From contig NZ_JAOWRF010000316.1 of assembly GCF_025753815.1 (NCBI RefSeq), positions 1-64,000 of the forward strand: 64,000 nucleotides of DNA. Reading direction: 5' to 3'. Origin of the DNA: Plectonema radiosum NIES-515. GTDB lineage: Bacteria > Cyanobacteriota > Cyanobacteriia > Cyanobacteriales > Nostocaceae. The translations under genes were made by a program, and so were the position numbers. Position 1 is the stretch's first letter; each line of letters opens with the position of its first letter. Positions 1-64,000 of this stretch are shown here, piece by piece. Under the pieces are notes generated by a model. The model had not been told where the DNA came from, made no database searches, and worked only from the letters and a program-made list of their open reading frames with translations.

Positions 1-139
1 GGGGGACAGGGGGACGAATTGGAAAAATTTCTTCCTTGTCTCCCCCTCTCCTTGTCCTATAAAGGTCATAGTCTGTTAGCGCGATCGCACTCGGTTAAAT
101 TTTCTACATAATTAGATTTAGATTAGACATATTTTGGAT

Positions 140-775
140 ATGAATACTGAGACGCAGCAACGCAATTCCGTGGTATTAGTACATGGTATTAACGATACGG
201 GGCAAGTTTTCCAGACAATGGCGACCTACCTGAGAAAGCGGGGATGGTCTGTGTATACTTTAGATTTAATCCCGAATAACGGTGATTTCGGTCTGGAGAA
301 ATTGGCACAGCAAGTTGCTGATTATATTGCCGACAGCTTTACCGCAGAACAACCACTAGATATAGTTGGTTTTAGCATGGGGGGAATTATCAGCCGTTAT
401 TACGTACAGCGACTGGGGGGAATTAATCGCGTACAGCGGTTTATTACCATATCTTCGCCCCATAAGGGAACAGCGATCGCTTATGCTTCCCTACGTCCTG
501 GATGCCTGCAAATGCGTCCTAACAGCACTTTTCTCCAAGATTTGAATAAGGACGTAGCCATGTTAAAGCAGTTGAACTTTACCTCAGTGTGGACACCCTA
601 TGATTTAATGATTGTCCCGGCACATAGTTCGCGTCTTCCCCTAGGTACAGAGGTGATAGTACCATCAAGGCTCCACCCCTGGATGTTGACCGACTCACGC
701 TGTTTAGCGGCAGTAGCAGAAGCATTATCTCAAACACCAATTAATTGCATAGATCCAAAGAAGTTTGTCGTCTAA
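140..775 (+). CDS. Alpha/beta hydrolase, triacylglycerol-lipase-like
   Basis: A 211-residue serine hydrolase of the lipase / PGAP1-like alpha/beta fold, probably cleaving an ester or acyl substrate that the sequence does not identify. The oxyanion-hole region VLVHGIND follows the first strand near residue 15, and the nucleophile elbow GFSMGG (Ser in G-x-S-x-G) lies near residue 81. A His near the C-terminus (RLHPWM) could complete the triad. No signal peptide is seen, so it is likely cytoplasmic or membrane-associated. The ATG at 140 is chosen over the in-frame TTG at 134. Its 3' end overlaps the convergent VOC gene by 4 bp. Fold assignment is firm; substrate is unknown. Confidence 0.85.
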   Translation: MNTETQQRNSVVLVHGINDTGQVFQTMATYLRKRGWSVYTLDLIPNNGDFGLEKLAQQVADYIADSFTAEQPLDIVGFSMGGIISRYYVQRLGGINRVQRFITISSPHKGTAIAYASLRPGCLQMRPNSTFLQDLNKDVAMLKQLNFTSVWTPYDLMIVPAHSSRLPLGTEVIVPSRLHPWMLTDSRCLAAVAEALSQTPINCIDPKKFVV

Positions 776-1200
776 ACATCGCCAATTTTGGCATACTCAG
801 GACTCCCAAAAATCGCTTCTGGGTAACGATAATACTTAAATTCCATTAAGTTATGAAAAGGATCTTCTAAAAAGAAAGCGCGGTGCTCTAGAGGAGAACC
901 GACAAAGCGGTGTTTGGCTTCTTCAAAAAAAAGTAGCTCTCGTTGTTGCGATCGCCTTAATAAATCCTCCCAGTCACCTTCAGCACTAAAAATTAGTCCA
1001 AAGTGTCTGGGATAGATACCCCCTTGCGGTGTTAAAGGTTCTTTGGTCATATGCGCTACCAGTTGATGACCGTAGAGATTGAGAATCAACGCGTGCTTAT
1101 TTTCGCGACCGGCAACGCAGCCAAGCCCATCGACATAATATGCCTTGGTTTGGGCAATGTCAGTAACCGGGAAAGCCAGATGAAATAAAACTTGGTTCAT
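772..1200 (-). CDS. VOC (glyoxalase/bleomycin-resistance) family protein
   Basis: A 142-residue protein of the vicinal oxygen chelate superfamily. It has the paired beta-alpha-beta-beta-beta modules: HLAFPVTDIAQTKAYY at the N-terminus, with a typical first metal-ligand His, and HRAFFLEDPFHNLMEFKYY near the C-terminus, where the DP-NLMEFK pattern carries the usual Glu ligand. Members are metal-dependent lyases, dioxygenases or resistance proteins, and the substrate here is not predictable. The ATG at 1200 is preferred because it begins directly at the conserved fold; the longer frame adds 23 unconserved residues. It is convergent with the hydrolase, and their stop codons overlap. Confidence 0.85.
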   Translation of the reverse strand: MNQVLFHLAFPVTDIAQTKAYYVDGLGCVAGRENKHALILNLYGHQLVAHMTKEPLTPQGGIYPRHFGLIFSAEGDWEDLLRRSQQRELLFFEEAKHRFVGSPLEHRAFFLEDPFHNLMEFKYYRYPEAIFGSPEYAKIGDV

Positions 1201-1273
1201 AGATAAGACCTTACAGACTCGGTACTTACAATTTATAAGGATGGATGGCTGAAAACCTAGTTTGCCCAATAAT

Positions 1274-1367
1274 TGGACATCTCCGGAAAAGAATGTAGAG
1301 ACGCGAAATTTCGCGTCTCTACAAGGGTTTCGGTTAACGCATAATTAATTTCCACGACGTTTGTCTA
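1274..1367. repeat. MITE-like dispersed element, copy 1
   Basis: About 94 bp with ends GGACATCTCC and GTCTA, a central palindrome of GTAGAGACGCGAAA and its complement, and the family hallmark CGCATAATTAATTTC. It is the same family as copies near 10.6, 19.1, 25.0-25.4, 27.6-27.8, 30.3, 33.4, 39.0-39.2 and 41.1 kb. It encodes nothing. Confidence 0.75.
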
Positions 1368-1805
1368 TTGGACTTTGGACAAAAAAAGTCGAGTTTAGAC
1401 CCGATTAAAGATCCGACTTTGCCGACTAGGGTGCAAGAGTGTAAGTCTGGTAAGCTGTTAATAACCAGTAAATACAATACTTGATCCGATTTATTAGCTG
1501 GTTTTTCAAATCAAAGACCTCATGACTGCAAGATTATAAAGCTATCACTTACGCATTGACAAAAATGCTAGCTCATGTATTCAAGTAGCACAAGGATTGG
1601 TTAGATTATCAAAAATGTATTTACGAACAACTTTTGTCAATACATTCCTTTGTAGTTCATACCAATTATAAATTAATTTATCAGGGCGCATTTTCTCCAA
1701 GCAAACAAATGCTTGAACCGAAAAAATATGTATGTTTTGAGTGCATAAATTTACCATTTTTTCAATGTGTAAGTCCTAAGTACATCATCCCTCATGTTTT
1801 AAATC
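1368..1805. other. Intergenic region upstream of the sigma factor gene
   Basis: AT-rich spacer of about 440 bp with no convincing gene. A 60-codon frame at 1634-1816 has no family features and runs into the sigma gene. The region presumably carries the promoter of the sigma-TPR pair, but I cannot place a confident -10/-35. Confidence 0.5.
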
Positions 1806-2672
1806 ATGAACAGTAAGTCATATATACAAGCCAACCCAGAACAAGAACTTTTGTTCTGCTTATCAAGGCTAGAAATCAAGGATGTATTGCCAGAGCAAAG
1901 CCAATTCAAAGCTCTAGCTCCAAATAATTGTCGGGATTTTTGGCAATTATGGGAATCATCTCAAGATGATTTTTACAAATGTTGCCTAAAGTGGATGGGA
2001 GGTAATTCTCATAATGCCGAAGACGCACTAAATCAGGCAATGCTCAAAGCCTGTAACGAATGGACAAAATCTGCAACTAAAATTACATATCCGAAAGCGT
2101 GGTTAGCTCGACTTATCTATAACTTCTGCATGGATGTGCATCGAAAACACAAACGAGAAGCCCCAGGAATTGAAAACATTGACGATATTAAATTTGCAGA
2201 TCATCCAGCATTTGCTTGTAGGGTAGAATTTCCTGAATCCAATATTTTGAATTTGGAGATGCAAGCATATCTGCACCATAGAATTGAATCTTTACCTGAC
2301 AGACTGCGCCATCCTTTTATTTTACACTGCTGCCAAGATAAATCCTATCAAGATGTCGCCAAACAACTCACCCTCTCTGAAGAGAACGTTCGCAAACGCA
2401 TTCAAGAAGCGCGAAGGATTCTGCAAAAGCAGTTAAAGAAGTATCTTGCAGGGGAAGATAACACTTCTCTGTATTCCCCCTCACCACCCTTAAAAAAGGT
2501 AATTCCGATGGTGGAAGAGTTTCATCAGGTTGAAACAGTGATTTGTAATTGGGAATCACCAGCAACAACAAAAAGCAAGAACGAAGAAATTAACTATAAA
2601 GTAACCGTAATATGTCTGGAAACTTTGCCACCTTCTTGTTGCAGTTTACCCAATTCTCCGGTTTGGAGATGA
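1806..2672 (+). CDS. Sigma-70 family RNA polymerase sigma factor (ECF-like)
   Basis: A 288-residue sigma factor with region 2 at about residues 50-115 (AEDALNQAMLKACNEW, then YPKAWLARLIYNFCMD, the helix that binds core and the -10 element) and region 4 at about 155-215 (ESLPDRLRHPFILH, then SYQDVAKQLTLSEENVRKR, a helix-turn-helix for the -35). There is no region 3, as in ECF factors. About 70 residues follow region 4 without recognisable domain and may be regulatory. The last codon overlaps the downstream TPR gene as ATGA, so the two are probably translationally coupled. Target promoters are unknown; the adjacent secreted paralogues are plausible targets, which is inference only. Confidence 0.85.
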   Translation: MNSKSYIQANPEQELLFCLSRLEIKDVLPEQSQFKALAPNNCRDFWQLWESSQDDFYKCCLKWMGGNSHNAEDALNQAMLKACNEWTKSATKITYPKAWLARLIYNFCMDVHRKHKREAPGIENIDDIKFADHPAFACRVEFPESNILNLEMQAYLHHRIESLPDRLRHPFILHCCQDKSYQDVAKQLTLSEENVRKRIQEARRILQKQLKKYLAGEDNTSLYSPSPPLKKVIPMVEEFHQVETVICNWESPATTKSKNEEINYKVTVICLETLPPSCCSLPNSPVWR

Positions 2673-4237
2673 ATGCTCACTTGGTTTTAGAAGAAAAGCC
2701 AGCAAGACTTGAGCAGAAACTCATCACCTTAAGTAAGTATGTCCATAAATATCCCCAAGGATGGAAAAAAAGATTAGAACTGGCTGATTTGCATTACAAA
2801 ATAGGAAACTGGCAACAAGCTGTTGCAGAATATCGTCAAGTGATTTCGCGACAACCTGAATTGATTGATGTGCGACTGCAACTGGGGAAAATTTTGCAGC
2901 TGATGGGACTAGAAAAAGAGGCTCTAGAAATATATGAAAAAGCCTTATTCTTGTCTGAAAATGAAGGGACTCAGAATCATGTAAATGGATTGATTGCAGT
3001 TTGCAGAGGTGAGAGTCACAAGGCAATCATCGCTTTTAATTTAGCAGCAGCTTTAGAACCTGACAAAATAGTTCACTGGCTGGCTTTGGCACAGGTGCAT
3101 CAGGGGAGAGAAAATTCGATTGGTACTCTCAGTGCCTTGAAGCAGGTTTTGTCAGTCAACCCAGATGATGTTGTCGCGTTGATTCACAGCTATGACGCCC
3201 TGATGGCGGTGGGAGATATTCAAGCAGCTAGAGGGCGGTTAAACAGGGCTATAGCCTTAGCTGGCGATGATTTACGGGTACTGCAACGACAAATTGATCG
3301 GCGTTGTCAAATGAGATTGGTTTCTGGTAAAGAGGGTAAGCTGACTAAAAATATGATTACCTCTGCACTGCAACAGGCTCCTCATGGGGCTGAGGCTCAC
3401 AATTCCCTAGCATATTATCACATTCTCCGTGGGGATTGGGCACAGGGTGTGGAGGTCTTAGCAGAGTTTACCGCAGAACACCCAAATCATCCTTATGGTT
3501 GGTATTACTATGGGCGGTGTTTATTCGACATGGGGGAATATCGGAAGGCGGCTGAGATAATGGGGAAAGCCTATCATCTGTATCCCGATGATTGTGAAAT
3601 TTATCGGGCGTTGTGCGAGATTTTACCGCTTGAACCTCTCCCCCTACCCCTCTCCTGCGAGGAGAGGGGAGTAAGAGGTCTTGCTTCCATAGTGGAGGAG
3701 ATGTTGAAGCGGTTTCCTGAATGTTGGAGTGTTTGGGCTACTGCGGGACGAGTCTTAGTGGAATGCTTTCAGGAGTTTGAACGAGGGTGTCAGGTTTCGG
3801 AACAGGGTACGCAACTACAGCCCCAATTAGCTGATGCTTGGTTTCGTCATGGACGGGTTTTAGCCTTGGCTGGTAAACATCAAGAAGCGGTGCAGGTGTT
3901 GGAGAAAGGATGGCATATATTACCAGCAGGGGGTTATCTGCAATTAGTACCTGGCTTGGTTTGGCTGGGGGAGAGTTACGCAGTGCTGAGGGATGTTGGG
4001 GCTAGTAAGCGATGGTGGGAAGCCGCTTGTGAGGGATGTCAGGAATGGAGGGCATTGAACCCCGCTGCGGCTGATTACTGGCTGGGGAGAGCCTTAGTGG
4101 GGTTGGGGGATAAGTTGGGAGCGATACAGGCTTATGAAAGCGCTTTAAGTCAGCAGTTGTTGTATCCGGCTCGTGGGGAAGTTGAGAAGATTTTGCAGCG
4201 GCTGAAAGGTAAGGGGCGGAAGGCTTCTGGTGGTTGA
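2669..4237 (+). CDS. Tetratricopeptide-repeat protein coupled to the sigma factor
   Basis: A protein of about 522 residues made almost wholly of TPR helix pairs (WKKRLELADLHYKIGNWQQA, LGKILQLMGLEKEALEIYEKA, YGRCLFDMGEYRKAAEIMGKAY and others). TPR solenoids bind partner proteins, and its coupling to a sigma factor suggests an anti-sigma or co-regulator role (inference). The ATG at 2669 is chosen because it forms an ATGA overlap with the sigma stop and has GGAG just upstream; a longer frame opens at 2612. A palindromic repeat inserted in frame at 3634-3679 adds the peptide LPLPLSCEERGVRG between TPR units. No signal peptide or membrane segment. Confidence 0.8.
   Translation: MNAHLVLEEKPARLEQKLITLSKYVHKYPQGWKKRLELADLHYKIGNWQQAVAEYRQVISRQPELIDVRLQLGKILQLMGLEKEALEIYEKALFLSENEGTQNHVNGLIAVCRGESHKAIIAFNLAAALEPDKIVHWLALAQVHQGRENSIGTLSALKQVLSVNPDDVVALIHSYDALMAVGDIQAARGRLNRAIALAGDDLRVLQRQIDRRCQMRLVSGKEGKLTKNMITSALQQAPHGAEAHNSLAYYHILRGDWAQGVEVLAEFTAEHPNHPYGWYYYGRCLFDMGEYRKAAEIMGKAYHLYPDDCEIYRALCEILPLEPLPLPLSCEERGVRGLASIVEEMLKRFPECWSVWATAGRVLVECFQEFERGCQVSEQGTQLQPQLADAWFRHGRVLALAGKHQEAVQVLEKGWHILPAGGYLQLVPGLVWLGESYAVLRDVGASKRWWEAACEGCQEWRALNPAAADYWLGRALVGLGDKLGAIQAYESALSQQLLYPARGEVEKILQRLKGKGRKASGG
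3634..3679. repeat. Intragenic palindromic repeat translated in frame
   Basis: A GC-rich palindrome inside the TPR gene. The inner arms CCCCTCTCCT (3647-3656) and AGGAGAGGGG (3660-3669) are perfect with a 3-nt loop, and the outer arms ACCTCT/AGAGGT (3634-3639, 3674-3679) match too. It is read through in frame as PLPLPLSCEERGVRG-like peptide. From memory this peptide occurs in unrelated cyanobacterial proteins, which fits a mobile repeat that tolerates insertion in coding sequence. Confidence 0.75.
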
Positions 4238-4365
4238 GAGTGGATTTTTGGGGAGAAAAATTGCCCGTAACTCGAAAAATTCACAAATAGGGGTCGGGAA
4301 ACGTTTAGAAGATGTGGGAAGAAAAAACCACTTAATTCAATTCAACTCATAAAAGATTTTTGAGG

Positions 4366-4932
4366 ATGAAATCTCTAACTAGAGTTTTTGCTGCTTTTCT
4401 ACTGGCTATAACCATCGCCTTCGGTGGTTTTTCAGGCAATGCCCATGCTCAGTCACCAGTGGGTGCTAACGTAAATGTTTCGATTGATGCTAATAAAACC
4501 ATAGAGCAAATTCTAGGGCTAATCACCTCGACACAGAAATTTCAAATGGTGATAGCTAATCAAACTGGGTCTCCACTTACCCGTGTGGGTGGTTACAATA
4601 GTCTATCAAATTGGGTTCTTGGTGATGTTCCTCCATTAACGGCTCAATATAGAGACTGGACAGAGAATGGTGCTGGGTATTTTACCTTTGCCTCTAACTA
4701 TGCAGTTGGAAATACTGGAAAATTTTTCCAATTTGGAGCTTCATGGCCTCCCATAGGAAGAAGAAAAATTAATCTCTGCGCCCGTAATGAAAATGGCAAC
4801 AGCCCAGCAAACGCATGTTGGGATGCGATGACTAATGCTGATGACAAAAATCTAGTCAATGGTCAGTTCACCGCTAGAGCCATTATGGCGAACAATAATG
4901 GCAGAGTCCAGTGGATATATCAAGTGAAATAA
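4366..4932 (+). CDS. Secreted protein of unknown function, tandem paralogue A
   Basis: A 188-residue protein with a clear N-terminal signal peptide (MKSLTRVFAAFLLAITIAFG, cleavage near AHAQS). The mature part contains a beta-rich core: VIANQTGSPLTRVGGYNS, NWVLGDV, FTFASNYAV, KINLCARNENG and WDAMTNADDKNL. I do not recognise the family. The next gene is a diverged paralogue with the same blocks in the same order, so this is a tandem duplication. The ATG at 4366 is chosen over an in-frame TTG at 4360. A strong intrinsic terminator follows at once, so it is probably transcribed alone. Two mature cysteines (CARN, CWDA) are absent from the paralogue. Confidence 0.75.
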   Translation: MKSLTRVFAAFLLAITIAFGGFSGNAHAQSPVGANVNVSIDANKTIEQILGLITSTQKFQMVIANQTGSPLTRVGGYNSLSNWVLGDVPPLTAQYRDWTENGAGYFTFASNYAVGNTGKFFQFGASWPPIGRRKINLCARNENGNSPANACWDAMTNADDKNLVNGQFTARAIMANNNGRVQWIYQVK

Positions 4933-4940
4933 CTTGATCT

Positions 4941-4977
4941 AAAAAGAGGTAGAAAAAAAAGATACCTACCTCTTTTT
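4941..4977 (+). terminator. Rho-independent terminator
   Basis: Arms AAAAAGAGGTAG (4941-4952) and CTACCTCTTTTT (4966-4977) pair perfectly over 12 bp and end in a T tract. It lies just after the stop codon of the first secreted paralogue. Confidence 0.85.
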
Positions 4978-5085
4978 TAGTAGTTGCTGAGTTTTTGCAA
5001 AGTTTGGATGCTTAATTTCACCAATGTCATTTTTTATTTGAGAAAAAACTTGTCATTTTGAGTTAACTAAGGATATCTAATTCAT

Positions 5086-5679
5086 ATGAAATCTCTAACT
5101 AAAGTTTTTATTGCTTTGTTGTTGAGTGTAACTATTGCCTTTGGTAGTTTTAATACTCGTGCTAATTCTTCACCTATAAGTTATGTAGACCACAATCAAG
5201 TTAGTTCATCTGATATACAACCTCAAATTCTTCCCAATCAAACTATAGAAATGCCAATAATGACCATAACATATAAAAGCATAGTTGAAATAGCTAACAA
5301 GACTAAATGTATTCTTAGACCTGTAGGTGTTTACAATCATTCCTTAGAATGGCCTCTTGGTGATATTGATTCATTGCAACTAGTCGGTGAAAGATTTAAT
5401 AGTGATACTTTTTCTTTTGCATCTAACTATCAAATTGATTGTGGGATAAGTAAAGAAAAAATAAATTTACAATTTTCAACTTCATTAGGTACTGAAGGAA
5501 ATCAAAAAATTAATATTGGAGTTATTAATCAAGATGGCAATCAGCCAGCAAAATCAACTTGGGATGAAATGACAGATCCTAGTGATAAATCTCTCAATAA
5601 TTCTCCTTTTCAGGTTAATGCTTTCATCAGACAAAAAGACCAAGCATCGATCTGGTTATTTGAAGTTACAGAAAAATAA
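5086..5679 (+). CDS. Secreted protein of unknown function, tandem paralogue B
   Basis: A 197-residue paralogue of the preceding gene. The signal peptide starts MKSLTKVFIALLLSVTIAFG. Conserved blocks are VEIANKTKCILRPVGVYN, WPLGDI, FSFASNYQI, KINIGVINQDGNQPAK and WDEMTDPSDKSL. Identity looks low outside these blocks and the gene is much more AT-rich than copy A, which suggests an old duplication with relaxed or diversifying selection. Function unknown; the periplasm or outside of the cell is the predicted location. Located about 110 bp after the terminator of copy A, it probably has its own promoter. Confidence 0.7.
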   Translation: MKSLTKVFIALLLSVTIAFGSFNTRANSSPISYVDHNQVSSSDIQPQILPNQTIEMPIMTITYKSIVEIANKTKCILRPVGVYNHSLEWPLGDIDSLQLVGERFNSDTFSFASNYQIDCGISKEKINLQFSTSLGTEGNQKINIGVINQDGNQPAKSTWDEMTDPSDKSLNNSPFQVNAFIRQKDQASIWLFEVTEK

Positions 5680-5732
5680 TAGCTTTTTTGTGAAGTTTAC
5701 CTCGTTCCTAGTGCGATCGCCTGATCTTGTAG

Positions 5733-5803
5733 GGTGCGTTAATGAAATGTAACGCACCATCCCTATCATTAAATTAGGTGGGTTACGCTGTCGCTAACCC
5801 ACC
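5733..5803. repeat. Two short palindromic repeats
   Basis: GGTGCGTTA (5733-5741) pairs with TAACGCACC (5750-5758), and GGTGGGTTA (5777-5785) pairs with TAACCCACC (5795-5803). Both resemble dispersed palindromes frequent in cyanobacterial intergenic DNA. They could also act as a terminator for the upstream secreted gene, though no T tract follows directly. Confidence 0.6.
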
Positions 5804-6050
5804 CTACCTTTTATTGCGATCGCTTTTTGTTTATGGAAGTGCGATCGCTTTTTTGTAGGGAGAAGGGCGTAGAATTAGCCCAACCCAGGCATCGCTTTTT
5901 TGTAGGGAGAAGGGCGATCCTGAAGGGGAATTTGGAAGGGCGATCGCGCTTTTGTGTAGGCAGAAGTGCGTAGAATTAGCCCAACCCAGGCATCGCTTTT
6001 TTGTGGGGAATGCGATCGCTTTATGCTACAAGTGATGGTTAAATAAATTT
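5804..6050. repeat. HIP1-anchored repeat cluster 1
   Basis: A non-coding stretch built of variants of GCGATCGCTTTTTTGTAGGG followed by AGAAGGGCG and, in places, TAGAATTAGCCCAACCCAGG. The same modules recur at 6.9-7.1, 7.8-8.0, 8.7-9.0, 9.4-9.5 and 14.9 kb. No gene seen. Confidence 0.7.
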
Positions 6051-6059
6051 AATTTATGT

Positions 6060-6477
6060 ATGCCAGCTAAAAATTTATTTCATAATACAGTTAAAACAGC
6101 CCTGGCAAAAGATGGATGGACAATTACTGACGAGCATCTATTTATTCAAGTTGAGGATGTTGATTTTTACATAGACTTAACCGCAGAGAGAATTTTAGCT
6201 GCTGAAAAAACTGGTAAAAAAAATAGCAGTAGAGATAAAATCCTTTTTAGGAGCCTCAGACGTAACTGAATTTCACCTAGCTCTTGGTCAATGTCTCAAC
6301 TACCGTTCAGCATTGAGGTTGACCGAACCTGCTCGGATTTTGTATTTAGCCGTTCCGGTAGATGTTTATGATGAGTTTTTTAGTCGGAAGTTTATTCAAA
6401 GAATTATTGGCGAATATCAACTAAAATTACTAATTTTTAACCCAGATAAAGAGGAGATTGTTATATGGAGAGACTGA
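6060..6477 (+). pseudogene. xisH: xisH homologue, frameshifted in an A8 tract
   Basis: XisH is one of the fdxN-element excision controlling factors described in Anabaena and is widespread in cyanobacteria beside XisI. The first 54 or so residues match the family (MPAKNLFHNTVKTALAKDGW, then VDFYIDLTAERILAAEKTGK). At the A8 run at 6216-6223 the frame is lost and stops at 6269. One A fewer restores IAVEIKSFLGASDVTEFHLA, LYLAVPVDVYDEFF and IGEYQLKLLIFNPDKEEIV to a stop at 6475-6477, giving the usual length of about 138 residues. The restored 3' end overlaps xisI by 13 bp. It could be a real loss, a sequencing error, or slippage in the homopolymer. Confidence 0.85.
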
Positions 6478-6794
6478 ATTACAAAGAAGTAGTCCAAAAA
6501 ATTCTTGAAAGTCACGCAAAAAATCGCTCAAATAGTCAGACAGAAGTCAAATTGATATTTGATACGGAGCGCGATCGCTTTTCTGTTCTTAATATTGGTT
6601 GGCAAGAGCTAACGCGAATATTTGGTTGTATTATTTACGTAGAAATTAAAGATGGCAAAATTTGGATCGAACGCGATGGAACGGAAATCGGAGTGGCTAA
6701 TGAATTAGTAGAAGCTGGAGTTCCTAAACAAGATATAGTTTTGGCTTTTAAAGCCCCATACAAACGTAAATTTACTGAGTTTGCTGCTAGTTGA
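6465..6794 (+). CDS. xisI: XisI-family protein
   Basis: A 109-residue full-length XisI homologue. Typical features are the N-terminal LNYKEVVQKILESHA, the central GWQELTRIFGCIIYVEIKDG, KIWIERDGTEIGVANELVEAG and the C-terminal APYKRKFTEFA. XisI and XisH act with a recombinase in programmed excision of the fdxN element in Anabaena, but most genomic copies are of unknown role and have a toxin-antitoxin-like arrangement. Its start lies inside the restored xisH frame, so the pair was one operon. XisI is intact while its partner is frameshifted. Confidence 0.85.
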   Translation: MERLNYKEVVQKILESHAKNRSNSQTEVKLIFDTERDRFSVLNIGWQELTRIFGCIIYVEIKDGKIWIERDGTEIGVANELVEAGVPKQDIVLAFKAPYKRKFTEFAAS

Positions 6795-6884
6795 AGGACA
6801 TAGGAGTCAGGAAACCTACGGCAAGAGCGGGAAGCAATCTACACGTGGGGTATCGCAGAAATTTGTGAAATGGCTACTTTATAG

Positions 6885-7075
6885 CGATCGCTTAGATGAT
6901 GAGAGATGGAGAAGTGCGATCCTGAAGGGGATGGGGATGTAGAAACGGTGATCTCTTTTTTTATGGGAGATTAGGGAGTGTGATCCTGAAGGGGATGTAG
7001 TCCGTGCGATCGCTTTTTTGTGGGGAGAAGGGCGTAGGCGCAGCCCAACCCAGGCATCGCTTTTTTGTTTACAAT
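6885..7075. repeat. HIP1-anchored repeat cluster 2
   Basis: About 190 bp of the same modules as cluster 1 (GCGATCGCTT, GATCCTGAAGGGGATG, AGCCCAACCCAGGCATCGC). Together with flanking sequence it fills the gap between xisI and the vapC remnant. No gene. Confidence 0.65.
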
Positions 7076-7105
7076 AATAGGTAATAGGCGTAGCAAATTG
7101 TAATA

Positions 7106-7510
7106 TTACTTACTCCAATCTTGAATTTCTAAGTTTTCTATTTTTCCAAAATCTCTGATATTATTTGTGACAATAATCAAATCGTTGGCTATGGCAATTC
7201 CTGCTATAATAATATCAATATCGTCAATTGGTATTCCTTTATTTCTTAAATTGGCATAAATATCAGCATAAATTGTTGCAGAGCTTGTAGTCAGAGGTAA
7301 AACCGTATTGTATGAAACAAATTCTCAAAAAGATATAAGTTGTTTTTGCGCGTCACGATGTTTTAATCCACTGACAATTTCATAATAAGTGATGATGCTG
7401 ATGTTAATTTTGTCATGCTCTTTCAGATAGGCTTGAAAACGCTCAACAACTAGACTATGATTACGGAAGAAAAAGGACAAAATGTTTGTGTCAATCAAGA
7501 CTGGCTTCAT
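7106..7510 (-). pseudogene. PIN-domain toxin (VapC-like) with an in-frame stop
   Basis: A PIN ribonuclease toxin. Read on the minus strand from the ATG at 7510, it begins MKPVLIDTNILSFFFRNHS (first catalytic Asp) and continues with SIITYYEIVSGLKHRD (catalytic Glu). It then meets TGA at 7325-7327. The same frame goes on directly with EFVSYNTVLPLT, DDIDIIIAGIAIAND and VTNNIRDFGK (remaining acidic residues) to a TAA at 7106-7108. One nonsense change, such as TTA to TGA, explains it. Full length would be about 134 residues, normal for VapC. The start overlaps the antitoxin gene. Confidence 0.85.
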
Positions 7511-7754
7511 CACTTCTTCTTCCTAAAAATCCTTGCTGGCGACGTGCGATCATTTCTTCATTGAAGTTAGCAAATACTTCATCTGACATATCATTCCAAC
7601 AGCCAGCAAACTGCATATTTTTGTTAAGCGAAGGTTTAGATACTTCTATACCTAATCGAAAATAATGAATAAAGTTATATAATTCTTCTAATTTATCTGG
7701 TGGGACAAGATTTATTTCTGTAATAACTTTTGTGCGTAGGTTTAAAGAATCCAT
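7491..7754 (-). CDS. Antitoxin (VapB-like/DUF2281-type) of the broken PIN module
   Basis: An 87-residue small acidic protein directly upstream of and overlapping the PIN gene by 20 bp. The N-terminal part (VITEINLVPPDKLEELYNFI) resembles cyanobacterial antitoxins of the DUF2281 type. The C-terminal half (FAGCWNDMSDEVFANFNEEM) looks like the toxin-neutralising segment. It would bind operator DNA and its cognate toxin. The cognate toxin gene carries a nonsense codon, so this may now be an orphan antitoxin. Family name is less certain than the antitoxin role. Confidence 0.75.
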   Translation of the reverse strand: MDSLNLRTKVITEINLVPPDKLEELYNFIHYFRLGIEVSKPSLNKNMQFAGCWNDMSDEVFANFNEEMIARRQQGFLGRRSDEASLD

Positions 7755-7827
7755 AGCAAGTTAATATAGATTGATTGACAAATTAATTATATCTCACATT
7801 ATATGGAATATTAGCAATATTATATGA

Positions 7828-7975
7828 AGCTGCGATCGCTTTGATGATGAGAGATGGAGAAGAGCGATCAGTTTGGGGATTTGAGGAGTGCGATCGCTTT
7901 TTTATGGGGAATTTGGGAGTGCGATCGCTTTTTTGTAGGGAGAAGGGCGATCGCTTTTTTGTAGGGAGAAGTGCG
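7828..7975. repeat. HIP1-anchored repeat cluster 3
   Basis: Four or more GCGATCGCTTTTTTGTAGGG-type units in about 150 bp between two toxin-antitoxin modules. The remainder of 7755-8025 holds no gene. Confidence 0.65.
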
Positions 7976-8025
7976 ATGTTGTTATATTGAACATTATATC
8001 CTCAGGACTTGGTATAGTAATGAGG

Positions 8026-8448
8026 TTAAAAAGACCAAGGATTAATAATTACAACCCCTGTCCCGGCAAAGTCTTTTTCATTGCGGGTGACAAGTGATAG
8101 AGAGTTATGAATTGCGATCGCTGCAATCAGAGAATCCATAGCGGGCAGAGGTCGCCCGTTCTGTTCTAATTGTCCTACTAAGTTTCCCCATAATACCATT
8201 GTTGAAAAATCTATACCTAAGATTCTGTCTTTAAAGCGACTGGGTAGGGTTTCATTTAGCCATTTCGTCAACGATTCTTTTCGCTTAGACGCGGTAATTT
8301 TACTGATGCCTTTAGCAATTTCGCCAATTGTAATAATGCTGATGTAAAGTGTTTTTGGTGCTTGGGCATCTAGCCAATCTAAAACCTTTTGATTTGGGTG
8401 TTTGGCAACAAGTTCAGAAATCAGACAGGTATCAAGCAGGTAAGTCAT
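8026..8448 (-). CDS. PIN-domain ribonuclease toxin (VapC/FitB-like)
   Basis: A 140-residue intact PIN-domain protein. The four conserved acidic positions are visible: MTYLLDTCLISE (Asp 6), IITIGEIAKG (Glu), LPAMDSLIAAIA (Asp) and VTRNEKDFAGTG (Asp). PIN toxins cleave RNA in a metal-dependent way when freed from the antitoxin. The C-terminal INPW is typical of the FitB-like subgroup. It overlaps the upstream antitoxin by 4 bp (ATGA) and is very probably co-translated. Unlike the neighbouring modules this one appears functional. Confidence 0.9.
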   Translation of the reverse strand: MTYLLDTCLISELVAKHPNQKVLDWLDAQAPKTLYISIITIGEIAKGISKITASKRKESLTKWLNETLPSRFKDRILGIDFSTMVLWGNLVGQLEQNGRPLPAMDSLIAAIAIHNSLSLVTRNEKDFAGTGVVIINPWSF

Positions 8449-8672
8449 AGAGTGAAGTCATCGCTCTTTAGGCTGCGATCGCGGCTAAAGTCCAGTTCTT
8501 CGCTGACTTCAGCTAGGGGAGATTGACGGAAAAACTCTGAAAGTTTACTTGGTTGATCTGAGTGGGTGTTGTGATTGGGTGCAATCAGGCTTTGGGCGAG
8601 TAGTTGGATGATATACAATTTATCGTTGAGCGAAAGCTGTAAGAGTTGTTGTTCGAGTTCTGGGATAGCCAT
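8445..8672 (-). CDS. Antitoxin partner of the intact PIN toxin
   Basis: A 75-residue protein encoded immediately before the PIN toxin and overlapping it by 4 bp. The N-terminal helix-rich segment (MAIPELEQQLLQLSLNDKLY) resembles the start of short cyanobacterial antitoxins, and the acidic tail (LAEVSEELDFSRDRSLKSDD) would wrap the toxin. No clear DNA-binding motif can be assigned by eye. The antitoxin call rests on size and operon context. Confidence 0.75.
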   Translation of the reverse strand: MAIPELEQQLLQLSLNDKLYIIQLLAQSLIAPNHNTHSDQPSKLSEFFRQSPLAEVSEELDFSRDRSLKSDDFTL

Positions 8673-8714
8673 GATAGGGGTTAAGTAAGGGATGATTTTA
8701 TTTTAGCGTCAGGA

Positions 8715-9003
8715 AATGCGATCGCTTTTGTGGCGAGAAGTGCGTAGAATTAGCCCAACCCAGGCATCGCTTTTGATTTGGAGAAGAGCGATCGCTTTTG
8801 TGTAGGCAGAAGTGCGTAGGCGCAGCCCGCCGCAGGCATCGCTTTTTTGCGGGGAGATGGGCGATCGCTTTTTTTATAGGAGATTGGGGAGTGCGATCGC
8901 TTTTTTGTAGGGAGAAGGGCGATCGCCTTTGATTTACGGGAGTGCGATCGCTTTTATTTACGGGATGGCGATCCTGAAGGGGATGTAGTCGGTGCGATCG
9001 CAC
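8715..9003. repeat. HIP1-anchored repeat cluster 4 (largest)
   Basis: Nearly 290 bp made of HIP1 modules in several variants (GCGATCGCTT followed by TTTGTGGCGAGAAG, TTTTTTGTAGGGAGAAGGGC or TTTATTTACGGG). A 101-codon minus-strand frame across it is only the repeat read as Arg/Pro/Ser-rich peptide and is not a gene. Confidence 0.75.
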
Positions 9004-9020
9004 AAAAGTGTGACAAGTTC

Positions 9021-9340
9021 CTATTCTTGATAATCACTCAGAAGTATAGGTTCTTTATTCGGAATTCTGACAATAATTTCCATAGTTCCACCCAAAGCAT
9101 TCACAACTGCTCGAAGTGTATTTAATTCCAGATTTTGCCTACGTTCCAGCTTGGATACTGCTGGTTGCTGCACTTCCAGACGCTCTGCTAATTCTGCCAA
9201 TCGATAAACCGAGTTTTTCTTTTCAGATGTCTAAGAGTAATTTCTTCAAGACGAATTTGGGAAGCTCTTGCTGAAATCAGTTCTTGTCTCTTTCTGGGAA
9301 GTTTATTTAACTCTTCAGATAGGGTTGTATATTTTGTCAT
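9021..9340 (-). pseudogene. XRE-family antitoxin (HigA-like), frameshifted
   Basis: On the minus strand an ATG at 9338-9340 follows a strong AAGGAGGA site and encodes MTKYTTLSEELNKLPRKRQE, then ISARASQIRLEEITLRHLKR. The frame then breaks. A one-base shift near 9230 gives VYRLAELAERLEVQQPAVSK, LERRQNLELNTLRAVVNALG, GTMEIIVRIPNK and a stop at 9021-9023. The second part is a classic XRE helix-turn-helix followed by the HigA-type C-terminal strand. The whole is therefore a broken antitoxin of a HigBA-like module. Confidence 0.8.
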
Positions 9341-9400
9341 CAATTTTCCTCCTTAAGTATTTCCAGATATTTTTCATACCGTTTATCTGCGATCGCTTTG
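9340..9400 (-). pseudogene. C-terminal remnant of the HigB/RelE-like toxin
   Basis: The codons just upstream of the XRE gene read ADKRYEKYLEILKEEN and a TGA that overlaps the antitoxin ATG (TGATG), a coupling typical of toxin-first HigBA/RelE modules. Beyond 9400 the reading is lost in HIP1 repeats, so only about 19 codons survive. Inferred from context and peptide character. Confidence 0.55.
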
Positions 9401-9717
9401 ATGATGGGAGATTGATGAGAGCGATCGCTTTTTTTATGATAGATTCAAGAATGCGATCAAGTAGCCCGTCGTAGACATCGCTTTTTTATGGGAGTGCGAT
9501 CGCACGAGGGTTAAACTGCTATCCTTACAGTTAAGGTAAAAGACTATTCTGCATTTAATCATGTAGGCACTTTGCGTTAGGACCCATAGGAGACACCAAA
9601 CTTTTTATTCTTTGGTGATAACACCACCTCCGCAAAGGCTGAGGTTGAGTTGAAATCTATCTCAGTCCTTGCAGCTTTAAAAGCACTTTTGTAAATATTA
9701 AGAGGGTGTAGATACTG
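9388..9717. other. HIP1 repeats then spacer upstream of the DUF92 gene
   Basis: 9388-9505 is another HIP1 cluster that replaces the body of the toxin gene. 9510-9717 is ordinary AT-rich spacer with no gene seen; it probably holds the promoter of the next gene. Confidence 0.5.
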
Positions 9718-9720
9718 GTG

Positions 9721-10515
9721 ATGCCTTTAATGCTTTCTTTTATTTCTTCTTTAAATCCCTGGCTGGTCGGAGTCGGATTAAACACAGTTTTATTAGGCAT
9801 AGTTTTTATTGCTCCCAAAAAGCTGCTTACCCCAGCAGGTATATTGCACGCTTGGTTTTTGGGTGTACTACTCTGGGGAACTCTCGGCTGGCAAGGATAT
9901 GTAGTAGTAATGTTCTACTTTCTTGTTGGTTCTGCGGTTACACGCATCGGGATGAAGCAAAAAGAAGCTGAAGGAATTGCCGAAAAGCGTTCTGGGGCAA
10001 GAGGTCCAGAAAACGTTTGGGGTTCGGCTTTGATTGGAGCGCTGTGTGCTTTGGCAATCGGGATCATAAATTGGGGATTGATTTCAATTCCCCAGTCCCC
10101 ATTCCCAAATCTCCAATCCCTCCTCCTATTAGGTTTTGTTGCTAGTTTCAGCACCAAACTTTCTGATACGTGCGCTAGCGAAGTTGGTAAAGCTTATGGT
10201 AAAAGCACTTTTTTGATTACTACACTGCAACCAGTGCCACGAGGGACAGAAGGAGCGGTGAGCTTAGAAGGAACTCTTGCTGGAATGCTTGCTTCTGCTG
10301 CGATCGCACTTTTTGCTTGGGGTGTCGGTTTAATTAATATACTCGGTGTAGTTTGCTGTCTTCTGGCAGCCTTTATTGCCACAAATATAGAAAGTGTCAT
10401 TGGCGCAACTCTGCAATCTAAATATACATGGTTAACTAACGAAGTCGTCAATATGATAAATACATTAATTGGTGCGATCGCTGCGATCGTATTCGCCTTA
10501 ATATGGGCAATCTAG
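9721..10515 (+). CDS. DUF92 (TIGR00297) integral membrane protein, VTE6-like phytyl-phosphate kinase
   Basis: A 264-residue polytopic membrane protein with about six hydrophobic segments. It carries the family signature around residues 75-110 (FYFLVGSAVTRIGMKQK, KRSGARGPENVWGSALIG) and SFSTKLSDTCASEVGKAYGK, followed by RGTEGAVSLEGTLAGMLAS. The plant homologue VTE6 phosphorylates phytyl phosphate to phytyl diphosphate for tocopherol synthesis; cyanobacterial members are thought to do the same in salvage of chlorophyll-derived phytol. The ATG at 9721 is preferred over GTG at 9718. It appears monocistronic. Confidence 0.85.
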   Translation: MPLMLSFISSLNPWLVGVGLNTVLLGIVFIAPKKLLTPAGILHAWFLGVLLWGTLGWQGYVVVMFYFLVGSAVTRIGMKQKEAEGIAEKRSGARGPENVWGSALIGALCALAIGIINWGLISIPQSPFPNLQSLLLLGFVASFSTKLSDTCASEVGKAYGKSTFLITTLQPVPRGTEGAVSLEGTLAGMLASAAIALFAWGVGLINILGVVCCLLAAFIATNIESVIGATLQSKYTWLTNEVVNMINTLIGAIAAIVFALIWAI

Positions 10516-10554
10516 ACGCAATTGCCGCCCACCCGATTAATTTAATATTTTTTA

Positions 10555-10790
10555 ATAGACATCGACCGCTCTTTTATAAACCCCGCCGTTAACGGCGGGG
10601 TCTTTATGCGTTGCCCGAAACCCAAGAGACGTAGCTAGCTTACGTCTCTACGTCTTTTCTACGCTAGCTGTTAAAGGCTACAACCCTCAATACGGCTCGG
10701 TTAAGAATATTTGTGAACCCAAAACCCTTGTAGAGACGTTGCACTTGGTAGTCTCTACATACGTTAACACCAACGGTATTGCTACAACCC
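10555..10790. repeat. MITE-like element copies with nested palindrome
   Basis: Begins TAGACATCGACCGCTC at 10555. A perfect 22-bp palindrome (10580-10601) centred on CCGTTAACGG follows, then TTTATGCGTTGCCCGAAACC and an inverted AGAGACGTAG...CTACGTCTCT core. A second, partial core (TTGTAGAGACG...TCTCTAC) lies at 10725-10765. The right-hand ends are eroded. The 10580-10601 hairpin could terminate the DUF92 transcript. The rest of 10791-11117 shows no gene. Confidence 0.65.
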
Positions 10791-11117
10791 TTACCAAACA
10801 GCAAATTCTGATTCTCAGGCAATAAGAGCGAATGCCCCCAACGCGGTTGAAGCCAAACATTCCTGTATCAAGTTTATTGACAAATATTTCTAAAACTATT
10901 TACATTGCCTTATTATTACTGATATAAGTATTCAATAATTAATTTTAAAACACCCAGTAGAAAGCATAAATAAGTGCCTGCTTTCTGCGAAAAGTCATAT
11001 TTGGCATTTTCCCAAAATTGACAATTTTAGTCAAGACAGGGACAACTTTCTGCTGTCTTCTATCAACTGTTGTTCAATCTTTCTTTTGCCAAGTTCAACT
11101 CACAAGACATCTACACA

Positions 11118-11753
11118 ATGCAAGAATCCCAGAGTAAAACAGCTTTATCGGAAACAGTCCCCTCTGAATTTCCCCGACAATTAGATATCGCGACAGTCAG
11201 CGTTTATGGCTTGGCAATTCTCTCAGTTGCACTGTTTCTTTTTTTACCCTTCGTTAATCTTTTACATCCGAGTCCTTGGCAGCGGTCAATCGGTACTATC
11301 CACGCCTGCGGAGCCTTACTTGCAACAATTGTTGTAGTTTATACTGGGCATCTTGCCTTTCCTTTGCTGCGGGGTTCTAGCAAAATTTTGCCCCAAATGC
11401 GGACTTTAACGTTTTGGTCAACACTAGTAAGCTTTTTGGCAATTGCCACAGGTAACTTAGCCTACATGCGCTACCGAGCAGATGCCACTTACGGTGGTGC
11501 CCGTGCGTGGCTAAAAGCAAATTCGCCGCTTGTTCAATACGTTTTCATGGAATACCACGAATTCAGCGTATTGTTTACCTTGCCCTTAGGTGTGGCTTGT
11601 ACGTGGATTTTGTGGAATTACGGCGACTCAATTCTAGAAAAGCACAATCGACCAGTGTTAACTGCTACCTGCGTTGGCTTAATGGCAATGATGTTTTTTG
11701 GCATGGGTGGTTTTGTCACGGGTTTGGCTATAGCCAAAATTCACGCTTTGTGA
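11118..11753 (+). CDS. Polytopic membrane protein of unknown function with intramembrane histidines
   Basis: A 211-residue protein with five predicted membrane helices. Histidines sit in or near helices (TIHACGALLATIVVVYTGHL and MEYHEFSVLFTLPLG), a layout reminiscent of b-type cytochromes, so heme binding is conceivable but unproven. I do not recognise a named family. The ATG at 11118 is preferred to a TTG at 11070. It is followed, about 160 bp later, by two further small membrane-protein genes in the same direction, which probably form a functional unit with it. Confidence 0.65.
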   Translation: MQESQSKTALSETVPSEFPRQLDIATVSVYGLAILSVALFLFLPFVNLLHPSPWQRSIGTIHACGALLATIVVVYTGHLAFPLLRGSSKILPQMRTLTFWSTLVSFLAIATGNLAYMRYRADATYGGARAWLKANSPLVQYVFMEYHEFSVLFTLPLGVACTWILWNYGDSILEKHNRPVLTATCVGLMAMMFFGMGGFVTGLAIAKIHAL

Positions 11754-11916
11754 AATTACCCAGCATCAAAGAAAGCGAGTTTATACATCCACAGGAATGA
11801 ACGCAAAAACTCTCTGCAACTCTTAGTCCTTCTCCTTGGCTTCCTTGGCTTCCTTGGCGGTTCGTTTTTTCATGACTTGTGCGCTCATTCCCGATCCATT
11901 AAAAAAGTAAATAATC

Positions 11917-12378
11917 ATGGCTAAAAAACAATCTCTGGCAAGTGAGGCATTTTATACTCGATTTTGGAATCGGCTGAAAAGATTTCCCCAAATCTTACAC
12001 AAAGGTTCTCACAACCCACCCGCAACTTCAGGACCAGCAGCCGCTTTTCTCATTAGTGGTGGAATTGGTGCCGTTACCATGATGGTGATTCATCACCTGA
12101 GTGACACATCCAAAGACAGAGAAAACGTTGTGCGTACCATCGGCAGTTGGATACCCGGTAGCGTCAACCTTGACCCGATGTGGGGCAATATTGGTAGCTA
12201 CGCCGGTAAAGAAACTTTCATGCTTATTGGTTGGTTAGTCAGTTTGGCAATTCTTTATCCGTTGTTAAAAAACAAACAAGTTAAGCCGCGAACGATATTT
12301 TTCTGGCTTTTTGGGTTGTTCACTTTAGCAACTGCAATGGCTTGGCATCCTTTATTCCCCTATCTACCCTTAATGTAA
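11917..12378 (+). CDS. Membrane protein of unknown function
   Basis: A 153-residue protein with a basic N-terminus (MAKKQSLASEAFYTRFWNRL), then about four hydrophobic segments: GPAAAFLISGGIGAVTMMVI followed by a conspicuous HH, ETFMLIGWLVSLAILYPLL, TIFFWLFGLFTLATAMAW and the end HPLFPYLPLM. An acidic/polar loop (SDTSKDRENVVRTIGSW) separates the first two. No family is recognised. Only 14 bp separate it from the next gene, indicating co-transcription. Confidence 0.65.
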   Translation: MAKKQSLASEAFYTRFWNRLKRFPQILHKGSHNPPATSGPAAAFLISGGIGAVTMMVIHHLSDTSKDRENVVRTIGSWIPGSVNLDPMWGNIGSYAGKETFMLIGWLVSLAILYPLLKNKQVKPRTIFFWLFGLFTLATAMAWHPLFPYLPLM

Positions 12379-12392
12379 AAAGGTCAATCAAG

Positions 12393-12602
12393 ATGCACAG
12401 ATATGTTTTAGTCTGGTTAGGAGTTTTTATCGCTTTTGCTGCGACATTCCCAACTGCGATGCTGCGTGTGAGTCAAGACAAGAAATTTGCCGGTCAACCT
12501 GTCAAATCTCTAACTTGTGAAGGTAAATATCCCAAAGTTAAAGGTGTTATTTCTTGGGCGCAGACTTGTAGCCAGATGGCAGTGAAACCCATTAAGAAAT
12601 AG
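12393..12602 (+). CDS. Small single-span protein with two periplasmic cysteines
   Basis: A 69-residue protein with one N-terminal hydrophobic segment (MHRYVLVWLGVFIAFAATFP) and a short basic domain with two cysteines (SLTCEGKYPKVKG and AQTCSQM). It may be membrane anchored or secreted, with the cysteines free to form a disulphide or bind a cofactor. The ATG at 12393 is chosen since the longer frame from 12342 overlaps the preceding gene and lacks a start with a ribosome site. Third member of a three-gene membrane cluster. Confidence 0.6.
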   Translation: MHRYVLVWLGVFIAFAATFPTAMLRVSQDKKFAGQPVKSLTCEGKYPKVKGVISWAQTCSQMAVKPIKK

Positions 12603-12996
12603 ATTCTTCGTAGTAAGCGCGAAGAGCGCTTATAAAAAACATCTCTCAACTTATTGAATGTATCTTTCAATTAGCAAGTAGATATTATTTGAATTCATTA
12701 ACACCTTGATGAATCAAAGTTTGTATTGCTAATTAAGGCGGAGCGAGGTTTTGACACTTCGCTCTAGATGCGTTTGTGTATTTTTCGGTCGCAAATTTAT
12801 TGAAAATAACTATCTATAAGTATTGATTTTCCATAAAATTAATGATAGTTGTATTTAATACGCAGGGTTCACGCATCTAAGTGATAACCACAGGCAAAAA
12901 AATCTAGTGGTTTTGGCATCTTTGGAATACCGAAGCCCTTCGGTATTTCCCAGATAAATCGTCCATTCTGATTGTCCACATCAACACATAGGATTC
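12603..12996. other. Intergenic region
   Basis: About 390 bp, AT-rich. A short hairpin GAAGCCCTTCGG-like element lies near 12930-12945, and GCGCGAAGAGCGC near 12620 may end the upstream transcript. No gene seen. Confidence 0.4.
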
Positions 12997-14862
12997 ATGT
13001 TAGATAGTAAACCACTGGAATTTGCCCAAGAAAGGAGTAGCAACTTCTCTACTGCCACTACGTCTGGGGAGCGCTACGCTTCGGGGCTAGAGTCGAATCT
13101 TCCACGAAGCAGTGCGCCGCTCTACTATGGCAATGACAACGATGTGATTACAGCAACGGATGGCAACCAAACCATCTATGCGGGGGATGGTAACAACATC
13201 GTCCTCACCGGAAGCGATCGCGACTTAATCTATGCAGGTAGCGGCAATGACATCATCAACTTAGGTGACGGCAATAACATTGTCAACGCAGCAGGCGGCA
13301 ATAACCGCGTTTTGACTGGAGCAGGTAACGATTTGGTGTTTGTCGGCAACGGCAGCAACGCAATCTATACAGGTGCAGGCAATGACATCATTTATGCGGG
13401 TACTGGCAGAAACCGGATTAACGCAGGCACTGGCAACGATACGGTGTTCTTTGGTAGCAGTGTCAACCAACTGATTCTTTCTGGTGGTGAAGGTGAGGTG
13501 ACGGTGTATGGATTCAAAGCAAATAGCGATCGCCTGCGTTTGGGAGGTGATATTGCTGCCCAGTCTCTCAAATTTGAAACTGAGGGCAAGGACACATTAG
13601 TCATATCTGGCAGCGATTTGTTAGCAACACTGAAAGACGCAACAGTGGGCGTGAAATCCCTCGTACCTGCTGGAACTCCACTGTTTAGCTATGAAGTGGT
13701 CGATCTAGGCGCACCCACCACTTACCCTAATAGCACCAGCGTAGCGGGGAATGTCATCAACGATCGCGGACAAATTGCCGGACGAGCTGCAACCGGAAAC
13801 CCCTCTGCCTCTGCCTCACCCACCACACCCGTCAACGTACCCTATATTTGGGAGAACGGCAGCATCAAACTGTTGACACTAACAGGTGATAAAATTGGCG
13901 GTCCAGATGGCGGTACTACCGTCACCATGCCGGGACGCGGTGGTTTAATCAACGCCATCAACAATCAAGGTATGATTGTTGGTGCAGGCGATCAACCTTA
14001 CCCAACTGGAGCAGGCGATCGCGGTCTCAAGTGGACAGCAAACACTGATGGTACTTACAGCTTGACCATTAACCAATACGAAGGAGTCACCGCCGGAACC
14101 CCAACCGGCTCATCCTTTGGCACCGGTCCCTACGCTGCCGAAAGCTACTACTTCGATATCAACAATAGCGGGCAGATTGCCGGACGCAACATCTACGATG
14201 GCGATGACCATAGCCGTCCGATTTATCTTGATGCCAATGGCAATAAGTTCGATTTGTCGGATCTTGGCGGCGATACAGGCACCGCACGCGGCATTAACAA
14301 TCTGGGGCAAATCGTTGGTTTAGTGGATGGCGACGGCGAACTGAACGATATAACTGTTAATACAGCTGTGGTTTGGGAACAAGATGCAACCGGGGAATAT
14401 ATTCTGAAGAACCTCGGCACTTTTGGCTACGACCAAAGCTCTGGTCGCGATATTAACGACGTTGGGCAAATCATTGGTACTGTCACCAGTGGCACAGGTA
14501 CTACAGCCATTACCCAAGCGTTTATCTACCAAGATGGGGAGATTGCCTTATTAGGTGGATTTGGTGGCACAACCGAGTCAGCTAATGGGATTAACCAATT
14601 CGGTCAAGTTGTGGGTTCTGCACAAAACGTGGGTAGACAAAACCGCGCTTTTGTCTGGAATGATGGCACGATTTTTGACCTAAACAATAGTGTTAGCAAT
14701 CCGGCTGCACTTTCGGTGAATGGTTCTGCGGTAACGTTGACCAGTGCTACAGGTATCAACAACTTCGGTGATATTGTTGCCAATGGCAGCTACACCTACA
14801 GAGATGCCGCAGGCACAACTCAAACTGGAACTCGCGCTTACTTGCTCAGGGCAGTGGTGTAA
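12997..14862 (+). CDS. RTX-like calcium-binding protein with HAF repeats
   Basis: A 621-residue two-part protein. Residues about 45-165 form hemolysin-type nonapeptide repeats (YAGDGNNIVLTG, YAGSGNDIINLGDGNNIV, YTGAGNDIIYAGTG, NAGTGNDTVFFG), a calcium-binding parallel beta roll. Residues about 230-615 consist of HAF-type repeats with the INNxGQIVG pattern (VINDRGQIAGRA, INNSGQIAGRN, INNLGQIVGLV, INDVGQIIGTV, INQFGQVVGSA), a likely beta-propeller-like extracellular module. No signal peptide is present, as usual for RTX proteins exported by type I secretion; the exporter at 21.5-24.9 kb is a candidate. Function unknown. Confidence 0.85.
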   Translation: MLDSKPLEFAQERSSNFSTATTSGERYASGLESNLPRSSAPLYYGNDNDVITATDGNQTIYAGDGNNIVLTGSDRDLIYAGSGNDIINLGDGNNIVNAAGGNNRVLTGAGNDLVFVGNGSNAIYTGAGNDIIYAGTGRNRINAGTGNDTVFFGSSVNQLILSGGEGEVTVYGFKANSDRLRLGGDIAAQSLKFETEGKDTLVISGSDLLATLKDATVGVKSLVPAGTPLFSYEVVDLGAPTTYPNSTSVAGNVINDRGQIAGRAATGNPSASASPTTPVNVPYIWENGSIKLLTLTGDKIGGPDGGTTVTMPGRGGLINAINNQGMIVGAGDQPYPTGAGDRGLKWTANTDGTYSLTINQYEGVTAGTPTGSSFGTGPYAAESYYFDINNSGQIAGRNIYDGDDHSRPIYLDANGNKFDLSDLGGDTGTARGINNLGQIVGLVDGDGELNDITVNTAVVWEQDATGEYILKNLGTFGYDQSSGRDINDVGQIIGTVTSGTGTTAITQAFIYQDGEIALLGGFGGTTESANGINQFGQVVGSAQNVGRQNRAFVWNDGTIFDLNNSVSNPAALSVNGSAVTLTSATGINNFGDIVANGSYTYRDAAGTTQTGTRAYLLRAVV

Positions 14863-14864
14863 AG

Positions 14865-14912
14865 TTTGATTCAGGCGATCGCTTTTTTGTAAAGAGCGAT
14901 CGCTTTTATCTT
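14865..14912. repeat. HIP1 pair
   Basis: Two HIP1 modules just after the stop codon (GGCGATCGCTTTTTTGTAAA and GAGCGATCGCTTTTAT), the same type as the clusters at 5.8-9.5 kb. Confidence 0.5.
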
Positions 14913-14957
14913 GATTCAAACCCAAGACTGCAACAGAATTGTTATTGCACCCATTGT

Positions 14958-15098
14958 GGGATGAATTCTAGAGACGTTCCATCGGGATGAATCCTAGAGA
15001 CGTTCCATCGGGATGAATCCTAGAGACGTTCCATCGGGATGAATCCTAGAGACGTTCCATCGGGATGAATCCTAGAGACGTTCCGATGGAACGTCTCT
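14958..15098. repeat. Five-unit 26-bp tandem repeat ending in a palindrome
   Basis: Units of exactly 26 bp start at 14958, 14984, 15010, 15036 and 15062. Each holds GGGATGAATCC and AGAGACGTTCC. Only the last unit is followed by the complementary arm GGAACGTCTCT (15088-15098). It looks like expansion of half of the AGAGACGTTCC palindrome seen elsewhere in the window. 15099-15408 has no convincing gene apart from an upstream extension of the next frame. Confidence 0.9.
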
Positions 15099-15408
15099 AC
15101 ATACAATATGTTGAATTTATCGACGTTGATTGTCAAATTCCAAGCGCTAATATGCAACTATTTTCGCATCTTTAATATATGAAGAAAGTTATCTAATTTC
15201 TTAAAAAAATATCTTAAATGTAGTATTGTAAATTTTAACTAAATGCGATGAAATATCAATAATTTAGAAATACTAACAATAAAGCGATCGCTTTTCTCAT
15301 ATCTTGCAATTTCACAGAAGCAGAAGGGACTTATCTGTGTTCTGTCTTTTATCTTTGATGTTCTGCCTTCTTGAAGAGCTGATAAAAATTGAACAGGGGT
15401 TAAAATCT

Positions 15409-16182
15409 ATGTCTGAAACTCATTCTTCTAGCAAATCTTTTTCAAAATTGGTTCTGCTTTTTCTGCCTGTAGTTGCTCTTCTTGCTGCCTGGGGAGTAAA
15501 CAGTTTTATGCATTCAAACACAGAAGGCAAACCCGAAGCGCTGGATAGTTCCACTGCCGAGACGCTCACAGTATCGCTAAAACGACCTTTGGCAGAGGGG
15601 ATAGAAGCACTTGGAGACAAAAACTTTACTAGAGCAAAACGAGAATTTGGAGAATTTCAAGAGTTTTGGAACAAGGTTGAACCTGCATTCAAGGAGAAAG
15701 CACCAGATGCTTATCAACAGATAGACAAAGAATTAACTCAGGTGAAAGCGAGTCTGACTGAAACATCATCTCCTAATCAAGACAAAGCGATCGCTGCATT
15801 CCAAGCATTAAATCAGACGATTGAGGCAAATGCTAGCAAAGTAGTTTCCGGTCAATCTGTTGCTTCAAAACCTGCTCAACAGTCAACGACAACAGCTAAT
15901 CTTTCACTCCTAACACTTGTCTCAATGAAGCGACCGATGGCAGAGGGGATAGAAGCACTCAACGACGGCAACTTTACCAGAGCAAAGCGCGAATACGATG
16001 AATTTTTGGGACTTTGGAAGCAATCTGAAGAAGCAGTGAAAAAGAAATCACCTCAAGTTTTTGATGAGGTGGAAGTCGGGATGGATTCGGTTTATGCAGC
16101 ACTAATCGAACCGAAAAATCCGAATAAAGCAAAAGCGATCGCAGCTTTTACACAAATGCAAACAACTCTAAATAAACTGTAA
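15409..16182 (+). CDS. Membrane-anchored protein with two FTR1-like helical repeats
   Basis: A 257-residue protein with an N-terminal membrane anchor (LVLLFLPVVALLAAWGVNSF) and two homologous helical modules: SLKRPLAEGIEALGDKNFTR...FWNKVEPAFKEKAPDAY and SMKRPMAEGIEALNDGNFTR...LWKQSEEAVKKKSPQVF. The pattern of acidic/aromatic helices (AKREFGEFQEFW, then KxKxPxxYxxID, then NxDKAIAAFQAL) resembles the soluble helical part of FTR1-type iron permeases, so a periplasmic metal-related role is plausible (inference). The ATG at 15409 is chosen; the longer frame from 15304 lacks support. It lies 11 bp upstream of a small PepSY-like membrane gene. Confidence 0.65.
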   Translation: MSETHSSSKSFSKLVLLFLPVVALLAAWGVNSFMHSNTEGKPEALDSSTAETLTVSLKRPLAEGIEALGDKNFTRAKREFGEFQEFWNKVEPAFKEKAPDAYQQIDKELTQVKASLTETSSPNQDKAIAAFQALNQTIEANASKVVSGQSVASKPAQQSTTTANLSLLTLVSMKRPMAEGIEALNDGNFTRAKREYDEFLGLWKQSEEAVKKKSPQVFDEVEVGMDSVYAALIEPKNPNKAKAIAAFTQMQTTLNKL

Positions 16183-16193
16183 GGTAAACTGAA

Positions 16194-16487
16194 ATGCGTC
16201 GTCTTAGCGTTTTATTCCGAAATTATCACCGTCAGCTATCAATATTAACTCTATTTCCCCTAGTTTTAACGATTCTAACTGGAATTTTATTACCCATTTT
16301 AGAATCGAGAAACGGAATGGAAAAGATCACAAATTTTGTTCTTAAGCTTCATGCAGGCAGGTTCTTCGGTTCTGACATTGTATATTGCGGAATTTTAGGT
16401 TTGAGTTTACTTGCACTCACACTTACTGGACTTTCTATGACTGGACTGTTGCCAAATGTAAATCAACGGAAAACCGCAAATAAGTAA
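16194..16487 (+). CDS. PepSY-associated-type two-helix membrane protein
   Basis: A 97-residue protein with two membrane helices (SILTLFPLVLTILTGILLPI and IVYCGILGLSLLALTLTGLS). The helix-flanking motifs NYHRQL and LKLHAGRFFG match the His-containing segments of PepSY-associated membrane proteins, in which such His can bind heme. The start lies 11 bp after the FTR1-like gene, so the pair is an operon. Together they may handle iron or heme electron transfer at the membrane (inference). Confidence 0.65.
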   Translation: MRRLSVLFRNYHRQLSILTLFPLVLTILTGILLPILESRNGMEKITNFVLKLHAGRFFGSDIVYCGILGLSLLALTLTGLSMTGLLPNVNQRKTANK

Positions 16488-16574
16488 GATAACGAAGCTT
16501 TTTAGTAATATCTGAATGCAACCGTCAAAAAATTTCAACGAGGCTGAGGAAGTAAGTGGGCGAAATTAAATATA

Positions 16575-16722
16575 AAATACTCTCCGCTCTTCGTAGTGAG
16601 CCAGCGCGGTCTTGGGGGTTTCCCCCATGAGCGACTGGCGAACCCGGAGGGTGAGCGGTTTACCGCTCCTCGAGTCGGGATTTTAACGGCTCTTGCCGTT
16701 ACTACGTTAAGGAGCGTTTATT
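16575..16722 (+). ncRNA. Orphan omega-RNA-like / insertion-element right end
   Basis: A hairpin-rich block with GGGGGTTTCCCCC (near 16616), GAGCGGTTTACCGCTC (16653-16668) and AACGGCTCTTGCCGTT (16684-16700), ending CTACGTTAAGGAGCGTTT. The ending and the AACGGC...GCCGTT stem closely match the sequence downstream of the TnpB remnant at 48.7-48.9 kb (GGATTTTAACGGCT...CTACGTTAAGAAGCGTTT). I infer that it is the right end and guide scaffold of a lost TnpB element. No tnpB is adjacent. The call as RNA is tentative. Confidence 0.4.
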
Positions 16723-16788
16723 TATGCCCATCTACTTAATACTCAGTTCTCATTTTGCTCGATTGTTAAATTCGGTTTCCGTCTTTGT

Positions 16789-17439
16789 ATGATTAAAACA
16801 AAAGTTACTCAGCCGATGCTGATCGCAACAATTGCAACCATAATAGCGATCGCTTCTTTTCCAAACCTTATATTCTCTGCTTTACCTACCGCTAAAATTG
16901 TCGCTCAAGAAGTTGAGCCAATAAAAAAATCTCCAGATCAAGTAATTCGTTGGAATGCGATCGCCCTTGAGATAATTAAGGCAGAAAAAACTTCTGCACC
17001 AATGGCGGCTCATAACTTAGCGATGGTACACGCAGCAGTTTATGATGCTGTTAATGCCATTTCGCCTACTTACCAGCCATACCAAGTTAAACAAAAAGCT
17101 CCTGCAAAGACATCAAAATAAGCAGTTGCGATCGCAGCTGCTTCTTTTGTATTGAGTCAGCTTTATCCCAACCAAGTTACTAACTTAAATACGGAACTAG
17201 ATACATCTTTGGAAGAAATTCCCCCAGGTGAATCAAAGACCCAAGGAATTGAATTTGGTAAATCTGTTGCAGAACAAATCGTCAAATGGCGACAAAATGA
17301 CGGTTCCACATCCCAAGTGACATATACTCCTATCAATAAAATAGGATATTGGCAACCCGTCCCACCCGATTTTAAACCTGCATCCATGCCTCATTGGCAG
17401 AATGTCAAGCCTTTTGCAATGCGCTCTAACTCGCAGTAA
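16789..17439 (+). pseudogene. Vanadium-dependent haloperoxidase / PAP2-type protein, broken and truncated
   Basis: An N-terminal signal-like segment (MLIATIATIIAIASFPNLIF) is followed by family features: VIRWNAIALEIIKAEKTSAP and AAHNLAMVHAAVYDAVNAI. At 17119-17121 an in-frame TAA interrupts; the same frame continues with AVAIAAASFVLSQLYPNQV, GKSVAEQIVKWRQNDG and YWQPVPPDFKPASMPHW, then ends at 17437-17439. Intact members are about 400-450 residues and carry the vanadate/phosphate-binding site in the missing C-terminal half. The gene therefore has both a nonsense codon and a 3' truncation and should be inactive. Confidence 0.85.
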
Positions 17440-17465
17440 AGCATATTTAAAGTTTCCGGAGATGA

Positions 17466-17670
17466 TTACTGATTTCGGTGCAACCAAGCAACCAAATCAG
17501 CCAATTCAGAAAAATCTAGCAGTGCCTCACCCAAGTTTTCCAACTGAGCGATCGCGCTCCGGTTGAATTTGAACTTGTAGATCAGTCCCAATAGTTCCCA
17601 ACCGTCGGTTTAACTGCCGCAGAACAAGCTTTAATTCACCTTTTTGCTCACCTTTTTGCTCACAATGTAT
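17466..17670 (-). pseudogene. C-terminal remnant of a DUF4351 / Rpn-type protein
   Basis: Minus-strand reading gives EQKGEQKGELKLVLRQLNRR, LGTIGTDLQVQIQ, then after a one-base shift IAQLENLGEALLDFSELADL and VAWLHRNQ to a stop at 17466-17468. This matches the DUF4351 domain found at the C-terminus of PD-(D/E)XK proteins of the Rpn/YhgA kind (recombination-promoting nucleases). Only the last 65 or so codons remain. It lies against the truncated haloperoxidase end, so a past insertion may have caused both truncations (inference). Confidence 0.7.
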
Positions 17671-17815
17671 AATTATTTTTCGGAGATATCTCTAAAATTG
17701 TGTTATTAAAACATTTTTAATTAAGTTTTGTGTCGTAGTCAATCAACTTAATCAGGAACTCAAACAACACTTTGTCACAGTAAAGGAAAAGGACTTTCTA
17801 TAAGGGAATCGGGAA

Positions 17816-18019
17816 ATGGAATTTTTATTAACAGGTTTAGTACAATTCCGTAGCGAAATTGTCCCTAGTCGCAGCCAAGGGATCACACACAAAACAATCG
17901 GACAATCTATGGTGATGAGGACTATTTGCCTTTGCTGCTCAAATACTTTACTCCGTCACGCACGCGATAGAGAAATTTACTTTTGTTGCAGTCATTGCTA
18001 TCAAGAAATGCCCGTTTGA
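17816..18019 (+). CDS. Small zinc-ribbon protein
   Basis: A short protein with two CxxC knuckles: CLCCSNTLLRHARDREIYFC and CCSHCYQEMPV. It is paralogous to the zinc ribbon encoded at 38788-38973 (CPCCGASLLRHVRQGELYWF). By that comparison the true start may be the ATG at 17909, giving only 36 residues; the frame from 17816 adds 31 residues without known features. Zinc binding is likely; function unknown. Confidence 0.55.
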   Translation: MEFLLTGLVQFRSEIVPSRSQGITHKTIGQSMVMRTICLCCSNTLLRHARDREIYFCCSHCYQEMPV

Positions 18020-18055
18020 AACGTTATAAATAAGCTCCGCTTCCATTTCTCTCAC

Positions 18056-18170
18056 GCGGCTAGTCAAATCACCAACCGCTATGCAGTCTAAGGGGTACAG
18101 GAACCACCTAAAAAGCCGAAAGCGCTATATCCATCCCCTATAAAGGAGCGCTTGTACATAGTCGCTTATG
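18056..18170 (+). pseudogene. Fragment duplicate of the ComFB-family gene
   Basis: This stretch is nearly identical to 18845-18955 inside the comFB-like gene (TNRYAV, then GVQEPPKKPKALYPSPIKER). The fragment has TAA where the intact gene has CAA, and no start, so it is non-coding. It marks a local partial duplication, with the DUF1816 gene now lying between the two copies. Confidence 0.85.
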
Positions 18171-18230
18171 GATTTAACGAAGCTATTAACTCACCGCAAT
18201 GCACCTACCCTATAAGAAATCGCCAGAACT

Positions 18231-18524
18231 ATGAATTTGTCAAAAACGCTGAAAGAGTCTTTAATATCTGTTTTAGAACAGTCGAGATTAGCTTTGTGGA
18301 TCGAAATTGTGACTGAGCAGCCCCGATGTACTTACTACTTTGGACCTTTTGCGTTTGCCAAGTCAGCTCAAAAAGCCGTTTCGGGCTACATTGAAGACCT
18401 CAAACAGGAATCAGCTCAAGTAATTGCTGTTACTTTCAAGCGGGTTCAGCCACGGGAGCTAACGATTGAAGAGGATGAAGTCAACTATCCCGGACGGCAG
18501 GCAGGGACTGAGACAGGGGCTTGA
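18231..18524 (+). CDS. DUF1816 protein
   Basis: A 97-residue member of the cyanobacterial DUF1816 family. The diagnostic core is LALWIEIVTEQPRCTYYFGP, followed by FAFAKSAQKAVSGYIEDLKQ and ESAQVIAVTFKRVQPRELTI. The family often occurs near phycobilisome or stress genes, but no molecular function is established to my knowledge. It sits between a ComFB fragment and the intact ComFB gene. The start at 18231 gives the normal family length; the C-terminal 20 residues are variable. Confidence 0.85.
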   Translation: MNLSKTLKESLISVLEQSRLALWIEIVTEQPRCTYYFGPFAFAKSAQKAVSGYIEDLKQESAQVIAVTFKRVQPRELTIEEDEVNYPGRQAGTETGA

Positions 18525-18708
18525 AAGATTGAGCTTTTGAGGCAAACAGTTGTCTACCGCACATGTTTCGATTTTCATCGATTTGGGAGAGCATTGCTCG
18601 CTAGAACGCAAAACACCTATCCCAGTTTTCATATCCGATGATATTTGTAAGATCGAAAACTGCTGTCATCCGCAATCTTGCTTCAATAATCGTGAATTAG
18701 AGGTCAAA

Positions 18709-19038
18709 ATGTCACACGAATTAATCAATTTGACATTACCAACTGTCATTCTAGAAATTGAAAATGCCTTAAATGAGTATCCTGTACATCCTTATCAATC
18801 AGCCTTTTCGATTCATGAACTGCGACAAAAGCTAATTGCCCATATTCTCAGTCAAATCCCCAACCGCTATGCAGTTCAAGGGGTACAGGAACCACCCAAA
18901 AAGCCGAAAGCGCTGTATCCACCCCCGACAAAGGAGCGGTTGTACATGGAAACAGTGATTCACGGGAGTATCTTGCATATCCTGCGAGAAAATGCTGACT
19001 CGCTTAGTGACTACTTTAGTTTGAACTCCAGAATCTAA
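18709..19038 (+). CDS. ComFB-family (late competence/c-di-nucleotide-binding) protein
   Basis: A 109-residue protein with the ComFB pattern of cyanobacteria: VILEIENALNEYPVHPYQSA, LRQKLIAHILSQIPNRYAVQ, GVQEPPKKPKALYPPPTKER and a C-terminal helix HGSILHILRENA. ComFB proteins have recently been described as cyclic di-nucleotide receptors that affect motility and competence; I apply that from family knowledge. The ATG at 18709 is chosen because the longer frame from 18550 has no conserved residues. A partial copy lies 0.7 kb upstream. Confidence 0.8.
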   Translation: MSHELINLTLPTVILEIENALNEYPVHPYQSAFSIHELRQKLIAHILSQIPNRYAVQGVQEPPKKPKALYPPPTKERLYMETVIHGSILHILRENADSLSDYFSLNSRI

Positions 19039-19097
19039 AACTACGAATTTTTGAGTCCCACTCTGCATTTTCAATATTCGCATAACGTTCCCGACAT

Positions 19098-19185
19098 TAG
19101 ACATCGACCGAATTTAATTATGCGTTGCCCGAACCCCAAGAGACGTAGCACTGCTACGTCTCTACCTTTTTTCTGGAGATGTGTA
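19098..19185. repeat. MITE-like element
   Basis: Starts TAGACATCGACCGAAT, contains TTATGCGTTGCCCGAACCCC, a core AGAGACGTAGCA...TGCTACGTCTCT and ends CTGGAGATGTGTA. It is about 88 bp and the same family as the other copies. Confidence 0.8.
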
Positions 19186-19210
19186 TTATCAACTGAATCA
19201 TCAGGAGTCC

Positions 19211-19240
19211 CCCACTGAATTCTGTACTCAGAATCAGTGG
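19211..19240. mobile_element. Left-end hairpin of the TnpB insertion element
   Basis: CCACTGAATTCTG (19212-19224) pairs with CAGAATCAGTGG (19229-19240) across a TACT loop, with one bulged A. The inner stem-loop ATTCTG-TACT-CAGAAT mirrors ATTCGG-TACT-CCGAAT at 20776-20791 in the 3' end of tnpB. Matching subterminal hairpins with the same loop are what IS200/IS605-type ends look like. Exact element boundaries were not determined. Confidence 0.5.
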
Positions 19241-19297
19241 CGGGAGGAATGGTGGGCAATGACGAGTTGACCAACCACCAAAAATAACCGCAGGTTA

Positions 19298-19510
19298 TTA
19301 CGGGATGTTGGTCGAGGAGGAATTGCCAATCTCGCTACTCCACTTAACGACTAACTCTGGTAGCGCATCTCTAAGTTTGTTTTGCCAACCGGGAATTGCT
19401 TTAAGTTGTGTTTTTAACTCCGTATCTATCTTAAAGCAGAGTGGTTTGGCATCTAAAGCTTTTTCTCCTTCCGGTTTCCAACGATATTTGTGATTCTTCT
19501 GGAAAGGCAT
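19298..19510 (-). CDS. Small protein divergent from tnpB
   Basis: A 70-residue protein on the minus strand starting MPFQKNHKYRWKPEGEKALD, followed by DAKPLCFKIDTELKTQLKAI and PGWQNKLRDALPELVVKW. The basic N-terminus and the PGWQNKLRD helix recall short DNA-binding or regulatory proteins that I have seen near cyanobacterial TnpB genes, but I cannot name a family. It shares a 61-bp divergent promoter region with tnpB, which suggests it is part of the element and may regulate it. The ATG at 19510 is chosen; the longer frame would overlap tnpB. Confidence 0.6.
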   Translation of the reverse strand: MPFQKNHKYRWKPEGEKALDAKPLCFKIDTELKTQLKAIPGWQNKLRDALPELVVKWSSEIGNSSSTNIP

Positions 19511-19516
19511 AACTAC

Positions 19517-19571
19517 TCCTTGTACATAGTGGTATATTACTATTATAGTATTAGACAAGGAGGTAATGTTG
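19517..19571. promoter_or_regulatory. Divergent promoter region with tnpB ribosome site
   Basis: On the plus strand TTGTAC (19520-19525) and TATAGT (19544-19549) are 18 bp apart. AAGGAGG (19557-19563) is a near-perfect Shine-Dalgarno 8 bp before the ATG at 19572, which is why that start is preferred over 19566. On the minus strand the small divergent gene begins within 10 bp. Confidence 0.5.
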
Positions 19572-20825
19572 ATGTACAAAAAAGACCCGCAAATTTTGAC
19601 AGTTGCGTGTAAGTTGATAACGACTCCGCAACAAAAGCAAGATTTTACCAACTTGTCGTTAATGTTTGCAGCAACTTGTAATTACATCAACACTAGTGTC
19701 GATCCTAAATATAAAAGCGCACCCAAAATCCAAAAGCTGATTTACGCGGACGCAAAAATTAAATCAGGGATGCAAGCGAATCACGTTATTCAAGCTTGTA
19801 TCCGCGTTGCTGGAAACCGCAAAGTAGCATCCGTTTCTGAGTTTAAACCAGGTTCTGTATTGTACGATGCCCGCACTTTTTCGCTTGCCCGTGATTTAAA
19901 AACAGTTAGCCTATCAGTCTTAGGTAAGCGAATTAAAGTTGGTTTGATGCTTGGAGATTACCAGCGCGAAATGCTGGATACTCGTCGTTCTGAACCTTCT
20001 AGCGCGACACTTGTTAAACGTAAAGCTAATTGGTACTTGCATATTCAGGTAAAAGTAAATGCAAAAAATGATGTTCCGCTAATAACAAGTAAAAACAATT
20101 ACTTGGGTGTTGATTTAGGGAGAGTAGACATCGCGAGTCTTAGTGATGGAACATCTTTCTCAGGTAAAGACATCGAAAAGGTGCGGGCTAAGTATTCTAA
20201 AATCCGCGCTAGGTTACAATACAAAGCTAGTTCAGGCACTCGTAGTAGTCGCAGACGTTGCCGACAACTACAGAAACGGTTAGCTGGCAAAGATCGCAGA
20301 TTCCAGACATGGTTAAACCATAATATCTCTTTGCAAATTGTTTTAGGAGCGCGATGTACCTCGTATTCGCACGTTGTCTTAGAAGATTTGACAGGGATTA
20401 GAGAACGCACCAATACCACGACTCGAAGCCGCGAACAACGCTTTCTAGCTAACTGTTGGTCGTTTTACCAACTAAAACTGTTTATTCAGTACAAAGCAAA
20501 TATTTATGGCGTTCCAGTTGTTTTGGTGAATCCTGCCTATACCTCGCAGACCTGTCATAACTGCTTGCATATCCATCCCGTAAAAGGTCAGTCTTATCGT
20601 AATGGAAAGAAATATCATTGCGGTCATTGCGACTGGAAAGGGGATTCTGATTACAACGCAGCGAATGTCATAAAACAATTAGGGGCGACTGTAAACCGTC
20701 CCTGCGGTTCAGAATATCTTAGCTGCGATATTTCCGCGCTATTAGATTCTAGGGCAACTGAGGCGCCTACTCCGTATTCGGTACTCCGAATCGGTGTAGG
20801 TAGTTTACGACAACATAGATATTAG
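19572..20825 (+). CDS. tnpB: TnpB, IS200/IS605-family RNA-guided nuclease
   Basis: A 417-residue TnpB. The RuvC residues are all present: Asp181 in LGVDLGRVDIASLSDG, Glu271 in HVVLEDLTGIR and Asp360 in GDSDYNAANVIKQL. A zinc ribbon precedes the last one (TCHNCLHIHPVKG from Cys328, and YHCGHCDWKG). TnpB proteins are guide-RNA-directed DNA nucleases that help retain IS elements, with the guide taken from sequence beyond the right end. No Y1 transposase (tnpA) is adjacent, so it is an IS1341-type stand-alone element. About 55 residues follow the catalytic core. The frame is intact and likely active. Confidence 0.95.
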   Translation: MYKKDPQILTVACKLITTPQQKQDFTNLSLMFAATCNYINTSVDPKYKSAPKIQKLIYADAKIKSGMQANHVIQACIRVAGNRKVASVSEFKPGSVLYDARTFSLARDLKTVSLSVLGKRIKVGLMLGDYQREMLDTRRSEPSSATLVKRKANWYLHIQVKVNAKNDVPLITSKNNYLGVDLGRVDIASLSDGTSFSGKDIEKVRAKYSKIRARLQYKASSGTRSSRRRCRQLQKRLAGKDRRFQTWLNHNISLQIVLGARCTSYSHVVLEDLTGIRERTNTTTRSREQRFLANCWSFYQLKLFIQYKANIYGVPVVLVNPAYTSQTCHNCLHIHPVKGQSYRNGKKYHCGHCDWKGDSDYNAANVIKQLGATVNRPCGSEYLSCDISALLDSRATEAPTPYSVLRIGVGSLRQHRY

Positions 20826-20849
20826 GGACATTGGAAGTCCCTAATATCT
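20766..20849 (+). mobile_element. Right-end hairpins / omega-RNA 3' region of the TnpB element
   Basis: Two stems lie at the tnpB 3' end. CCTAC...GTAGG (20766-20800) encloses ATTCGG-TACT-CCGAAT. AGATATTAGGGAC (20817-20829) pairs perfectly with GTCCCTAATATCT (20837-20849) over 13 bp and contains the stop codon. Overlap of the guide-RNA scaffold with the 3' end of tnpB is typical of the family. The second hairpin could also serve as a terminator. A guide would lie downstream of the element's true right end, which I cannot fix. Confidence 0.5.
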
Positions 20850-20929
20850 AGCGATCGCCTAAAAATTTTCTCATTCACGCTTACTATCTTGTTGGCTATT
20901 TTGTCAATGCGTAAGTCGTAGTTAGAACA

Positions 20930-21330
20930 ACTGAGGCTGTTCATAGTGGTGTCCCGATTGCGTCCGGTTTTGAACCTTCTGGATTTGAACCCGGACAGTA
21001 TTATTTTGGCTCAAACCCCACAGATTTTGGTGTCGTCAAGTTGATCTTTTAGTTCATTCGACCGACACAGGAACCCTCACCGAATCGCTTCTTGGTTGGT
21101 TCCGCAGTGCTGATGGTACGATTCAACGTTACTATGTTGGTCAGGGTGATAAAGACTACGCCTTAGTGAAGAATTTTAACAATAACGATAAAGATCAGTT
21201 GTTCTTGGCAGGAAAACCAGGGAATTACGATATCCGAAGATGTCGCTGGAAATCTGCGGATATCAGATCAAGGGGGGAAATGGTCAGGCGATCGCGCTTC
21301 ATTTTGTCAGCAGCGAGCTTGAAATAGCAA
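20930..21330 (+). pseudogene. Remnant of a hemolysin-type secreted protein
   Basis: Peptide pieces in different frames line up: SGVPIASGFEPSGFEPGQYY and FGSNPTDFGVV, then (shift) DLLVHSTDTGTLTESLLGWF, RSADGTIQRYYVGQGDKDYA and LVKNFNNNDKDQLFLAGKP, then (shift) SEDVAGNLRISDQGGKWSGD. The last part resembles the C-terminal cap of cyanobacterial hemolysin-type calcium-binding proteins (DYALV.NFN..D.. pattern). At least two frameshifts and no start remain. It lies just upstream of the secretion genes and may be a lost cargo gene. Confidence 0.65.
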
Positions 21331-21538
21331 ACAACTAACAGTATCCTAGGAATGGCTGTCTTGTCGTGTATAACAGAAAAGTTGCCTTTTCTGAAGCTTA
21401 ATTTCACTCAGATGTCTACTGATTAAATGCCTTGCCCCTGACGTTAAACTAAAATTGGCAGATAATCTAGCTCAAAATTAGCAGGATTTACTTCCAAATC
21501 TAAGTATACTTCTATAGTCATATTTACGTATTTACTTT

Positions 21539-22297
21539 ATGGAATCTTTATCATTTTTAATGGTAGATGACCAGTCAATTTCTATCCAGCAAGCAGTAAA
21601 ATATCTCCAAGCGTCTGGAAAACTGGGACAATTTATGAGCGATATTCTCCGCCAGCATGTAATTGAGCAAGAAATTGCCATGCGAGAAGATATTGAGATC
21701 AGTCCGGCTTTAACCGAACAGACAATCATTGACTTTCGGCTGAAAAACCAACTCACTGACCCCCAAAGTTTCCAAGATTGGCTCAAAAATAATGGTACAG
21801 ATTACGCTACCTTTCACTCATCAGTCGCTTTAGGCTTCAAATTAGAAAAACTTAAAGTCGTAGTCACACAAGCAAAACAGCAAGAATATTTTATTGAACG
21901 CAAAATTTATTTAGATCGAGTAGTACTTTCTCGGATAATAGTTGATAACCCTGAACTCGGTGAGGAACTGCAAATCCAAATCGAAGAAGGAGCAAGTTTT
22001 GAGCAACTGGCAAGAGAATATTCACTTGCAGATGACAAAATAGTCAGCGGCATGATGGGACCAGTTAGTAGGGGAACGATGCCGGATATACTAAGAGCGG
22101 GTGTTGATGTGGCAAAGCCCGGACAATTGGTAGGACCGATAGAACTTGAAGGACGTTACGGTTTGTTTCGAGTAGAACAATTTCTTCCCGCGTCTTCAGA
22201 AGATACTCAACTAAAGCAAGCACTACAAAATGAGTTGTTTGAGAAATGGCTAGCAGAGAAAATTCAAAAGCTGACAGTGAAACTCCAAGTGAGCTAA
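21539..22297 (+). CDS. PpiC-type peptidyl-prolyl isomerase of the secretion locus
   Basis: A 252-residue parvulin-type protein. An N-terminal SurA-like helical part (residues 1-115; GQFMSDILRQHVIEQEIAMR) precedes a PpiC domain at about 125-215: YLDRVVLSRIIVDNPELGEE, then EEGASFEQLAREYSLADDKI, GPVSRGTMPDILR and GPIELEGRYGLFRVEQF. No signal peptide is seen. Such isomerases precede peptidase-like ABC exporters in cyanobacteria and may keep cargo unfolded (inference). The 3' end overlaps the exporter frame by 52 bp if the ATG at 22246 is used. Confidence 0.85.
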   Translation: MESLSFLMVDDQSISIQQAVKYLQASGKLGQFMSDILRQHVIEQEIAMREDIEISPALTEQTIIDFRLKNQLTDPQSFQDWLKNNGTDYATFHSSVALGFKLEKLKVVVTQAKQQEYFIERKIYLDRVVLSRIIVDNPELGEELQIQIEEGASFEQLAREYSLADDKIVSGMMGPVSRGTMPDILRAGVDVAKPGQLVGPIELEGRYGLFRVEQFLPASSEDTQLKQALQNELFEKWLAEKIQKLTVKLQVS

Positions 22298-24957
22298 AAC
22301 TCGTGGAAAATGAATCTTTAAGAATAGGTGTGCTAGCAACTTTACCTTGGAATCAACCGCCTTTAGGCTGGCTGACTCCCGAAGAACAATCTCAATTAAA
22401 AAATCGCTCAGAAACCCGTCAGTACAAGCTAGGGGAAAAAATCTGGTCAAAGCAAGAAGGAATTTATCAGTTTTTTATTGTTTCTGGTAAAGTCCGCTTG
22501 CGCGAAGAAGGTATGGGTACACCGTTAGCAACTTTAGAGGCAGGGGATTGGTTTGGTGAGTTGCACTCATCCTCTGTAGATTTTAAAGCTGTAGCAGCGA
22601 GTAAAGAAGTAATCGTAGTTCGCTGGGATAAAGCACTTTGGGCAGAATTTTCCACTCCACAAATTGAGCAGTTCTTTCGTGGGGAGGAAAAGGGGGAGAG
22701 GGGGAGACAAGAAGACTCCTTGTCTCCAAAAAGACCAGAAAACTCCTTGTCTCTAAGGAGAGAAGGAGAGTTTTCCCCCGTTTCCCCCGTTTCTCCCACA
22801 CCACGCTTCCCCCACTCCTCCACTGCTGTATCCGGTTATCCATTCGTTGCTAACTCAAACACAGCCGCTGCTTGTTTAACAATGGTGGCGCAAAAGTTAG
22901 ATAATCCCTTACAACTGGAATGGGTACAACGTCAACTAAGAGGACAACGACCGAAAAATGTTGTCGAAGCGGCTGAGAAGTTAGGTTTTATATTGCGGCG
23001 TTTGCGAGTAAGTTGGAGTGAATTACGTTCGTTATCTTTTCCGGCTTTGTTGCAGTGGGGTGGTGAGCCAGGGAAACAAGGCAATTGGGTGGTAGCATAT
23101 GGCGTGAAAGGCGATCGCCTAATTATTGCCAATCCCAAATCGAGCTTAAGCACTTGTGAAGGTGTTTCGCAATCAGTTGCCGAAACAGCTTGGGATGGAC
23201 AACTTTGGCAAGTAGAAGTCATCCAGCAGCAAGAAAAATTTAACCTGAGTTGGTTCATTCCCGCAGTTGCAAAATATAAGGGATTACTCGGTGAAGTCTT
23301 GCTGGCATCTTTTACTTTGCAACTTTTGGGGTTAGCAACACCGCTGATTACTCAAGTCGTCATCGATAAAGTGATGGTGCAAGAAAGTTTGCCCACACTT
23401 GATGTGATGGCGATCGCTCTATTATCAGTATCACTGTTTGAGGCAGCACTCGGCATCCTCCGGCTATTTATCTTTACTCATACAGCTCGTCGTCTGGATC
23501 TGAGTTTATCAGCACAGCTATTTCGCCACCTGATGCGGTTGCCTCTATCTTATTTTGAATCGCGGCGCGTCGGTGACACAATAGCACGAGTTCAAGAACT
23601 AGAACAAATCCGCCAGTTTCTCACAGGTACAGCATTAACTGTCATATTAGATAGCATCTTTGCCGTGGTTTACCTGGTATTGATGTTTTACTATAGTGGG
23701 CAACTCACCGCAGTCGCCTTGGCTGTGTTGCCGTTATTTGCCATACTGACAATTGTCTCAACACCAATTTTGCGAGGTTGGCTGAACGAAACATTTAACC
23801 GCAGTGCTGACAGTCAATCGTTTCTGGTAGAGACGGTGACAGGAATTCACTCAGTTAAAGCACATGCAGCCGAACCAGTAGCACGCGATCGCTGGGAAGG
23901 TTTATTTGCTCGCTTCATCCGCACAGGTTTCAAAGCCTCCACCACCTCCAACATTAGCAGCAACATCGGTGACTTTCTCACCAACCTTTCCAGCCTGCTA
24001 ATACTCTGGTTTGGCGCCAAATTAGTCATCGAACAAAAACTGACCATCGGGCAGTTAGTGGCATTTCAAATGCTTTCTGGGAGGGTAACAGGACCATTAT
24101 TGCGGTTAGTCCAACTGTGGCAAAATCTCCAACAAGTTCTACTTTCGGTTGACCGAATTGGTGATATTCTTAACGTTGCCCCAGAAGCGGAAGCTGGAAC
24201 CGGTCTAGTTTTACCAGCCCTCAAAGGAGAAGTCACCTTTGAGCAAGTCTTTTTCCGCTACCGACAAAATACTGAACCGGTTCTTCGGGGAATCTCCTTT
24301 AACGTTCAACCAGGACAGTTTGTTGGCATTGTCGGACGGTCAGGTTCTGGGAAAAGTACCCTTTCCAAGCTGTTGCAGCGTCTTTATCAAATAGAATCAG
24401 GACGCATCCTCATCGATGGTTTTGATATCAAAAGTGCCGATCTTGCCTCGTTGCGTCAACAAACTGGAGTCGTTCTTCAAGAAGACTTTTTATTTAACGG
24501 TTCCATCTTGGAGAATATCACCCTCGGCAATCCCGATATTACCGCTGAACAAGTTGTAGAAGCTGCCAGATTAGCTGTTGCCCACGATTTTATCAGTGAA
24601 TTACCCTACGGTTACGAAAACAATGTTGGCGAACGCGGTACAGCTTTATCTGGTGGACAACGGCAACGTATTGCTTTAGCTCGGTTATTTCTCTCCCAAG
24701 CACCAATTTTAATTTTAGATGAAGCTACCAGCGCTTTGGATAGTGAAACTGAACAGCAGGTTCTGCAAAACTTGCAAAAAGTTTCTAGTAACCGCACCGT
24801 GTTTCTGATTGCCCACCGCTTTGCACCCCTCAAACGTGCCGATTTGATTTTGGTGATGGAACGTGGTGTAATTGCCGAACGTGGTACCCACTCACAACTG
24901 TTGCAAGAAAAAGGTTTGTATTGGTCGCTATATCAACGGCAGCAGGCAAATATATAA
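22246..24957 (+). CDS. Type I secretion ABC exporter with cNMP-like and degenerate C39 domains
   Basis: A 903-residue exporter. Residues about 55-145 form a cyclic-nucleotide-binding-like beta roll (YKLGEKIWSKQEGIYQFFIV, LEAGDWFGELH). Residues 146-189 are a low-complexity linker derived from a repeat. Residues about 196-310 are a C39-like peptidase domain whose catalytic Cys position is replaced (NSNTAAACLTMV instead of DCG-ACL), so it should bind rather than cut cargo. A six-helix membrane domain follows, then an ATPase domain with Walker A GRSGSGKST (about 697), LSGGQRQRIALAR, Walker B ILILDEATSALD and H-loop IAHR. The alternative start is GTG 22303, directly after the isomerase stop. A HlyD partner is encoded at 33.5-35.0 kb. 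Confidence 0.93.
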   Translation: MASRENSKADSETPSELKLVENESLRIGVLATLPWNQPPLGWLTPEEQSQLKNRSETRQYKLGEKIWSKQEGIYQFFIVSGKVRLREEGMGTPLATLEAGDWFGELHSSSVDFKAVAASKEVIVVRWDKALWAEFSTPQIEQFFRGEEKGERGRQEDSLSPKRPENSLSLRREGEFSPVSPVSPTPRFPHSSTAVSGYPFVANSNTAAACLTMVAQKLDNPLQLEWVQRQLRGQRPKNVVEAAEKLGFILRRLRVSWSELRSLSFPALLQWGGEPGKQGNWVVAYGVKGDRLIIANPKSSLSTCEGVSQSVAETAWDGQLWQVEVIQQQEKFNLSWFIPAVAKYKGLLGEVLLASFTLQLLGLATPLITQVVIDKVMVQESLPTLDVMAIALLSVSLFEAALGILRLFIFTHTARRLDLSLSAQLFRHLMRLPLSYFESRRVGDTIARVQELEQIRQFLTGTALTVILDSIFAVVYLVLMFYYSGQLTAVALAVLPLFAILTIVSTPILRGWLNETFNRSADSQSFLVETVTGIHSVKAHAAEPVARDRWEGLFARFIRTGFKASTTSNISSNIGDFLTNLSSLLILWFGAKLVIEQKLTIGQLVAFQMLSGRVTGPLLRLVQLWQNLQQVLLSVDRIGDILNVAPEAEAGTGLVLPALKGEVTFEQVFFRYRQNTEPVLRGISFNVQPGQFVGIVGRSGSGKSTLSKLLQRLYQIESGRILIDGFDIKSADLASLRQQTGVVLQEDFLFNGSILENITLGNPDITAEQVVEAARLAVAHDFISELPYGYENNVGERGTALSGGQRQRIALARLFLSQAPILILDEATSALDSETEQQVLQNLQKVSSNRTVFLIAHRFAPLKRADLILVMERGVIAERGTHSQLLQEKGLYWSLYQRQQANI
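22680..22810. repeat. Low-complexity repeat inserted in the exporter gene
   Basis: Purine-rich GGGGAGGAAAAGGGGGAGAG, then ACTCCTTGTCTCCAAAAAG and its near-repeat ACTCCTTGTCTCTAAGGAG, then CCCCCGTTTCCCCCGTTTCTC. It is translated in frame as a Glu/Arg/Pro/Ser linker between the cNMP-like and C39-like domains. The CTTGTCTCC modules resemble the start of this window (bases 1-60). Confidence 0.7.
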
Positions 24958-25449
24958 TAGACATCTGTTGGAAAACAATTATTGTGACGTGAAATTTCAC
25001 GTCTCTTGGGGTTTGGGCAACGCATAGTTCATTTCTGGAGATGTCTAATAGACATCTGTTGGAAAACAATTATTGTGACGATTCTGTGCTACGTCTCTAC
25101 AAAGGTTGTGGACAACGCATAGTTTATTTTCACTTCCTTTGTGTCTAATCAGTTCGGTGTTGCTGATTGATGGGATGAATTTTGGTGTAGAGACGTTACA
25201 TGTAACGTCTCTTGGCTTTGTGGTAACGGATCACAAGCATAGCGGTCGATGTCTGTTAGACACAAAGGAAGTGAAAAAGAATTATTGTGACGTTACATGT
25301 AACGTCTCTAGGGATTCTGGATAACGCATATTAAAAGAGCGATCGATGTCTATTAGACAAACGTCGTGAAAAAGAATTATTGTGACTTCGGACGATCGCT
25401 TCTCTACAAGGGTTTTGGGCAACGCATAATTAATTTCTGGAGATGTCTA
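24958..25449. repeat. Array of four to five MITE-like elements
   Basis: Head-to-tail copies: A 24958-25047, B 25049-25147, a degraded copy about 25150-25256, C 25257-25352, D 25354-25449. Each starts TAGACA and ends TGTCTA. Each contains ATTATTGTGACG, a GACG...CGTC core and CAACGCATA. Neighbours are separated by a single base. Copy A begins directly after the exporter stop codon TAA. Confidence 0.85.
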
Positions 25450-25461
25450 TTGCATTGAGAC

Positions 25462-25484
25462 TCTCCCGACTTCTAGTCGGGAGA
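25462..25484. terminator. Hairpin, possible terminator
   Basis: TCTCCCGACT and AGTCGGGAGA pair perfectly over 10 bp with a 3-nt loop. No strong T tract follows on the plus strand, so it may equally be a dispersed palindrome. Confidence 0.5.
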
Positions 25485-25642
25485 TTCTGGAATAGAGTCA
25501 CTTAGTTTTCTTATTACCGTGAAGATTAAGTAAATTTTTTATATTTTCTTTGTTAATTTAAGCACAAAATATTTTTTTTTTAATAAAAGAAAGCCATCAT
25601 CTAATTTGATAAAATATATACCTCCTGTACCGGATCGAAAAT

Positions 25643-27397
25643 ATGCCAGTGGATTACGCAGGCAACAGTCTAGATAAAGCTAGAAAAGTCGATATTAATA
25701 GTAATGCCCAAACTTTTACGGATAGAGTCGATAATCTCGACCTAAATGATTTCTATAGCTTAAGCTTGAGGAGTCGTAGCAGTTTTAATCTTAACCTGGA
25801 TGGGTTAAAAGCAGATGCTGATGTGGCGCTGATTCGGGATGCTAACAATAATAGTCAATTCGATCAAGGAGAGGTATTAAGTGCTTCAACTCATAGTGGT
25901 AAGCAAGCAGAATCAATTAATCAAATCTTGGATGCAGGCACTTATTACATACGGGTTTATCCGGATGGTAATGCCATAACCAACTATAAATTAACTGTCT
26001 CGGCAAGACCCTTTGATGATACTATTAGCACTATATTTTCTAGTTCTGCTAATTTACCAATAAATTCAACTTCTGGGAAGACAGAGGTAAATGTTAACAG
26101 TGCGATCGCACCCGCATCTCCTACTAACAACATAAACATTGTCGCCGGAACTCTCAGAGCAGATACCTTTAATTTTCAATCTGGCTTCAACCGAACAATT
26201 TACATTGGCAATGGCAACGTTGACTACGGTAGTGGAGCGCGAGACTTCCTCAATTTATCACAGATTGCTTCTACTTCAGTCACAACCAACTATGCAGATA
26301 ATTTAAAAGGCGGTGTAGTTTACAATGCAGGCAATGGTAATCGTCTGTATGATGCCATAACATTTAGCGACGGTAGCGAAATTTTGTTTCAGGGTATCGA
26401 AACCATTAAATTTCAAGACAAAACCGTTGACTTATCTGTAACACCCAACGACCCTTTGTTTAATCAACAGTGGGATTTACATATAACAGGTGTAAATGAT
26501 GCGTGGCGTTTTACTCAAGGTAATGATAAAGTTGCAATTGGCATTTTAGATACAGGGTTGGGAGCTAATAGTAATGGTATTCACCCCGATCTACGCTCTA
26601 CCACCTTCGTGGCTAACAACTACTTCGATGAATCGGCAACTTTCTCCCACGGTACTCGTGTCGAAGGAACCATTGCTGCTGCTAGTAACAATGGTGTGGG
26701 GATAGCTGGTATTAACTGGAAATCTCCTGTTGAGATGATCGATGTCATCGGTGGTGACTCAGGAGATTACGATTTAGTTCAAGCTACGCAAGCACTAATT
26801 AATGGTGCTGGAGATCGCAAGTTAGTTGTGAACCTCAGCTTGTCTGGTGGTAGCTCACCTGCATTTGAGAAACTGGTTGCCGATAACAAAGATAAAGTCT
26901 TATTTGTGATTGCAGCTGGCAATCAAGACCAAAATACAATTGCCAGTCCCGCATCATTAGCGCAAACTAACAACAACGTCGTTGCAATAGGTTCTTCTTG
27001 GGGAACTAAAGACTGGTATGGCAATGCAAAAACACCAGGGGAGCGCATCTCCTATGAAGATTGGTGGGGTTCTAACACTGGAGAGGGTTTGACTTTAACG
27101 GCACCATCTGAATTTATTGCCACATCTGCTACTCGTACTGATTCATCTGCAACTTATGGCTTCGGCTACTATGACCGTTTTAATGGAACTTCAGCATCAA
27201 CAGCTGTTGTTACAGGGATAGCTTCTCTGGTGTGGAGTGCTAATCCAAATCTTACTGCTGGACAAATCAAAGCTATTCTATCAGAAACAGCCTACGATTT
27301 GGGTACAGCCGGCTATGATACGGTTTATGGCTACGGACAAGTTAATGCCGGTGCTGCTGTACGACGAGCAGAAGCTCTTGACAGGGGTTTTGCGTAA
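25643..27397 (+). CDS. Subtilisin-like (S8) protease with N-terminal PPC-type domain
   Basis: A 584-residue protein. Residues 1-120 form a pre-peptidase-C-terminal-like beta domain (MPVDYAGNSLDKARKV, SFNLNLDGLKADADV, GTYYIRVYPDG) closely related to the N-terminus of the calpain-like protein at 28169. Residues about 150-270 look like an RTX-type linker. The S8 catalytic domain follows: Asp303 in ILDTGLG, His336 in SHGTRVEGT, Asn in AAGNQD and Ser517 in NGTSAST. No Sec signal is present; export through the neighbouring type I system is inferred. The exporter, HlyD and two other proteases are in the same island. Confidence 0.9.
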   Translation: MPVDYAGNSLDKARKVDINSNAQTFTDRVDNLDLNDFYSLSLRSRSSFNLNLDGLKADADVALIRDANNNSQFDQGEVLSASTHSGKQAESINQILDAGTYYIRVYPDGNAITNYKLTVSARPFDDTISTIFSSSANLPINSTSGKTEVNVNSAIAPASPTNNINIVAGTLRADTFNFQSGFNRTIYIGNGNVDYGSGARDFLNLSQIASTSVTTNYADNLKGGVVYNAGNGNRLYDAITFSDGSEILFQGIETIKFQDKTVDLSVTPNDPLFNQQWDLHITGVNDAWRFTQGNDKVAIGILDTGLGANSNGIHPDLRSTTFVANNYFDESATFSHGTRVEGTIAAASNNGVGIAGINWKSPVEMIDVIGGDSGDYDLVQATQALINGAGDRKLVVNLSLSGGSSPAFEKLVADNKDKVLFVIAAGNQDQNTIASPASLAQTNNNVVAIGSSWGTKDWYGNAKTPGERISYEDWWGSNTGEGLTLTAPSEFIATSATRTDSSATYGFGYYDRFNGTSASTAVVTGIASLVWSANPNLTAGQIKAILSETAYDLGTAGYDTVYGYGQVNAGAAVRRAEALDRGFA

Positions 27398-27595
27398 GTC
27401 CTAGTAATAACTCCTGCTCTACCTTTTGGGAAGTTGTTTTTAGATTAGGTCTGTCTACATTTTCCATCTAAATGCCTTACTATACGCTCTGCCTTAATCT
27501 TCACTCGAGGCAGAGTTTTTTAGTAGTTCGCTTCAAAATTGAGCGCGATCGCAACTCCTCATAGAATCAAAACTACCTGTGAAATCTCACTTCAA
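27398..27595. other. Spacer after the first protease
   Basis: A hairpin CTCTGCCTTAATC...CGAGGCAGAG followed by TTTTTTAG at about 27486-27523 is a good intrinsic terminator for the protease gene. No gene in the spacer. Confidence 0.6.
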
Positions 27596-27784
27596 TAGAC
27601 ATAGGAGTAGAAATTAATTATGCGTTGCCCGAACCCCAAGAGACGATTCTGTGCTACGTCTCTACATATGACTCTGGAGATGTCTAATAGACATGCGAAA
27701 GTGAAAAAGAATCCCTAGTGACGATTCTGTGCTACGTCTCTAAAGGTTCTGAATAACGCATATTTAATTTCTACCAGATATCTA
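27596..27784. repeat. Adjacent pair of MITE-like elements
   Basis: Copy E 27596-27686 (TAGACATAGG...GGAGATGTCTA) and copy F 27688-27784 (TAGACATGCG...AGATATCTA) are separated by one base. Both hold GACGATTCTGTGCTACGTCTC. Copy E carries TTAATTATGCGTTGCCC at its left end, in the opposite orientation to copy F. Confidence 0.8.
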
Positions 27785-28168
27785 ATTCAGGCAATTTTAA
27801 TTTTTGCAACACCAAAAAAACCTCAGTGTTTTTCCCTTTGTGGGAAAGACTGCTTTGCAACCGTCGTAGAGACGTTCCGCTGGAACGTCTCTATAAATTT
27901 TGAAATAAATCATACATATATTTAAATAAATTTACGAATTTTCAACTAGATATTTGCCTATTTTTCTCAGCATTTTTTCGTAAGCTTTTATAAATTTTGT
28001 ATTTTAAAATACGTAATTTTATCCTAGCTGGTTTGGTAGATAAAGCAGCAGTATAGAACAACGCATATCAACTTAGTTTTGATGCGTAGCTATAAAAGCT
28101 TTAGATAACAAAGACTTCAGGGTGCGTCTTGTCAATTTATCTTCATAGCATAGGACGCAGAAATATTT
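27785..28168. other. Spacer upstream of the calpain-like gene
   Basis: A lone palindrome TAGAGACGTTCC-GCT-GGAACGTCTCTA (27867-27893, 12-bp arms) lies here, then very AT-rich DNA that presumably holds the promoter of the next gene. No coding sequence seen. Confidence 0.6.
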
Positions 28169-30259
28169 ATGCCAGTTGATTCCGCCGGCAATAATTTAAG
28201 TACAGCAAATTATTTAAAAATCACTTCTCTCCCCAATAAAATTACAGAGTGGATTGGCACAAGCGATCCAACCGATTATTACACCTGTAGTCTCAGTGGT
28301 CGTAGTAGCTTTAATCTTGCCCTTAACGAGCTATCAGCGAATGCAGATGTGCAGCTGTTAGACAAAAATGGAGCCGTAGTTACAGGTTCTTATAGTGATG
28401 GTCGCAATTCTGAATCTATCAGCACAACTCTAGAAACTGGTAGTTACTACATCCGAGTCTACCAAGTGGGTGGTGCGAATACTAGCTACAAACTGAGCGT
28501 TTCTGGCAACGAAGCACCGCAATTATTACAATTTGGCACGGATAAAAGCAGCTATCAAGTAGGTGAAACTGTCAAACTTGCTAACGCTACAGTATTTGAT
28601 GGCAATGGTGTCAGTGACTTAGCACAAGTAGATTTTCGATTGCAAAAAGATGGTGGAAGCTGGGACATCATCAGCAATGTAAACAAGTTCAGCGGTGACA
28701 GCAACAGTAACCGTGCTAGTTTTAACTACAGTTTAAGTAATTTAGCTGCTGGTAAATATCAGTTATGGGCAAAAGCCTACGATAAATCTGGTGCTACTAG
28801 CAACGCTTACCAAACAAGCTTTAGCGTTTCTGTCAACGAAGCACCGCAATCATTACAATTCAACACTGATAAAAGCAGCTATCAAGTAGGCGAAACTGTC
28901 AAACTGACTAACACTACAGTATTTGATGGTAATGGTATTAGTGACTTAGCGCAAGTAGAGTTTCGATTGCAAAAAGATGGTGGAAGCTGGGACATCATCA
29001 GCAATGTGGATAAATTCAGCACTCAAGGCAGCGATAACCGCAATGCTAGCTTTAACTATGCGATTAGCGGTCTAACTAATGGTAAATATCAGTTGTGGGC
29101 ACGAGCTTATGATAAAGTCGGTGCTACTAGCAACACTTGGCAAACAAGCTTTAACATTTTGCAACCGACTCCTGTAGTTGCGGATGGTGGGGATTGGTTT
29201 GAGCAGAATATTAAAGATACTGGTATACGTGCAGCAACAAGGTTGCGTTTCGCAGATCAGGTGTTAGATCGCAACGATATTATTAGCATCTTGCGTGAAG
29301 TCAAAGATAACAGTGTAGTTGATGCTACAGAAGTTAAAGACCTCCGCACTTTAGTTAGCAATGCCTCTTACTTAAAAATTCCCGAATCTGTCCGCGTTTT
29401 GGCTAACAAAGTTGTTAATGGTGATGTTGCTAATCAAAAGTATCAGAGTAATACACTGGGTAACTTGGATACTGGTAGTAGTGACGTGCAGTTGGAGAAC
29501 TTAATTAGTAAGTGGTTTTATGGTGGCGATCGCCCAACAACACCCTACACTTATCAATATGCTAGTGGTTCTTTGTTCCAAAATGGCATCAGTTATCAAG
29601 ACATAAAACAAGGTGTGATTAATGACTGCTTCTTCTTAGCAGGTTTATCTCAAACAGCTTTCCGTTCACCCAGCACAATTGAGAATATGTTTATTGATAA
29701 CGGTGATAATACTTTCACCGTGCGTTTCTGGAAAAATGGGGTAGCTGACTATGTGACGGTAGACAGATATTTACCAACCACTGACACGGGGTATTTAGCA
29801 TATGCAAATAAGGGGAATTATTATAAGAATTCTACAAATGAATTATGGGTAACTCTTGCCGAAAAAGCTTATGCTCAACTCAATGAATCTGGATGGATTT
29901 ATCAAGATAATACCAATTCTTACAAGGGTATTGGTCATGGTGGATATATGAGTGATGCTTTTGCCCAAATCACCGGACGTAACGTTTCTAGTTTTAATGT
30001 TCTTGACTTTAACTCAATAGTCAATGCGTTTAATTCTGGTCAATTAATTGGGTTAGCAACTTTAGAAACTGGAGTTGCATCAAATATCGTCGCTGCTCAT
30101 GGTTATACAGTGGTAGGTTATAATTCCTCTACTCAAAAGTTTACTCTTTTCAACCCTTGGGGAATCGATAACGGCTCCTCAAAACCGGGCATCATAGAAT
30201 TGGCTTGGAACGAAATTGCAAGCAACTTTAGTTATTGGGATTCTACCAAAACTATATAA
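28169..30259 (+). CDS. Calpain-like (C2) cysteine protease with PPC and two Ig-like repeats
   Basis: A 696-residue multidomain protein. Residues 1-115 are a PPC-like domain (MPVDSAGNNLSTANYL, SFNLALNELSANADV, GSYYIRVYQVGG). Residues about 118-330 are two near-identical Ig-like repeats (LQFGTDKSSYQVGETVKLAN, then AQVDFRLQKDGGSWDIISNV, GKYQLWAKAYDKSGATSN). A helical linker follows, then a calpain catalytic domain with Cys487 in INDCFFLAGLSQ, His644 in AAHGYTVVGY and Asn662 in LFNPWG, the complete C2 triad. Bacterial calpains are uncommon. There is no Sec signal and no calcium-binding PEF domain. It shares its N-terminus with the upstream S8 protease, suggesting common export. Confidence 0.9.
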   Translation: MPVDSAGNNLSTANYLKITSLPNKITEWIGTSDPTDYYTCSLSGRSSFNLALNELSANADVQLLDKNGAVVTGSYSDGRNSESISTTLETGSYYIRVYQVGGANTSYKLSVSGNEAPQLLQFGTDKSSYQVGETVKLANATVFDGNGVSDLAQVDFRLQKDGGSWDIISNVNKFSGDSNSNRASFNYSLSNLAAGKYQLWAKAYDKSGATSNAYQTSFSVSVNEAPQSLQFNTDKSSYQVGETVKLTNTTVFDGNGISDLAQVEFRLQKDGGSWDIISNVDKFSTQGSDNRNASFNYAISGLTNGKYQLWARAYDKVGATSNTWQTSFNILQPTPVVADGGDWFEQNIKDTGIRAATRLRFADQVLDRNDIISILREVKDNSVVDATEVKDLRTLVSNASYLKIPESVRVLANKVVNGDVANQKYQSNTLGNLDTGSSDVQLENLISKWFYGGDRPTTPYTYQYASGSLFQNGISYQDIKQGVINDCFFLAGLSQTAFRSPSTIENMFIDNGDNTFTVRFWKNGVADYVTVDRYLPTTDTGYLAYANKGNYYKNSTNELWVTLAEKAYAQLNESGWIYQDNTNSYKGIGHGGYMSDAFAQITGRNVSSFNVLDFNSIVNAFNSGQLIGLATLETGVASNIVAAHGYTVVGYNSSTQKFTLFNPWGIDNGSSKPGIIELAWNEIASNFSYWDSTKTI

Positions 30260-30312
30260 ACTTAGAACGCGTCTTTCGTGAATAAACCTGGTTTCTTTCG
30301 GCTTGTTGAGAA

Positions 30313-30406
30313 TAGACATCTCGATAAAAGACGTTCCAGACGTAGCACATGCAACGTCTCTACAAGGGTTCCGGCAACGCATAATAAGCATAGCGGTCGA
30401 TCTCTA
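30313..30406. repeat. MITE-like element
   Basis: TAGACATCTCGATAAAAGAC at the left, an imperfect GACGT...ACGTC core, GGCAACGCATAATAAGCATA and TCTCTA at the right. 30407-30692 contains no gene that I can support. Confidence 0.7.
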
Positions 30407-30692
30407 ATGGTGCAACCAATTATTCTGGCATTGCACAAACCCTCGTGCGATCGCACCATTCCCCGACTCCCCACACCCCTCCCTATAAGTTACAGCAGTT
30501 TTCATCTATTTAGACCACACTCAAGTTTTCTGTATTTCTTCCTTTGCGGCTTTGCTCCGAGTGCGATCTGCTAAAAATAATGTGGTTCATTTAAGATGAA
30601 AATAGCTGTAATGGTGTTTTCAATTACCAATAAGGCAGGCTTTTTTTTGCACCGATATCCTGCTCATCGGTGGGTGGACGAGCGTAAAAGGT

Positions 30693-31229
30693 TTACTCCG
30701 GTGTGATTCTATTACCTACGTAGTTAGACTGGAATGGACCTCCTATATCTGGTAACCGGACAGGGTTTTGAGGAGTGCTATTTAAATCGTAAACGTCAAA
30801 TGAGGCTTCCCCTGCTACTGTCTGAGTTCTTGAATTAAACCTTAACCTATATGTCGAGATACTGATGCTGGGTGGGAATCCGTTGCGTGTTCGATAGTTA
30901 AAATTAAATCCCCTGGCAATAATTTCCCGGTTTCTTGTACACTTCCAACTGCCGTGTGTTGGACCAAAGGTTTGGTTCGCAAAGCTGGTGGCATCCGGAT
31001 CACCACCGGAATTTGACCCAGTGGCAGTAAAGTTCCCATCCCCGTTAAAAGTGATTAGTTCACTAGAAACACTGGTAGGATCGCTAGGTGAGGAGCTTCT
31101 TGCGAGGTATGTGCCTACAACTGATTGGCAACTGTTTTCTCTCGATTCATCTGCAACGGCTTGACGGGGAGCCACGAAAGTTGGAATCGTCAGTGCTAAT
31201 AAGGCACAAGCTGTAACAAAAATTTTCAT
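30693..31229 (-). CDS. Secreted protein of unknown function
   Basis: A 178-residue protein with a signal peptide (MKIFVTACALLALTIPTFVA, cleavage near AVADES). The mature part appears beta-rich (VVGTYLARSS, ELITFNGDGNFTATGSNSGG, HGSWKCTRNREIIARGFNF, YRLRFNSRTQTVAGEASFDV) and has two cysteines. The alternation of strand segments resembles small lipocalin-like or avidin-like barrels, but I cannot name a family. The ATG at 31229 is chosen at the signal peptide; the frame is open for 57 further codons. It is on the opposite strand to the flanking proteases. Confidence 0.7.
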   Translation of the reverse strand: MKIFVTACALLALTIPTFVAPRQAVADESRENSCQSVVGTYLARSSSPSDPTSVSSELITFNGDGNFTATGSNSGGDPDATSFANQTFGPTHGSWKCTRNREIIARGFNFNYRTRNGFPPSISISTYRLRFNSRTQTVAGEASFDVYDLNSTPQNPVRLPDIGGPFQSNYVGNRITPE

Positions 31230-31855
31230 AATCAAGTTTTGCAAAAATGCTGAACAATTACTAAGTTTACATTTGTTTTGGCACATAATAAATATCAAAC
31301 ATACGCAATTACGTTGTTGCCAGAGAGTGAAGATTTGATGGTTATCACAGGAACCCGTCGGAGCGCGTACATTCCTGTTCCAATGCTTGTCGCACCCCAT
31401 AATCAGGTAGCGAAGAAACTAATTGAGCGATGGCATCAGGTGATTCCTATTTAACGGAAGACTTCAGGAATATGCCCAGCATCAAAGCACCCTGGTTTCA
31501 TTTGAGAAAAGCGATCGCACAAATAAAGCCTGACGAACCAGGCTTTTTAGACATGAAGTCTGCGTAGGCAGACTTTGTTTTTGTAGCCGCGACTTTAGTC
31601 GTCGGGTAATGAATTTCTGTGTTTTTTATGTCTATTTATTAGTTCCTAAATATACAAATAAAGACTTGATTAAAATATTGTTTTAATGACAATTAATCCT
31701 GACCTTTTCTTATTTGTAAGCAAATTGGCATTTTCACATTTCAATTCATAGTAATTATTGGCAAAGGGGAATAATTTCTTTTGGAAAATCTTGGCAGAAA
31801 GATTTTAACAGCTTGTGCTGTCAAAAATATTAATTCATATCAGGAAAGAAGACTT
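31230..31855. other. Intergenic region between divergent genes
   Basis: About 620 bp. Two palindromic segments are visible: AGTCTGCGTAGGCAGACT (31558-31575) and GCCGCGACTTTAGTCGTCGG (31586-31605), with AGCCTGACGAACCAGGCT at 31526-31543. These are typical cyanobacterial dispersed palindromes. The 3' half is AT-rich and probably holds the promoter of the protease gene. Confidence 0.5.
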
Positions 31856-33346
31856 ATGGAAAGTGATTCTAATTATTATGATAAAAAGCTCAATTTCACT
31901 CCTGTATCCCCAGTAGATTCCTTTAATCAAAAGGATGATTACAACTGGAGTTATGGATGTCACAGCAGCTTCAATTCAGCGACAAATGACGTGCAGATGC
32001 TCGATTCGTCTACCACTGCTTATAGTGAAAGTTATAACTATATTGATGGCTATGGTTTAATTAATGCCGCAGATGCAGTGAGTAAAGCTGCTGGTCAGAA
32101 GACTTTTGCTGATGTTCCTAACCTTGGTGGAAATAATTGGGGTGCTGACCTGGTAAAAGCTCCAGAAGCGTGGGCGAAGGGATACACTGGTAAAGGTGTT
32201 GTGGTTGCTGTGGTGGATACTGGAGTTGACCGCAACCATGACGACTTAAAGGATAATATCTGGACTAATACCAAAGAAATTGCTGGTAATGGCATAGATG
32301 ATGATGGCAATGGCTATGTTGATGATGTCAACGGTTGGAATTTTGACGGCAACGACAATAACACCTTAGATGTAGCCGGTCATGGCACTCATGTTTCTGG
32401 TACTATTGCGTCCGAGAAAAACGACTTTGGTGTGACTGGTATTGCTTATGATGCGAAAATTATGCCAGTCAAGGTTTTGAATGACTCTGGTAGTGGTTCT
32501 TATGATGCGATCGCACAGGGTATTCGTTATGCTGCCGACAATGGAGCCAATGTCATCAACCTCAGTTTAGGTGGTGATTATCCTAACAGCGTTCTAGAAT
32601 CAGCTTTGAAATATGCTAGCAGCAAAGGAGCGATCGTTGTCATGGCAGCGGGTAATGACAGTGGCTTACAACCAGGATACCCTGCCCGCTACGCAAACGA
32701 AACCGGAATTGCTGTTGGTGCTGTCGATAAGGAAAATAATTTGGCTAGCTTCTCTAACCTAGCTGGATTTAACCCACTTACCTACGTCACAGCTCCAGGA
32801 GTCGATATTTACTCGACACTTCCGGGTAATAAGTATGCGAATTATAGTGGCACATCAATGGCAACTCCTCACGTTGCTGGTGTAGTCGCATTGATGCTGA
32901 GTGCTAACCCTAATTTAACAGATGCCCAAGTGCGTCAAATTCTGCAAGACACTTCTGGAAATAGTACACAAGCGACAAATTCTAACTTCAGCTTAAGTTC
33001 TACAACTCAGAGCGATCGACTGATTGCAAATATATCTAATACCTCATTCCAGTCTTCTCCGGAAATTGCTGACGACTTTTTGCCCAGTTTTAACAGTGGA
33101 ATTGAAAGTGATTCTAGAAACCTTTTCCCAACTTACAAGCCTGCAACTTTTAGCTTCACCGATAGTTATATTAAAGACAATAAAATGCTTTTCCCAGAAC
33201 TTCAGTTACAATCCCAATATTCTCAAGACATTTTCGGCATCAATATTCACACCGATGCTCTTGTTGAAAACATATTAAAACAACCAAAAACACAAATCGA
33301 AGAGTATCAGGATTGGTTGTTTGATATCAATTCGCAAATAGTTTAG
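31856..33346 (+). CDS. Subtilisin-like (S8) serine protease
   Basis: A 496-residue protein of the subtilase family. After an N-terminal segment of about 85 residues (with DGYGLINAADAVSKA, a piece often seen at subtilase C-termini) comes the catalytic domain: Asp121 in VVDTGVDRNHDDL, His176 in GHGTHVSGTIAS, Asn in AAGNDSG and Ser334 in SGTSMATPHVAGV. About 110 residues without known domain follow. No Sec signal peptide is visible. The ATG at 31856 follows AGGAAAGAAG and is preferred over a TTG at 31781. It is probably the third protease cargo of the local type I secretion system. Confidence 0.88.
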   Translation: MESDSNYYDKKLNFTPVSPVDSFNQKDDYNWSYGCHSSFNSATNDVQMLDSSTTAYSESYNYIDGYGLINAADAVSKAAGQKTFADVPNLGGNNWGADLVKAPEAWAKGYTGKGVVVAVVDTGVDRNHDDLKDNIWTNTKEIAGNGIDDDGNGYVDDVNGWNFDGNDNNTLDVAGHGTHVSGTIASEKNDFGVTGIAYDAKIMPVKVLNDSGSGSYDAIAQGIRYAADNGANVINLSLGGDYPNSVLESALKYASSKGAIVVMAAGNDSGLQPGYPARYANETGIAVGAVDKENNLASFSNLAGFNPLTYVTAPGVDIYSTLPGNKYANYSGTSMATPHVAGVVALMLSANPNLTDAQVRQILQDTSGNSTQATNSNFSLSSTTQSDRLIANISNTSFQSSPEIADDFLPSFNSGIESDSRNLFPTYKPATFSFTDSYIKDNKMLFPELQLQSQYSQDIFGINIHTDALVENILKQPKTQIEEYQDWLFDINSQIV

Positions 33347-33399
33347 AAAAGACGATTTATCACAAAAACGCTCCACCCAACAGCCTAGAAGCCTATCGA

Positions 33400-33472
33400 T
33401 CGTTCTTTTATTATGCGTTGCCAAAACCCTTGATTAGACGTAGCATTGCTACGTCTTTTCTGGAGATGTTTA
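33400..33472. repeat. Partial MITE-like element
   Basis: TTATTATGCGTTGCCAAAAC, then GACGTAGCATTGCTACGTC and CTGGAGATGTTTA. The left terminus is missing. Confidence 0.6.
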
Positions 33473-33502
33473 ATGAGAAGTTGCGCGTCTTTGCACCCAA
33501 AT

Positions 33503-34999
33503 CTATCTCACAGAGAAAGCCTCGCTAAATCTGCGAGTCACCGGCTCGACGATGAAAGTCAAAATCGACTTCTTACGAGTGACAATTTCACCATTAGCAG
33601 TCATCCCTGGTGTAAATCCGACTTCTTGACCCCGCACAATTACAGAATGTTTATTTAGCTTAATTCTTGTCGGGAAAACTAAGCCTAATTCTTTATCGAC
33701 GATCGCATTCGGACTGACTTGCACAACTTCACCATTAACTGTGCCAAATTCTTGAAAAGGAAAGGTTGCCATTTTCACTTTGGCTTTCATTCCCTCCCGA
33801 ATAAAGCCAATATCGCGATTTAAAACTTTCACCTCTAGCAATAAGTCCTCGCCTTCTGGTAAAATAGATAATAACTCTTCACCTGATTGCACCGGTCCTT
33901 TGCTTGCTTTGATTCTGTAGATAGTTCCGGCAACCGGAGCTTTGATGGTTTCGTTATCTTGTTGCTTTCTTGCTTGTTCTAACTGACCTGCAACGTTGGT
34001 CATTTCTTCTTTGCGCTTGTTGAGTCCAGTTAAAATTTCACTTTTACGCTCTGATGCTACACGCTGCGCTTGATTGCGGGTGCCTTGATAAGCTGCTTCG
34101 ATAGAGCGAATTTCTTGCTTTTGCCCAGCGATATCTTTTTCTAAAGACGAAACTTTGTCTTGCTCTTCGTTAATTTTGGTTTGGGCATTAACTATCTCAT
34201 CTTTTGCCCTGGTTATTTGTGCATTTGCTTGGTTGTATGATTCTTGCGCTTGCAAATATTGTAATTTCGCTACTCCACCGCTCTTCAGTAAAGATCCAAG
34301 TCTATCTACTCTTTCTTGAGCTATCTTCAAGTTAGGTAATGTTTGGTTGCGGACTTGTTTAGCGTTTTCCAAATTATTTCTAATATTGGCAAGATTACTT
34401 CTAGCGTTATCTAAATTATCTTCCAAACGGGTGAGGCGTACTTTTGATTGGTCTATTAATGCTAATTGGCGGTTAGCATCAGCTTCAGCTGCTGCTTGAC
34501 GTGCTTTGAAGTCTTGTAAACGAGAGTTTAAAAGTTCATCTTGGATTTGCGTTCCCGCTATTGTACCACCAATACGTTCTGCATCCAAACGCCGCATGTC
34601 TTCTTGAATCAATTTTACAGATTTGCTGAGGCGAGCAACATCGGTTTTTTGAACACCGGGATCGCGTTGAAGCAAAATTTGGTCTTTCGCAACGCGATCG
34701 CCTTCTTTAACGTTCACTGATACAATTGACCCACCACCCAGCGATGTCACCGGTCGCACTTGTGCCGAAGGAATTAATTCCCCTGGTGCTGTCGCTACTT
34801 CATCTATTTGCGAAAAATTTGCCCAAGCGATCGTTCCAAATATCACCGCACTAATTGTTCCTGCTAAAATTCTCGTGTATAGCGGTGGTAATTCCTGTAC
34901 CGCTTTACTTAATTCATAAGATAATTGGTCTTCTGGTTTCGCGAATCTTTCTTTTGTCTGACGTGCTTGAGCAGCATTTGCAACTATGGAAGATTTCAT
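33503..34999 (-). CDS. HlyD-family type I secretion membrane-fusion protein
   Basis: A 498-residue periplasmic adaptor. One N-terminal membrane helix (ILAGTISAVIFGTIAWANF, about 43-61) is followed by a lipoyl half-motif (RPVTSLGGGSIVSVNVKEGD), a long coiled-coil hairpin (about 120-340, with LIDQSKVRLTRLEDNLDNAR and NAQTKINEEQDKVSSLEKDI), the second lipoyl half (IKAPVAGTIYRIKASKGPVQ) and a C-terminal beta domain (FTPGMTANGEIVTRKKSIL). It would connect the ABC exporter at 22.2-25.0 kb to an outer-membrane TolC-like channel not encoded here. It faces the proteases from the opposite strand. Confidence 0.93.
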   Translation of the reverse strand: MKSSIVANAAQARQTKERFAKPEDQLSYELSKAVQELPPLYTRILAGTISAVIFGTIAWANFSQIDEVATAPGELIPSAQVRPVTSLGGGSIVSVNVKEGDRVAKDQILLQRDPGVQKTDVARLSKSVKLIQEDMRRLDAERIGGTIAGTQIQDELLNSRLQDFKARQAAAEADANRQLALIDQSKVRLTRLEDNLDNARSNLANIRNNLENAKQVRNQTLPNLKIAQERVDRLGSLLKSGGVAKLQYLQAQESYNQANAQITRAKDEIVNAQTKINEEQDKVSSLEKDIAGQKQEIRSIEAAYQGTRNQAQRVASERKSEILTGLNKRKEEMTNVAGQLEQARKQQDNETIKAPVAGTIYRIKASKGPVQSGEELLSILPEGEDLLLEVKVLNRDIGFIREGMKAKVKMATFPFQEFGTVNGEVVQVSPNAIVDKELGLVFPTRIKLNKHSVIVRGQEVGFTPGMTANGEIVTRKKSILTFIVEPVTRRFSEAFSVR

Positions 35000-35095
35000 A
35001 TTTGGTTAGTTGTTAGTTGTTAGTTGTTGGTGGTTATTTGTTAGTTGTTGGTTAGTTGTTGGTTAATGGTTAGTTGTTGGTGGTTGTTCTACTAA
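35000..35095. repeat. Heptameric STRR (TTAGTTG/TTGGTTG)
   Basis: Imperfect repeats of TTAGTTGT, TTGGTTAG and TTGGTGGT directly upstream of the hlyD-like gene. They are short tandemly repeated repetitive sequences of the kind described in heterocystous cyanobacteria. Confidence 0.8.
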
Positions 35096-35101
35096 TATCA
35101 T

Positions 35102-35206
35102 TATGAAGATGCATATAATTTAGCCTAGGTCGGTAGGCTTTGTTTGTGTAGCCCCAGGCTTACAGCCTGAGGGCATCATGTGCAGCCTCACATAAAATTG
35201 GTATAA
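35102..35206. repeat. Dispersed palindromic element (copy of 42555-42665)
   Basis: GAAGATGCATATAATTTAGC, then a GTAGCCCCAGGCTTACAGCC stem, GAGGGCATCATGTGCAGCC and TCACATAAAATTGGTATAAC. A second copy with the same borders is at about 42555-42665. About 105 bp, non-coding. Confidence 0.8.
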
Positions 35207-35260
35207 CCAAATTACAACTATCAACTATCAACCATCAACTATCAACTATCCACTATCCAG

Positions 35261-36136
35261 TTAAACTGCTAAATAACGCTTGATGAAACTTTCCAAGCTT
35301 TCTAGCTTAAAATTATAAATTGCCTCTAAATTGGCAATTTCCTCAGTTGTACAGAAAAATTCATTCGCTAGCAATGTACGAAAGGTTCCCAAAGCTTTTT
35401 GTCCTTCGGAATTAAATAAACCTAATCCACCCCGTAACCCATCAACTAGCAAAAGTGGTGCGTTAATCAATAGTGGCTCTTTGTTGAAGATGCGACTAAA
35501 AATCTGAGGAATATCTCCTCGCAATAAAATCTCCGGTCCTCCGACTGGTAAAATTTTGTTACGAGCAGCTGAAACTGTCACAGAATCTACTACCATTTTT
35601 GCTAAATCATCTGTACTCACAATTGAAGTACGGTTTTTCGCATCGCCAATAAGCAAATAAAGTCCCGTTTCCCGAAACCGTTCTGCTAATGGCAGTAAAT
35701 TTGATGCTAATCCAGCTGGGCGTAAAATAGTGTAATTTAAACCACTCCCTTGTAAATAGCGTTCTACTGCTCGTTTTGCTTTGAAAACCGGAGCATCTTC
35801 ATACCCTCGGTCAACACCTAGTACGGAAATAAAGACAAAGTGCTCTACTTTATTGGCTTTTGCTTGCTCGATTAATTCAATATTCGCTCGGTAGTCCAGA
35901 GATAAGGCATTGCTACTTGAACCGTGGGCGCTGATAATATACTGTACCCCCTGACAAGCTTTCGGGATATCTTTTTCTTCTTGCAAATCACCGATGAAGA
36001 TGTCAGATCCTCGATGTTCTAACTCGCTGTAACGCGATGTCAAACGCACAAATGACCTCACCGACATCTCTTGTGTACGTAGTAGTCGCACGACTCTGCG
36101 ACCAATATCTCCTGTTGCTCCAGTTACCAAAAACAT
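35261..36136 (-). CDS. Atypical short-chain dehydrogenase (NmrA/Ycf39-like NAD(P)-binding protein)
   Basis: A 291-residue Rossmann-fold protein with the nucleotide motif GATGDIGRRVVRLL at residue 6, RSFVRLTSRYSELE (cofactor selectivity region), GVQYIISAHGSS and VEHFVFISVLGVDRGYEDAP, where no clear YxxxK active site appears. LRPAGLASNLLPL and VSTDDLAKMVVDSV are typical of atypical extended SDRs such as NmrA, HSCARG and Ycf39. A redox sensor or chaperone-like role for a photosynthetic complex is possible but not shown. It is flanked by STRR arrays on both sides. Confidence 0.85.
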   Translation of the reverse strand: MFLVTGATGDIGRRVVRLLRTQEMSVRSFVRLTSRYSELEHRGSDIFIGDLQEEKDIPKACQGVQYIISAHGSSSNALSLDYRANIELIEQAKANKVEHFVFISVLGVDRGYEDAPVFKAKRAVERYLQGSGLNYTILRPAGLASNLLPLAERFRETGLYLLIGDAKNRTSIVSTDDLAKMVVDSVTVSAARNKILPVGGPEILLRGDIPQIFSRIFNKEPLLINAPLLLVDGLRGGLGLFNSEGQKALGTFRTLLANEFFCTTEEIANLEAIYNFKLESLESFIKRYLAV

Positions 36137-36157
36137 ATAAGTTTGAATTATGTGTTG

Positions 36158-36390
36158 GTTGATCGTTGATCGTTGATGGTTGTTGGTTGATGGTTGTTGG
36201 TTGATGGTTGTTAGTTGTTAGTTGTTGGTTGTTGGTTGTTAGTTAACCCCTAACTCCTAACTCCTAACCCCTAACTCCTAACTCCTAACCCCTAACTCCT
36301 AACCCCTAACTCCTAACCCCTAACTCCTAACCCCTAACTCCTAACCCCTAACTCCTAACCCCTAACTCCTAACCCCTAACCCCTAACCAC
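36158..36390. repeat. Large heptameric STRR array
   Basis: 36158-36243 consists of TTGGTTG/TTAGTTG units. 36244-36390 consists of alternating CTAACCC and CTAACTC heptamers, about 20 units in all, giving a telomere-like appearance. It is the longest such array in the window and separates the SDR gene from exonuclease III. Confidence 0.9.
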
Positions 36391-36400
36391 ATCCTAAAAT

Positions 36401-37183
36401 CTAAAATTCAACAATGACGGGTGTATGGTCGCTCGGTTGAGGTAATTTTCTCGGTGCTACATCAATGGTGCAGCTGACTGCACCCTCATACAAGGGATCT
36501 GTGAGATAATGATGGTCAATTCGCCAACCTAAGTTACGGCGAAATGCGGCAGCGCGATAGTCCCACCAGCTATAATGTCCGCCTTCTGTGGTAAATTTAC
36601 GAAAGGCGTCGGCAAATCCTAAGGCGAGAATCTTTCTTAAGGCTTGGCGTTCGAGTTGAGATGCCATAATATGATTTTCCGCAATTACACCTTCATGAAT
36701 ATCTTCAGGCTCTAAGGCTATATTAAAGTCCCCACAGATACAGATTTTTGGTTGTGATGATAAGAGCGATCGCAAATACTCATAGAGCAATTCTAACCAT
36801 TCGAGCTTATATTCATATTTCTCGCTTCCCACGGCTGAACCATTGGGAACGTAAAGATTAACGATGCGAATGCCATTATTTACACCTGTAATCACCCGTT
36901 TGGAATCATCCCAAGTTGGCTCTATATTTGCCAAAATCGATGTAAAACCAGTACTTACATCTGTAAGCGGTTCACGACTAATCAGAGCCACACCGTTGTA
37001 AGCTTTTTGCCCTGATGTATACAAATGATAGCCCAATTCTTCAAAAGGCGATCGCGGAAAGCTACTATCTACAACTTTGGTTTCTTGTAAGCACAGGACA
37101 TCAACCGGATTTTCACTCAACCAATTCACAACGTGTTCTAAACGAGTACGAATTGAGTTGACATTCCAAGTAGCTATTTTCAT
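36401..37183 (-). CDS. xth: Exodeoxyribonuclease III
   Basis: A 260-residue AP endonuclease / 3'-5' exonuclease of the ExoIII family, acting in base-excision repair. Active-site elements are all present: TWNVNSIRTRL (Asn7), CLQETKV (metal-binding Glu34), NLYVPNG, GDFNIA (Asp and Asn), WRIDHHYLT and the C-terminal SDHTPVIVEF (Asp-His pair). Length is standard. A promoter was not identified; the upstream 480 bp is a shared divergent region with the glycosyltransferase gene. Confidence 0.95.
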   Translation of the reverse strand: MKIATWNVNSIRTRLEHVVNWLSENPVDVLCLQETKVVDSSFPRSPFEELGYHLYTSGQKAYNGVALISREPLTDVSTGFTSILANIEPTWDDSKRVITGVNNGIRIVNLYVPNGSAVGSEKYEYKLEWLELLYEYLRSLLSSQPKICICGDFNIALEPEDIHEGVIAENHIMASQLERQALRKILALGFADAFRKFTTEGGHYSWWDYRAAAFRRNLGWRIDHHYLTDPLYEGAVSCTIDVAPRKLPQPSDHTPVIVEF

Positions 37184-37664
37184 TCTTTTAAATTATCAGT
37201 AAGTCAGTTGTTATTTCTCAAGATTTATTAAGTTAGTTTGATTCCATAAAAATTCATTTGAACAAAAATTTAGTATTTTCAGCTACAAAATATCTAATTT
37301 AAAAGAGGGGGAAAGGGGAAAGGGTAAGGGGGAAAGGGTAAGAAATATAGAGTTATAGTGAATAAATCCCTATTTTATTTCCGTCCCTTTTCTCTTTTCC
37401 CCTTCTTGGTAATATATGATCCCCAAGATAGATGAAAGTATTTAGGATTACGCTGTAATATAGATATGGGGTTGGCTGATAAATGTGTGGTAAGAGTGTT
37501 TATTTAGTTAATTGTATTTTCCGAGTACGGTTAACTTATATTGCGGTATGGGGAGTAAATAAGGTTAATTTCAATTGCAAACACTTAAGTAGAAATGCTC
37601 TCCTGTGATAAGATTTCAGTGTATAATGTGAGGAATTTTTCAGCAGAACAAGCAAAGCAAAGAA
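37184..37664. promoter_or_regulatory. Divergent intergenic region with a consensus -10 box
   Basis: About 480 bp between xth and the glycosyltransferase gene. It contains a purine-rich run of GGGGAAAGGGTAAG units (37302-37342) and its pyrimidine counterpart near 37385-37405. TATAAT (37622-37627) is a perfect -10, 38 bp before the glycosyltransferase ATG; no good -35 is seen. Confidence 0.5.
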
Positions 37665-38732
37665 ATGAAAATCGCTCAAGTAGCCCCCTTATGGGAACAA
37701 GTTCCACCTCCGAGTTATGGAGGAATTGAGTTGGTAGTGAGTCGATTGACTGATGAACTAGTGCGTCGAGGTCATGATGTAACTTTGTTCGCTTCTGGAG
37801 ATTCACAAACCTTAGCTGATTTAAAAGCAGTTTATCCGCGTGCATTGCGCTTAGACCCGAATGTCAAAGATTATGGCGTGTATGAAACACTCGAACTCAG
37901 TCAAGTTTACCAAAATTCAGCGGAATTTGACATCATCCATTCCCATGTAGGGATTTCGGCATTACCTTTAGCCAGTTTGGTGTCCACACCAACAGTTCAT
38001 ACTTTGCATAGTAGATTTACGAACGACAACCGTAACGTATTTTCTTACCACCAAAAGCAAGCATACGTCAGCATTAGTAACGCGCAACGCCAAATCGATC
38101 TCAACTACGTCGGCACAGTATACAACGGAATTAATCCGGCAGATTATCCTTTTGTCGCCAAACCTCAAGAACCGCCATATTTAGCATTTTTAGGACGCTT
38201 TTCACCAGAAAAAGGACCGCAACATGCGATCGCGATTGCGAAAAAAACAGGTTGGCGTCTGAAAATGGCTGGAAAAATCGATTTAGTAGACTCTAAGTTT
38301 TTTGAACAAGAAATTGCTACAGAAATAGATGGTCAGCAAATTGAATACCTCGGTGAAATAAACCACACCGAAAAAGCTGAACTTCTGGGCAATGCTACTA
38401 TTACACTTTTCCCCATTACCTGGAGCGAACCTTTTGGTTTAGTAATGATTGAATCAATGGCTACTGGGACACCAGTAATTGCCCTGAATTTAGGTTCAGT
38501 ACCGGAAGTGATCGCCCAAGGTGTTACAGGTATGGTTTGCCAAAGTTATGATGAAATGGCGGCAATGATAAAATCTGCTTTAAAATTAAATCGTCAAACT
38601 TGCCGAGAATACGTAGAAAACAACTTTAGTGTTAGCCAAATGGTTAACGGCTATGAAGCGGTTTATGAAAAAATCATTCAAGACCGGATTGATTTAAATG
38701 GACGCCTTCATGTCGGTAAAATTCGCTTTTAA
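37665..38732 (+). CDS. Glycosyltransferase family 4 protein
   Basis: A 355-residue GT-B glycosyltransferase. The N-terminal domain has PPPSYGGIELVVSRLTDEL, a glycine-rich loop for acceptor or phosphate contacts, and DIIHSHVGISALPLA. The C-terminal donor domain has FLGRFSPEKGPQHAI and the E-x7-E signature in PITWSEPFGLVMIESMATG, followed by TPVIALNLGSVPEVI. Retaining transfer of a sugar from a nucleotide donor is expected; acceptor unknown. It is followed after 55 bp by a small zinc-ribbon gene on the same strand. Confidence 0.9.
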   Translation: MKIAQVAPLWEQVPPPSYGGIELVVSRLTDELVRRGHDVTLFASGDSQTLADLKAVYPRALRLDPNVKDYGVYETLELSQVYQNSAEFDIIHSHVGISALPLASLVSTPTVHTLHSRFTNDNRNVFSYHQKQAYVSISNAQRQIDLNYVGTVYNGINPADYPFVAKPQEPPYLAFLGRFSPEKGPQHAIAIAKKTGWRLKMAGKIDLVDSKFFEQEIATEIDGQQIEYLGEINHTEKAELLGNATITLFPITWSEPFGLVMIESMATGTPVIALNLGSVPEVIAQGVTGMVCQSYDEMAAMIKSALKLNRQTCREYVENNFSVSQMVNGYEAVYEKIIQDRIDLNGRLHVGKIRF

Positions 38733-38787
38733 TTAACGCTTTTTTTTCTACTTCAAACAAACAACGATTTTTATGGAGGACATTCGT

Positions 38788-38973
38788 ATGAGTATGAAAG
38801 CCAACACCTGTCCGTGTTGCGGTGCTTCCCTGCTACGTCATGTCCGTCAAGGTGAATTATACTGGTTTTGTCAATCTTGTCGCCAAGAAGTTCCACAGTT
38901 AACAGTTTGTTCCTTGACTAACCCAGAAACCAGAACCACGGGAGTGCTTACCCCTCCAGCAGTGAATTCTTAA
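38788..38973 (+). CDS. Small zinc-ribbon protein
   Basis: A 61-residue protein with two CxxC pairs, CPCCGASLLRHVRQGELYWF and FCQSCRQEVPQL, the rest being a variable tail. Zinc binding is expected. The ATG at 38788 lies 8 bp after GGAGG (38775-38779) and is preferred over ATG 38773, which is upstream of that site. Paralogue of the gene at 17816-18019. Many cyanobacteria carry several such genes; function unknown. Confidence 0.75.
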   Translation: MSMKANTCPCCGASLLRHVRQGELYWFCQSCRQEVPQLTVCSLTNPETRTTGVLTPPAVNS

Positions 38974-39040
38974 ATTATCCAGACTCATCCTCAAAGTTGA
39001 AAGTTCCCAGGTTCCTAAAATTCGAGATTAATTAACCTTT

Positions 39041-39230
39041 GTACATAGGAGTGGAAAAGATGTAGAGACGTTCCGGTGGAACGTCTTTACAAGGGTTTCG
39101 GACAAAGCATAATTAAATTCGGTCGATATCTTTTATACATAGGAATGGAAAAGATGTAGAGACGCGAAATACGAAGTCTCTACGCTAGTCTGATCGTGCA
39201 ACGCATAATTAATTTCTATCAGATGTCTTT
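39041..39230. repeat. Pair of MITE-like elements
   Basis: Two direct copies of TACATAGGAGTGGAAAAGAT followed by GTAGAGACG cores, one with GTTCCGGTGGAAC, the other with CGAAATACG. Each ends in CGCATAATTAA(A)TTC and GATATC/GATGTC. No gene is present in 38974-39285. Confidence 0.75.
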
Positions 39231-39285
39231 TGATAAAGTTGTCGGCTTCACCTGGTAAAATCAGGTGGAGCACTCTTAATGGGTT

Positions 39286-40320
39286 TTGGCTGTGTTAGCA
39301 GCATTGCTTTATGGTCAGGAAGATTTACGGTTAGAGTCAGTTGCCAATCCTACTCCTGGTGAGGGTGAAGTCGTAATCCTTGTGGGAATAGCCACAACTT
39401 GTGGTACGGATTTGAAAGTTTGGCGGCGCGGGGGTCATGCTAAAATGCTTAAGCCTCCAACTCTGTTTGGTCATGAGGCAGCTGGACGAATTGTCGAATT
39501 AGGTGCAGGTGTTAGGGGTTGGAAAGTAGGCGATCGCGTGGTGGCAAATAATTCTGCCCCATGCACGAATTGCTTTTTTTGTCAACGCCAAGAATATTCG
39601 CTTTGCCCGAATCTAACTTGGAATAATGGCACTTTTGCCAAATACTTAAAAATTCCCGCAGCGATAGTTCAGCATAATTTGTTGCCGATTCCCGATGACT
39701 TGCCAGATGAATTGGCAGCGATGACGGAACCTTTAGCTTGTGTGTTGCACGGGGTAGCACGTTCTAACGTCAAAGCTGGGGATAAAGTAGTCGTGTTGGG
39801 AGACGGAGCGATCGGCTTGATGTTTGTCGCCAAGTTAGCGTATGATTTTGCTGCTGAGGTGTTTCTGTTGGGTGGTAATGATACTCGGTTAGAAATTGGG
39901 ACAAAGCTGGGTGCAGCAAAGACTTTTAATTATCGTCAGATAGCAGATATTCCCAGTTTGGTGAAAGAACTAACCGATGGGTGGGGTGCAGATGTGGTGA
40001 TTGAAGCGACTGGTGTACCGAGCGTTTGGGAAAGTGCGATCGCCTGCGCTCGTCCTGGTGCTACAGTCAATTTATTCGGTGGTTGTCCGCGAGATACCAC
40101 AATTACTGTCAATACAGAACAGCTACATTACACTGAGCTTACACTAAAAGGCGTATTTCACAATACTCCAAAGTTTGTGCGGGAAGCTTTATCACTCATC
40201 GCAAGTCGAAAAATTCCCTTTGAGTTACTTATCAGCGAACAGCGTCCTTTGAAAGATTTAGAACAGGTATTTTCTGATATGAAGGCGCGTAAAGTAATTA
40301 AAGTAGCGATGATTCCGTAA
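39286..40320 (+). CDS. Zinc-dependent medium-chain alcohol/polyol dehydrogenase
   Basis: A protein of about 344 residues of the MDR superfamily (threonine/sorbitol dehydrogenase-like). Catalytic zinc region: ATTCGTDLKVWRRG (Cys near 39) and LFGHEAAGRIVELGAG (His-Glu). Structural zinc lobe: CTNCFFCQRQEYSLC. Then the Rossmann motif VVVLGDGAIGLMFV and VIEATGVPSVWESA. It would oxidise an alcohol or polyol with NAD(P)+. No ATG is available in frame: TTG 39286 or GTG 39292 must serve, so the start is uncertain by two codons. Appears monocistronic. Confidence 0.9.
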   Translation: MAVLAALLYGQEDLRLESVANPTPGEGEVVILVGIATTCGTDLKVWRRGGHAKMLKPPTLFGHEAAGRIVELGAGVRGWKVGDRVVANNSAPCTNCFFCQRQEYSLCPNLTWNNGTFAKYLKIPAAIVQHNLLPIPDDLPDELAAMTEPLACVLHGVARSNVKAGDKVVVLGDGAIGLMFVAKLAYDFAAEVFLLGGNDTRLEIGTKLGAAKTFNYRQIADIPSLVKELTDGWGADVVIEATGVPSVWESAIACARPGATVNLFGGCPRDTTITVNTEQLHYTELTLKGVFHNTPKFVREALSLIASRKIPFELLISEQRPLKDLEQVFSDMKARKVIKVAMIP

Positions 40321-40487
40321 TTAGGTAGGTTGAATTAAATATAAAACCACTAAGAGGGTATGTTACCGCCGAAAGTACAGCACCTGCGATCGTTATTTTC
40401 AACTATGCAATCAATTTTGAAGGAAAAAGGGAAAACTATGATTACACCCTCTATGGAGGGAATCGTAATCTAAATCCCCAAGAGAAA

Positions 40488-41081
40488 ATGTTAAAAAAAC
40501 CTCTGTTGATTTCTCTAGTTCCCTTAATTTGCCTGGGAATGCTTTCTGATTCCAAAGTTAATGCTTTACCAGGGCAAAGTACAGAGGAAGTCGGCACTTG
40601 GATTAAAGCTAATTCTACACTTCGTCCCAGCCCAAATGAGCGCTTTTTGATTCAAAAGACTGATACAGCAGCACAGCGATTTAGTTTTCAAGCATCGGTG
40701 TTACCACCTGGTAGAGTCGCTTTTACCAAAAACCGCAGCAGAATACGCACTGAACGGATTGCGATGTATGATGCAATTAATGGGATTACGGCTCAACGGT
40801 TGCAAGAATCGTTGCGCGTAATTTATGGGTTGGATATATATCAAGATTTCAATCGCGCTCAGGTGATATATGAGTATCCGAATCAAAGTGCGATAAATAA
40901 TGCGCGTTTGGCGAAAACTCCCATTAGAGAAGCATTGCAGGGAGAATTACGTGTAGGCGATCGCTATGCATATTGGGTAGAAGTTGCTCAACCCAAAGAA
41001 GGTAAAGCCTTCGTCGGTCAGATGACAGTTTTGCTCAAAACCGATTTAGATAAGTTAGAAGCCGAATTGCGAAATCGTTAA
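40488..41081 (+). CDS. Conserved secreted protein of unknown function
   Basis: A 197-residue protein with a signal peptide (MLKKPLLISLVPLICLGMLS, cleavage near VNALPG). The mature part has GTWIKANSTLRPSPNERFLI, RFSFQASVLPPGRVAFTKNR, IYGLDIYQDFNRAQVIYEYP and GELRVGDRYAYWVEVAQPK. I do not recognise a named domain; the style is that of cyanobacterial periplasmic hypothetical proteins. A MITE-like element starts at the base following its stop codon. Confidence 0.7.
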   Translation: MLKKPLLISLVPLICLGMLSDSKVNALPGQSTEEVGTWIKANSTLRPSPNERFLIQKTDTAAQRFSFQASVLPPGRVAFTKNRSRIRTERIAMYDAINGITAQRLQESLRVIYGLDIYQDFNRAQVIYEYPNQSAINNARLAKTPIREALQGELRVGDRYAYWVEVAQPKEGKAFVGQMTVLLKTDLDKLEAELRNR

Positions 41082-41336
41082 TAGACATAGGCGTACTCAT
41101 ATCTTGCATCAAGCCCTAACGACTAAAAGTCGCGGCTAAACAAACTAAGTCCGCCTGCGCGGACTACGGAAAATCATGGGTTTGCTAGCCTGCGTAGGCA
41201 GGCTTTGTTCTCTTAGCCGCGATTTGAATCGTTCGGTGCAAGATTTGAGCATAGAAATAAAATATGCGTTTTCCGAAATCCTTTGTAGAGACGGCGATTT
41301 ATCGCGTCTCTACATCCTTTTTTACGCCTATGTCTA
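41082..41336. repeat. MITE-like element with perfect 14-bp inverted ends and nested repeats
   Basis: TAGACATAGGCGTA (41082-41095) and TACGCCTATGTCTA (41323-41336) are perfect inverted ends. Inside are nested palindromes (GACTAAAAGTCGCGGCTAA, AGCCTGCGTAGGCAGGCT) and the GTAGAGACGGCGA...TCGCGTCTCTAC core. The left end abuts the stop codon of the secreted gene, and the right end supplies the stop codon (TAG on the minus strand) of the convergent gene. Confidence 0.85.
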
Positions 41337-41681
41337 ATGTAGAGTTTGCCAATCGCCAGAAAAGATACTTTCAACAGCGATGGTAATTCGCAGCAAGTCT
41401 TCTTTTAGTAGCGGGGGCCATTCAATTCCAGCTTTCCGCCCCGCTGCAAACAACTGTTGACTTTTCATGCTTAATTGATACAGCGAGTGAGCTAATTCCC
41501 TCTCTATAATTGTAGCATCCTTGAGTTCTTCAAAAACCACTTTCAACGCCAATAAAATCGAAGTAACGTGACCAGGTACAGGTGGTTTTCCCTGTTGCAT
41601 CCGCATTAACAGAGCATCTGGGTTTTCCTCAGTTGTTATTGCCTGGTCAATAAGTAGTTTGCGAGCAGTTCCGTAATTCAT
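41334..41681 (-). CDS. Conserved cyanobacterial protein of unknown function
   Basis: A 115-residue, mostly helical protein: MNYGTARKLLIDQAITTEEN, LLMRMQQGKPPVPGHVTSIL, ALKVVFEELKDATIIERELA and AGIEWPPLLKEDLLRITIAV. I recall similar cyanobacterial proteins sometimes labelled dethiobiotin synthetase, but no P-loop is present, so that label is not supported. The ATG at 41681 is chosen at the conserved start. The stop codon lies within the inverted end of a MITE-like element, so the original C-terminus may have been altered. Confidence 0.7.
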   Translation of the reverse strand: MNYGTARKLLIDQAITTEENPDALLMRMQQGKPPVPGHVTSILLALKVVFEELKDATIIERELAHSLYQLSMKSQQLFAAGRKAGIEWPPLLKEDLLRITIAVESIFSGDWQTLH

Positions 41682-41708
41682 GTTTACAGAGTACCATTGA
41701 AGCGCACA

Positions 41709-41732
41709 TAGCGCGTGCGATCGCACGCGCTA
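41709..41732. repeat. Perfect 24-bp palindrome centred on HIP1
   Basis: GCGATCGC at 41717-41724 is flanked symmetrically, giving 12-bp perfect arms (TAGCGCGTGCGA and complement). It sits just upstream of the minus-strand gene. The remaining spacer to 42215 is AT-rich with no gene I can support. Confidence 0.7.
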
Positions 41733-42215
41733 GTTGCCGCAGTCAACTTGATTTTTTTCCCATGTCTCAAATAGGAACGCTTGGAACAGAGCTTTATATA
41801 CCTGCGAGGGAAAACGCAGTTCATCGCGGCTACTTAATATATTGCCATATTGTAATTAAGTTAAGTTCTTTCATAATGAAAAACTTAAAAAATATTTTTA
41901 TTATTTTTTAAGTTTTTAACTTTCTGAAAAGAGTGATTATCTAATTAAGTAGGCGATCGTCAATAAATTTAACTTACTTTTCTTTTCTTTTCTGCCCAAT
42001 GCCCATAACCTATGAGTAACGTTTAATTTTTCTTAATCTACCTAGTTCCGATTAAGTTGAAGTCAGCGCGTTGCTGATTCTTAATGTTCATCAAGTTATA
42101 AATCCGATTATTAAGTTTTTGATAACACTTGTGTCGGCTTGTACGCTCATGCCCAATTTATTGCCGCAATTGTGTACGCTAAAAATAACTAAGCTAATGA
42201 TTAGATTGAGGTCTG

Positions 42216-42437
42216 ATGACTCCTACGATTATGCGTCAGCTTTGGACTGTGGTTGAAACAGCCCATTCCAAGACCCTCTTGCAACTAGACGATGCTAGCT
42301 TGGTGCAATGGTTAGTCAAGCAAACCAAAACGCAAGCATTGTTAGATTGTAACGAAACTGATTTTCTCTGTGACTACATTCAAGCCAGGTTAAGCCTAAT
42401 TCGTGACATCGCCCATGACCGTCAATGTTACGGCTAA
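42216..42437 (+). CDS. Small conserved cyanobacterial protein
   Basis: A 73-residue protein: MTPTIMRQLWTVVETAHSKT, LLQLDDASLVQWLVKQTKTQ, and LLDCNETDFLCDYIQARLSL followed by IRDIAHDR. Highly helical and acidic; similar short proteins are widespread in cyanobacteria as far as I recall, with no known function. The ATG at 42216 overlaps a spurious upstream frame but matches the conserved start. Confidence 0.7.
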   Translation: MTPTIMRQLWTVVETAHSKTLLQLDDASLVQWLVKQTKTQALLDCNETDFLCDYIQARLSLIRDIAHDRQCYG

Positions 42438-42457
42438 GATAATCTTGATTGGTTGGT

Positions 42458-42670
42458 TGCTAGTAGTTAGTGGTTAGTAGTTAGTGGTTAGTGGATAATT
42501 CTTAACCATCAACGCTCCAATGCTCCAACCATCAACTAACTACTAATGGCGATTTCATATGAAGATGCATAAAATTAGCCCACGCAGGTGGGCTTAGATC
42601 CTGTAGCCCCAGGCTAAAGCGCCTGAGGGCGTTATGTGCAGCCTCACGTAAAATTGGTATAACAACCATC
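42458..42670. repeat. STRR heptamers plus dispersed palindromic element
   Basis: 42458-42494 has TAGTTAGTGGTTAG units. 42500-42540 has CTCCAACCATCAAC units. 42555-42665 is the second copy of the 105-bp element found at 35102-35206 (GAAGATGCATAAAATTAGCC, GTAGCCCCAGGCTAAAGCGC, TCACGTAAAATTGGTATAAC). Confidence 0.8.
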
Positions 42671-42682
42671 AACTAACCACTA

Positions 42683-43888
42683 TTAACTTTTTCGTGGCAA
42701 ATAACCTTCTACCAAGCAGTCGGAACCTACTACACGCCAACTAACACCTTCTAAAGGCAAAGCCTCAGTCATAGTGGTGAAGCCTAAATCACCCACAGGT
42801 GTGGGTGCATTGTTACCACCAATGATTTTTGGAGCAATAAAGGCAAGAATTTTTTGTACAGCACCAGTAGCGATCGCACTAGCGGCTAATATCCCACCAC
42901 ATTCCCATAATACATTGCAAAAACCCCGCTCATACAAGTAAGCCATTACTTTATCTGGTGTAAGTGGAGTTAGTTCCAGCACCTCTACTCCCTGATGAAG
43001 CAACAATTGTTTAACATCAGGGTTAGCATCTACTTCTGTTAAAACCAAAGTGGGAGCTTCAGAAGTTTCCCACAAGTGGGCATTTTCTGGCAATCTCAGA
43101 CTGCGACTCATCACCACCCGCAAGGGATTATTTGCCCCCTCCTCATGGCTGGTTAAATAAGGATTATCCTGTCGCACTGTATTGCCACCGACAATTACAG
43201 CATCGCAAGCAGCCCGCAGTTGATGTACTTCAGTGCGGGCATCTTGGTTTGTCACCCAAGCACTGTGACCGGCACTTGTAGCAATTTTGCCATCTAAAGT
43301 CATGGCATATTTCAAAATACCCAAAGGTCGTTTGTAGAGAATACGATGAACAAAACCTTCATTAATTTTCTGGCAAGCAACTTCATCCACCCCTGCCACA
43401 ACTTCTATCCCAGCGGCGCGTAAACGGGCAATGCCACCCCCCGCAACCAGAGGATTAGGGTCAACCATGCCCACCACCACTTTTGCCACCCCAGCGGCAA
43501 TTAAGGCTTCCGAACAAGGCGGAGTGCGTCCGTAGTGATTGCAAGGTTCTAAGCTGACATAAATTGTCGCTCCACGAGCGGCAGCACCAGCTGCTTTGAG
43601 GGCAAAAACTTCCGCATGAGGTTCGCCGGCACGAGGATGAAACCCCTCCCCGATTATTTCGCCATCTTTGACAATTACCGCTCCCACTAAAGGATTTGGC
43701 GAAGTGCGTCCGGTAGCGCGTTTTGCGAGTGACAAACACCGCTGCATCATGCGAGAGTCAAAGTCATTTCCCACCATTTTCTCCGAGTGTGAATCCAAAC
43801 CAACTGCCGACTTGACTAAAAGTGCATTTTCTTCACTGTGATTATTGTTTGATGCATTTGGTTGAGCAATGACTGGGGAATTATCCAT
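42683..43888 (-). CDS. ribD: Bifunctional riboflavin biosynthesis protein RibD
   Basis: A protein of about 401 residues with a deaminase and a reductase domain acting in steps 2 and 3 of riboflavin synthesis from GTP. The deaminase domain has SPNPLVGAVIVKDGEIIGEG, the zinc motif GEPHAEVFAL and EPCNHYGRTPPCSEAL. The reductase domain has YAMTLDGKIATSAGHSAWVT, VIVGGNTVRQDNPYLT and NVLWECGGILAASAI. About 45 residues precede the deaminase core and are unconserved; ATG 43888 is used, but a start at the Met of MVGNDFDSRMMQRC is also possible. Expressed apart from other rib genes here. Confidence 0.95.
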   Translation of the reverse strand: MDNSPVIAQPNASNNNHSEENALLVKSAVGLDSHSEKMVGNDFDSRMMQRCLSLAKRATGRTSPNPLVGAVIVKDGEIIGEGFHPRAGEPHAEVFALKAAGAAARGATIYVSLEPCNHYGRTPPCSEALIAAGVAKVVVGMVDPNPLVAGGGIARLRAAGIEVVAGVDEVACQKINEGFVHRILYKRPLGILKYAMTLDGKIATSAGHSAWVTNQDARTEVHQLRAACDAVIVGGNTVRQDNPYLTSHEEGANNPLRVVMSRSLRLPENAHLWETSEAPTLVLTEVDANPDVKQLLLHQGVEVLELTPLTPDKVMAYLYERGFCNVLWECGGILAASAIATGAVQKILAFIAPKIIGGNNAPTPVGDLGFTTMTEALPLEGVSWRVVGSDCLVEGYLPRKS

Positions 43889-44070
43889 AACTTTGGGCAA
43901 TACAACGATTAGAGACTAGGGACGCTTGGATTAATAATTAAGAATATATAACTTTTTAACTCTAGCCTTTAGCCCTATCCTAAGCGCCTAAGTAGAGAAT
44001 TACGAGGGCGAATTCTCCGCGTCACGAGTGCGCTACCTGGTGCACTACGAGTGCCTTGAAATTTCAACCT

Positions 44071-44718
44071 TCATGATTGCTCCGCCAATTTTATCTGCTG
44101 CCACCACCTATTCAAGGGATAATAAAGCACAGGTGCCCAAAGACTACTGAGAATAGCAGAGGCAAGGGCGACTTTCTGGTAATATGTCCAGATGTCTTGG
44201 ATATTGCGATCGCCCATCCAAATTAATAACGACGCAAAAATAGTTTCTTCTAAAACTGTCATTCCAAAGACAATTAAGGCAATAGAAATAAAGTCTTCTT
44301 GGATAAAACGCTGTTTCTGCATCAAGCCAGTAATCATTCCCACTATCCCCAAACTAATAGCATGACTGGGGTTGGGCGATGTCATGGCATCTTGAAGCAG
44401 CCCCAAAACTATACCTGCTAATGCTCCTTGAAAGACCGTGCGCTTCACGCTCCAAGATACCACCCAAATCAATAGCCAGTTAGGTGCAATTCCCAACAAT
44501 TCCATCCCTGGAAGCCGGGTAGGCAACATCATTAAACATAACAGTACAGACCCTCCCGTCAACGTCAAATCTAACACCTGACGCAGCCGGGGATGCCATT
44601 GAGAAAGAGGCTTAATTTTCGGTTTCGATGGTGGTTTTGATTGGGATTTCGATTGCGATTTTCGCTCTGGCGATTTGGGCTTTTGCTGCCTGCTATGACC
44701 AAATGCAGGAATCTTCAT
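44071..44718 (-). CDS. mreD: Rod-shape-determining protein MreD
   Basis: A 215-residue membrane protein with a basic Lys/Ser/Pro-rich N-terminal tail (SRQQKPKSPERKSQSKSQSK) and about five membrane helices (TLTGGSVLLCLMMLPTRLPG, NWLLIWVVSWSV, GALAGIVLGLLQDAM, FISIALIVFGMTVLEETIFA). It is the third gene of mreBCD, which directs lateral peptidoglycan synthesis. The assignment relies on topology plus operon position. Confidence 0.9.
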   Translation of the reverse strand: MKIPAFGHSRQQKPKSPERKSQSKSQSKPPSKPKIKPLSQWHPRLRQVLDLTLTGGSVLLCLMMLPTRLPGMELLGIAPNWLLIWVVSWSVKRTVFQGALAGIVLGLLQDAMTSPNPSHAISLGIVGMITGLMQKQRFIQEDFISIALIVFGMTVLEETIFASLLIWMGDRNIQDIWTYYQKVALASAILSSLWAPVLYYPLNRWWQQIKLAEQS

Positions 44719-44756
44719 TATTTTTAATATATTTAAAACGCGAAAATTTAATTAGA

Positions 44757-45572
44757 CTATTGTGGTTTTTTATTTATCGATTCAGGTTTTGCTTGCTGTT
44801 GAATTTCCGGCACTTGGTTTTCCGGCTTGGGGTATACAGTTACCCAATCTAAAGATCGAATTGCCGGGAAAAATTCAATTGTTGCCACTGATGCTGGGAG
44901 TTTCTTCAAATTCAGAGATTTCACTCGTCCTACTGCCCAGCTAGAAGGAAACTTCTGACTGTAATTAGATGTAGAAACTAAATCTCCAGGCTTGACATTG
45001 GGAACTTTTTCATAAAATTCCAACACACCATCAGCAGAAGCATCTCCACGCAAAACGCCCTTAGCTCCAGTGCGGCTAATTGTTACACCCACTTGGCTCT
45101 TGAGATCGCTAATTAACAATACCCGGCTAGAATTTTCAGTCACTTTTTCTACCAAACCTACCAATCCACCCTCAGCCTTGACAATGTAACCTTCTTGTAT
45201 TCCGGCCCTTGCTCCACGATTGATAGTTACTTGTTGCCACCAATGGTCAGCACCGCGTCCCACCACCCGCGCTGGAATTGGGCGGGCTGCTTTGGGTTCT
45301 TTTTCAATGTAACCGAGTAAGTCCTTTAGCTTTTGATTTTGGTTTTCCAGGTCTACTATGCGCGTTTTCAACTCCAACACCCGTGGATCTTTAACACGTT
45401 CTTCTTGAGTTTGACCTGTGTGCAACATTTGCAAAGGACGGGTCATTTCTTCATACATACCCAGCAAAAGACCGCCTTGAGTTTGTCGAAGCATCCAAGC
45501 GCCACCAACTACTAAACTTACCAGCCCGATTTGTAATCCTTTGCGCTCCCACCAGCGACGCGAAGTAAACAT
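44757..45572 (-). CDS. mreC: Cell-shape protein MreC
   Basis: A 271-residue protein with an N-terminal membrane helix (KGLQIGLVSLVVGGAWML), a coiled coil (RVLELKTRIVDLENQNQKLK) and the MreC beta domains (ARVVGRGADHWWQQVTINRG, GYIVKAEGGLVGLVEKVTEN, SRVLLISDLKSQVGVTISRT, SSWAVGRVKSLNL). The C-terminal tail is Pro/Gln-rich. It links MreB to the elongation machinery in the periplasm. Second gene of the operon. Confidence 0.95.
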   Translation of the reverse strand: MFTSRRWWERKGLQIGLVSLVVGGAWMLRQTQGGLLLGMYEEMTRPLQMLHTGQTQEERVKDPRVLELKTRIVDLENQNQKLKDLLGYIEKEPKAARPIPARVVGRGADHWWQQVTINRGARAGIQEGYIVKAEGGLVGLVEKVTENSSRVLLISDLKSQVGVTISRTGAKGVLRGDASADGVLEFYEKVPNVKPGDLVSTSNYSQKFPSSWAVGRVKSLNLKKLPASVATIEFFPAIRSLDWVTVYPKPENQVPEIQQQAKPESINKKPQ

Positions 45573-45656
45573 ATATACCTTTTTTATAAGAATATTTTTA
45601 CAAAAGATATTGGATTCTATGATTAGAACCCAATATCTAATAATTATTCATCAGTG

Positions 45657-46700
45657 TTACATATTGCGAGAACGTCCGCTGAATACACGTTCTAGCTGCT
45701 TGAAGTTCTCTAATACACGCCCTGTTCCCAGGACAACACAGCTCAAAGGGTCAGCCGCTATGTGGGTAATAATCCCTGTTTCATGACTAATTAGTGTATC
45801 CAATCCTCTCAGCAAAGCCCCACCACCGGCTAACATAATGCCGCGATCAATAATGTCTGATGCCAGTTCTGGAGGTGTCCGTTCTAGTGTTCGCTTCACA
45901 GCTTCAATAATTACTGAAAGCGGTTCTGCCATACTTTCACGAATTTCTGGACCTTTGATGGTGACAGTGCGCGGTAGTCCAGAGAGCAGGTGTAAACCTC
46001 GGACTTCCATGATTGCTTCTTCGTCTTCATGAGTGGGATAAGCTGAACCAATCCGAATTTTAATGTCTTCGGCGGTTCGTTCCCCAATCACTAAGTTATG
46101 AACTTTTTTCATATAATGCATGATGGCTTCGGTCAGTTCATCACCGGCGATGCGAACTGATTCGGAGATCACTGTACCTTGAAGACTCAACACAGCAACT
46201 TCTGTGGTGCCACCTCCAATATCGATAATCATGTTTCCAGTCGGTTCAGCCACGGGTAGCCCTGCACCAATTGCCGCTGCTACTGGCTCATCGATTAAGA
46301 AAACTTCTCTTGCACCTGCTTGGGTGGCTGCATCCATTACGGCTCGTCGTTCTACACCTGTGACTCCACTGGGAATGCCAATGACAATCCGTGGTAAAAC
46401 CAGAGATCTGCCTTCATTTACACGCTGAATAAAGCTTTTTAGCATTAACTCGGCTGTATCGAAGTCAGCGATTACACCATCGCGCAAGGGGCGTAGCGCA
46501 ATCACATTTCCCGGTGTTCGACCAAGCATTTTTTTGGCTTCTTCTCCAACTGCCAGTGCTACCTTTTCGTTTTGATCGATGGCAACTACTGAAGGCTCTT
46601 GGAGTACAATGCCTTTTCCAGATACATAAACTAGGGTGTTGGCGGTACCGAGGTCGATACCCATATCCCGCGATAAGGAAAACTTACTGAAAAGACCCAC
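45657..46700 (-). CDS. mreB: Rod-shape-determining actin homologue MreB
   Basis: A 347-residue bacterial actin. Nucleotide-binding signatures are [17 protein letters not shown] (phosphate 1), [17 protein letters not shown] (phosphate 2) and [18 protein letters not shown] (adenosine). Also typical are [13 protein letters not shown] and [19 protein letters not shown]. It polymerises at the membrane and positions cell-wall synthesis. First gene of the minus-strand mreBCD operon, divergent from ssb with a 333-bp intergenic region. Confidence 0.97.
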
Positions 46701-47005
46701 GCCTCTCTACGCCCCCTAATATTTAATACTTTTGACAACTACCATAAGAGCGATTTACGCAGGATTTTATTACGTTTTTTATCCATAGTCTAGTAAGGTA
46801 GACTATTTTCTCAGTAATATTTGGGAATCTTTACTAGATTTGAGACTATTGTTTTTTGATATTCTGCCGCTAGTTCAATAGATCCGTATAAAACTTTCGG
46901 TATTTTCTGGAAAATCTCATTATTTCTTAAGTAATTATAATTGTTAATTATTTAACATACTTTCAATTGCTTTGCAATTAGCTATTATGGAAGTCAGGAA
47001 TAGTC

Positions 47006-47019
47006 AGTACATCTGTACT
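47006..47019 (+). promoter_or_regulatory. LexA-type SOS operator upstream of ssb
   Basis: AGTACATCTGTACT fits the cyanobacterial LexA box that I recall as RGTACNNNDGTWCB at every position. It lies 14 bp before the ssb ATG, so LexA binding would block transcription or initiation. The rest of 46701-47033 contains AT-rich DNA serving as divergent promoter space for mreB and ssb. Confidence 0.75.
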
Positions 47020-47033
47020 GTAAGGTGAAAGAT

Positions 47034-47387
47034 ATGAGTATCAATGTTGTGACTCTGGTTGGTCGTGTTGGCAGTGACCCAGATATGAAGTATTTTGAGT
47101 CGGGTAAAGTTAAGTGTCAGTTAAGACTGGCAGTAAATCGGCGATCGCGCAGCGATGAACCCGATTGGTTTACCCTAGAACTATGGGGAAAAACGGCGGA
47201 AGTAGCAGGTAACTACGTAAAAAAAGGCAAGCAAATCGCGGTTAAAGGTTCCTTAAAGTTTGACTCATGGAGCGATCGCAATACAGGCATCACTCGCTCA
47301 TCACCAATTATCCAAGTAGACCAACTGGAATTATTAGGTTCCAAGCGGGATGCAGATAACGATATGGGGGATGACAATTTCTCATGA
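47034..47387 (+). CDS. ssb: Single-stranded DNA-binding protein
   Basis: A 117-residue OB-fold SSB: MSINVVTLVGRVGSDPDMKY, CQLRLAVNRRSRSDEPDWFT, LELWGKTAEVAGNYVKKGKQ, then IAVKGSLKFDSW and the C-terminal QLELLGSKRDADND. It is the short cyanobacterial form; the acidic tail ends DNDMGDDNFS rather than the classic DDDIPF, so partner binding may differ. The ATG at 47034 is preferred over GTG 47025, which leaves AAGGTG as ribosome site. Likely LexA-regulated from the box just upstream. Confidence 0.93.
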   Translation: MSINVVTLVGRVGSDPDMKYFESGKVKCQLRLAVNRRSRSDEPDWFTLELWGKTAEVAGNYVKKGKQIAVKGSLKFDSWSDRNTGITRSSPIIQVDQLELLGSKRDADNDMGDDNFS

Positions 47388-47389
47388 GT

Positions 47390-47478
47390 CAGTTGTTAGT
47401 CGGAGCGTTGGAGCGTGGATAACTCTTAACCGTCAACTAACAACTAGCAACTAACAACCAACAACCAACTAATAACTA
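47390..47478. repeat. STRR heptamer array
   Basis: CAGTTGTTAG then AACTAACAACTAGCAACTAA and CAACCAACAACCAACTAATA. Same heptamer family as the arrays at 35.0, 36.2 and 42.5 kb. It overlaps the 3' end of the convergent SIMPL gene, whose last codons read through it. Confidence 0.75.
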
Positions 47479-48212
47479 ATTTGCAGTGTTACCGATGCGT
47501 CTATTTCTTGTTCACCACCAACAACGGGGGTAGAAGCATCTTGTGCTGTTAACTTGGCGCTACGATAGGCAATAGGGGGTGGGGTGGGCGAAGAAGCATT
47601 ATTAACTTGAATACTGACTATTTCTTTGGATTTAAAACCTAAAGAAGCAAAAACGGCATCAGCTTGTTGTTGAGCTTCTTGAGTCGCTTTTCTGAGTGCT
47701 TGTTTTTGGGCGATCGCGATCGCTTCATCACTAGCGACAAAACTAACACCATTAATCTGTGTCGCTCCCACTTTCACAGCTTCGTCTAATAATGTACCAG
47801 CTTTTTCGGTAGCAATACGAAAACTCACAGTATTCGTAGCCGCATATCCTGTAATCCGCTGTACATTATTGTTGTAGCTATAAACTGGGTTAAGTCTAAT
47901 ACCCGTGGTTTCTAATTTATCTACATTCCGACTCTTGAGCAACCCGACCACGGCTGATGTATACTGTGCAGCCTTTTGTTGTACATCCTGTGCAGTTTTA
48001 CCCTGAACTTCCACACCTAAATTTACTATAGACAGAGTTGTCGCAATTGATTCCATGCCGCGACCAGTAACGGTAAGGGTTCGCAACATTTTTTCTTTTT
48101 CTTCTGCCAAACCAGGTTGAGCAAAACTTATACAGGCAATTAAGACCAAAGGCAGTGCTTTCCACAAATTGCCAGCGTTAAACCGAGAACCAGCTAAAAC
48201 GTCTCTATTCAT
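47469..48212 (-). CDS. SIMPL-domain (DUF541) periplasmic protein
   Basis: A 247-residue protein with an N-terminal signal peptide (LWKALPLVLIACISFAQPGL, cleavage near AEEKE) and a DUF541/SIMPL domain: LTVTGRGMESIATTLSIVNL, GVEVQGKTAQDVQQKAAQYT, then YAATNTVSFRIATEKAGTLL, GATQINGVSFVASDEAIAIA and ALRKATQEAQQQADAVFASL. The family is periplasmic, forms oligomers in known examples and has been tied to oxidative-stress tolerance in other bacteria. The ATG at 48212 is preferred to GTG 48224. Confidence 0.88.
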   Translation of the reverse strand: MNRDVLAGSRFNAGNLWKALPLVLIACISFAQPGLAEEKEKMLRTLTVTGRGMESIATTLSIVNLGVEVQGKTAQDVQQKAAQYTSAVVGLLKSRNVDKLETTGIRLNPVYSYNNNVQRITGYAATNTVSFRIATEKAGTLLDEAVKVGATQINGVSFVASDEAIAIAQKQALRKATQEAQQQADAVFASLGFKSKEIVSIQVNNASSPTPPPIAYRSAKLTAQDASTPVVGGEQEIDASVTLQISY

Positions 48213-48488
48213 ACTTTGTTCCACTCCTCAAACTATTTTTCGTAGACGCTTCAACTATGGCGTCACCAGTGATATATTCCTACTTTCGCATTGCAATAGT
48301 CAAAGGTGAGGGTGGTTACATTTTTTGCAACTAAAAATTGGGTAATTGTTAATTGTTAGGGGTTAGTAGAAGAAAAACGGGTGTTTTGTTAGCGAATTCT
48401 GACAAATCCGGCTTTCGTAATCAAATCCTGACATTTTCGACTAGAAATTGGACGACGAACTCAAAGGGGTAGCAACTGCAACCTAATA
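48213..48488. other. Intergenic region
   Basis: Spacer between the SIMPL gene and the TnpB remnant, holding AATTGTTAATTGTTAGGGG repeats near 48340. No gene seen. Confidence 0.4.
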
Positions 48489-48743
48489 TCTATACATATA
48501 CCTCTAAAGCAAGTGACGCACGATAATGACAAAATTCCTGTTTATAGCAGAGTTAATTTTGTTCGATTATTTTCAGGTTCCCGCATCAAACGTGGTTTGT
48601 ATCGTACTGCTAAAAAACAGCTAATTAACGCTGATATTAATGGCAGTATGAATATAATTCGCAAAGTAATTCCTCATGTCTTTGACCAGGGAATAAAGGC
48701 ATTGCCGTTTATGCCAATAGTTGTTGATCCACTCATAACTTAA
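48489..48743 (+). pseudogene. C-terminal remnant of a TnpB (IS200/IS605) gene
   Basis: The last part of a TnpB: YTSKASD (from about 48492), then after a frame change HDNDKIPVYSRV, SGSRIKRGLYRTAKKQLINA and DINGSMNIIRKVIPHVFDQG. The catalytic DINGSMNIIRK (third RuvC Asp) and the downstream tail are preserved, but the rest of the gene is missing. It belongs to a different TnpB subgroup from the intact copy at 19.6 kb, whose corresponding motif is DSDYNAANVI. Confidence 0.85.
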
Positions 48744-48897
48744 AAACATATACACCCTACCACACAAGCTTTTCCGCATATTGGGTAGATATGCATAGGT
48801 TTTTGGGAGCGGTAAACCCTTCAAAACAAGGATTTTAACGGCTGTTAACCGAGCTTTCCTGTAGGATAGCCGTTAGTTACTACGTTAAGAAGCGTTT
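48744..48897 (+). mobile_element. Right end / omega-RNA scaffold of the TnpB remnant
   Basis: Follows the remnant directly. It includes GGGAGCGGTAAACCC, a stem AACGGCT...AGCCGTT (around 48840-48872) and the ending CTACGTTAAGAAGCGTTT, shared with 16.70-16.72 kb. By family analogy this is the guide-RNA scaffold and right end. Inference. Confidence 0.5.
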
Positions 48898-48975
48898 GAT
48901 TGGGAAAAGGGAAAAAAATTTCATGAGTTATTGATGTACGCAGTTCATGATGAATACTTACTCAAAAATTTAGTG

Positions 48976-50031
48976 TTAACCAATATTTTGAAATACTATT
49001 TTCAATAACTCAGCTTTTGTAAAAGGCTTCGTCAAATAGCCTGAAGCTCTGACGATTTTTGCCTTTACTCTATCTTGAAAATCTGTTCTTCCTGTTACCA
49101 TAATTATAGGTGTACTTTTGAAAGACGAATGTTTACGTAATAAACGACATAGTTCATAACCACCGATATTCGGCATTTCAACATCTAGTAAAATTAAATC
49201 TGGTTTGTTACGGAGGACTTGTGTTAAAGCTTTCAATGGATCGGTAATTCCGATAACAGAAAATATTTGATCGTCTAAAAATAGTTTCATAACATTCAAG
49301 ACAGTTAAATTATCATCAATACAAAAGATTGTGTAAATTTTCTCCTTTGTATATTGTTCGGGTATTTGGGGAAGTTTATTATCATCTATAACAATGCTTT
49401 CTTGTGACAATTCTTGTCCAATTTTTGTTTCAGTTGGTGGTTGAATTTTGTTTAAAGGTTGAAAAGAGGACTGTTGAGAAACTGCTGACTCGATAACTTT
49501 CGGATTTTTTAATTTGTTTTGACACTGTTCAACTAATGAACGCACATCTAGATAACAGAACTTTGGCATATCGTTCAAGAAGCTTTGAGGAGTAATTTCA
49601 TAATTACCCTCGTTTAAAGTAAGAAATGACTTCAAGACTTCTAATGCCAATTCCTTGATGAGGATACCTGCTTGTTCGGAGCTAATATATTTATGTTCGA
49701 CTAACCAGCAAATAGCCATATAATCTAGACGTGGTGTTATTTGGTTTTCAACACCAGTTAAAAATCTCGCACGCAACTGCTGATTAATTTCACCATTTAA
49801 AGTAAGAATTTCTTGACTCAAGTGCTGCAACTTTCTATCAAGCAGATCAAACATATTATTTAAATAGCAGGCATAAACTAGTTTTCCCTTCTCTAAGTAA
49901 ATTAACCAAGATTCGGAAATACTAAATACTTGCAAACAACAAGTAGAATAATTACTGGTTATTTGACTTAATAGAGATAAAGGTTGTAATTTTTGTGAAA
50001 TTCTGTATCTAATGATAGGAAAGGTATTCAT
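48976..50031 (-). CDS. PATAN-receiver response regulator (PatA-like)
   Basis: A protein of about 351 residues. Residues about 1-180 form a PATAN/DUF4388-like domain (SESWLIYLEKGKLVYACYLN; LDYMAICWLVEHKYISSEQA; LEVLKSFLTLNEGNYEI). A variable linker leads to a C-terminal receiver at about 230-350: TIFCIDDNLTVLNVMKLFL (acidic pair), the phospho-acceptor Asp in LILLDVEMPNIGGYE, Thr in IIMVTGR and Lys in GYLTKPF. PatA in Anabaena has this layout and affects heterocyst pattern; many paralogues regulate phototaxis in pix/tax operons. Encoded 145 bp downstream of a chemoreceptor on the same strand, so phototaxis or chemotaxis signalling is the likely role. Confidence 0.85.
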   Translation of the reverse strand: MNTFPIIRYRISQKLQPLSLLSQITSNYSTCCLQVFSISESWLIYLEKGKLVYACYLNNMFDLLDRKLQHLSQEILTLNGEINQQLRARFLTGVENQITPRLDYMAICWLVEHKYISSEQAGILIKELALEVLKSFLTLNEGNYEITPQSFLNDMPKFCYLDVRSLVEQCQNKLKNPKVIESAVSQQSSFQPLNKIQPPTETKIGQELSQESIVIDDNKLPQIPEQYTKEKIYTIFCIDDNLTVLNVMKLFLDDQIFSVIGITDPLKALTQVLRNKPDLILLDVEMPNIGGYELCRLLRKHSSFKSTPIIMVTGRTDFQDRVKAKIVRASGYLTKPFTKAELLKIVFQNIG

Positions 50032-50176
50032 TGTCAACACTATTTGCTAAAATTAATATTATTTGTCTAAAGTTGAGACGAAAAGGGAGTGTTTAAAAGA
50101 TGATGAAAGCTGAACCGACTCCCATTGTTTGCATTTGCCAATTTCCCCGCCAGAAATTAATGTATGATTGGGGAAT

Positions 50177-53100
50177 TTAATCTAGTTTGAAAGTAGCAAC
50201 ACTAGCTTGCAATTTCTGAGAAATATCTACTGTTGTTTGCAGAGAAAGGGAAATTTCCTGAGATGAATTGCTCGTCATTTCCGATACTTTGACCATTTCT
50301 TTCATGAGATTAGTAACTTCTGTAGACGTTTGCACTTGAGATATTGTTGCAGCAGAAATCGACTCCACCAAGTCATCAATTTGGTGACATACATTAAGAA
50401 TTTGACTCAAACAAAGTTTGGTATGTCCAACAAGATGCGTACCTTGAATCACTTCTGCGGTTCCTAATTCCATAGCCTTGATTACTTCGATGGTTTCAAA
50501 TTGAATATTGGCGACAACTCCTTCAATTTCAGTCGTTGCTGTGGTACACTGACCTGCTAGGGTGGCGATTTCTTCGGCAATTACACTAAAAGCTTGACCT
50601 GCTTCACCAGCACGTGCAGCTTCAATGCCAGTGTTAATCGCTAATAAGTTGGTTTGCTGGGCAATTTGACTAATCAATGACACCACACGATAAATTTGCT
50701 GCGAAGATTCTCCAAGACGTTTGACTTTTTTAGAAGTTTCCCCTAATGTTTGTCGCAGACTAAAGATACTTTCTACAGTGAGATCCATTGTCGTGCTGCC
50801 AGTTTTAGCTGTGTGAGAGGCATTACGGGCAACTTCTGCGGTAATATTTGCACTTTTTGCCACCTCTTGAATCGAAAGCCTCATTTGCTCAACGGAATCT
50901 AAAGTGTGGCTGATTTCTTCTGATTGTTTGAGTGCTTCAGTTGCAAGTTGATCAATTGCTCCAGAATTTCCTGCGATCGCTTCGTTGACCTGAGTAGCGG
51001 TAAATTTTACTTGGGTGACAATCTCTTGCAAACTTTCCACAATAGAATTGAAAAAGTCAGCGACAGTGCCTATTTCCCCTGAAGTTACTTCCGCACGCAC
51101 TGTCAAGTCTCCTCTGGATGCTCCTTCAATCTGAAGCAGCAGTTCTTGTAGTTGCAGTTGGAGTTTTTCTTTTTGTTGACGTTCCTGTTGGGAAAATCTT
51201 TCTGCTAGATCGCGTCCTTTTTCTGTTTGCTCTAAAAAATTGGCTCGCTCTAAACTTAGACCAACAATTCTCGCAAATTGCTCAAATAAATCAATTTCTG
51301 ACTGTTGCCACACACGTGGTTGAGAACACTGATGAGCAATTAATAATCCTAGCACTTTATCACCCATAATAATTGGTGCTACCAAATTAGCTTTAATTGC
51401 GAATGCTTGAAGTTGTTGAATGTAACATTGAGTTAGATTAGCTTGGTAAATATTGTTCGTTGCCACAACATGACCTTGCCGATATTTTTCAATATAGTTC
51501 GGAAAACAAGGGTCATGAATTTCTGCTCCCAGAGCTTTAGGAAAACCAGCAACTACTGATTCCGCAATTATTTTTCCGTGCAAATTATCATCAAATTTAT
51601 AAATAACTGTTCGGTCTGCTTTGAAAGCTTGTCGGATATCTTGAACTGCTAAATTATAAATATCTAGCATGTTGATACTTTCACACAAATGGATGGCAAG
51701 GTCTTTTTGTGCCCTTGTTGCCTCTAATAAACTCACACGTTCTAAAGTAAGTCCGACTTGAGTTGCTAATTGGGTTAAGAAATTAATTTCATAGGTTTGC
51801 CAAACTTGAGGTTCTTGACAGTGATGGGCAATTAAAAATCCAAATAATTGATTATTCTTGAGAATTGGGGTGATCAAATTTGCCTTGATTTGCAAGCGTT
51901 CCATTAACGCTAAATGTGCAGGAGCAAGGTTGGCTTCCAAGACATTATTAACAGCCAAAACTCGACCATTTCTGTAAGCTTCTATTAGTTCCGGACTAAT
52001 ACAAGCATCTGCACTTGTCTCTCCTAAAGCTTCAGGTAAATTAGGAGCAACGGATTCGGCTATGACTTGTCCACTTTCTTTGTCGCTAAAGTGATATATA
52101 ACTACTCGATCCGCTTTTAATGCTTGTCGGGCTTGTGTTACTGTGATGTTAAATAAGTCTTCGGAATAAAGAGACTGGCGAATTGAGATTAAAGTATTGG
52201 TAAACAACTTTAATTGTTCAGCCTCTGCTGTTTGTTTGTTTAGCAAGTCTTGCAATTGCTGTGCCATCTGGTTAATGTTATAACCCAAGGTAGCAAGTTC
52301 GTCTTTGCCTTCAATGGGGATACGGGTATCAAGATCCCCCTCACCCAATTTTATCACCGCTGTAGCAGCAATCCGAATTGGCAATATTAGATAGTGAGCA
52401 ATAATTGCAGCGATCGCACCTGCTAGTAATGTGATGGCGACTGTCCCAATCCCCAATATCTGGAATAATATTCTTGATGGGTGTAAAGCGATCGCTGTAT
52501 CGGTACTCAGAGCTAAGTTCCATTTCAAAGCAGGCAAACCCTCCACTGTTTGCCAAGGGACATAGGTGACTAATTCCTCAATCTTCTCATTTTTGTTAAA
52601 CAATATGCGAGCATTTGCTTTATTTTTTGCTTGCATTTGTTTCCACTCAGGAATCACTTCTTTAACATTTTTACCCACATCTAAATTGGCTTTACACAGG
52701 AAAATTTTTCCCGACGCATCTATTAGGTCATAATCATCCTGATTACTTAAGCCTATATTTAATAGCTTCTGTAAAGACTTCACAGGTATCACTGTACGGA
52801 TGATATAGATAGTTTGACTTGTCTCGCTATCTTTAACAGGAGCAGCCATGTAAATTTGCGGCTTATCTTCCCCTTTTGCGATTAAGGGTTGGCTAATATA
52901 AGATATGTTGGTTTTGAGTACTGTTTGAAAATACTCCTCGTTTTTTTGGTTAGGAATTAATTGTCCTTTTGATTCAGCAATTACATTACCATTCAGATCC
53001 AACACAGCAATGCTTTCATAACTATTTTCAATACTTAAATAGTTATTTAGCCGTGCTTGCATCTGTTGGTGAGTTATAGTTTCTCTTAATTTGCGATTTT

Positions 53101-53479
53101 GTAAAAATGTCAGATTGGAAAGTATCTGAATATCTCCATACCGTCTTTGCATAAAACCGTTGATATTATCTATCAAAAGATTGGCTTTTTCTTGTTTAGC
53201 ATCGATAATTTGCTTTGTTTGTGATTGGTTGGCTACGTAATAGGCAAATGTTCCTATTCCTAATACTGGTAGCGTACTAAGAGCGACGGTAAAAATAATC
53301 GCTTTGCCATGTAAACTTATTCGCTTTACACCTGAAATTACAGCATTAATGGGAGAAATATCATAACCTCTTTTGGGTTGATACAAAGTTTCTTTTGCAG
53401 AGTAGACTAACAAACTAGATTCTGTAAAATTATGATTTTTTACTACACTACTTTGGGCTTGGTTATTTTTGTTATTCAT
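50177..53479 (-). CDS. Chemoreceptor with Cache, HAMP, two GAF domains and MCP signalling domain
   Basis: A 1100-residue transducer. N-terminal membrane helix ([20 protein letters not shown], about 60-80); extracytoplasmic double-Cache sensor (about 85-335); second helix ([20 protein letters not shown]); HAMP (about 365-415); GAF1 (about 440-600); GAF2 (about 610-765); HAMP-like linker; MCP domain with the tip [23 protein letters not shown]2 has Cys658 in [11 protein letters not shown] and Cys685 in LTQCYIQQL, 27 residues apart, which is the layout of DXCF-type cyanobacteriochromes such as PixJ. GAF1 has only a DACI Cys and lacks the second (LAPAHLAL). It may sense both a ligand and light; bilin binding is inferred. 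Confidence 0.85.
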
Positions 53480-54463
53480 TGTTAAAATCGAGTAATTGTG
53501 TCAGTAAATTAGCTTTTAGTAGATACTAGTTCCTATGAATAATTAAAGACTACACAATAGTCTGTATATTCAGCCCACTAACGATTTCAAGACATGCAGC
53601 AGATGTTAGAGAGATAAGGTAGGACTTACGCAACTGGCACATATCTTCGTGTCAAGAGTCAAGAGTCAAGAGTCACGCATTCAAGGTTTTTGGAATGCGT
53701 GAATGCGTGACTTCTTTCAACCTCGATGAAAAAAATATGACACGCAGCTTTAGTCCTATCAGGTTTACTTGTATAAACATCAGCACCTTGCTTTACAAAG
53801 AAGGAAGAAGTTAGAACCGAAGAAATAAAAACTTACTTTGTGAGTTGAGAGCTTCAGTCAAAATAAATACCCCCTTCCCGGTTTAAGATTACCTATCCTC
53901 TTTTTTCTTCCTTTGTGTCCTTGGCGCCAAGGTGGTTCGTTAAATTAGGTATTCTTTGAGTGGGAAGGCAGTAATTATATCGAGACGGCTTGCCGCAAGG
54001 TATAAAATGTCCTGGTTTCAATCCCACTATGAGTAAGGGTGGGTACAACTTCGGTCTTCTTTCTTCCCTAGAAGCGAGGGTGAATCCCCACACACGATTT
54101 GTGCTGAGATAAATCTTTTAATGCAAAGGCACGCAAAAGCTGACACATTGCAGAGAAGCGTGCTTTGAAACTTGAGTTTGCACCCTATGTAGTAGCTGAA
54201 AATTAATGGCGGTAGATTATGTTAATTTTTATGACAATAAAGATGGAATTGTATATGGTTGATAAATAAAGCATTCGAGTGTTTTGCTGAGTAATCGCCA
54301 TTTTTAGCGAAAAAATAGGAGTTATTAAAAATCTTACTATAATTTTCCCAAAATATTCGCATAATCATAAATTATCAAGTATAAAAATAGTAAAGTTTTC
54401 ATACCATAGTCTCGTTTAATAATTAATTAATATTTAGCTAAATTGGACTGAGAAAGCAAAAAG
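53480..54463. other. Long intergenic region
   Basis: About 980 bp with no supported gene. It contains a triple AGAGTCA repeat (near 53655), a CCTTGGCGCCAAGGTGGTTC element near 53921, and a hairpin-rich block at 53985-54105 (CTTGCCGCAAGG, CCCAC...GTGGG, GTGAATCCCCACAC) that resembles eroded insertion-element ends. 54170-54460 is AT-rich. Confidence 0.45.
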
Positions 54464-54628
54464 TCTCTAGGAAGAAGAGTCTAATAACCTGATATTAAAT
54501 TCATTTAAAATTATCAACTCTCTAGGAAGAAGAGTCTAATAACCTGATATTAAATTCATTTAAAATTATCAACTCTCTAGAAATAGGAGTTTAATAGCCT
54601 GATATTAAATTCATTTAAAATTAAAGAT
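54464..54628. repeat. Three 55-bp tandem repeats
   Basis: Units start with TCTCTAG at 54464, 54519 and 54574, exactly 55 bp apart. The first two are almost identical (TCTCTAGGAAGAAGAGTCTA, then ATAACCTGATATTAAATTCA); the third has diverged (AAATAGGAGTTTAATAGCC). The array ends about 45 bp upstream of the EVE-domain gene and may influence its expression. Confidence 0.9.
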
Positions 54629-54673
54629 AGATATTAGATTTGCTGACACAATAAATAATTTACTATTTTTGAT

Positions 54674-55093
54674 ATGGCGTATTGGCTGCTGAAAACCGAA
54701 CCGGATAACTATTCCTACTTTGATTTAGAACGAGACAATAGTACAGTTTGGGATGGTGTGAACAATCCCCTTGCCCTTAAGCATCTGCGAACAATGGAGC
54801 TTGGGGACTTAGCGTTGATTTATCACACAGGCAAAGAACGGCAAATCGTCGGTGTAGCGGAAATAATCAGTAAACCTTATGCCGATCCAACATTAGATGA
54901 TGTCAAACGGGTGGTTGTGGATGTGCAGGCAATCAGAAAAGTACCCCAAGCCGTAAAGCTAGCTAAAATCAAGCAGGATGCTAATTGGGAAAACTTTGAC
55001 TTGCTACGTCTTCCTCGATTGTCTGTAGTTCCGGTTTCTGAGTCGCATTGGCAGCGTTTGTTGGAATTAGCAACGATTTACGAATTAATTTAA
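54674..55093 (+). CDS. EVE-domain protein
   Basis: A 139-residue EVE domain (PUA-like fold; thymocyte nuclear protein 1 family), which binds modified bases in DNA or RNA. Typical segments are MAYWLLKTEPDNYSYFDLER, VWDGVNNPLALKHLRTMELG, DLALIYHTGKERQIVGVAEI and a terminal LRLPRLSVVPVSESHWQRLL. The single-domain form is common in cyanobacteria. Function in vivo is unknown; tRNA or modified-DNA recognition is proposed for the family. It is followed after 80 bp by an antiporter gene on the same strand. Confidence 0.92.
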   Translation: MAYWLLKTEPDNYSYFDLERDNSTVWDGVNNPLALKHLRTMELGDLALIYHTGKERQIVGVAEIISKPYADPTLDDVKRVVVDVQAIRKVPQAVKLAKIKQDANWENFDLLRLPRLSVVPVSESHWQRLLELATIYELI

Positions 55094-55173
55094 AGAAGCT
55101 GAGTGTAACGCATCTATAATTGTTCGTTTAAATAAAAGGGTAAAAATAAGAAAGAACGATTTTCACAGAACCA

Positions 55174-56640
55174 ATGCAGTTTTTAAGTGCAATTAGCTTT
55201 CCTTTGCCTCTGCTGGCAAGCGCAACAAAAACAGCAGACAGTTCAATGGTACTAGCAGCCGTGCTGCTAAGTTTAGTAGTGATTTACCTCGCTAGCAAAG
55301 TTGGTGGGGAGTTATCCAACCGATTTGGTTTACCACCTGTGTTAGGTGAACTCGTCAGCGGTGTAGTGGTGGGTGTGTCTGTTCTACATCTGTTGGTGTT
55401 TTCTGAAGGTGGTGTAGACAGTTCTAATTTGATTATCACCTTTCTCCAAGGCACTGCCGGTTTAAGTCCTGACGCTGCTCCTGGGGTATTTGCAGCGCAG
55501 TCTGAGGTGGTTTCGGTTTTGGCAGAATTGGGTGTGATCATCCTGCTGTTTGAAATCGGCTTGGAGTCGAATTTAAAAGACTTGATGGCAGTAGGTATGC
55601 AAGCGAGTGTTGTGGCAGTAGTGGGGGTTATAGTACCCTTTACTGCTGGCACTGTGGGATTGATGACTTTGTTCGGTATCGATGCCTTACCAGCGATTTT
55701 TGCTGGGGCGGCTTTAACTGCAACGAGTATTGGCATTACTTCTAAGGTATTATCAGAATTGGGGCGGCTCAACTCTAGAGAAGGGCAGATTATTCTCGGT
55801 GCTGCGGTGATTGACGACGTACTGGGAATTATCGTTTTAGCGGTAGTTGCGAGCCTAGCCAAAGATGGTGCGGTGGATGTAAGCAAAGTTGTTTATTTGA
55901 TTATCAGCGCTAGTGGTTTTCTGTTGGGTGCGATCGCTCTGGGTAATTTTTTCAATAAATCTTTTGTGGCGATCGCTGATAAACTTCAAACACGCGGCGA
56001 ATTGGTAATACCTGCTTTTATCTTCGCCTTTCTCATGGCATATCTTGCCGCAGCTATTCAACTAGAAGCGATTTTGGGAGCTTTTGCTGCTGGTTTAGTC
56101 TTAGAAGAGACTGATAAGCGCAAAGAACTGCAAAAGCAAATCTGTCCGATTGCTGATATGCTAGTACCGATTTTCTTTGTGACTGTTGGTGCAAAAACCG
56201 ATTTAGGAGTCTTAAACCCAGCAATCCCCAGCAACCGTGAAGGTTTAATTATTGCGACTTTCCTGATTTTAGTCGCCATTTTCGGTAAAGTAATCACAGG
56301 CTTTGTGGTGTTTGGTCAACCCGGAATTAACCGCTTGGCAATTGGTGTGGGAATGATCCCCAGAGGTGAAGTAGGCTTAGTGTTTCTTGGTATTGGCTCT
56401 TCTATCGGTATTCTCTCCAAACCACTGGAAGCAGCAATTATCATGATGGTTATTCTTACCACCTTTTTAGCCCCTCCTCTGTTAAGAGTTGTATTTCCCG
56501 ATCCAGAAGGGGTGGGTGTTGCAAGGGAAACATTGATTTTAGAGACTAATGGTACACCATTGGCAATGGAATCACCAACTGCGATCAATTCAAAGTCAAA
56601 TGACGCTACAAATCCGGAAGCAACCCCAGATGGGCATTAA
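55174..56640 (+). CDS. CPA2-family cation/proton antiporter
   Basis: A 488-residue membrane protein with about 12-13 helices. Conserved features are GLPPVLGELVSGVVVG, LFEIGLESNLKDLM, ALTATSIGITSKVLSELG and the ion-binding AAVIDDVLGIIVL with the Asp-Asp pair of electrogenic members. FFVTVGAKTDLGVL and MIPRGEVGLVFLGIG follow. It exchanges Na+ or K+ for protons across the plasma or thylakoid membrane. The C-terminal tail is polar with no TrkA domain. Probably transcribed alone or with the EVE gene. Confidence 0.93.
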   Translation: MQFLSAISFPLPLLASATKTADSSMVLAAVLLSLVVIYLASKVGGELSNRFGLPPVLGELVSGVVVGVSVLHLLVFSEGGVDSSNLIITFLQGTAGLSPDAAPGVFAAQSEVVSVLAELGVIILLFEIGLESNLKDLMAVGMQASVVAVVGVIVPFTAGTVGLMTLFGIDALPAIFAGAALTATSIGITSKVLSELGRLNSREGQIILGAAVIDDVLGIIVLAVVASLAKDGAVDVSKVVYLIISASGFLLGAIALGNFFNKSFVAIADKLQTRGELVIPAFIFAFLMAYLAAAIQLEAILGAFAAGLVLEETDKRKELQKQICPIADMLVPIFFVTVGAKTDLGVLNPAIPSNREGLIIATFLILVAIFGKVITGFVVFGQPGINRLAIGVGMIPRGEVGLVFLGIGSSIGILSKPLEAAIIMMVILTTFLAPPLLRVVFPDPEGVGVARETLILETNGTPLAMESPTAINSKSNDATNPEATPDGH

Positions 56641-57162
56641 TCAAAGTCCTGATTAAAGACCGATTTTGAACAGAGTTATGAGTGAGTATAACCATGAAAA
56701 ACTACTCATTCATAACTCAGTACTCTGTCAGAGCTCAAAGCGATCGCTACTGAAAACTTTTGATTTTTAACGTCCGTCGCCTCAGAATGTAAAATTTTAG
56801 CAGTTTTTTTCTAATTACTACTAACATAATGTTATTTGTTTGCAGTCTTCCCCGATTTCAAGCCTCCCAATAATCGATGCGATGTTTTACAAGCAATTAG
56901 GAAATTTCATACTTCATCCTTTAATTGGTGCTTATTTCTTTGTTAGTGCAATCGGATACTCTCTCGATGCAATGAGTGATGTGCTAACAACATGAAAAAT
57001 TTAAAGGAATGTGCAAAAATTTAGCATCATTGTATTTTGATCCCAGGGCAAAATTTCAAAAAAGCACGCTTCGCAGACAATTTTGGGACTTGGGTTGTGA
57101 AGATTTGCCAATATTTTGACAGATTGACAGATGAACGCAAATGCGAATCAGGAGAAAGAACT
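56641..57162. other. Intergenic region upstream of amiC1
   Basis: About 520 bp without a gene. A hairpin AACTACTCATTCATAACTCA near 56700 may end the antiporter transcript. The last 60 bp (57105-57162) match the 5' leader of the second amidase gene (TATTTTGACAGATTGACAGA, GAATCAGGAGAAAGAACTG). Confidence 0.5.
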
Positions 57163-59040
57163 GTGAGACTACACTGGCTACTACCTGGCACTTTTGGAAC
57201 TATCTTTATGCTATCGTCACCGACTTTAGCTGCAAGATTGGAATCATGGCGTTTTGATGTTAATCAAAATCGGTTAGAAATTAATACTACCGGAGATGTT
57301 CAACCCCAAGCGCAATTACTCTTTAACCCGACGCGTTTGGTAATTGACTTACCAGAAACAACATTTGAGCGATCGCCAAAAGAACAGCAATTAAGCTTAG
57401 GATTTCGCTCTATCAGTGTTCAGCAGTTCAACGAAAAATCATCTCGCATAATCCTTGAACTTAGCCCTGGTTATACCCTAGACCCCAAGCAGGTGAAATT
57501 TGTTGGCATAACTGCCAGTCGCTGGACAGTACAATTACCAAAACCAGCTCCACGGCAAGTATCTGACTCCCCCAGAAATCTTGACAATGTGGTGATCGGA
57601 ACTACCAAACCAGATGCCAAAATTGCCAATACCACAAATGCGGGGACGCAAATCGAGAATTTACTTGTTACCGGAGATGGCTTTTTTATCCGCACGAATG
57701 GCATCCGTCCTCAAGTTGAGGTAAATCGCAGCGACGACAGAAAGTCAATTAATATCGATATTGCTGGGGCATCTTTATCGCCTAATTTACAACGTGAACG
57801 CGTGATTAATCGCTATGGTGTCAACCGCATTAAATTTACCCAGCGCGAAACCAAATCACCTGTTGTCCGTATAACTATGCAGGTAGATAAAAATAGTTCA
57901 GATTGGCGGGTAAATCTTAACAGTCCCCGTGGTTTGATACTTCTGCCCAGTAATGTTGTCAGATTGACGAATAGTAGTAATCTGGATAATACAAGTAGCA
58001 CTAGCCGCTTACCTCTTTCACCGCCAAATACTTCCACAGATAATAAACTCTCTACAATTAAGTCTGTGGAACTTGCTGATGGTGGTACGCGATTACTCCT
58101 CAAAGGCGATACTGTTACAGAGTCACTCCGTGAACGCACTTTATCTGCTAGTGGTGGCTGGGATAGAGCTTCTGGTTTATTCCGTATCACCATCAATAAT
58201 GCTAGATTAGCACCTTCAGTCAACGGTCCTGTTTTGAATAGCAATAGCCCCATCGCTAGAGTCCGTCTGCAATCGTCAGGCTCAAATACTGTGCTTGTTT
58301 TTGTCCAACCAAATCCGGGAGTACAAATTGGGGAACTAAACCAAATCAATAACCAGACTATAGCTTTACAATTAAAACGTTCTGGGCGAATCATACCCCC
58401 GATTAGTGGTTTACCTCCCTTACCATTACCAAATCAAGTGCCATTCCCAGATCCAAACGCTCGATATCCCGCACCATCGCCAACTCCCCGCATTCGGTCG
58501 GGGCGAGTGGTAGTTATGATTGATCCTGGACACGGTGGTAAAGACTCTGGTGCACTTGGTATTGGGGGACTACAAGAGAAAAATATCATCTTGCCGATTA
58601 GTCAAAAGTTGGCGCGGATTTTGCAGCAAAATGGGGTGCAGGTGATACTGACAAGAGATTCTGATTATTTCGTCAGTCTTCAGGGAAGAGTAGATTTAGC
58701 ATCGCGAGCTAATGCTGATGTATTTGTCAGTATTCACGCTAATTCTGCCGGTTCAGAACGTCCGGATGTCAGCGGATTGGAAACGTATTACTACGACAGT
58801 GGTTTAGGTTTGGCTCGTATCGTTCATAACAGCATTCTCCGAAGTGTGAATGTTAGAGATCGAGGAGTGCGACGAGCGCGATTTTACGTTTTGAGAAAAA
58901 GTTCTATGCCTTCTATTCTCGTAGAAGCTGGTTACATGACTGGTCGGGAGGATATCGCTAAACTAAGAAATCCCCAATATCAAAATCAAATGGCAGAGGC
59001 GATCGCTCGCGGTGTCCTCCAGTATCTAAAACAAAGATAA
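57163..59040 (+). CDS. amiC: AMIN-domain N-acetylmuramoyl-L-alanine amidase, copy 1
   Basis: A 625-residue septal cell-wall amidase. Signal peptide (LHWLLPGTFGTIFMLSSPTL, cleavage near AAR), two AMIN-like domains (about 30-125, WRFDVNQNRLEINTTGDV, and about 165-260), a Pro/Ser-rich region with a third AMIN-like stretch, and a C-terminal Amidase_3 domain (about 445-625) with zinc residues in MIDPGHGGKDSGALG (His), LQEKN (Glu), SIHANS (His) and catalytic Glu in VEAGYMTGR. The GTG at 57163 is chosen by comparison with the paralogue and AGGAGA upstream. In filamentous cyanobacteria AmiC enzymes drill septal nanopores for cell-cell communication. Confidence 0.92.
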   Translation: MRLHWLLPGTFGTIFMLSSPTLAARLESWRFDVNQNRLEINTTGDVQPQAQLLFNPTRLVIDLPETTFERSPKEQQLSLGFRSISVQQFNEKSSRIILELSPGYTLDPKQVKFVGITASRWTVQLPKPAPRQVSDSPRNLDNVVIGTTKPDAKIANTTNAGTQIENLLVTGDGFFIRTNGIRPQVEVNRSDDRKSINIDIAGASLSPNLQRERVINRYGVNRIKFTQRETKSPVVRITMQVDKNSSDWRVNLNSPRGLILLPSNVVRLTNSSNLDNTSSTSRLPLSPPNTSTDNKLSTIKSVELADGGTRLLLKGDTVTESLRERTLSASGGWDRASGLFRITINNARLAPSVNGPVLNSNSPIARVRLQSSGSNTVLVFVQPNPGVQIGELNQINNQTIALQLKRSGRIIPPISGLPPLPLPNQVPFPDPNARYPAPSPTPRIRSGRVVVMIDPGHGGKDSGALGIGGLQEKNIILPISQKLARILQQNGVQVILTRDSDYFVSLQGRVDLASRANADVFVSIHANSAGSERPDVSGLETYYYDSGLGLARIVHNSILRSVNVRDRGVRRARFYVLRKSSMPSILVEAGYMTGREDIAKLRNPQYQNQMAEAIARGVLQYLKQR

Positions 59041-59649
59041 CTCATTTGACCAAATCTCAGTAAATACACAATCATGATTTTTCGATTGATTTTCTCGACT
59101 TAGCAATCTGATCTCTAACACACACAGAGCGATCGCCTTTACCCTCACAACACTCATGATAAAAATAGATTTTCCTTAACCCAAGCGCCCAAGCGCCTTC
59201 CTAATCCAGAGGTGATTAATTTTCGGCTATAACACCCCACATATATTTTTCTCAATATTAAAGAGTAGCACCTCACCAGCTTTGCCTCATCAATTGACAG
59301 CAGTTGAAATTTTTTATTCTTTGTGCATCGAACACCAAAAATCCATTCATACATCAATTCTTGGCTGATTCAAGTGTAATTAACCTCTTATATCGCTAAG
59401 TAGAAGTTATTCTGCTCGTCTCTTTTTTGGTGTAATCTGATGCTTTAAAGACAGAACTTCTATGCTTTAACATCATGGCAAATTGACTATTACGTGCTAA
59501 AATCTTACGCCATTAGCTGTGTCTTTAATACAAACGCACGCGCCATGAGCGCAGCATCAAAACTAAAGATTGGGCAGTGACGGTGTGAGGATTTATTAAT
59601 ATTTTGACGGATTGACGGCTCCCATGAATGTGAATCAGGAGAAAGGACT
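59041..59649. other. Intergenic region between the amidase genes
   Basis: About 610 bp, AT-rich, no supported gene; short minus-strand frames lack features. The last 60 bp repeat the leader of copy 1 (TATTTTGACGGATTGACGG, AATCAGGAGAAAGGACTG), so regulation is probably shared. Confidence 0.5.
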
Positions 59650-61584
59650 GTGAAATTACACTGGTTACTACCCGGTACTTTTGGAAGTATTTTGATGCTA
59701 TCGTCGCCAACTTTGGCGGCAAAATTGGACTCTTGGCGTTTTGATGCCAACCAAAACCAACTAGAAATTAATACTACAGGCGCTGTTCAACCCCAGGCGC
59801 AATTAATCTTTAACCCCACTCGTTTAGTCATTGACTTGCCAGGAACAACCTTTGGGCGTCCGCAGCTAAGGCAGCAGGTAGGTGGTGCAATTACCTCAAT
59901 TCGTGTCGGGCAGTTTGATGAACAAACAACTCGCATCGTCGTCGAATTGACTCCTGGTTATACCCTAGACCCCAACCAGGTCAAATTTGTCGGCACAACT
60001 GCCAGCCGCTGGACTGTACAAATACCAACGCCAGTAGCAGAGGGAGTAGCAACTCAGCCCACAGACATTGCCGTGAGGCAATCAACAGCTACCAGGGACT
60101 TACCGCCCAGAAATATTTACAATGTGGTGAGAACCCAACCGAGCAATGTAACTCCAGCGACTAAGGCATCGGTTATCGGCACCACACAAGGAACGACTCA
60201 AATTGAAAATTTGCGGATTACAGGAGATGGATTTTTTGTCCGCACTAGTGGCGGTAATCCTCAAATTCAAGTAAATCGCAGCGACGATAGAAGGGCAATT
60301 AACATTGACATCGCTGGGGCATCTTTGTCACCAAGTTTGTCGCAACGGGATGTGTCGGTTAATCGCTATGGTGTCAACCGTATCCAATTTTCGCAACTGC
60401 AAACCAGCCCACCTGTTGTTCGCATGACTATGCAGGTGGACACAAATGGTTCTGACTGGCGGGCAAGTACCAGTAGTATTGGTGGTTTTATAATTCTACC
60501 TAATACTGGTGTAGTCAGATTACCAGGAAGTAGTAATATTACAGTTCCCGGAAGCAGCAAAGAGCGTCCCGTCCCACCACCAGTTGTCGCTAACTTGCCA
60601 GCCACAATTGGGTCTGTGGAACTGGCAGCTACTGGCACGCAATTGATAGTTAGAGGCGATCGCAATTTATCTGCCAACGGCTCTTGGGATAGATCCACTG
60701 GATTTTACCGCATCACCATTCCCAATGCTCGCTTGGCTCCCTCTGTCAGAGGTCCGGTATTTGGTCCTAATAGCCCCATTCTGAAAGTACGCTTGCAACA
60801 GCAAGACTCAAATACTGTTGCCATTTTTGTTCAACCAACACCGGGAGCACAAATTGGCGAACTCAACCAAGTTGGGGATCAGTTTGTCGCTTTACAAATA
60901 CAACCCTCTCGGCGGGGAATAACATCATCATCCAGCATTTCTGGACTTCCTTTACCTCCCTTACCACCACCAAACAGAGTCCCATTCCCAGATCCACTTA
61001 CTAACGACCGACCGACATCGCCGCCACCCTCACGCCCCGTTCCTAGAGGACGAGCGCTGGTGGTTGTTGACCCAGGACATGGCGGTAAAGACTCCGGTGC
61101 CCCCGGTTTGGGAGGACTTTTAGAAAAAGATGTAGTCCTGTCTATTAGTAAAAGAGTTGCGGCTATTTTAGAGCAAAATGGCGTACAAGCAGTTCTAACC
61201 CGCGATTCTGACTTTTTTGTCGAACTTCAAGGACGGGTAGATATAGCCGACCGAGCTAATGCGACTTTGTTTGTCAGTATTCACGCTAACTCAGTTGATA
61301 ACCGCCCAGATGTGAATGGGTTAGAACTTTATTATTACGACAGCGGTTATAACTTGGCAGAAGTAGTTCGCAGAACTATTCTCCAAAATATCAGCACTAT
61401 CAAAGACCGGGGAACGCGCAAAGCTAGATTTTATGTTCTGAGGAAAAGTTCTATGCCCTCAATTCTTGTAGAAACAGGCTACATGACCGGTCGCGAGGAT
61501 AATCCCAGGTTAGGAAACACAGAATACCAAAATCGCATGGCAGAAGCGATCGCTCGTGGTGTCCTCAGGTATCTACAACGTTAA
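59650..61584 (+). CDS. amiC: AMIN-domain N-acetylmuramoyl-L-alanine amidase, copy 2
   Basis: A 644-residue paralogue of the preceding gene with the same order: signal peptide (LHWLLPGTFGSILMLSSPTL), AMIN domain (WRFDANQNQLEINTTGAV), second AMIN region (RITGDGFFVRTSGGNPQIQV), Pro-rich linker (PPLPPPNRVPFPDPL) and Amidase_3 with VVDPGHGGKDSGAPG, LLEKD, SIHANS and VETGYMTGR. The GTG at 59650 follows AGGAGA. Both zinc sites are complete. In Nostoc and Anabaena the second of such a pair (AmiC2) is needed for septal nanopores and differentiation; orthology here rests on order and architecture. Confidence 0.92.
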   Translation: MKLHWLLPGTFGSILMLSSPTLAAKLDSWRFDANQNQLEINTTGAVQPQAQLIFNPTRLVIDLPGTTFGRPQLRQQVGGAITSIRVGQFDEQTTRIVVELTPGYTLDPNQVKFVGTTASRWTVQIPTPVAEGVATQPTDIAVRQSTATRDLPPRNIYNVVRTQPSNVTPATKASVIGTTQGTTQIENLRITGDGFFVRTSGGNPQIQVNRSDDRRAINIDIAGASLSPSLSQRDVSVNRYGVNRIQFSQLQTSPPVVRMTMQVDTNGSDWRASTSSIGGFIILPNTGVVRLPGSSNITVPGSSKERPVPPPVVANLPATIGSVELAATGTQLIVRGDRNLSANGSWDRSTGFYRITIPNARLAPSVRGPVFGPNSPILKVRLQQQDSNTVAIFVQPTPGAQIGELNQVGDQFVALQIQPSRRGITSSSSISGLPLPPLPPPNRVPFPDPLTNDRPTSPPPSRPVPRGRALVVVDPGHGGKDSGAPGLGGLLEKDVVLSISKRVAAILEQNGVQAVLTRDSDFFVELQGRVDIADRANATLFVSIHANSVDNRPDVNGLELYYYDSGYNLAEVVRRTILQNISTIKDRGTRKARFYVLRKSSMPSILVETGYMTGREDNPRLGNTEYQNRMAEAIARGVLRYLQR

Positions 61585-61589
61585 AACTG

Positions 61590-61631
61590 GGGCATCGCGC
61601 ATGGGGCATCGCGCATGGGGCATCGGGCATG
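61590..61631. repeat. Three 14-bp tandem repeats
   Basis: GGGGCATCGCGCAT twice, then GGGGCATCGGGCAT, just after the stop codon of the second amidase gene. Confidence 0.85.
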
Positions 61632-61753
61632 GAAAGATTTAGAACCCGCATCACTTACAGCCGCTTCTTTAATTCCCATTGCCCATTAAACAATTGCCTA
61701 TTGCCCACTATAATCCTGTATCTTAAATCCAAAACCTAACTAAAAATCTGGCT

Positions 61754-62626
61754 GTGCTTTTATCTTCGATTTTTGAAGGCAATCAAAATCATTTTTCCGA
61801 TCTTGAACCCCAACGTGCCCCCATTGGCATCTTTGATAGTGGTGTAGGTGGTTTGACGGTACTGCGACAACTCTATCGGCAACTCCCCAATGAATCAATC
61901 ATTTACTTTGGGGATACAGCTCGACTTCCTTACGGTATTCGTTCGCAAGCAGAAATTTTGCACTTTGTGCGCGACATTCTCACCTGGATGCAACAGCAAC
62001 AAGTGAAAATGGTCATTATGGCATGTAACACCAGTTCTGCTTTAGCTTTGGAGACGGTGCGCGAAGAATTTAACTTGCCTATTCTCGGAGTCATTCTCCC
62101 AGGAGCCAAGGCAGCAGTGCAACAAGGAAAGCGGATTGGGGTAATTGCCACCCCAGCAACTGCCAAAAGTAATGCTTATCGGCAAGCTATTCTCGAAATT
62201 GATCCAGATGTTCAAGTTTGGCAAGTCGGCTGTCCGGAGTTTGTCCCCCTGATTGAACAAAACCGAATTCAAGACCCTTACACTACTGATGTTGCCCGGT
62301 CTTATCTGCAACCTTTAATACAGCAGCAAATTGATACTTTAGTTTACGGCTGTACCCATTATCCCCATCTTGAACCAGTACTGCGATCGCTTCTACCTTC
62401 TGAGGTCAAGTTAGTTGACCCAGCTGTTCATGTCGTTGCCGCTTGTACCCAAGAGTTAGACCTTCTGGGGTTAAAAAATACCCACCCACCACAGCCAACT
62501 CGCTTCGCTGTCAGTGGTTGTCCACAACAGTTTGCCCAGTCCTCCTTACCGTGGCTAGGCTGTACCCCAATGGTTGAAGTTGTGCGCTTCGACGATGCCG
62601 CAATTTCTCAAATTCAGAAATACTAG
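61754..62626 (+). CDS. murI: Glutamate racemase
   Basis: A 290-residue glutamate racemase that supplies D-glutamate for peptidoglycan. Landmarks are IGIFDSGVGGLTVLRQLYRQ (active-site Asp-Ser), the phosphate-like loop YFGDTARLPYG, the first catalytic Cys in MACNTSSALA and the second in VYGCTHYPHL. The start is GTG 61754, giving about 20 residues before the conserved IGIFDSG; later starts are possible. Clustering with two wall amidases forms a peptidoglycan gene group. Confidence 0.95.
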   Translation: MLLSSIFEGNQNHFSDLEPQRAPIGIFDSGVGGLTVLRQLYRQLPNESIIYFGDTARLPYGIRSQAEILHFVRDILTWMQQQQVKMVIMACNTSSALALETVREEFNLPILGVILPGAKAAVQQGKRIGVIATPATAKSNAYRQAILEIDPDVQVWQVGCPEFVPLIEQNRIQDPYTTDVARSYLQPLIQQQIDTLVYGCTHYPHLEPVLRSLLPSEVKLVDPAVHVVAACTQELDLLGLKNTHPPQPTRFAVSGCPQQFAQSSLPWLGCTPMVEVVRFDDAAISQIQKY

Positions 62627-62688
62627 TTAAAAAGTTAGCAGTTAGGAATGATGAGTTATGAGTTTAGAATTCTAAACTCCCAACTCCC

Positions 62689-62720
62689 GTAGAGACGTTC
62701 CACTCAGAGGCGTCTCTACT
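62689..62720. repeat. GTAGAGACG palindrome
   Basis: GTAGAGACGTTCC and GGCGTCTCTAC as imperfect arms. It is the core of the MITE-like family without its ends, between convergent genes, and may act as a terminator. Confidence 0.6.
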
Positions 62721-62724
62721 ACTC

Positions 62725-62922
62725 CTATTGACTATTAACTACTTTCGTCACATTTGGCGTTAGCGATATCTCCCGATTATGTTTCCCGCTAGAAGCTGAA
62801 GTGACACTTTTAGGTACAGGCTTTTGTCCTGTTCGCTTCGCCAGAGCTAATAATAAATACACGGTGAATAAATAACCCGCAGCTAAAATAAAAATCATCA
62901 TAGGCATGTTTGTGTAAATCAT
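62725..62922 (-). CDS. Small single-span membrane protein
   Basis: A 65-residue protein with one N-terminal helix (MPMMIFILAAGYLFTVYLLL) and a basic polar tail (KRTGQKPVPKSVTSASSGKH). No family is recognised. The frame starts at ATG 62922, where only a weak ribosome site is visible. It lies downstream of a possible riboswitch-like RNA on the same strand, which would make it a candidate target, although the 69-codon frame at 62919-63128 lies between them. Could be spurious. Confidence 0.45.
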   Translation of the reverse strand: MIYTNMPMMIFILAAGYLFTVYLLLALAKRTGQKPVPKSVTSASSGKHNREISLTPNVTKVVNSQ

Positions 62923-63179
62923 TCTTCTACCTGCACCTTTGTTAAACGAATATAAAATTGCATAAAATTTAGTCGAACCTCAGCCAACAAAGTAAATCTT
63001 GGATGGCTGTATTTTGCTATAGTGAATCTTTCCATAGAGTTTTTATTCTCTATGGTTAACCAATTAATTATTAAATTAGTTTTTTCACAGACCATACCTA
63101 CCACAACAGCTAAATTGCTAAATAGCAATTTAAACTGCGGCTTCAGCAGTCTACCCAGTCTGCGTTATTAAAAAGCGTA

Positions 63180-63370
63180 CCTCATGGCAGGAGCAACACT
63201 TATGCTCAACGTATGCTGAAATCGTGTAAGAATTTCCCATAAGGGCAACCCTTAGCTCCCAACAGACAATCAGTTGCGGCGAAAGCTGCCCTCACCAAAT
63301 GCCTTCCCGTGTAGGCTTGCACATCGCAGCAAAAATCAAAAGAATAATTTCTTTGATTCAACCTACGACA
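63180..63370 (-). ncRNA. Possible cobalamin-riboswitch-like structured RNA
   Basis: Read on the minus strand the block shows, in order, a stem GTAGGTTG...CAAGCCTAC, then ACACGGGAAGG, TTTGGTGAGGGCAGC, CGCCGCAACTGATTG, a second GGGAA (GCCCTTATGGGAAA), and GAGCAT...TGCTCCTGCC. The order GGGAA, GGTGA, CGCAACTG, GGGAA, terminal CCTGCC recalls the cobalamin riboswitch consensus, but the GCCACTG box is not clear. A GAAA tetraloop on the plus strand (GCGGCGAAAGCTGC) shows it is well structured. Tentative. Confidence 0.4.
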
Positions 63371-64000
63371 AGTTATTTAGACTCACCACACATTATGAGT
63401 AAAATCACCTATTGATGATTTATCTTTTTGGGGTGAATATCTGAAAAATTTTAAATCCCTTGATTTTAGCGTAACACAACAGTCCAGACTTTTAAGCCAA
63501 CTTTAGTGCTAAATTTAAAAATTTTCAGGGCAGCCACACAAAAGGGTGAAAGAATTTAGTATTAAGTTGCAAATAAATAATGGATCTAGTAGAAGAGATA
63601 GTTTAAGGTGTTGTTGCGAACGTTACTTACAGATTATCTTCGCAAAACTAAATTTATAGGACTAGCCTTTTCAAGGTGTTGTCTGACGGGCTGATTTGTA
63701 GTTTGTTTAAGAGAGGCGCGTAGTTACATCTATCTTAGTACAGACTATTTTCAAGCTTAATAAAACTTTTTAATAAATTTACAAAGAACGGACGGGAGAA
63801 TGATGCGCCCTGGAACAACAGGTACTACGTACCACCTTCTGTGCTTTAGAGGATGTTTGAAAAGTTAAGATGGGGCAAATTTTATGCCAATTGCCTCACT
63901 ATAATCCGGATCGTGGCAAGGTAAATAAATTTCTCCGCAGTTTCCGAACTGTACTAGTAGTTTTTGTTCAAGCGCCTACTACACCAAACTAGCCAACCAA
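63371..64000. other. Intergenic region at the window end
   Basis: About 630 bp with no supported gene or recognised RNA. It may be the promoter region of a gene beyond the window. Confidence 0.4.

Follow-up and report, generated by a model that had tools for sequence, protein, structure and literature searches.

A PixJ-type chemoreceptor with a DXCF GAF domain and a DXCIP-like, second-Cys-only GAF domain in Plectonema radiosum NIES-515

Cyanobacterial phototaxis is steered by PixJ receptors, and a chemoreceptor gene in the window (the whole stretch of DNA analysed, 64,000 nucleotides of the Plectonema radiosum NIES-515 contig NZ_JAOWRF010000316.1) raises the question of whether its product senses light, through which of its two GAF domains, and with which signalling partners. 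The open reading frame described in the initial annotation was recovered, on the minus strand, and it encodes a protein whose domains are ordered, from the N to the C terminus, as TM1, dCache, TM2, HAMP, GAF1, GAF2 and MCP (Table 1); the Pfam matches to dCache_1, HAMP, the two GAFs and MCPsignal were each above the cut-off. The PixJ architecture, TM-periplasmic region-TM-HAMP-GAF(s)-MCP with a DXCF GAF, is present, and by this architecture the receptor is of the PixJ type, although it is not the pixJ ortholog of a pixGHIJL cluster. An NCBIfam search with the receptor yielded zero equivalogs above the cut-off. The gaps flanking the gene (53480-54673, 1.2 kb, and 48225-48975, 0.75 kb) hold no open reading frame of at least 100 aa, and an Rfam search of the window, these gaps included, gave no match.

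Table 1. Positions in the window of the receptor gene, its domains and key residues, and the adjoining regulator gene.
Feature	Coordinates	Strand	Details or evidence
PixJ-type chemoreceptor gene	50177..53479	-	1100 aa, P0001
TM1, aa 60-79	53243..53302	-	Hydropathy
dCache_1, aa 87-294, extracytoplasmic	52598..53221	-	Pfam 52 bits; model pLDDT 80; Foldseek
TM2, aa 341-360	52400..52459	-	Hydropathy
HAMP, aa 360-411	52247..52402	-	Pfam
GAF1, aa 440-579, second-Cys-only, DXCIP-like	51743..52162	-	Pfam, alignment, tree
Cys493 in D-A-C-I, the only Cys predicted to link bilin in GAF1	52001..52003	-	Alignment
Ala521, site of the absent canonical Cys in GAF1, then His522	51917..51919	-	Alignment
GAF2, aa about 604-743, candidate DXCF cyanobacteriochrome	51251..51670	-	Pfam, TePixJ match, model, tree
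Cys658, second Cys, D-P-C-F (TePixJ C494)	51506..51508	-	Alignment
Cys685, canonical Cys (TePixJ C522), then Tyr686	51425..51427	-	Alignment
MCP signalling domain, aa 882-1065	50285..50836	-	Pfam MCPsignal, alignment
PixG-like response regulator with PATAN (DUF4388) and receiver domains, 136 bp downstream of the receptor	48976..50040	-	Pfam

The two cysteines first noted in GAF2 have the residue numbers originally given: Cys658 falls within DPCFPNY and Cys685 within LTQCYIQQL. The former lies in the second-Cys motif D656-P-C658-F659, which is a DXCF motif, and the latter is the canonical cysteine of helix alpha4, aligned with C522 of TePixJ, the best solved relative of the domain (3vv4, E = 2e-42), whose cysteine pair is C494/C522 (PMC6955287). 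The spacing between the cysteines is 27 residues in GAF2 versus 28 in TePixJ, because one residue is deleted after DPCF. When GAF2 was shuffled 20,000 times, such a motif pair appeared in only 30 of the shuffles, which together with the TePixJ match indicates that the DPCF/QCY pair is not a product of chance. An AF2 model covering GAF1-GAF2, built on 15 relatives (mean pLDDT 83), matched the TePixJ structures with an rmsd of 1.0-1.2 Å, 45% identity and a TM score of 0.87-0.92 (by target length). The TePixJ pocket residues D492, C494, C522, H523, Q526 and N535 (PMC6955287) correspond in the alignment to D656, C658, C685, Y686, Q689 and N698 of GAF2, the sole change among the six being His to Tyr (H523 to Y686). 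The Tyr after the canonical Cys had been regarded as unusual; it was found in 46 of the 201 dual-Cys GAFs collected, that of the genome's own receptor on contig C50 among them, and Tyr686 was consequently discarded as an oddity.

The phylogeny that had been proposed as a check, run here on 94 GAFs with both motif sites left out, placed GAF2 inside the DXCF clade. The genome encodes one heme oxygenase and one Fe-dependent bilin reductase, which is PcyA (NCBIfam, 376 bits versus a cut-off of 206). The clade, both cysteines and the chromophore pathway thus agree with the proposal of a DXCF cyanobacteriochrome within a Cache chemoreceptor, and GAF2, judged by its sequence, appears to have everything needed for blue/green light sensing. 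By analogy, a blue/green cycle is the behaviour expected of it, since TePixJ works through a photolabile C494-C10 thioether and phycoviolobilin attached to C522 (PMC6955287).

GAF1 had been described as having lost its Cys while retaining His, on the basis of the stretch APAHLAL. This stretch does begin at residue 519, the canonical site reads P-A521-H522 in the alignment with GAF2 and TePixJ, and the His is kept; what had been overlooked is the motif D491-A-C493-I, whose Cys493 aligns with the second Cys of GAF2 and TePixJ, so the domain is not merely Cys-less but belongs to a conserved second-Cys-only clade. In alignment A1, D, C and I were kept at the DXCF site in 15/15 tandem relatives and the canonical Cys in 0/15. 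Among the GAFs collected, 61 distinct ones had the second Cys alone; in these, Ile followed the Cys in 60, the canonical site was Glu/Asp in 47, the next position was His in 59, and Leu was found in 60 where dual-Cys GAFs mostly show Gln, while the residue after D-x-C-I was Pro (n = 23), Ser (n = 19) or Gly (n = 10). Tandem proteins supplied 49 second-only/dual GAF pairs, a share that is biased because the GAFs were gathered with a tandem query; the co-occurrence of the signature residues is less biased in this respect. In the main tree, the one of 94 GAFs with bootstrap/SH-aLRT support, 30 second-Cys-only GAFs, including GAF1 of the window receptor, and four cysteine-less GAFs formed one clade (support 100/100), and a quick tree of 115 rows gave the same grouping (SH-aLRT 93).

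In sequence, this clade resembles the published DXCIP lineage, which, according to the passages on it in PMC5578081 and PMC6628166 (citing Fushimi et al. 2016), binds PCB via the second Cys alone and is green-absorbing in the dark. The canonical Cys is absent from GAF1 and the second Cys is present in D-x-C-I, as in DXCIP domains; the residue that follows is Ser495 and not the Pro of that name. Because of this replacement, and because the tree holds no characterised DXCIP sequence, GAF1 is called only DXCIP-like here. Where the initial annotation had seen a broken light sensor, the domain appears to be a related one with a single cysteine.

Selection was estimated from the window gene and one 79%-identical ortholog of the same genus (G213), by simple pairwise counts whose differences carry no statistical test: dN/dS was lowest of all domains in GAF1 (0.17, strong purifying selection), followed by GAF2 (0.20, also purifying selection), the MCP part (0.25), Cache (0.30) and HAMP (0.40). 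Both GAFs keep their cysteines in the two receptors. A decayed GAF1 is supported neither by these values nor by the clade signature, though the domain is dispensable in another ortholog of the same genus (L154:4051-6828, G168:C41), in which the counterpart of residues 418-589 of the window receptor is cleanly deleted in frame, with GAF1 gone, 78-84% identity on either side of the deletion, and Cache, GAF2 and MCP intact.

This clean loss favours an explanation in which GAF1 is a structural, chromophore-free signal relay and GAF2 alone senses light, which is compatible with the reading of GAF2 given above and which we consider evenly balanced between true and false. There is a precedent in Synechocystis PixJ1, where PCB is reported on the second GAF only (PMC5812497), so that GAF1 may likewise be empty of bilin; a literature search on GAF1 of PixJ1 itself gave no match. 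In the window GAF1, moreover, Ala stands at the position that is Glu/Asp in the majority of the clade. A purely structural role is opposed by the conservation of Cys493 and its signature in the clade (C-I 60/61, His 59/61, Leu 60/61), by the dN/dS value, and by the bilin reported on this Cys in DXCIP GAFs in the above passages of PMC5578081 and PMC6628166.

Strong relatives of the receptor (E <= 1e-200) were found in 41 of the 145 genomes of the family, the named close relatives being from Scytonema, Tolypothrix and Brasilonema (65-71% over the GAF tandem), and a plasmid search returned one cyanobacterial relative, located on an Allocoleopsis plasmid. Most or all bilin-linking GAF cysteines are lost in L164, L166, L167, L168, L169, L170 and L171, with Cache, HAMP and MCP kept, and these orthologs are putatively light-blind or non-covalent versions. 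In the second receptor of the tandem pix-type loci L072:7098-10643 and L141:6993-10574, the DxCI GAF1 is kept and both GAF2 cysteines are lost. Since GAF1 was lost in G168 and cysteines, in one GAF or in both, in other family members, GAF1 is constrained where present yet dispensable, and light sensing by the receptor is evolutionarily labile; the existence of GAF1-less and Cys-less orthologs indicates that it is not essential across the receptor family.

The retention of dCache, HAMP and MCP in family orthologs without cysteines in both GAFs could also mean that the receptor is mainly a chemoreceptor, in which the dCache signal is physiologically important and light is a secondary input. The model of this domain has, by Foldseek, the dCache fold and matches the sensor domains of PctA, CtaA and TlpA, and a dCache_1 Pfam match was obtained in 14 of 17 relatives. 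We nevertheless find this explanation unlikely, as the GAFs are Cys-bearing and more constrained than Cache in the window receptor and G213, and as the dCache_1AA amino-acid motif, [YFWL]xxx[RK]xW[YFW] ... [YFW] ... D (PMC11237719), was absent from all 17 Cache sequences (the window's and those of 16 relatives); a role of the domain as an amino-acid sensor was rejected for this reason. With its Cache domain, which is of an ordinary kind, the receptor may sense an external chemical as well, and the integration of ligand and light by one receptor, as initially suggested, is possible. Receptors of this class have been looked at before, given that a 2003 paper, as far as its citation in PMC11245519 tells, treats the sensory domains of cyanobacterial chemoreceptors. 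That Cys493 of GAF1 serves in redox or other thiol sensing instead of bilin attachment is suggested by its being a lone conserved Cys lacking its canonical partner, but is very improbable, given that GAF1 keeps the equivalents of TePixJ Asp492, His523 and Asn535 and that the published lineage with the same motif binds bilin in the account of PMC5578081.

No pixGHIJL cluster is present at the window locus, where the sole partner-type neighbour is the PATAN-REC gene; the cluster is on contig C50, with PATAN-REC, CheY, CheW, MCP and CheA in the pixGHIJL arrangement. The window and C50 receptors align without gaps over 338 residues of the MCP part (63.6% identity) and are 39% identical over the first 440 residues, while the neighbouring PATAN-REC is 52.6% identical to its counterpart in the C50 cluster. 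Because the MCP, the N-terminal part and the PATAN neighbour are all similar to those of C50, the window locus has the look of an additional pixJ-pixG pair that lacks a CheA/CheW of its own, and the window gene resembles a copy of the pixJ of this genome; its product must borrow CheA/CheW from elsewhere. The genome has six MCPs above the cut-off and several che loci. Another orphan MCP (L143:3689-6640, G000:C407) has a DPCF/CH GAF and a degenerate hairpin tip (GARANILAVNAELEAVRINEGNNSF), and normal CheA/CheW binding may be absent from it.

Both same-genus orthologs have a PATAN gene of about 82% identity close to the receptor, at 123 bp downstream in G168 and about 2 kb off in G213, and PATAN genes of 47-57% identity occur in the vicinity of several other loci of the family. 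The idea that every ortholog has a PATAN neighbour was rejected, since such a neighbour is frequent within the family only and absent at most distant loci. An action on the pilus machinery has been proposed for PATAN regulators (PMC5812497, PMC7690835), and the genome encodes PilB/PilT-type ATPases.

From what was observed, namely the order of the domains, the cysteines, the clades of the GAFs, the chromophore genes, the pix-like cluster and the pilus ATPases, we infer that the window gene probably encodes an orphan PixJ-type phototaxis receptor, whose bilin binding, colours, partner array and behaviour would be as follows. By homology, GAF2 would incorporate phycocyanobilin, the product of heme oxygenase and PcyA, attach it via Cys685 and then isomerise it to phycoviolobilin, with Cys658 forming the light-labile second thioether that gives the blue/green switch. 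A bilin in GAF1, if any, would be held by Cys493 alone and be green-absorbing, as in the DXCIP lineage. Light-driven changes would travel through the GAF helices, and the dCache input through HAMP, to the MCP hairpin, which would join a CheA/CheW array encoded elsewhere, most likely by the C50 pix cluster, a partner guessed from the similarity of the sequences. The array would set the phosphorylation of PATAN-type regulators, probably including that of the adjoining gene, and these would then act on type IV pilus motors. More doubtful, and offered tentatively, is a fuller version in which both GAFs are photoactive (a green second-Cys-only GAF1 and a blue/green GAF2) and an outside ligand is read as well, so that two overlapping colours would be compared with a chemical and the GAF1-less or Cys-less relatives would be natural versions with fewer inputs. 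With a conserved second-Cys-only GAF clade coupled to a DXCF GAF in one receptor, the role of the former is testable, and the same-genus ortholog with GAF1 deleted and the family orthologs without cysteines in both GAFs provide natural controls.

Compared with known systems, the receptor shares two TM helices and an MCP module with Synechocystis PixJ1/TaxD1 and Thermosynechococcus TePixJ, and two GAFs with PixJ1; its GAF2 is likewise of the DXCF blue/green type with both cysteines, and a PATAN-REC gene adjoins. It differs in that the gene lies outside a full che cluster and in the Tyr that replaces His after the canonical Cys; the second Cys in GAF1 and the dCache are reported here for the window receptor itself. 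GAF1 shares with the DXCIP cyanobacteriochromes, as these are presented in PMC5578081 and PMC6628166, the lack of the canonical Cys and a second Cys followed by Ile, but has Ser after DxCI where 23/61 of its clade have Pro. The pixJ-like C50 receptor is similar in its N-terminal half, HAMP, DPCF/CY GAF and ungapped MCP, although it has one GAF and is accompanied by CheA, CheW and CheY, while the window gene encodes GAF1 in addition and lacks che partners. The dCache fold is that of the dCache_1 chemoreceptors PctA, CtaA and TlpA, from which the window domain differs by its low identity (12-17%) and the missing amino-acid motif. The receptor is thus a further one of the known PixJ type, with the reading of GAF1 corrected.
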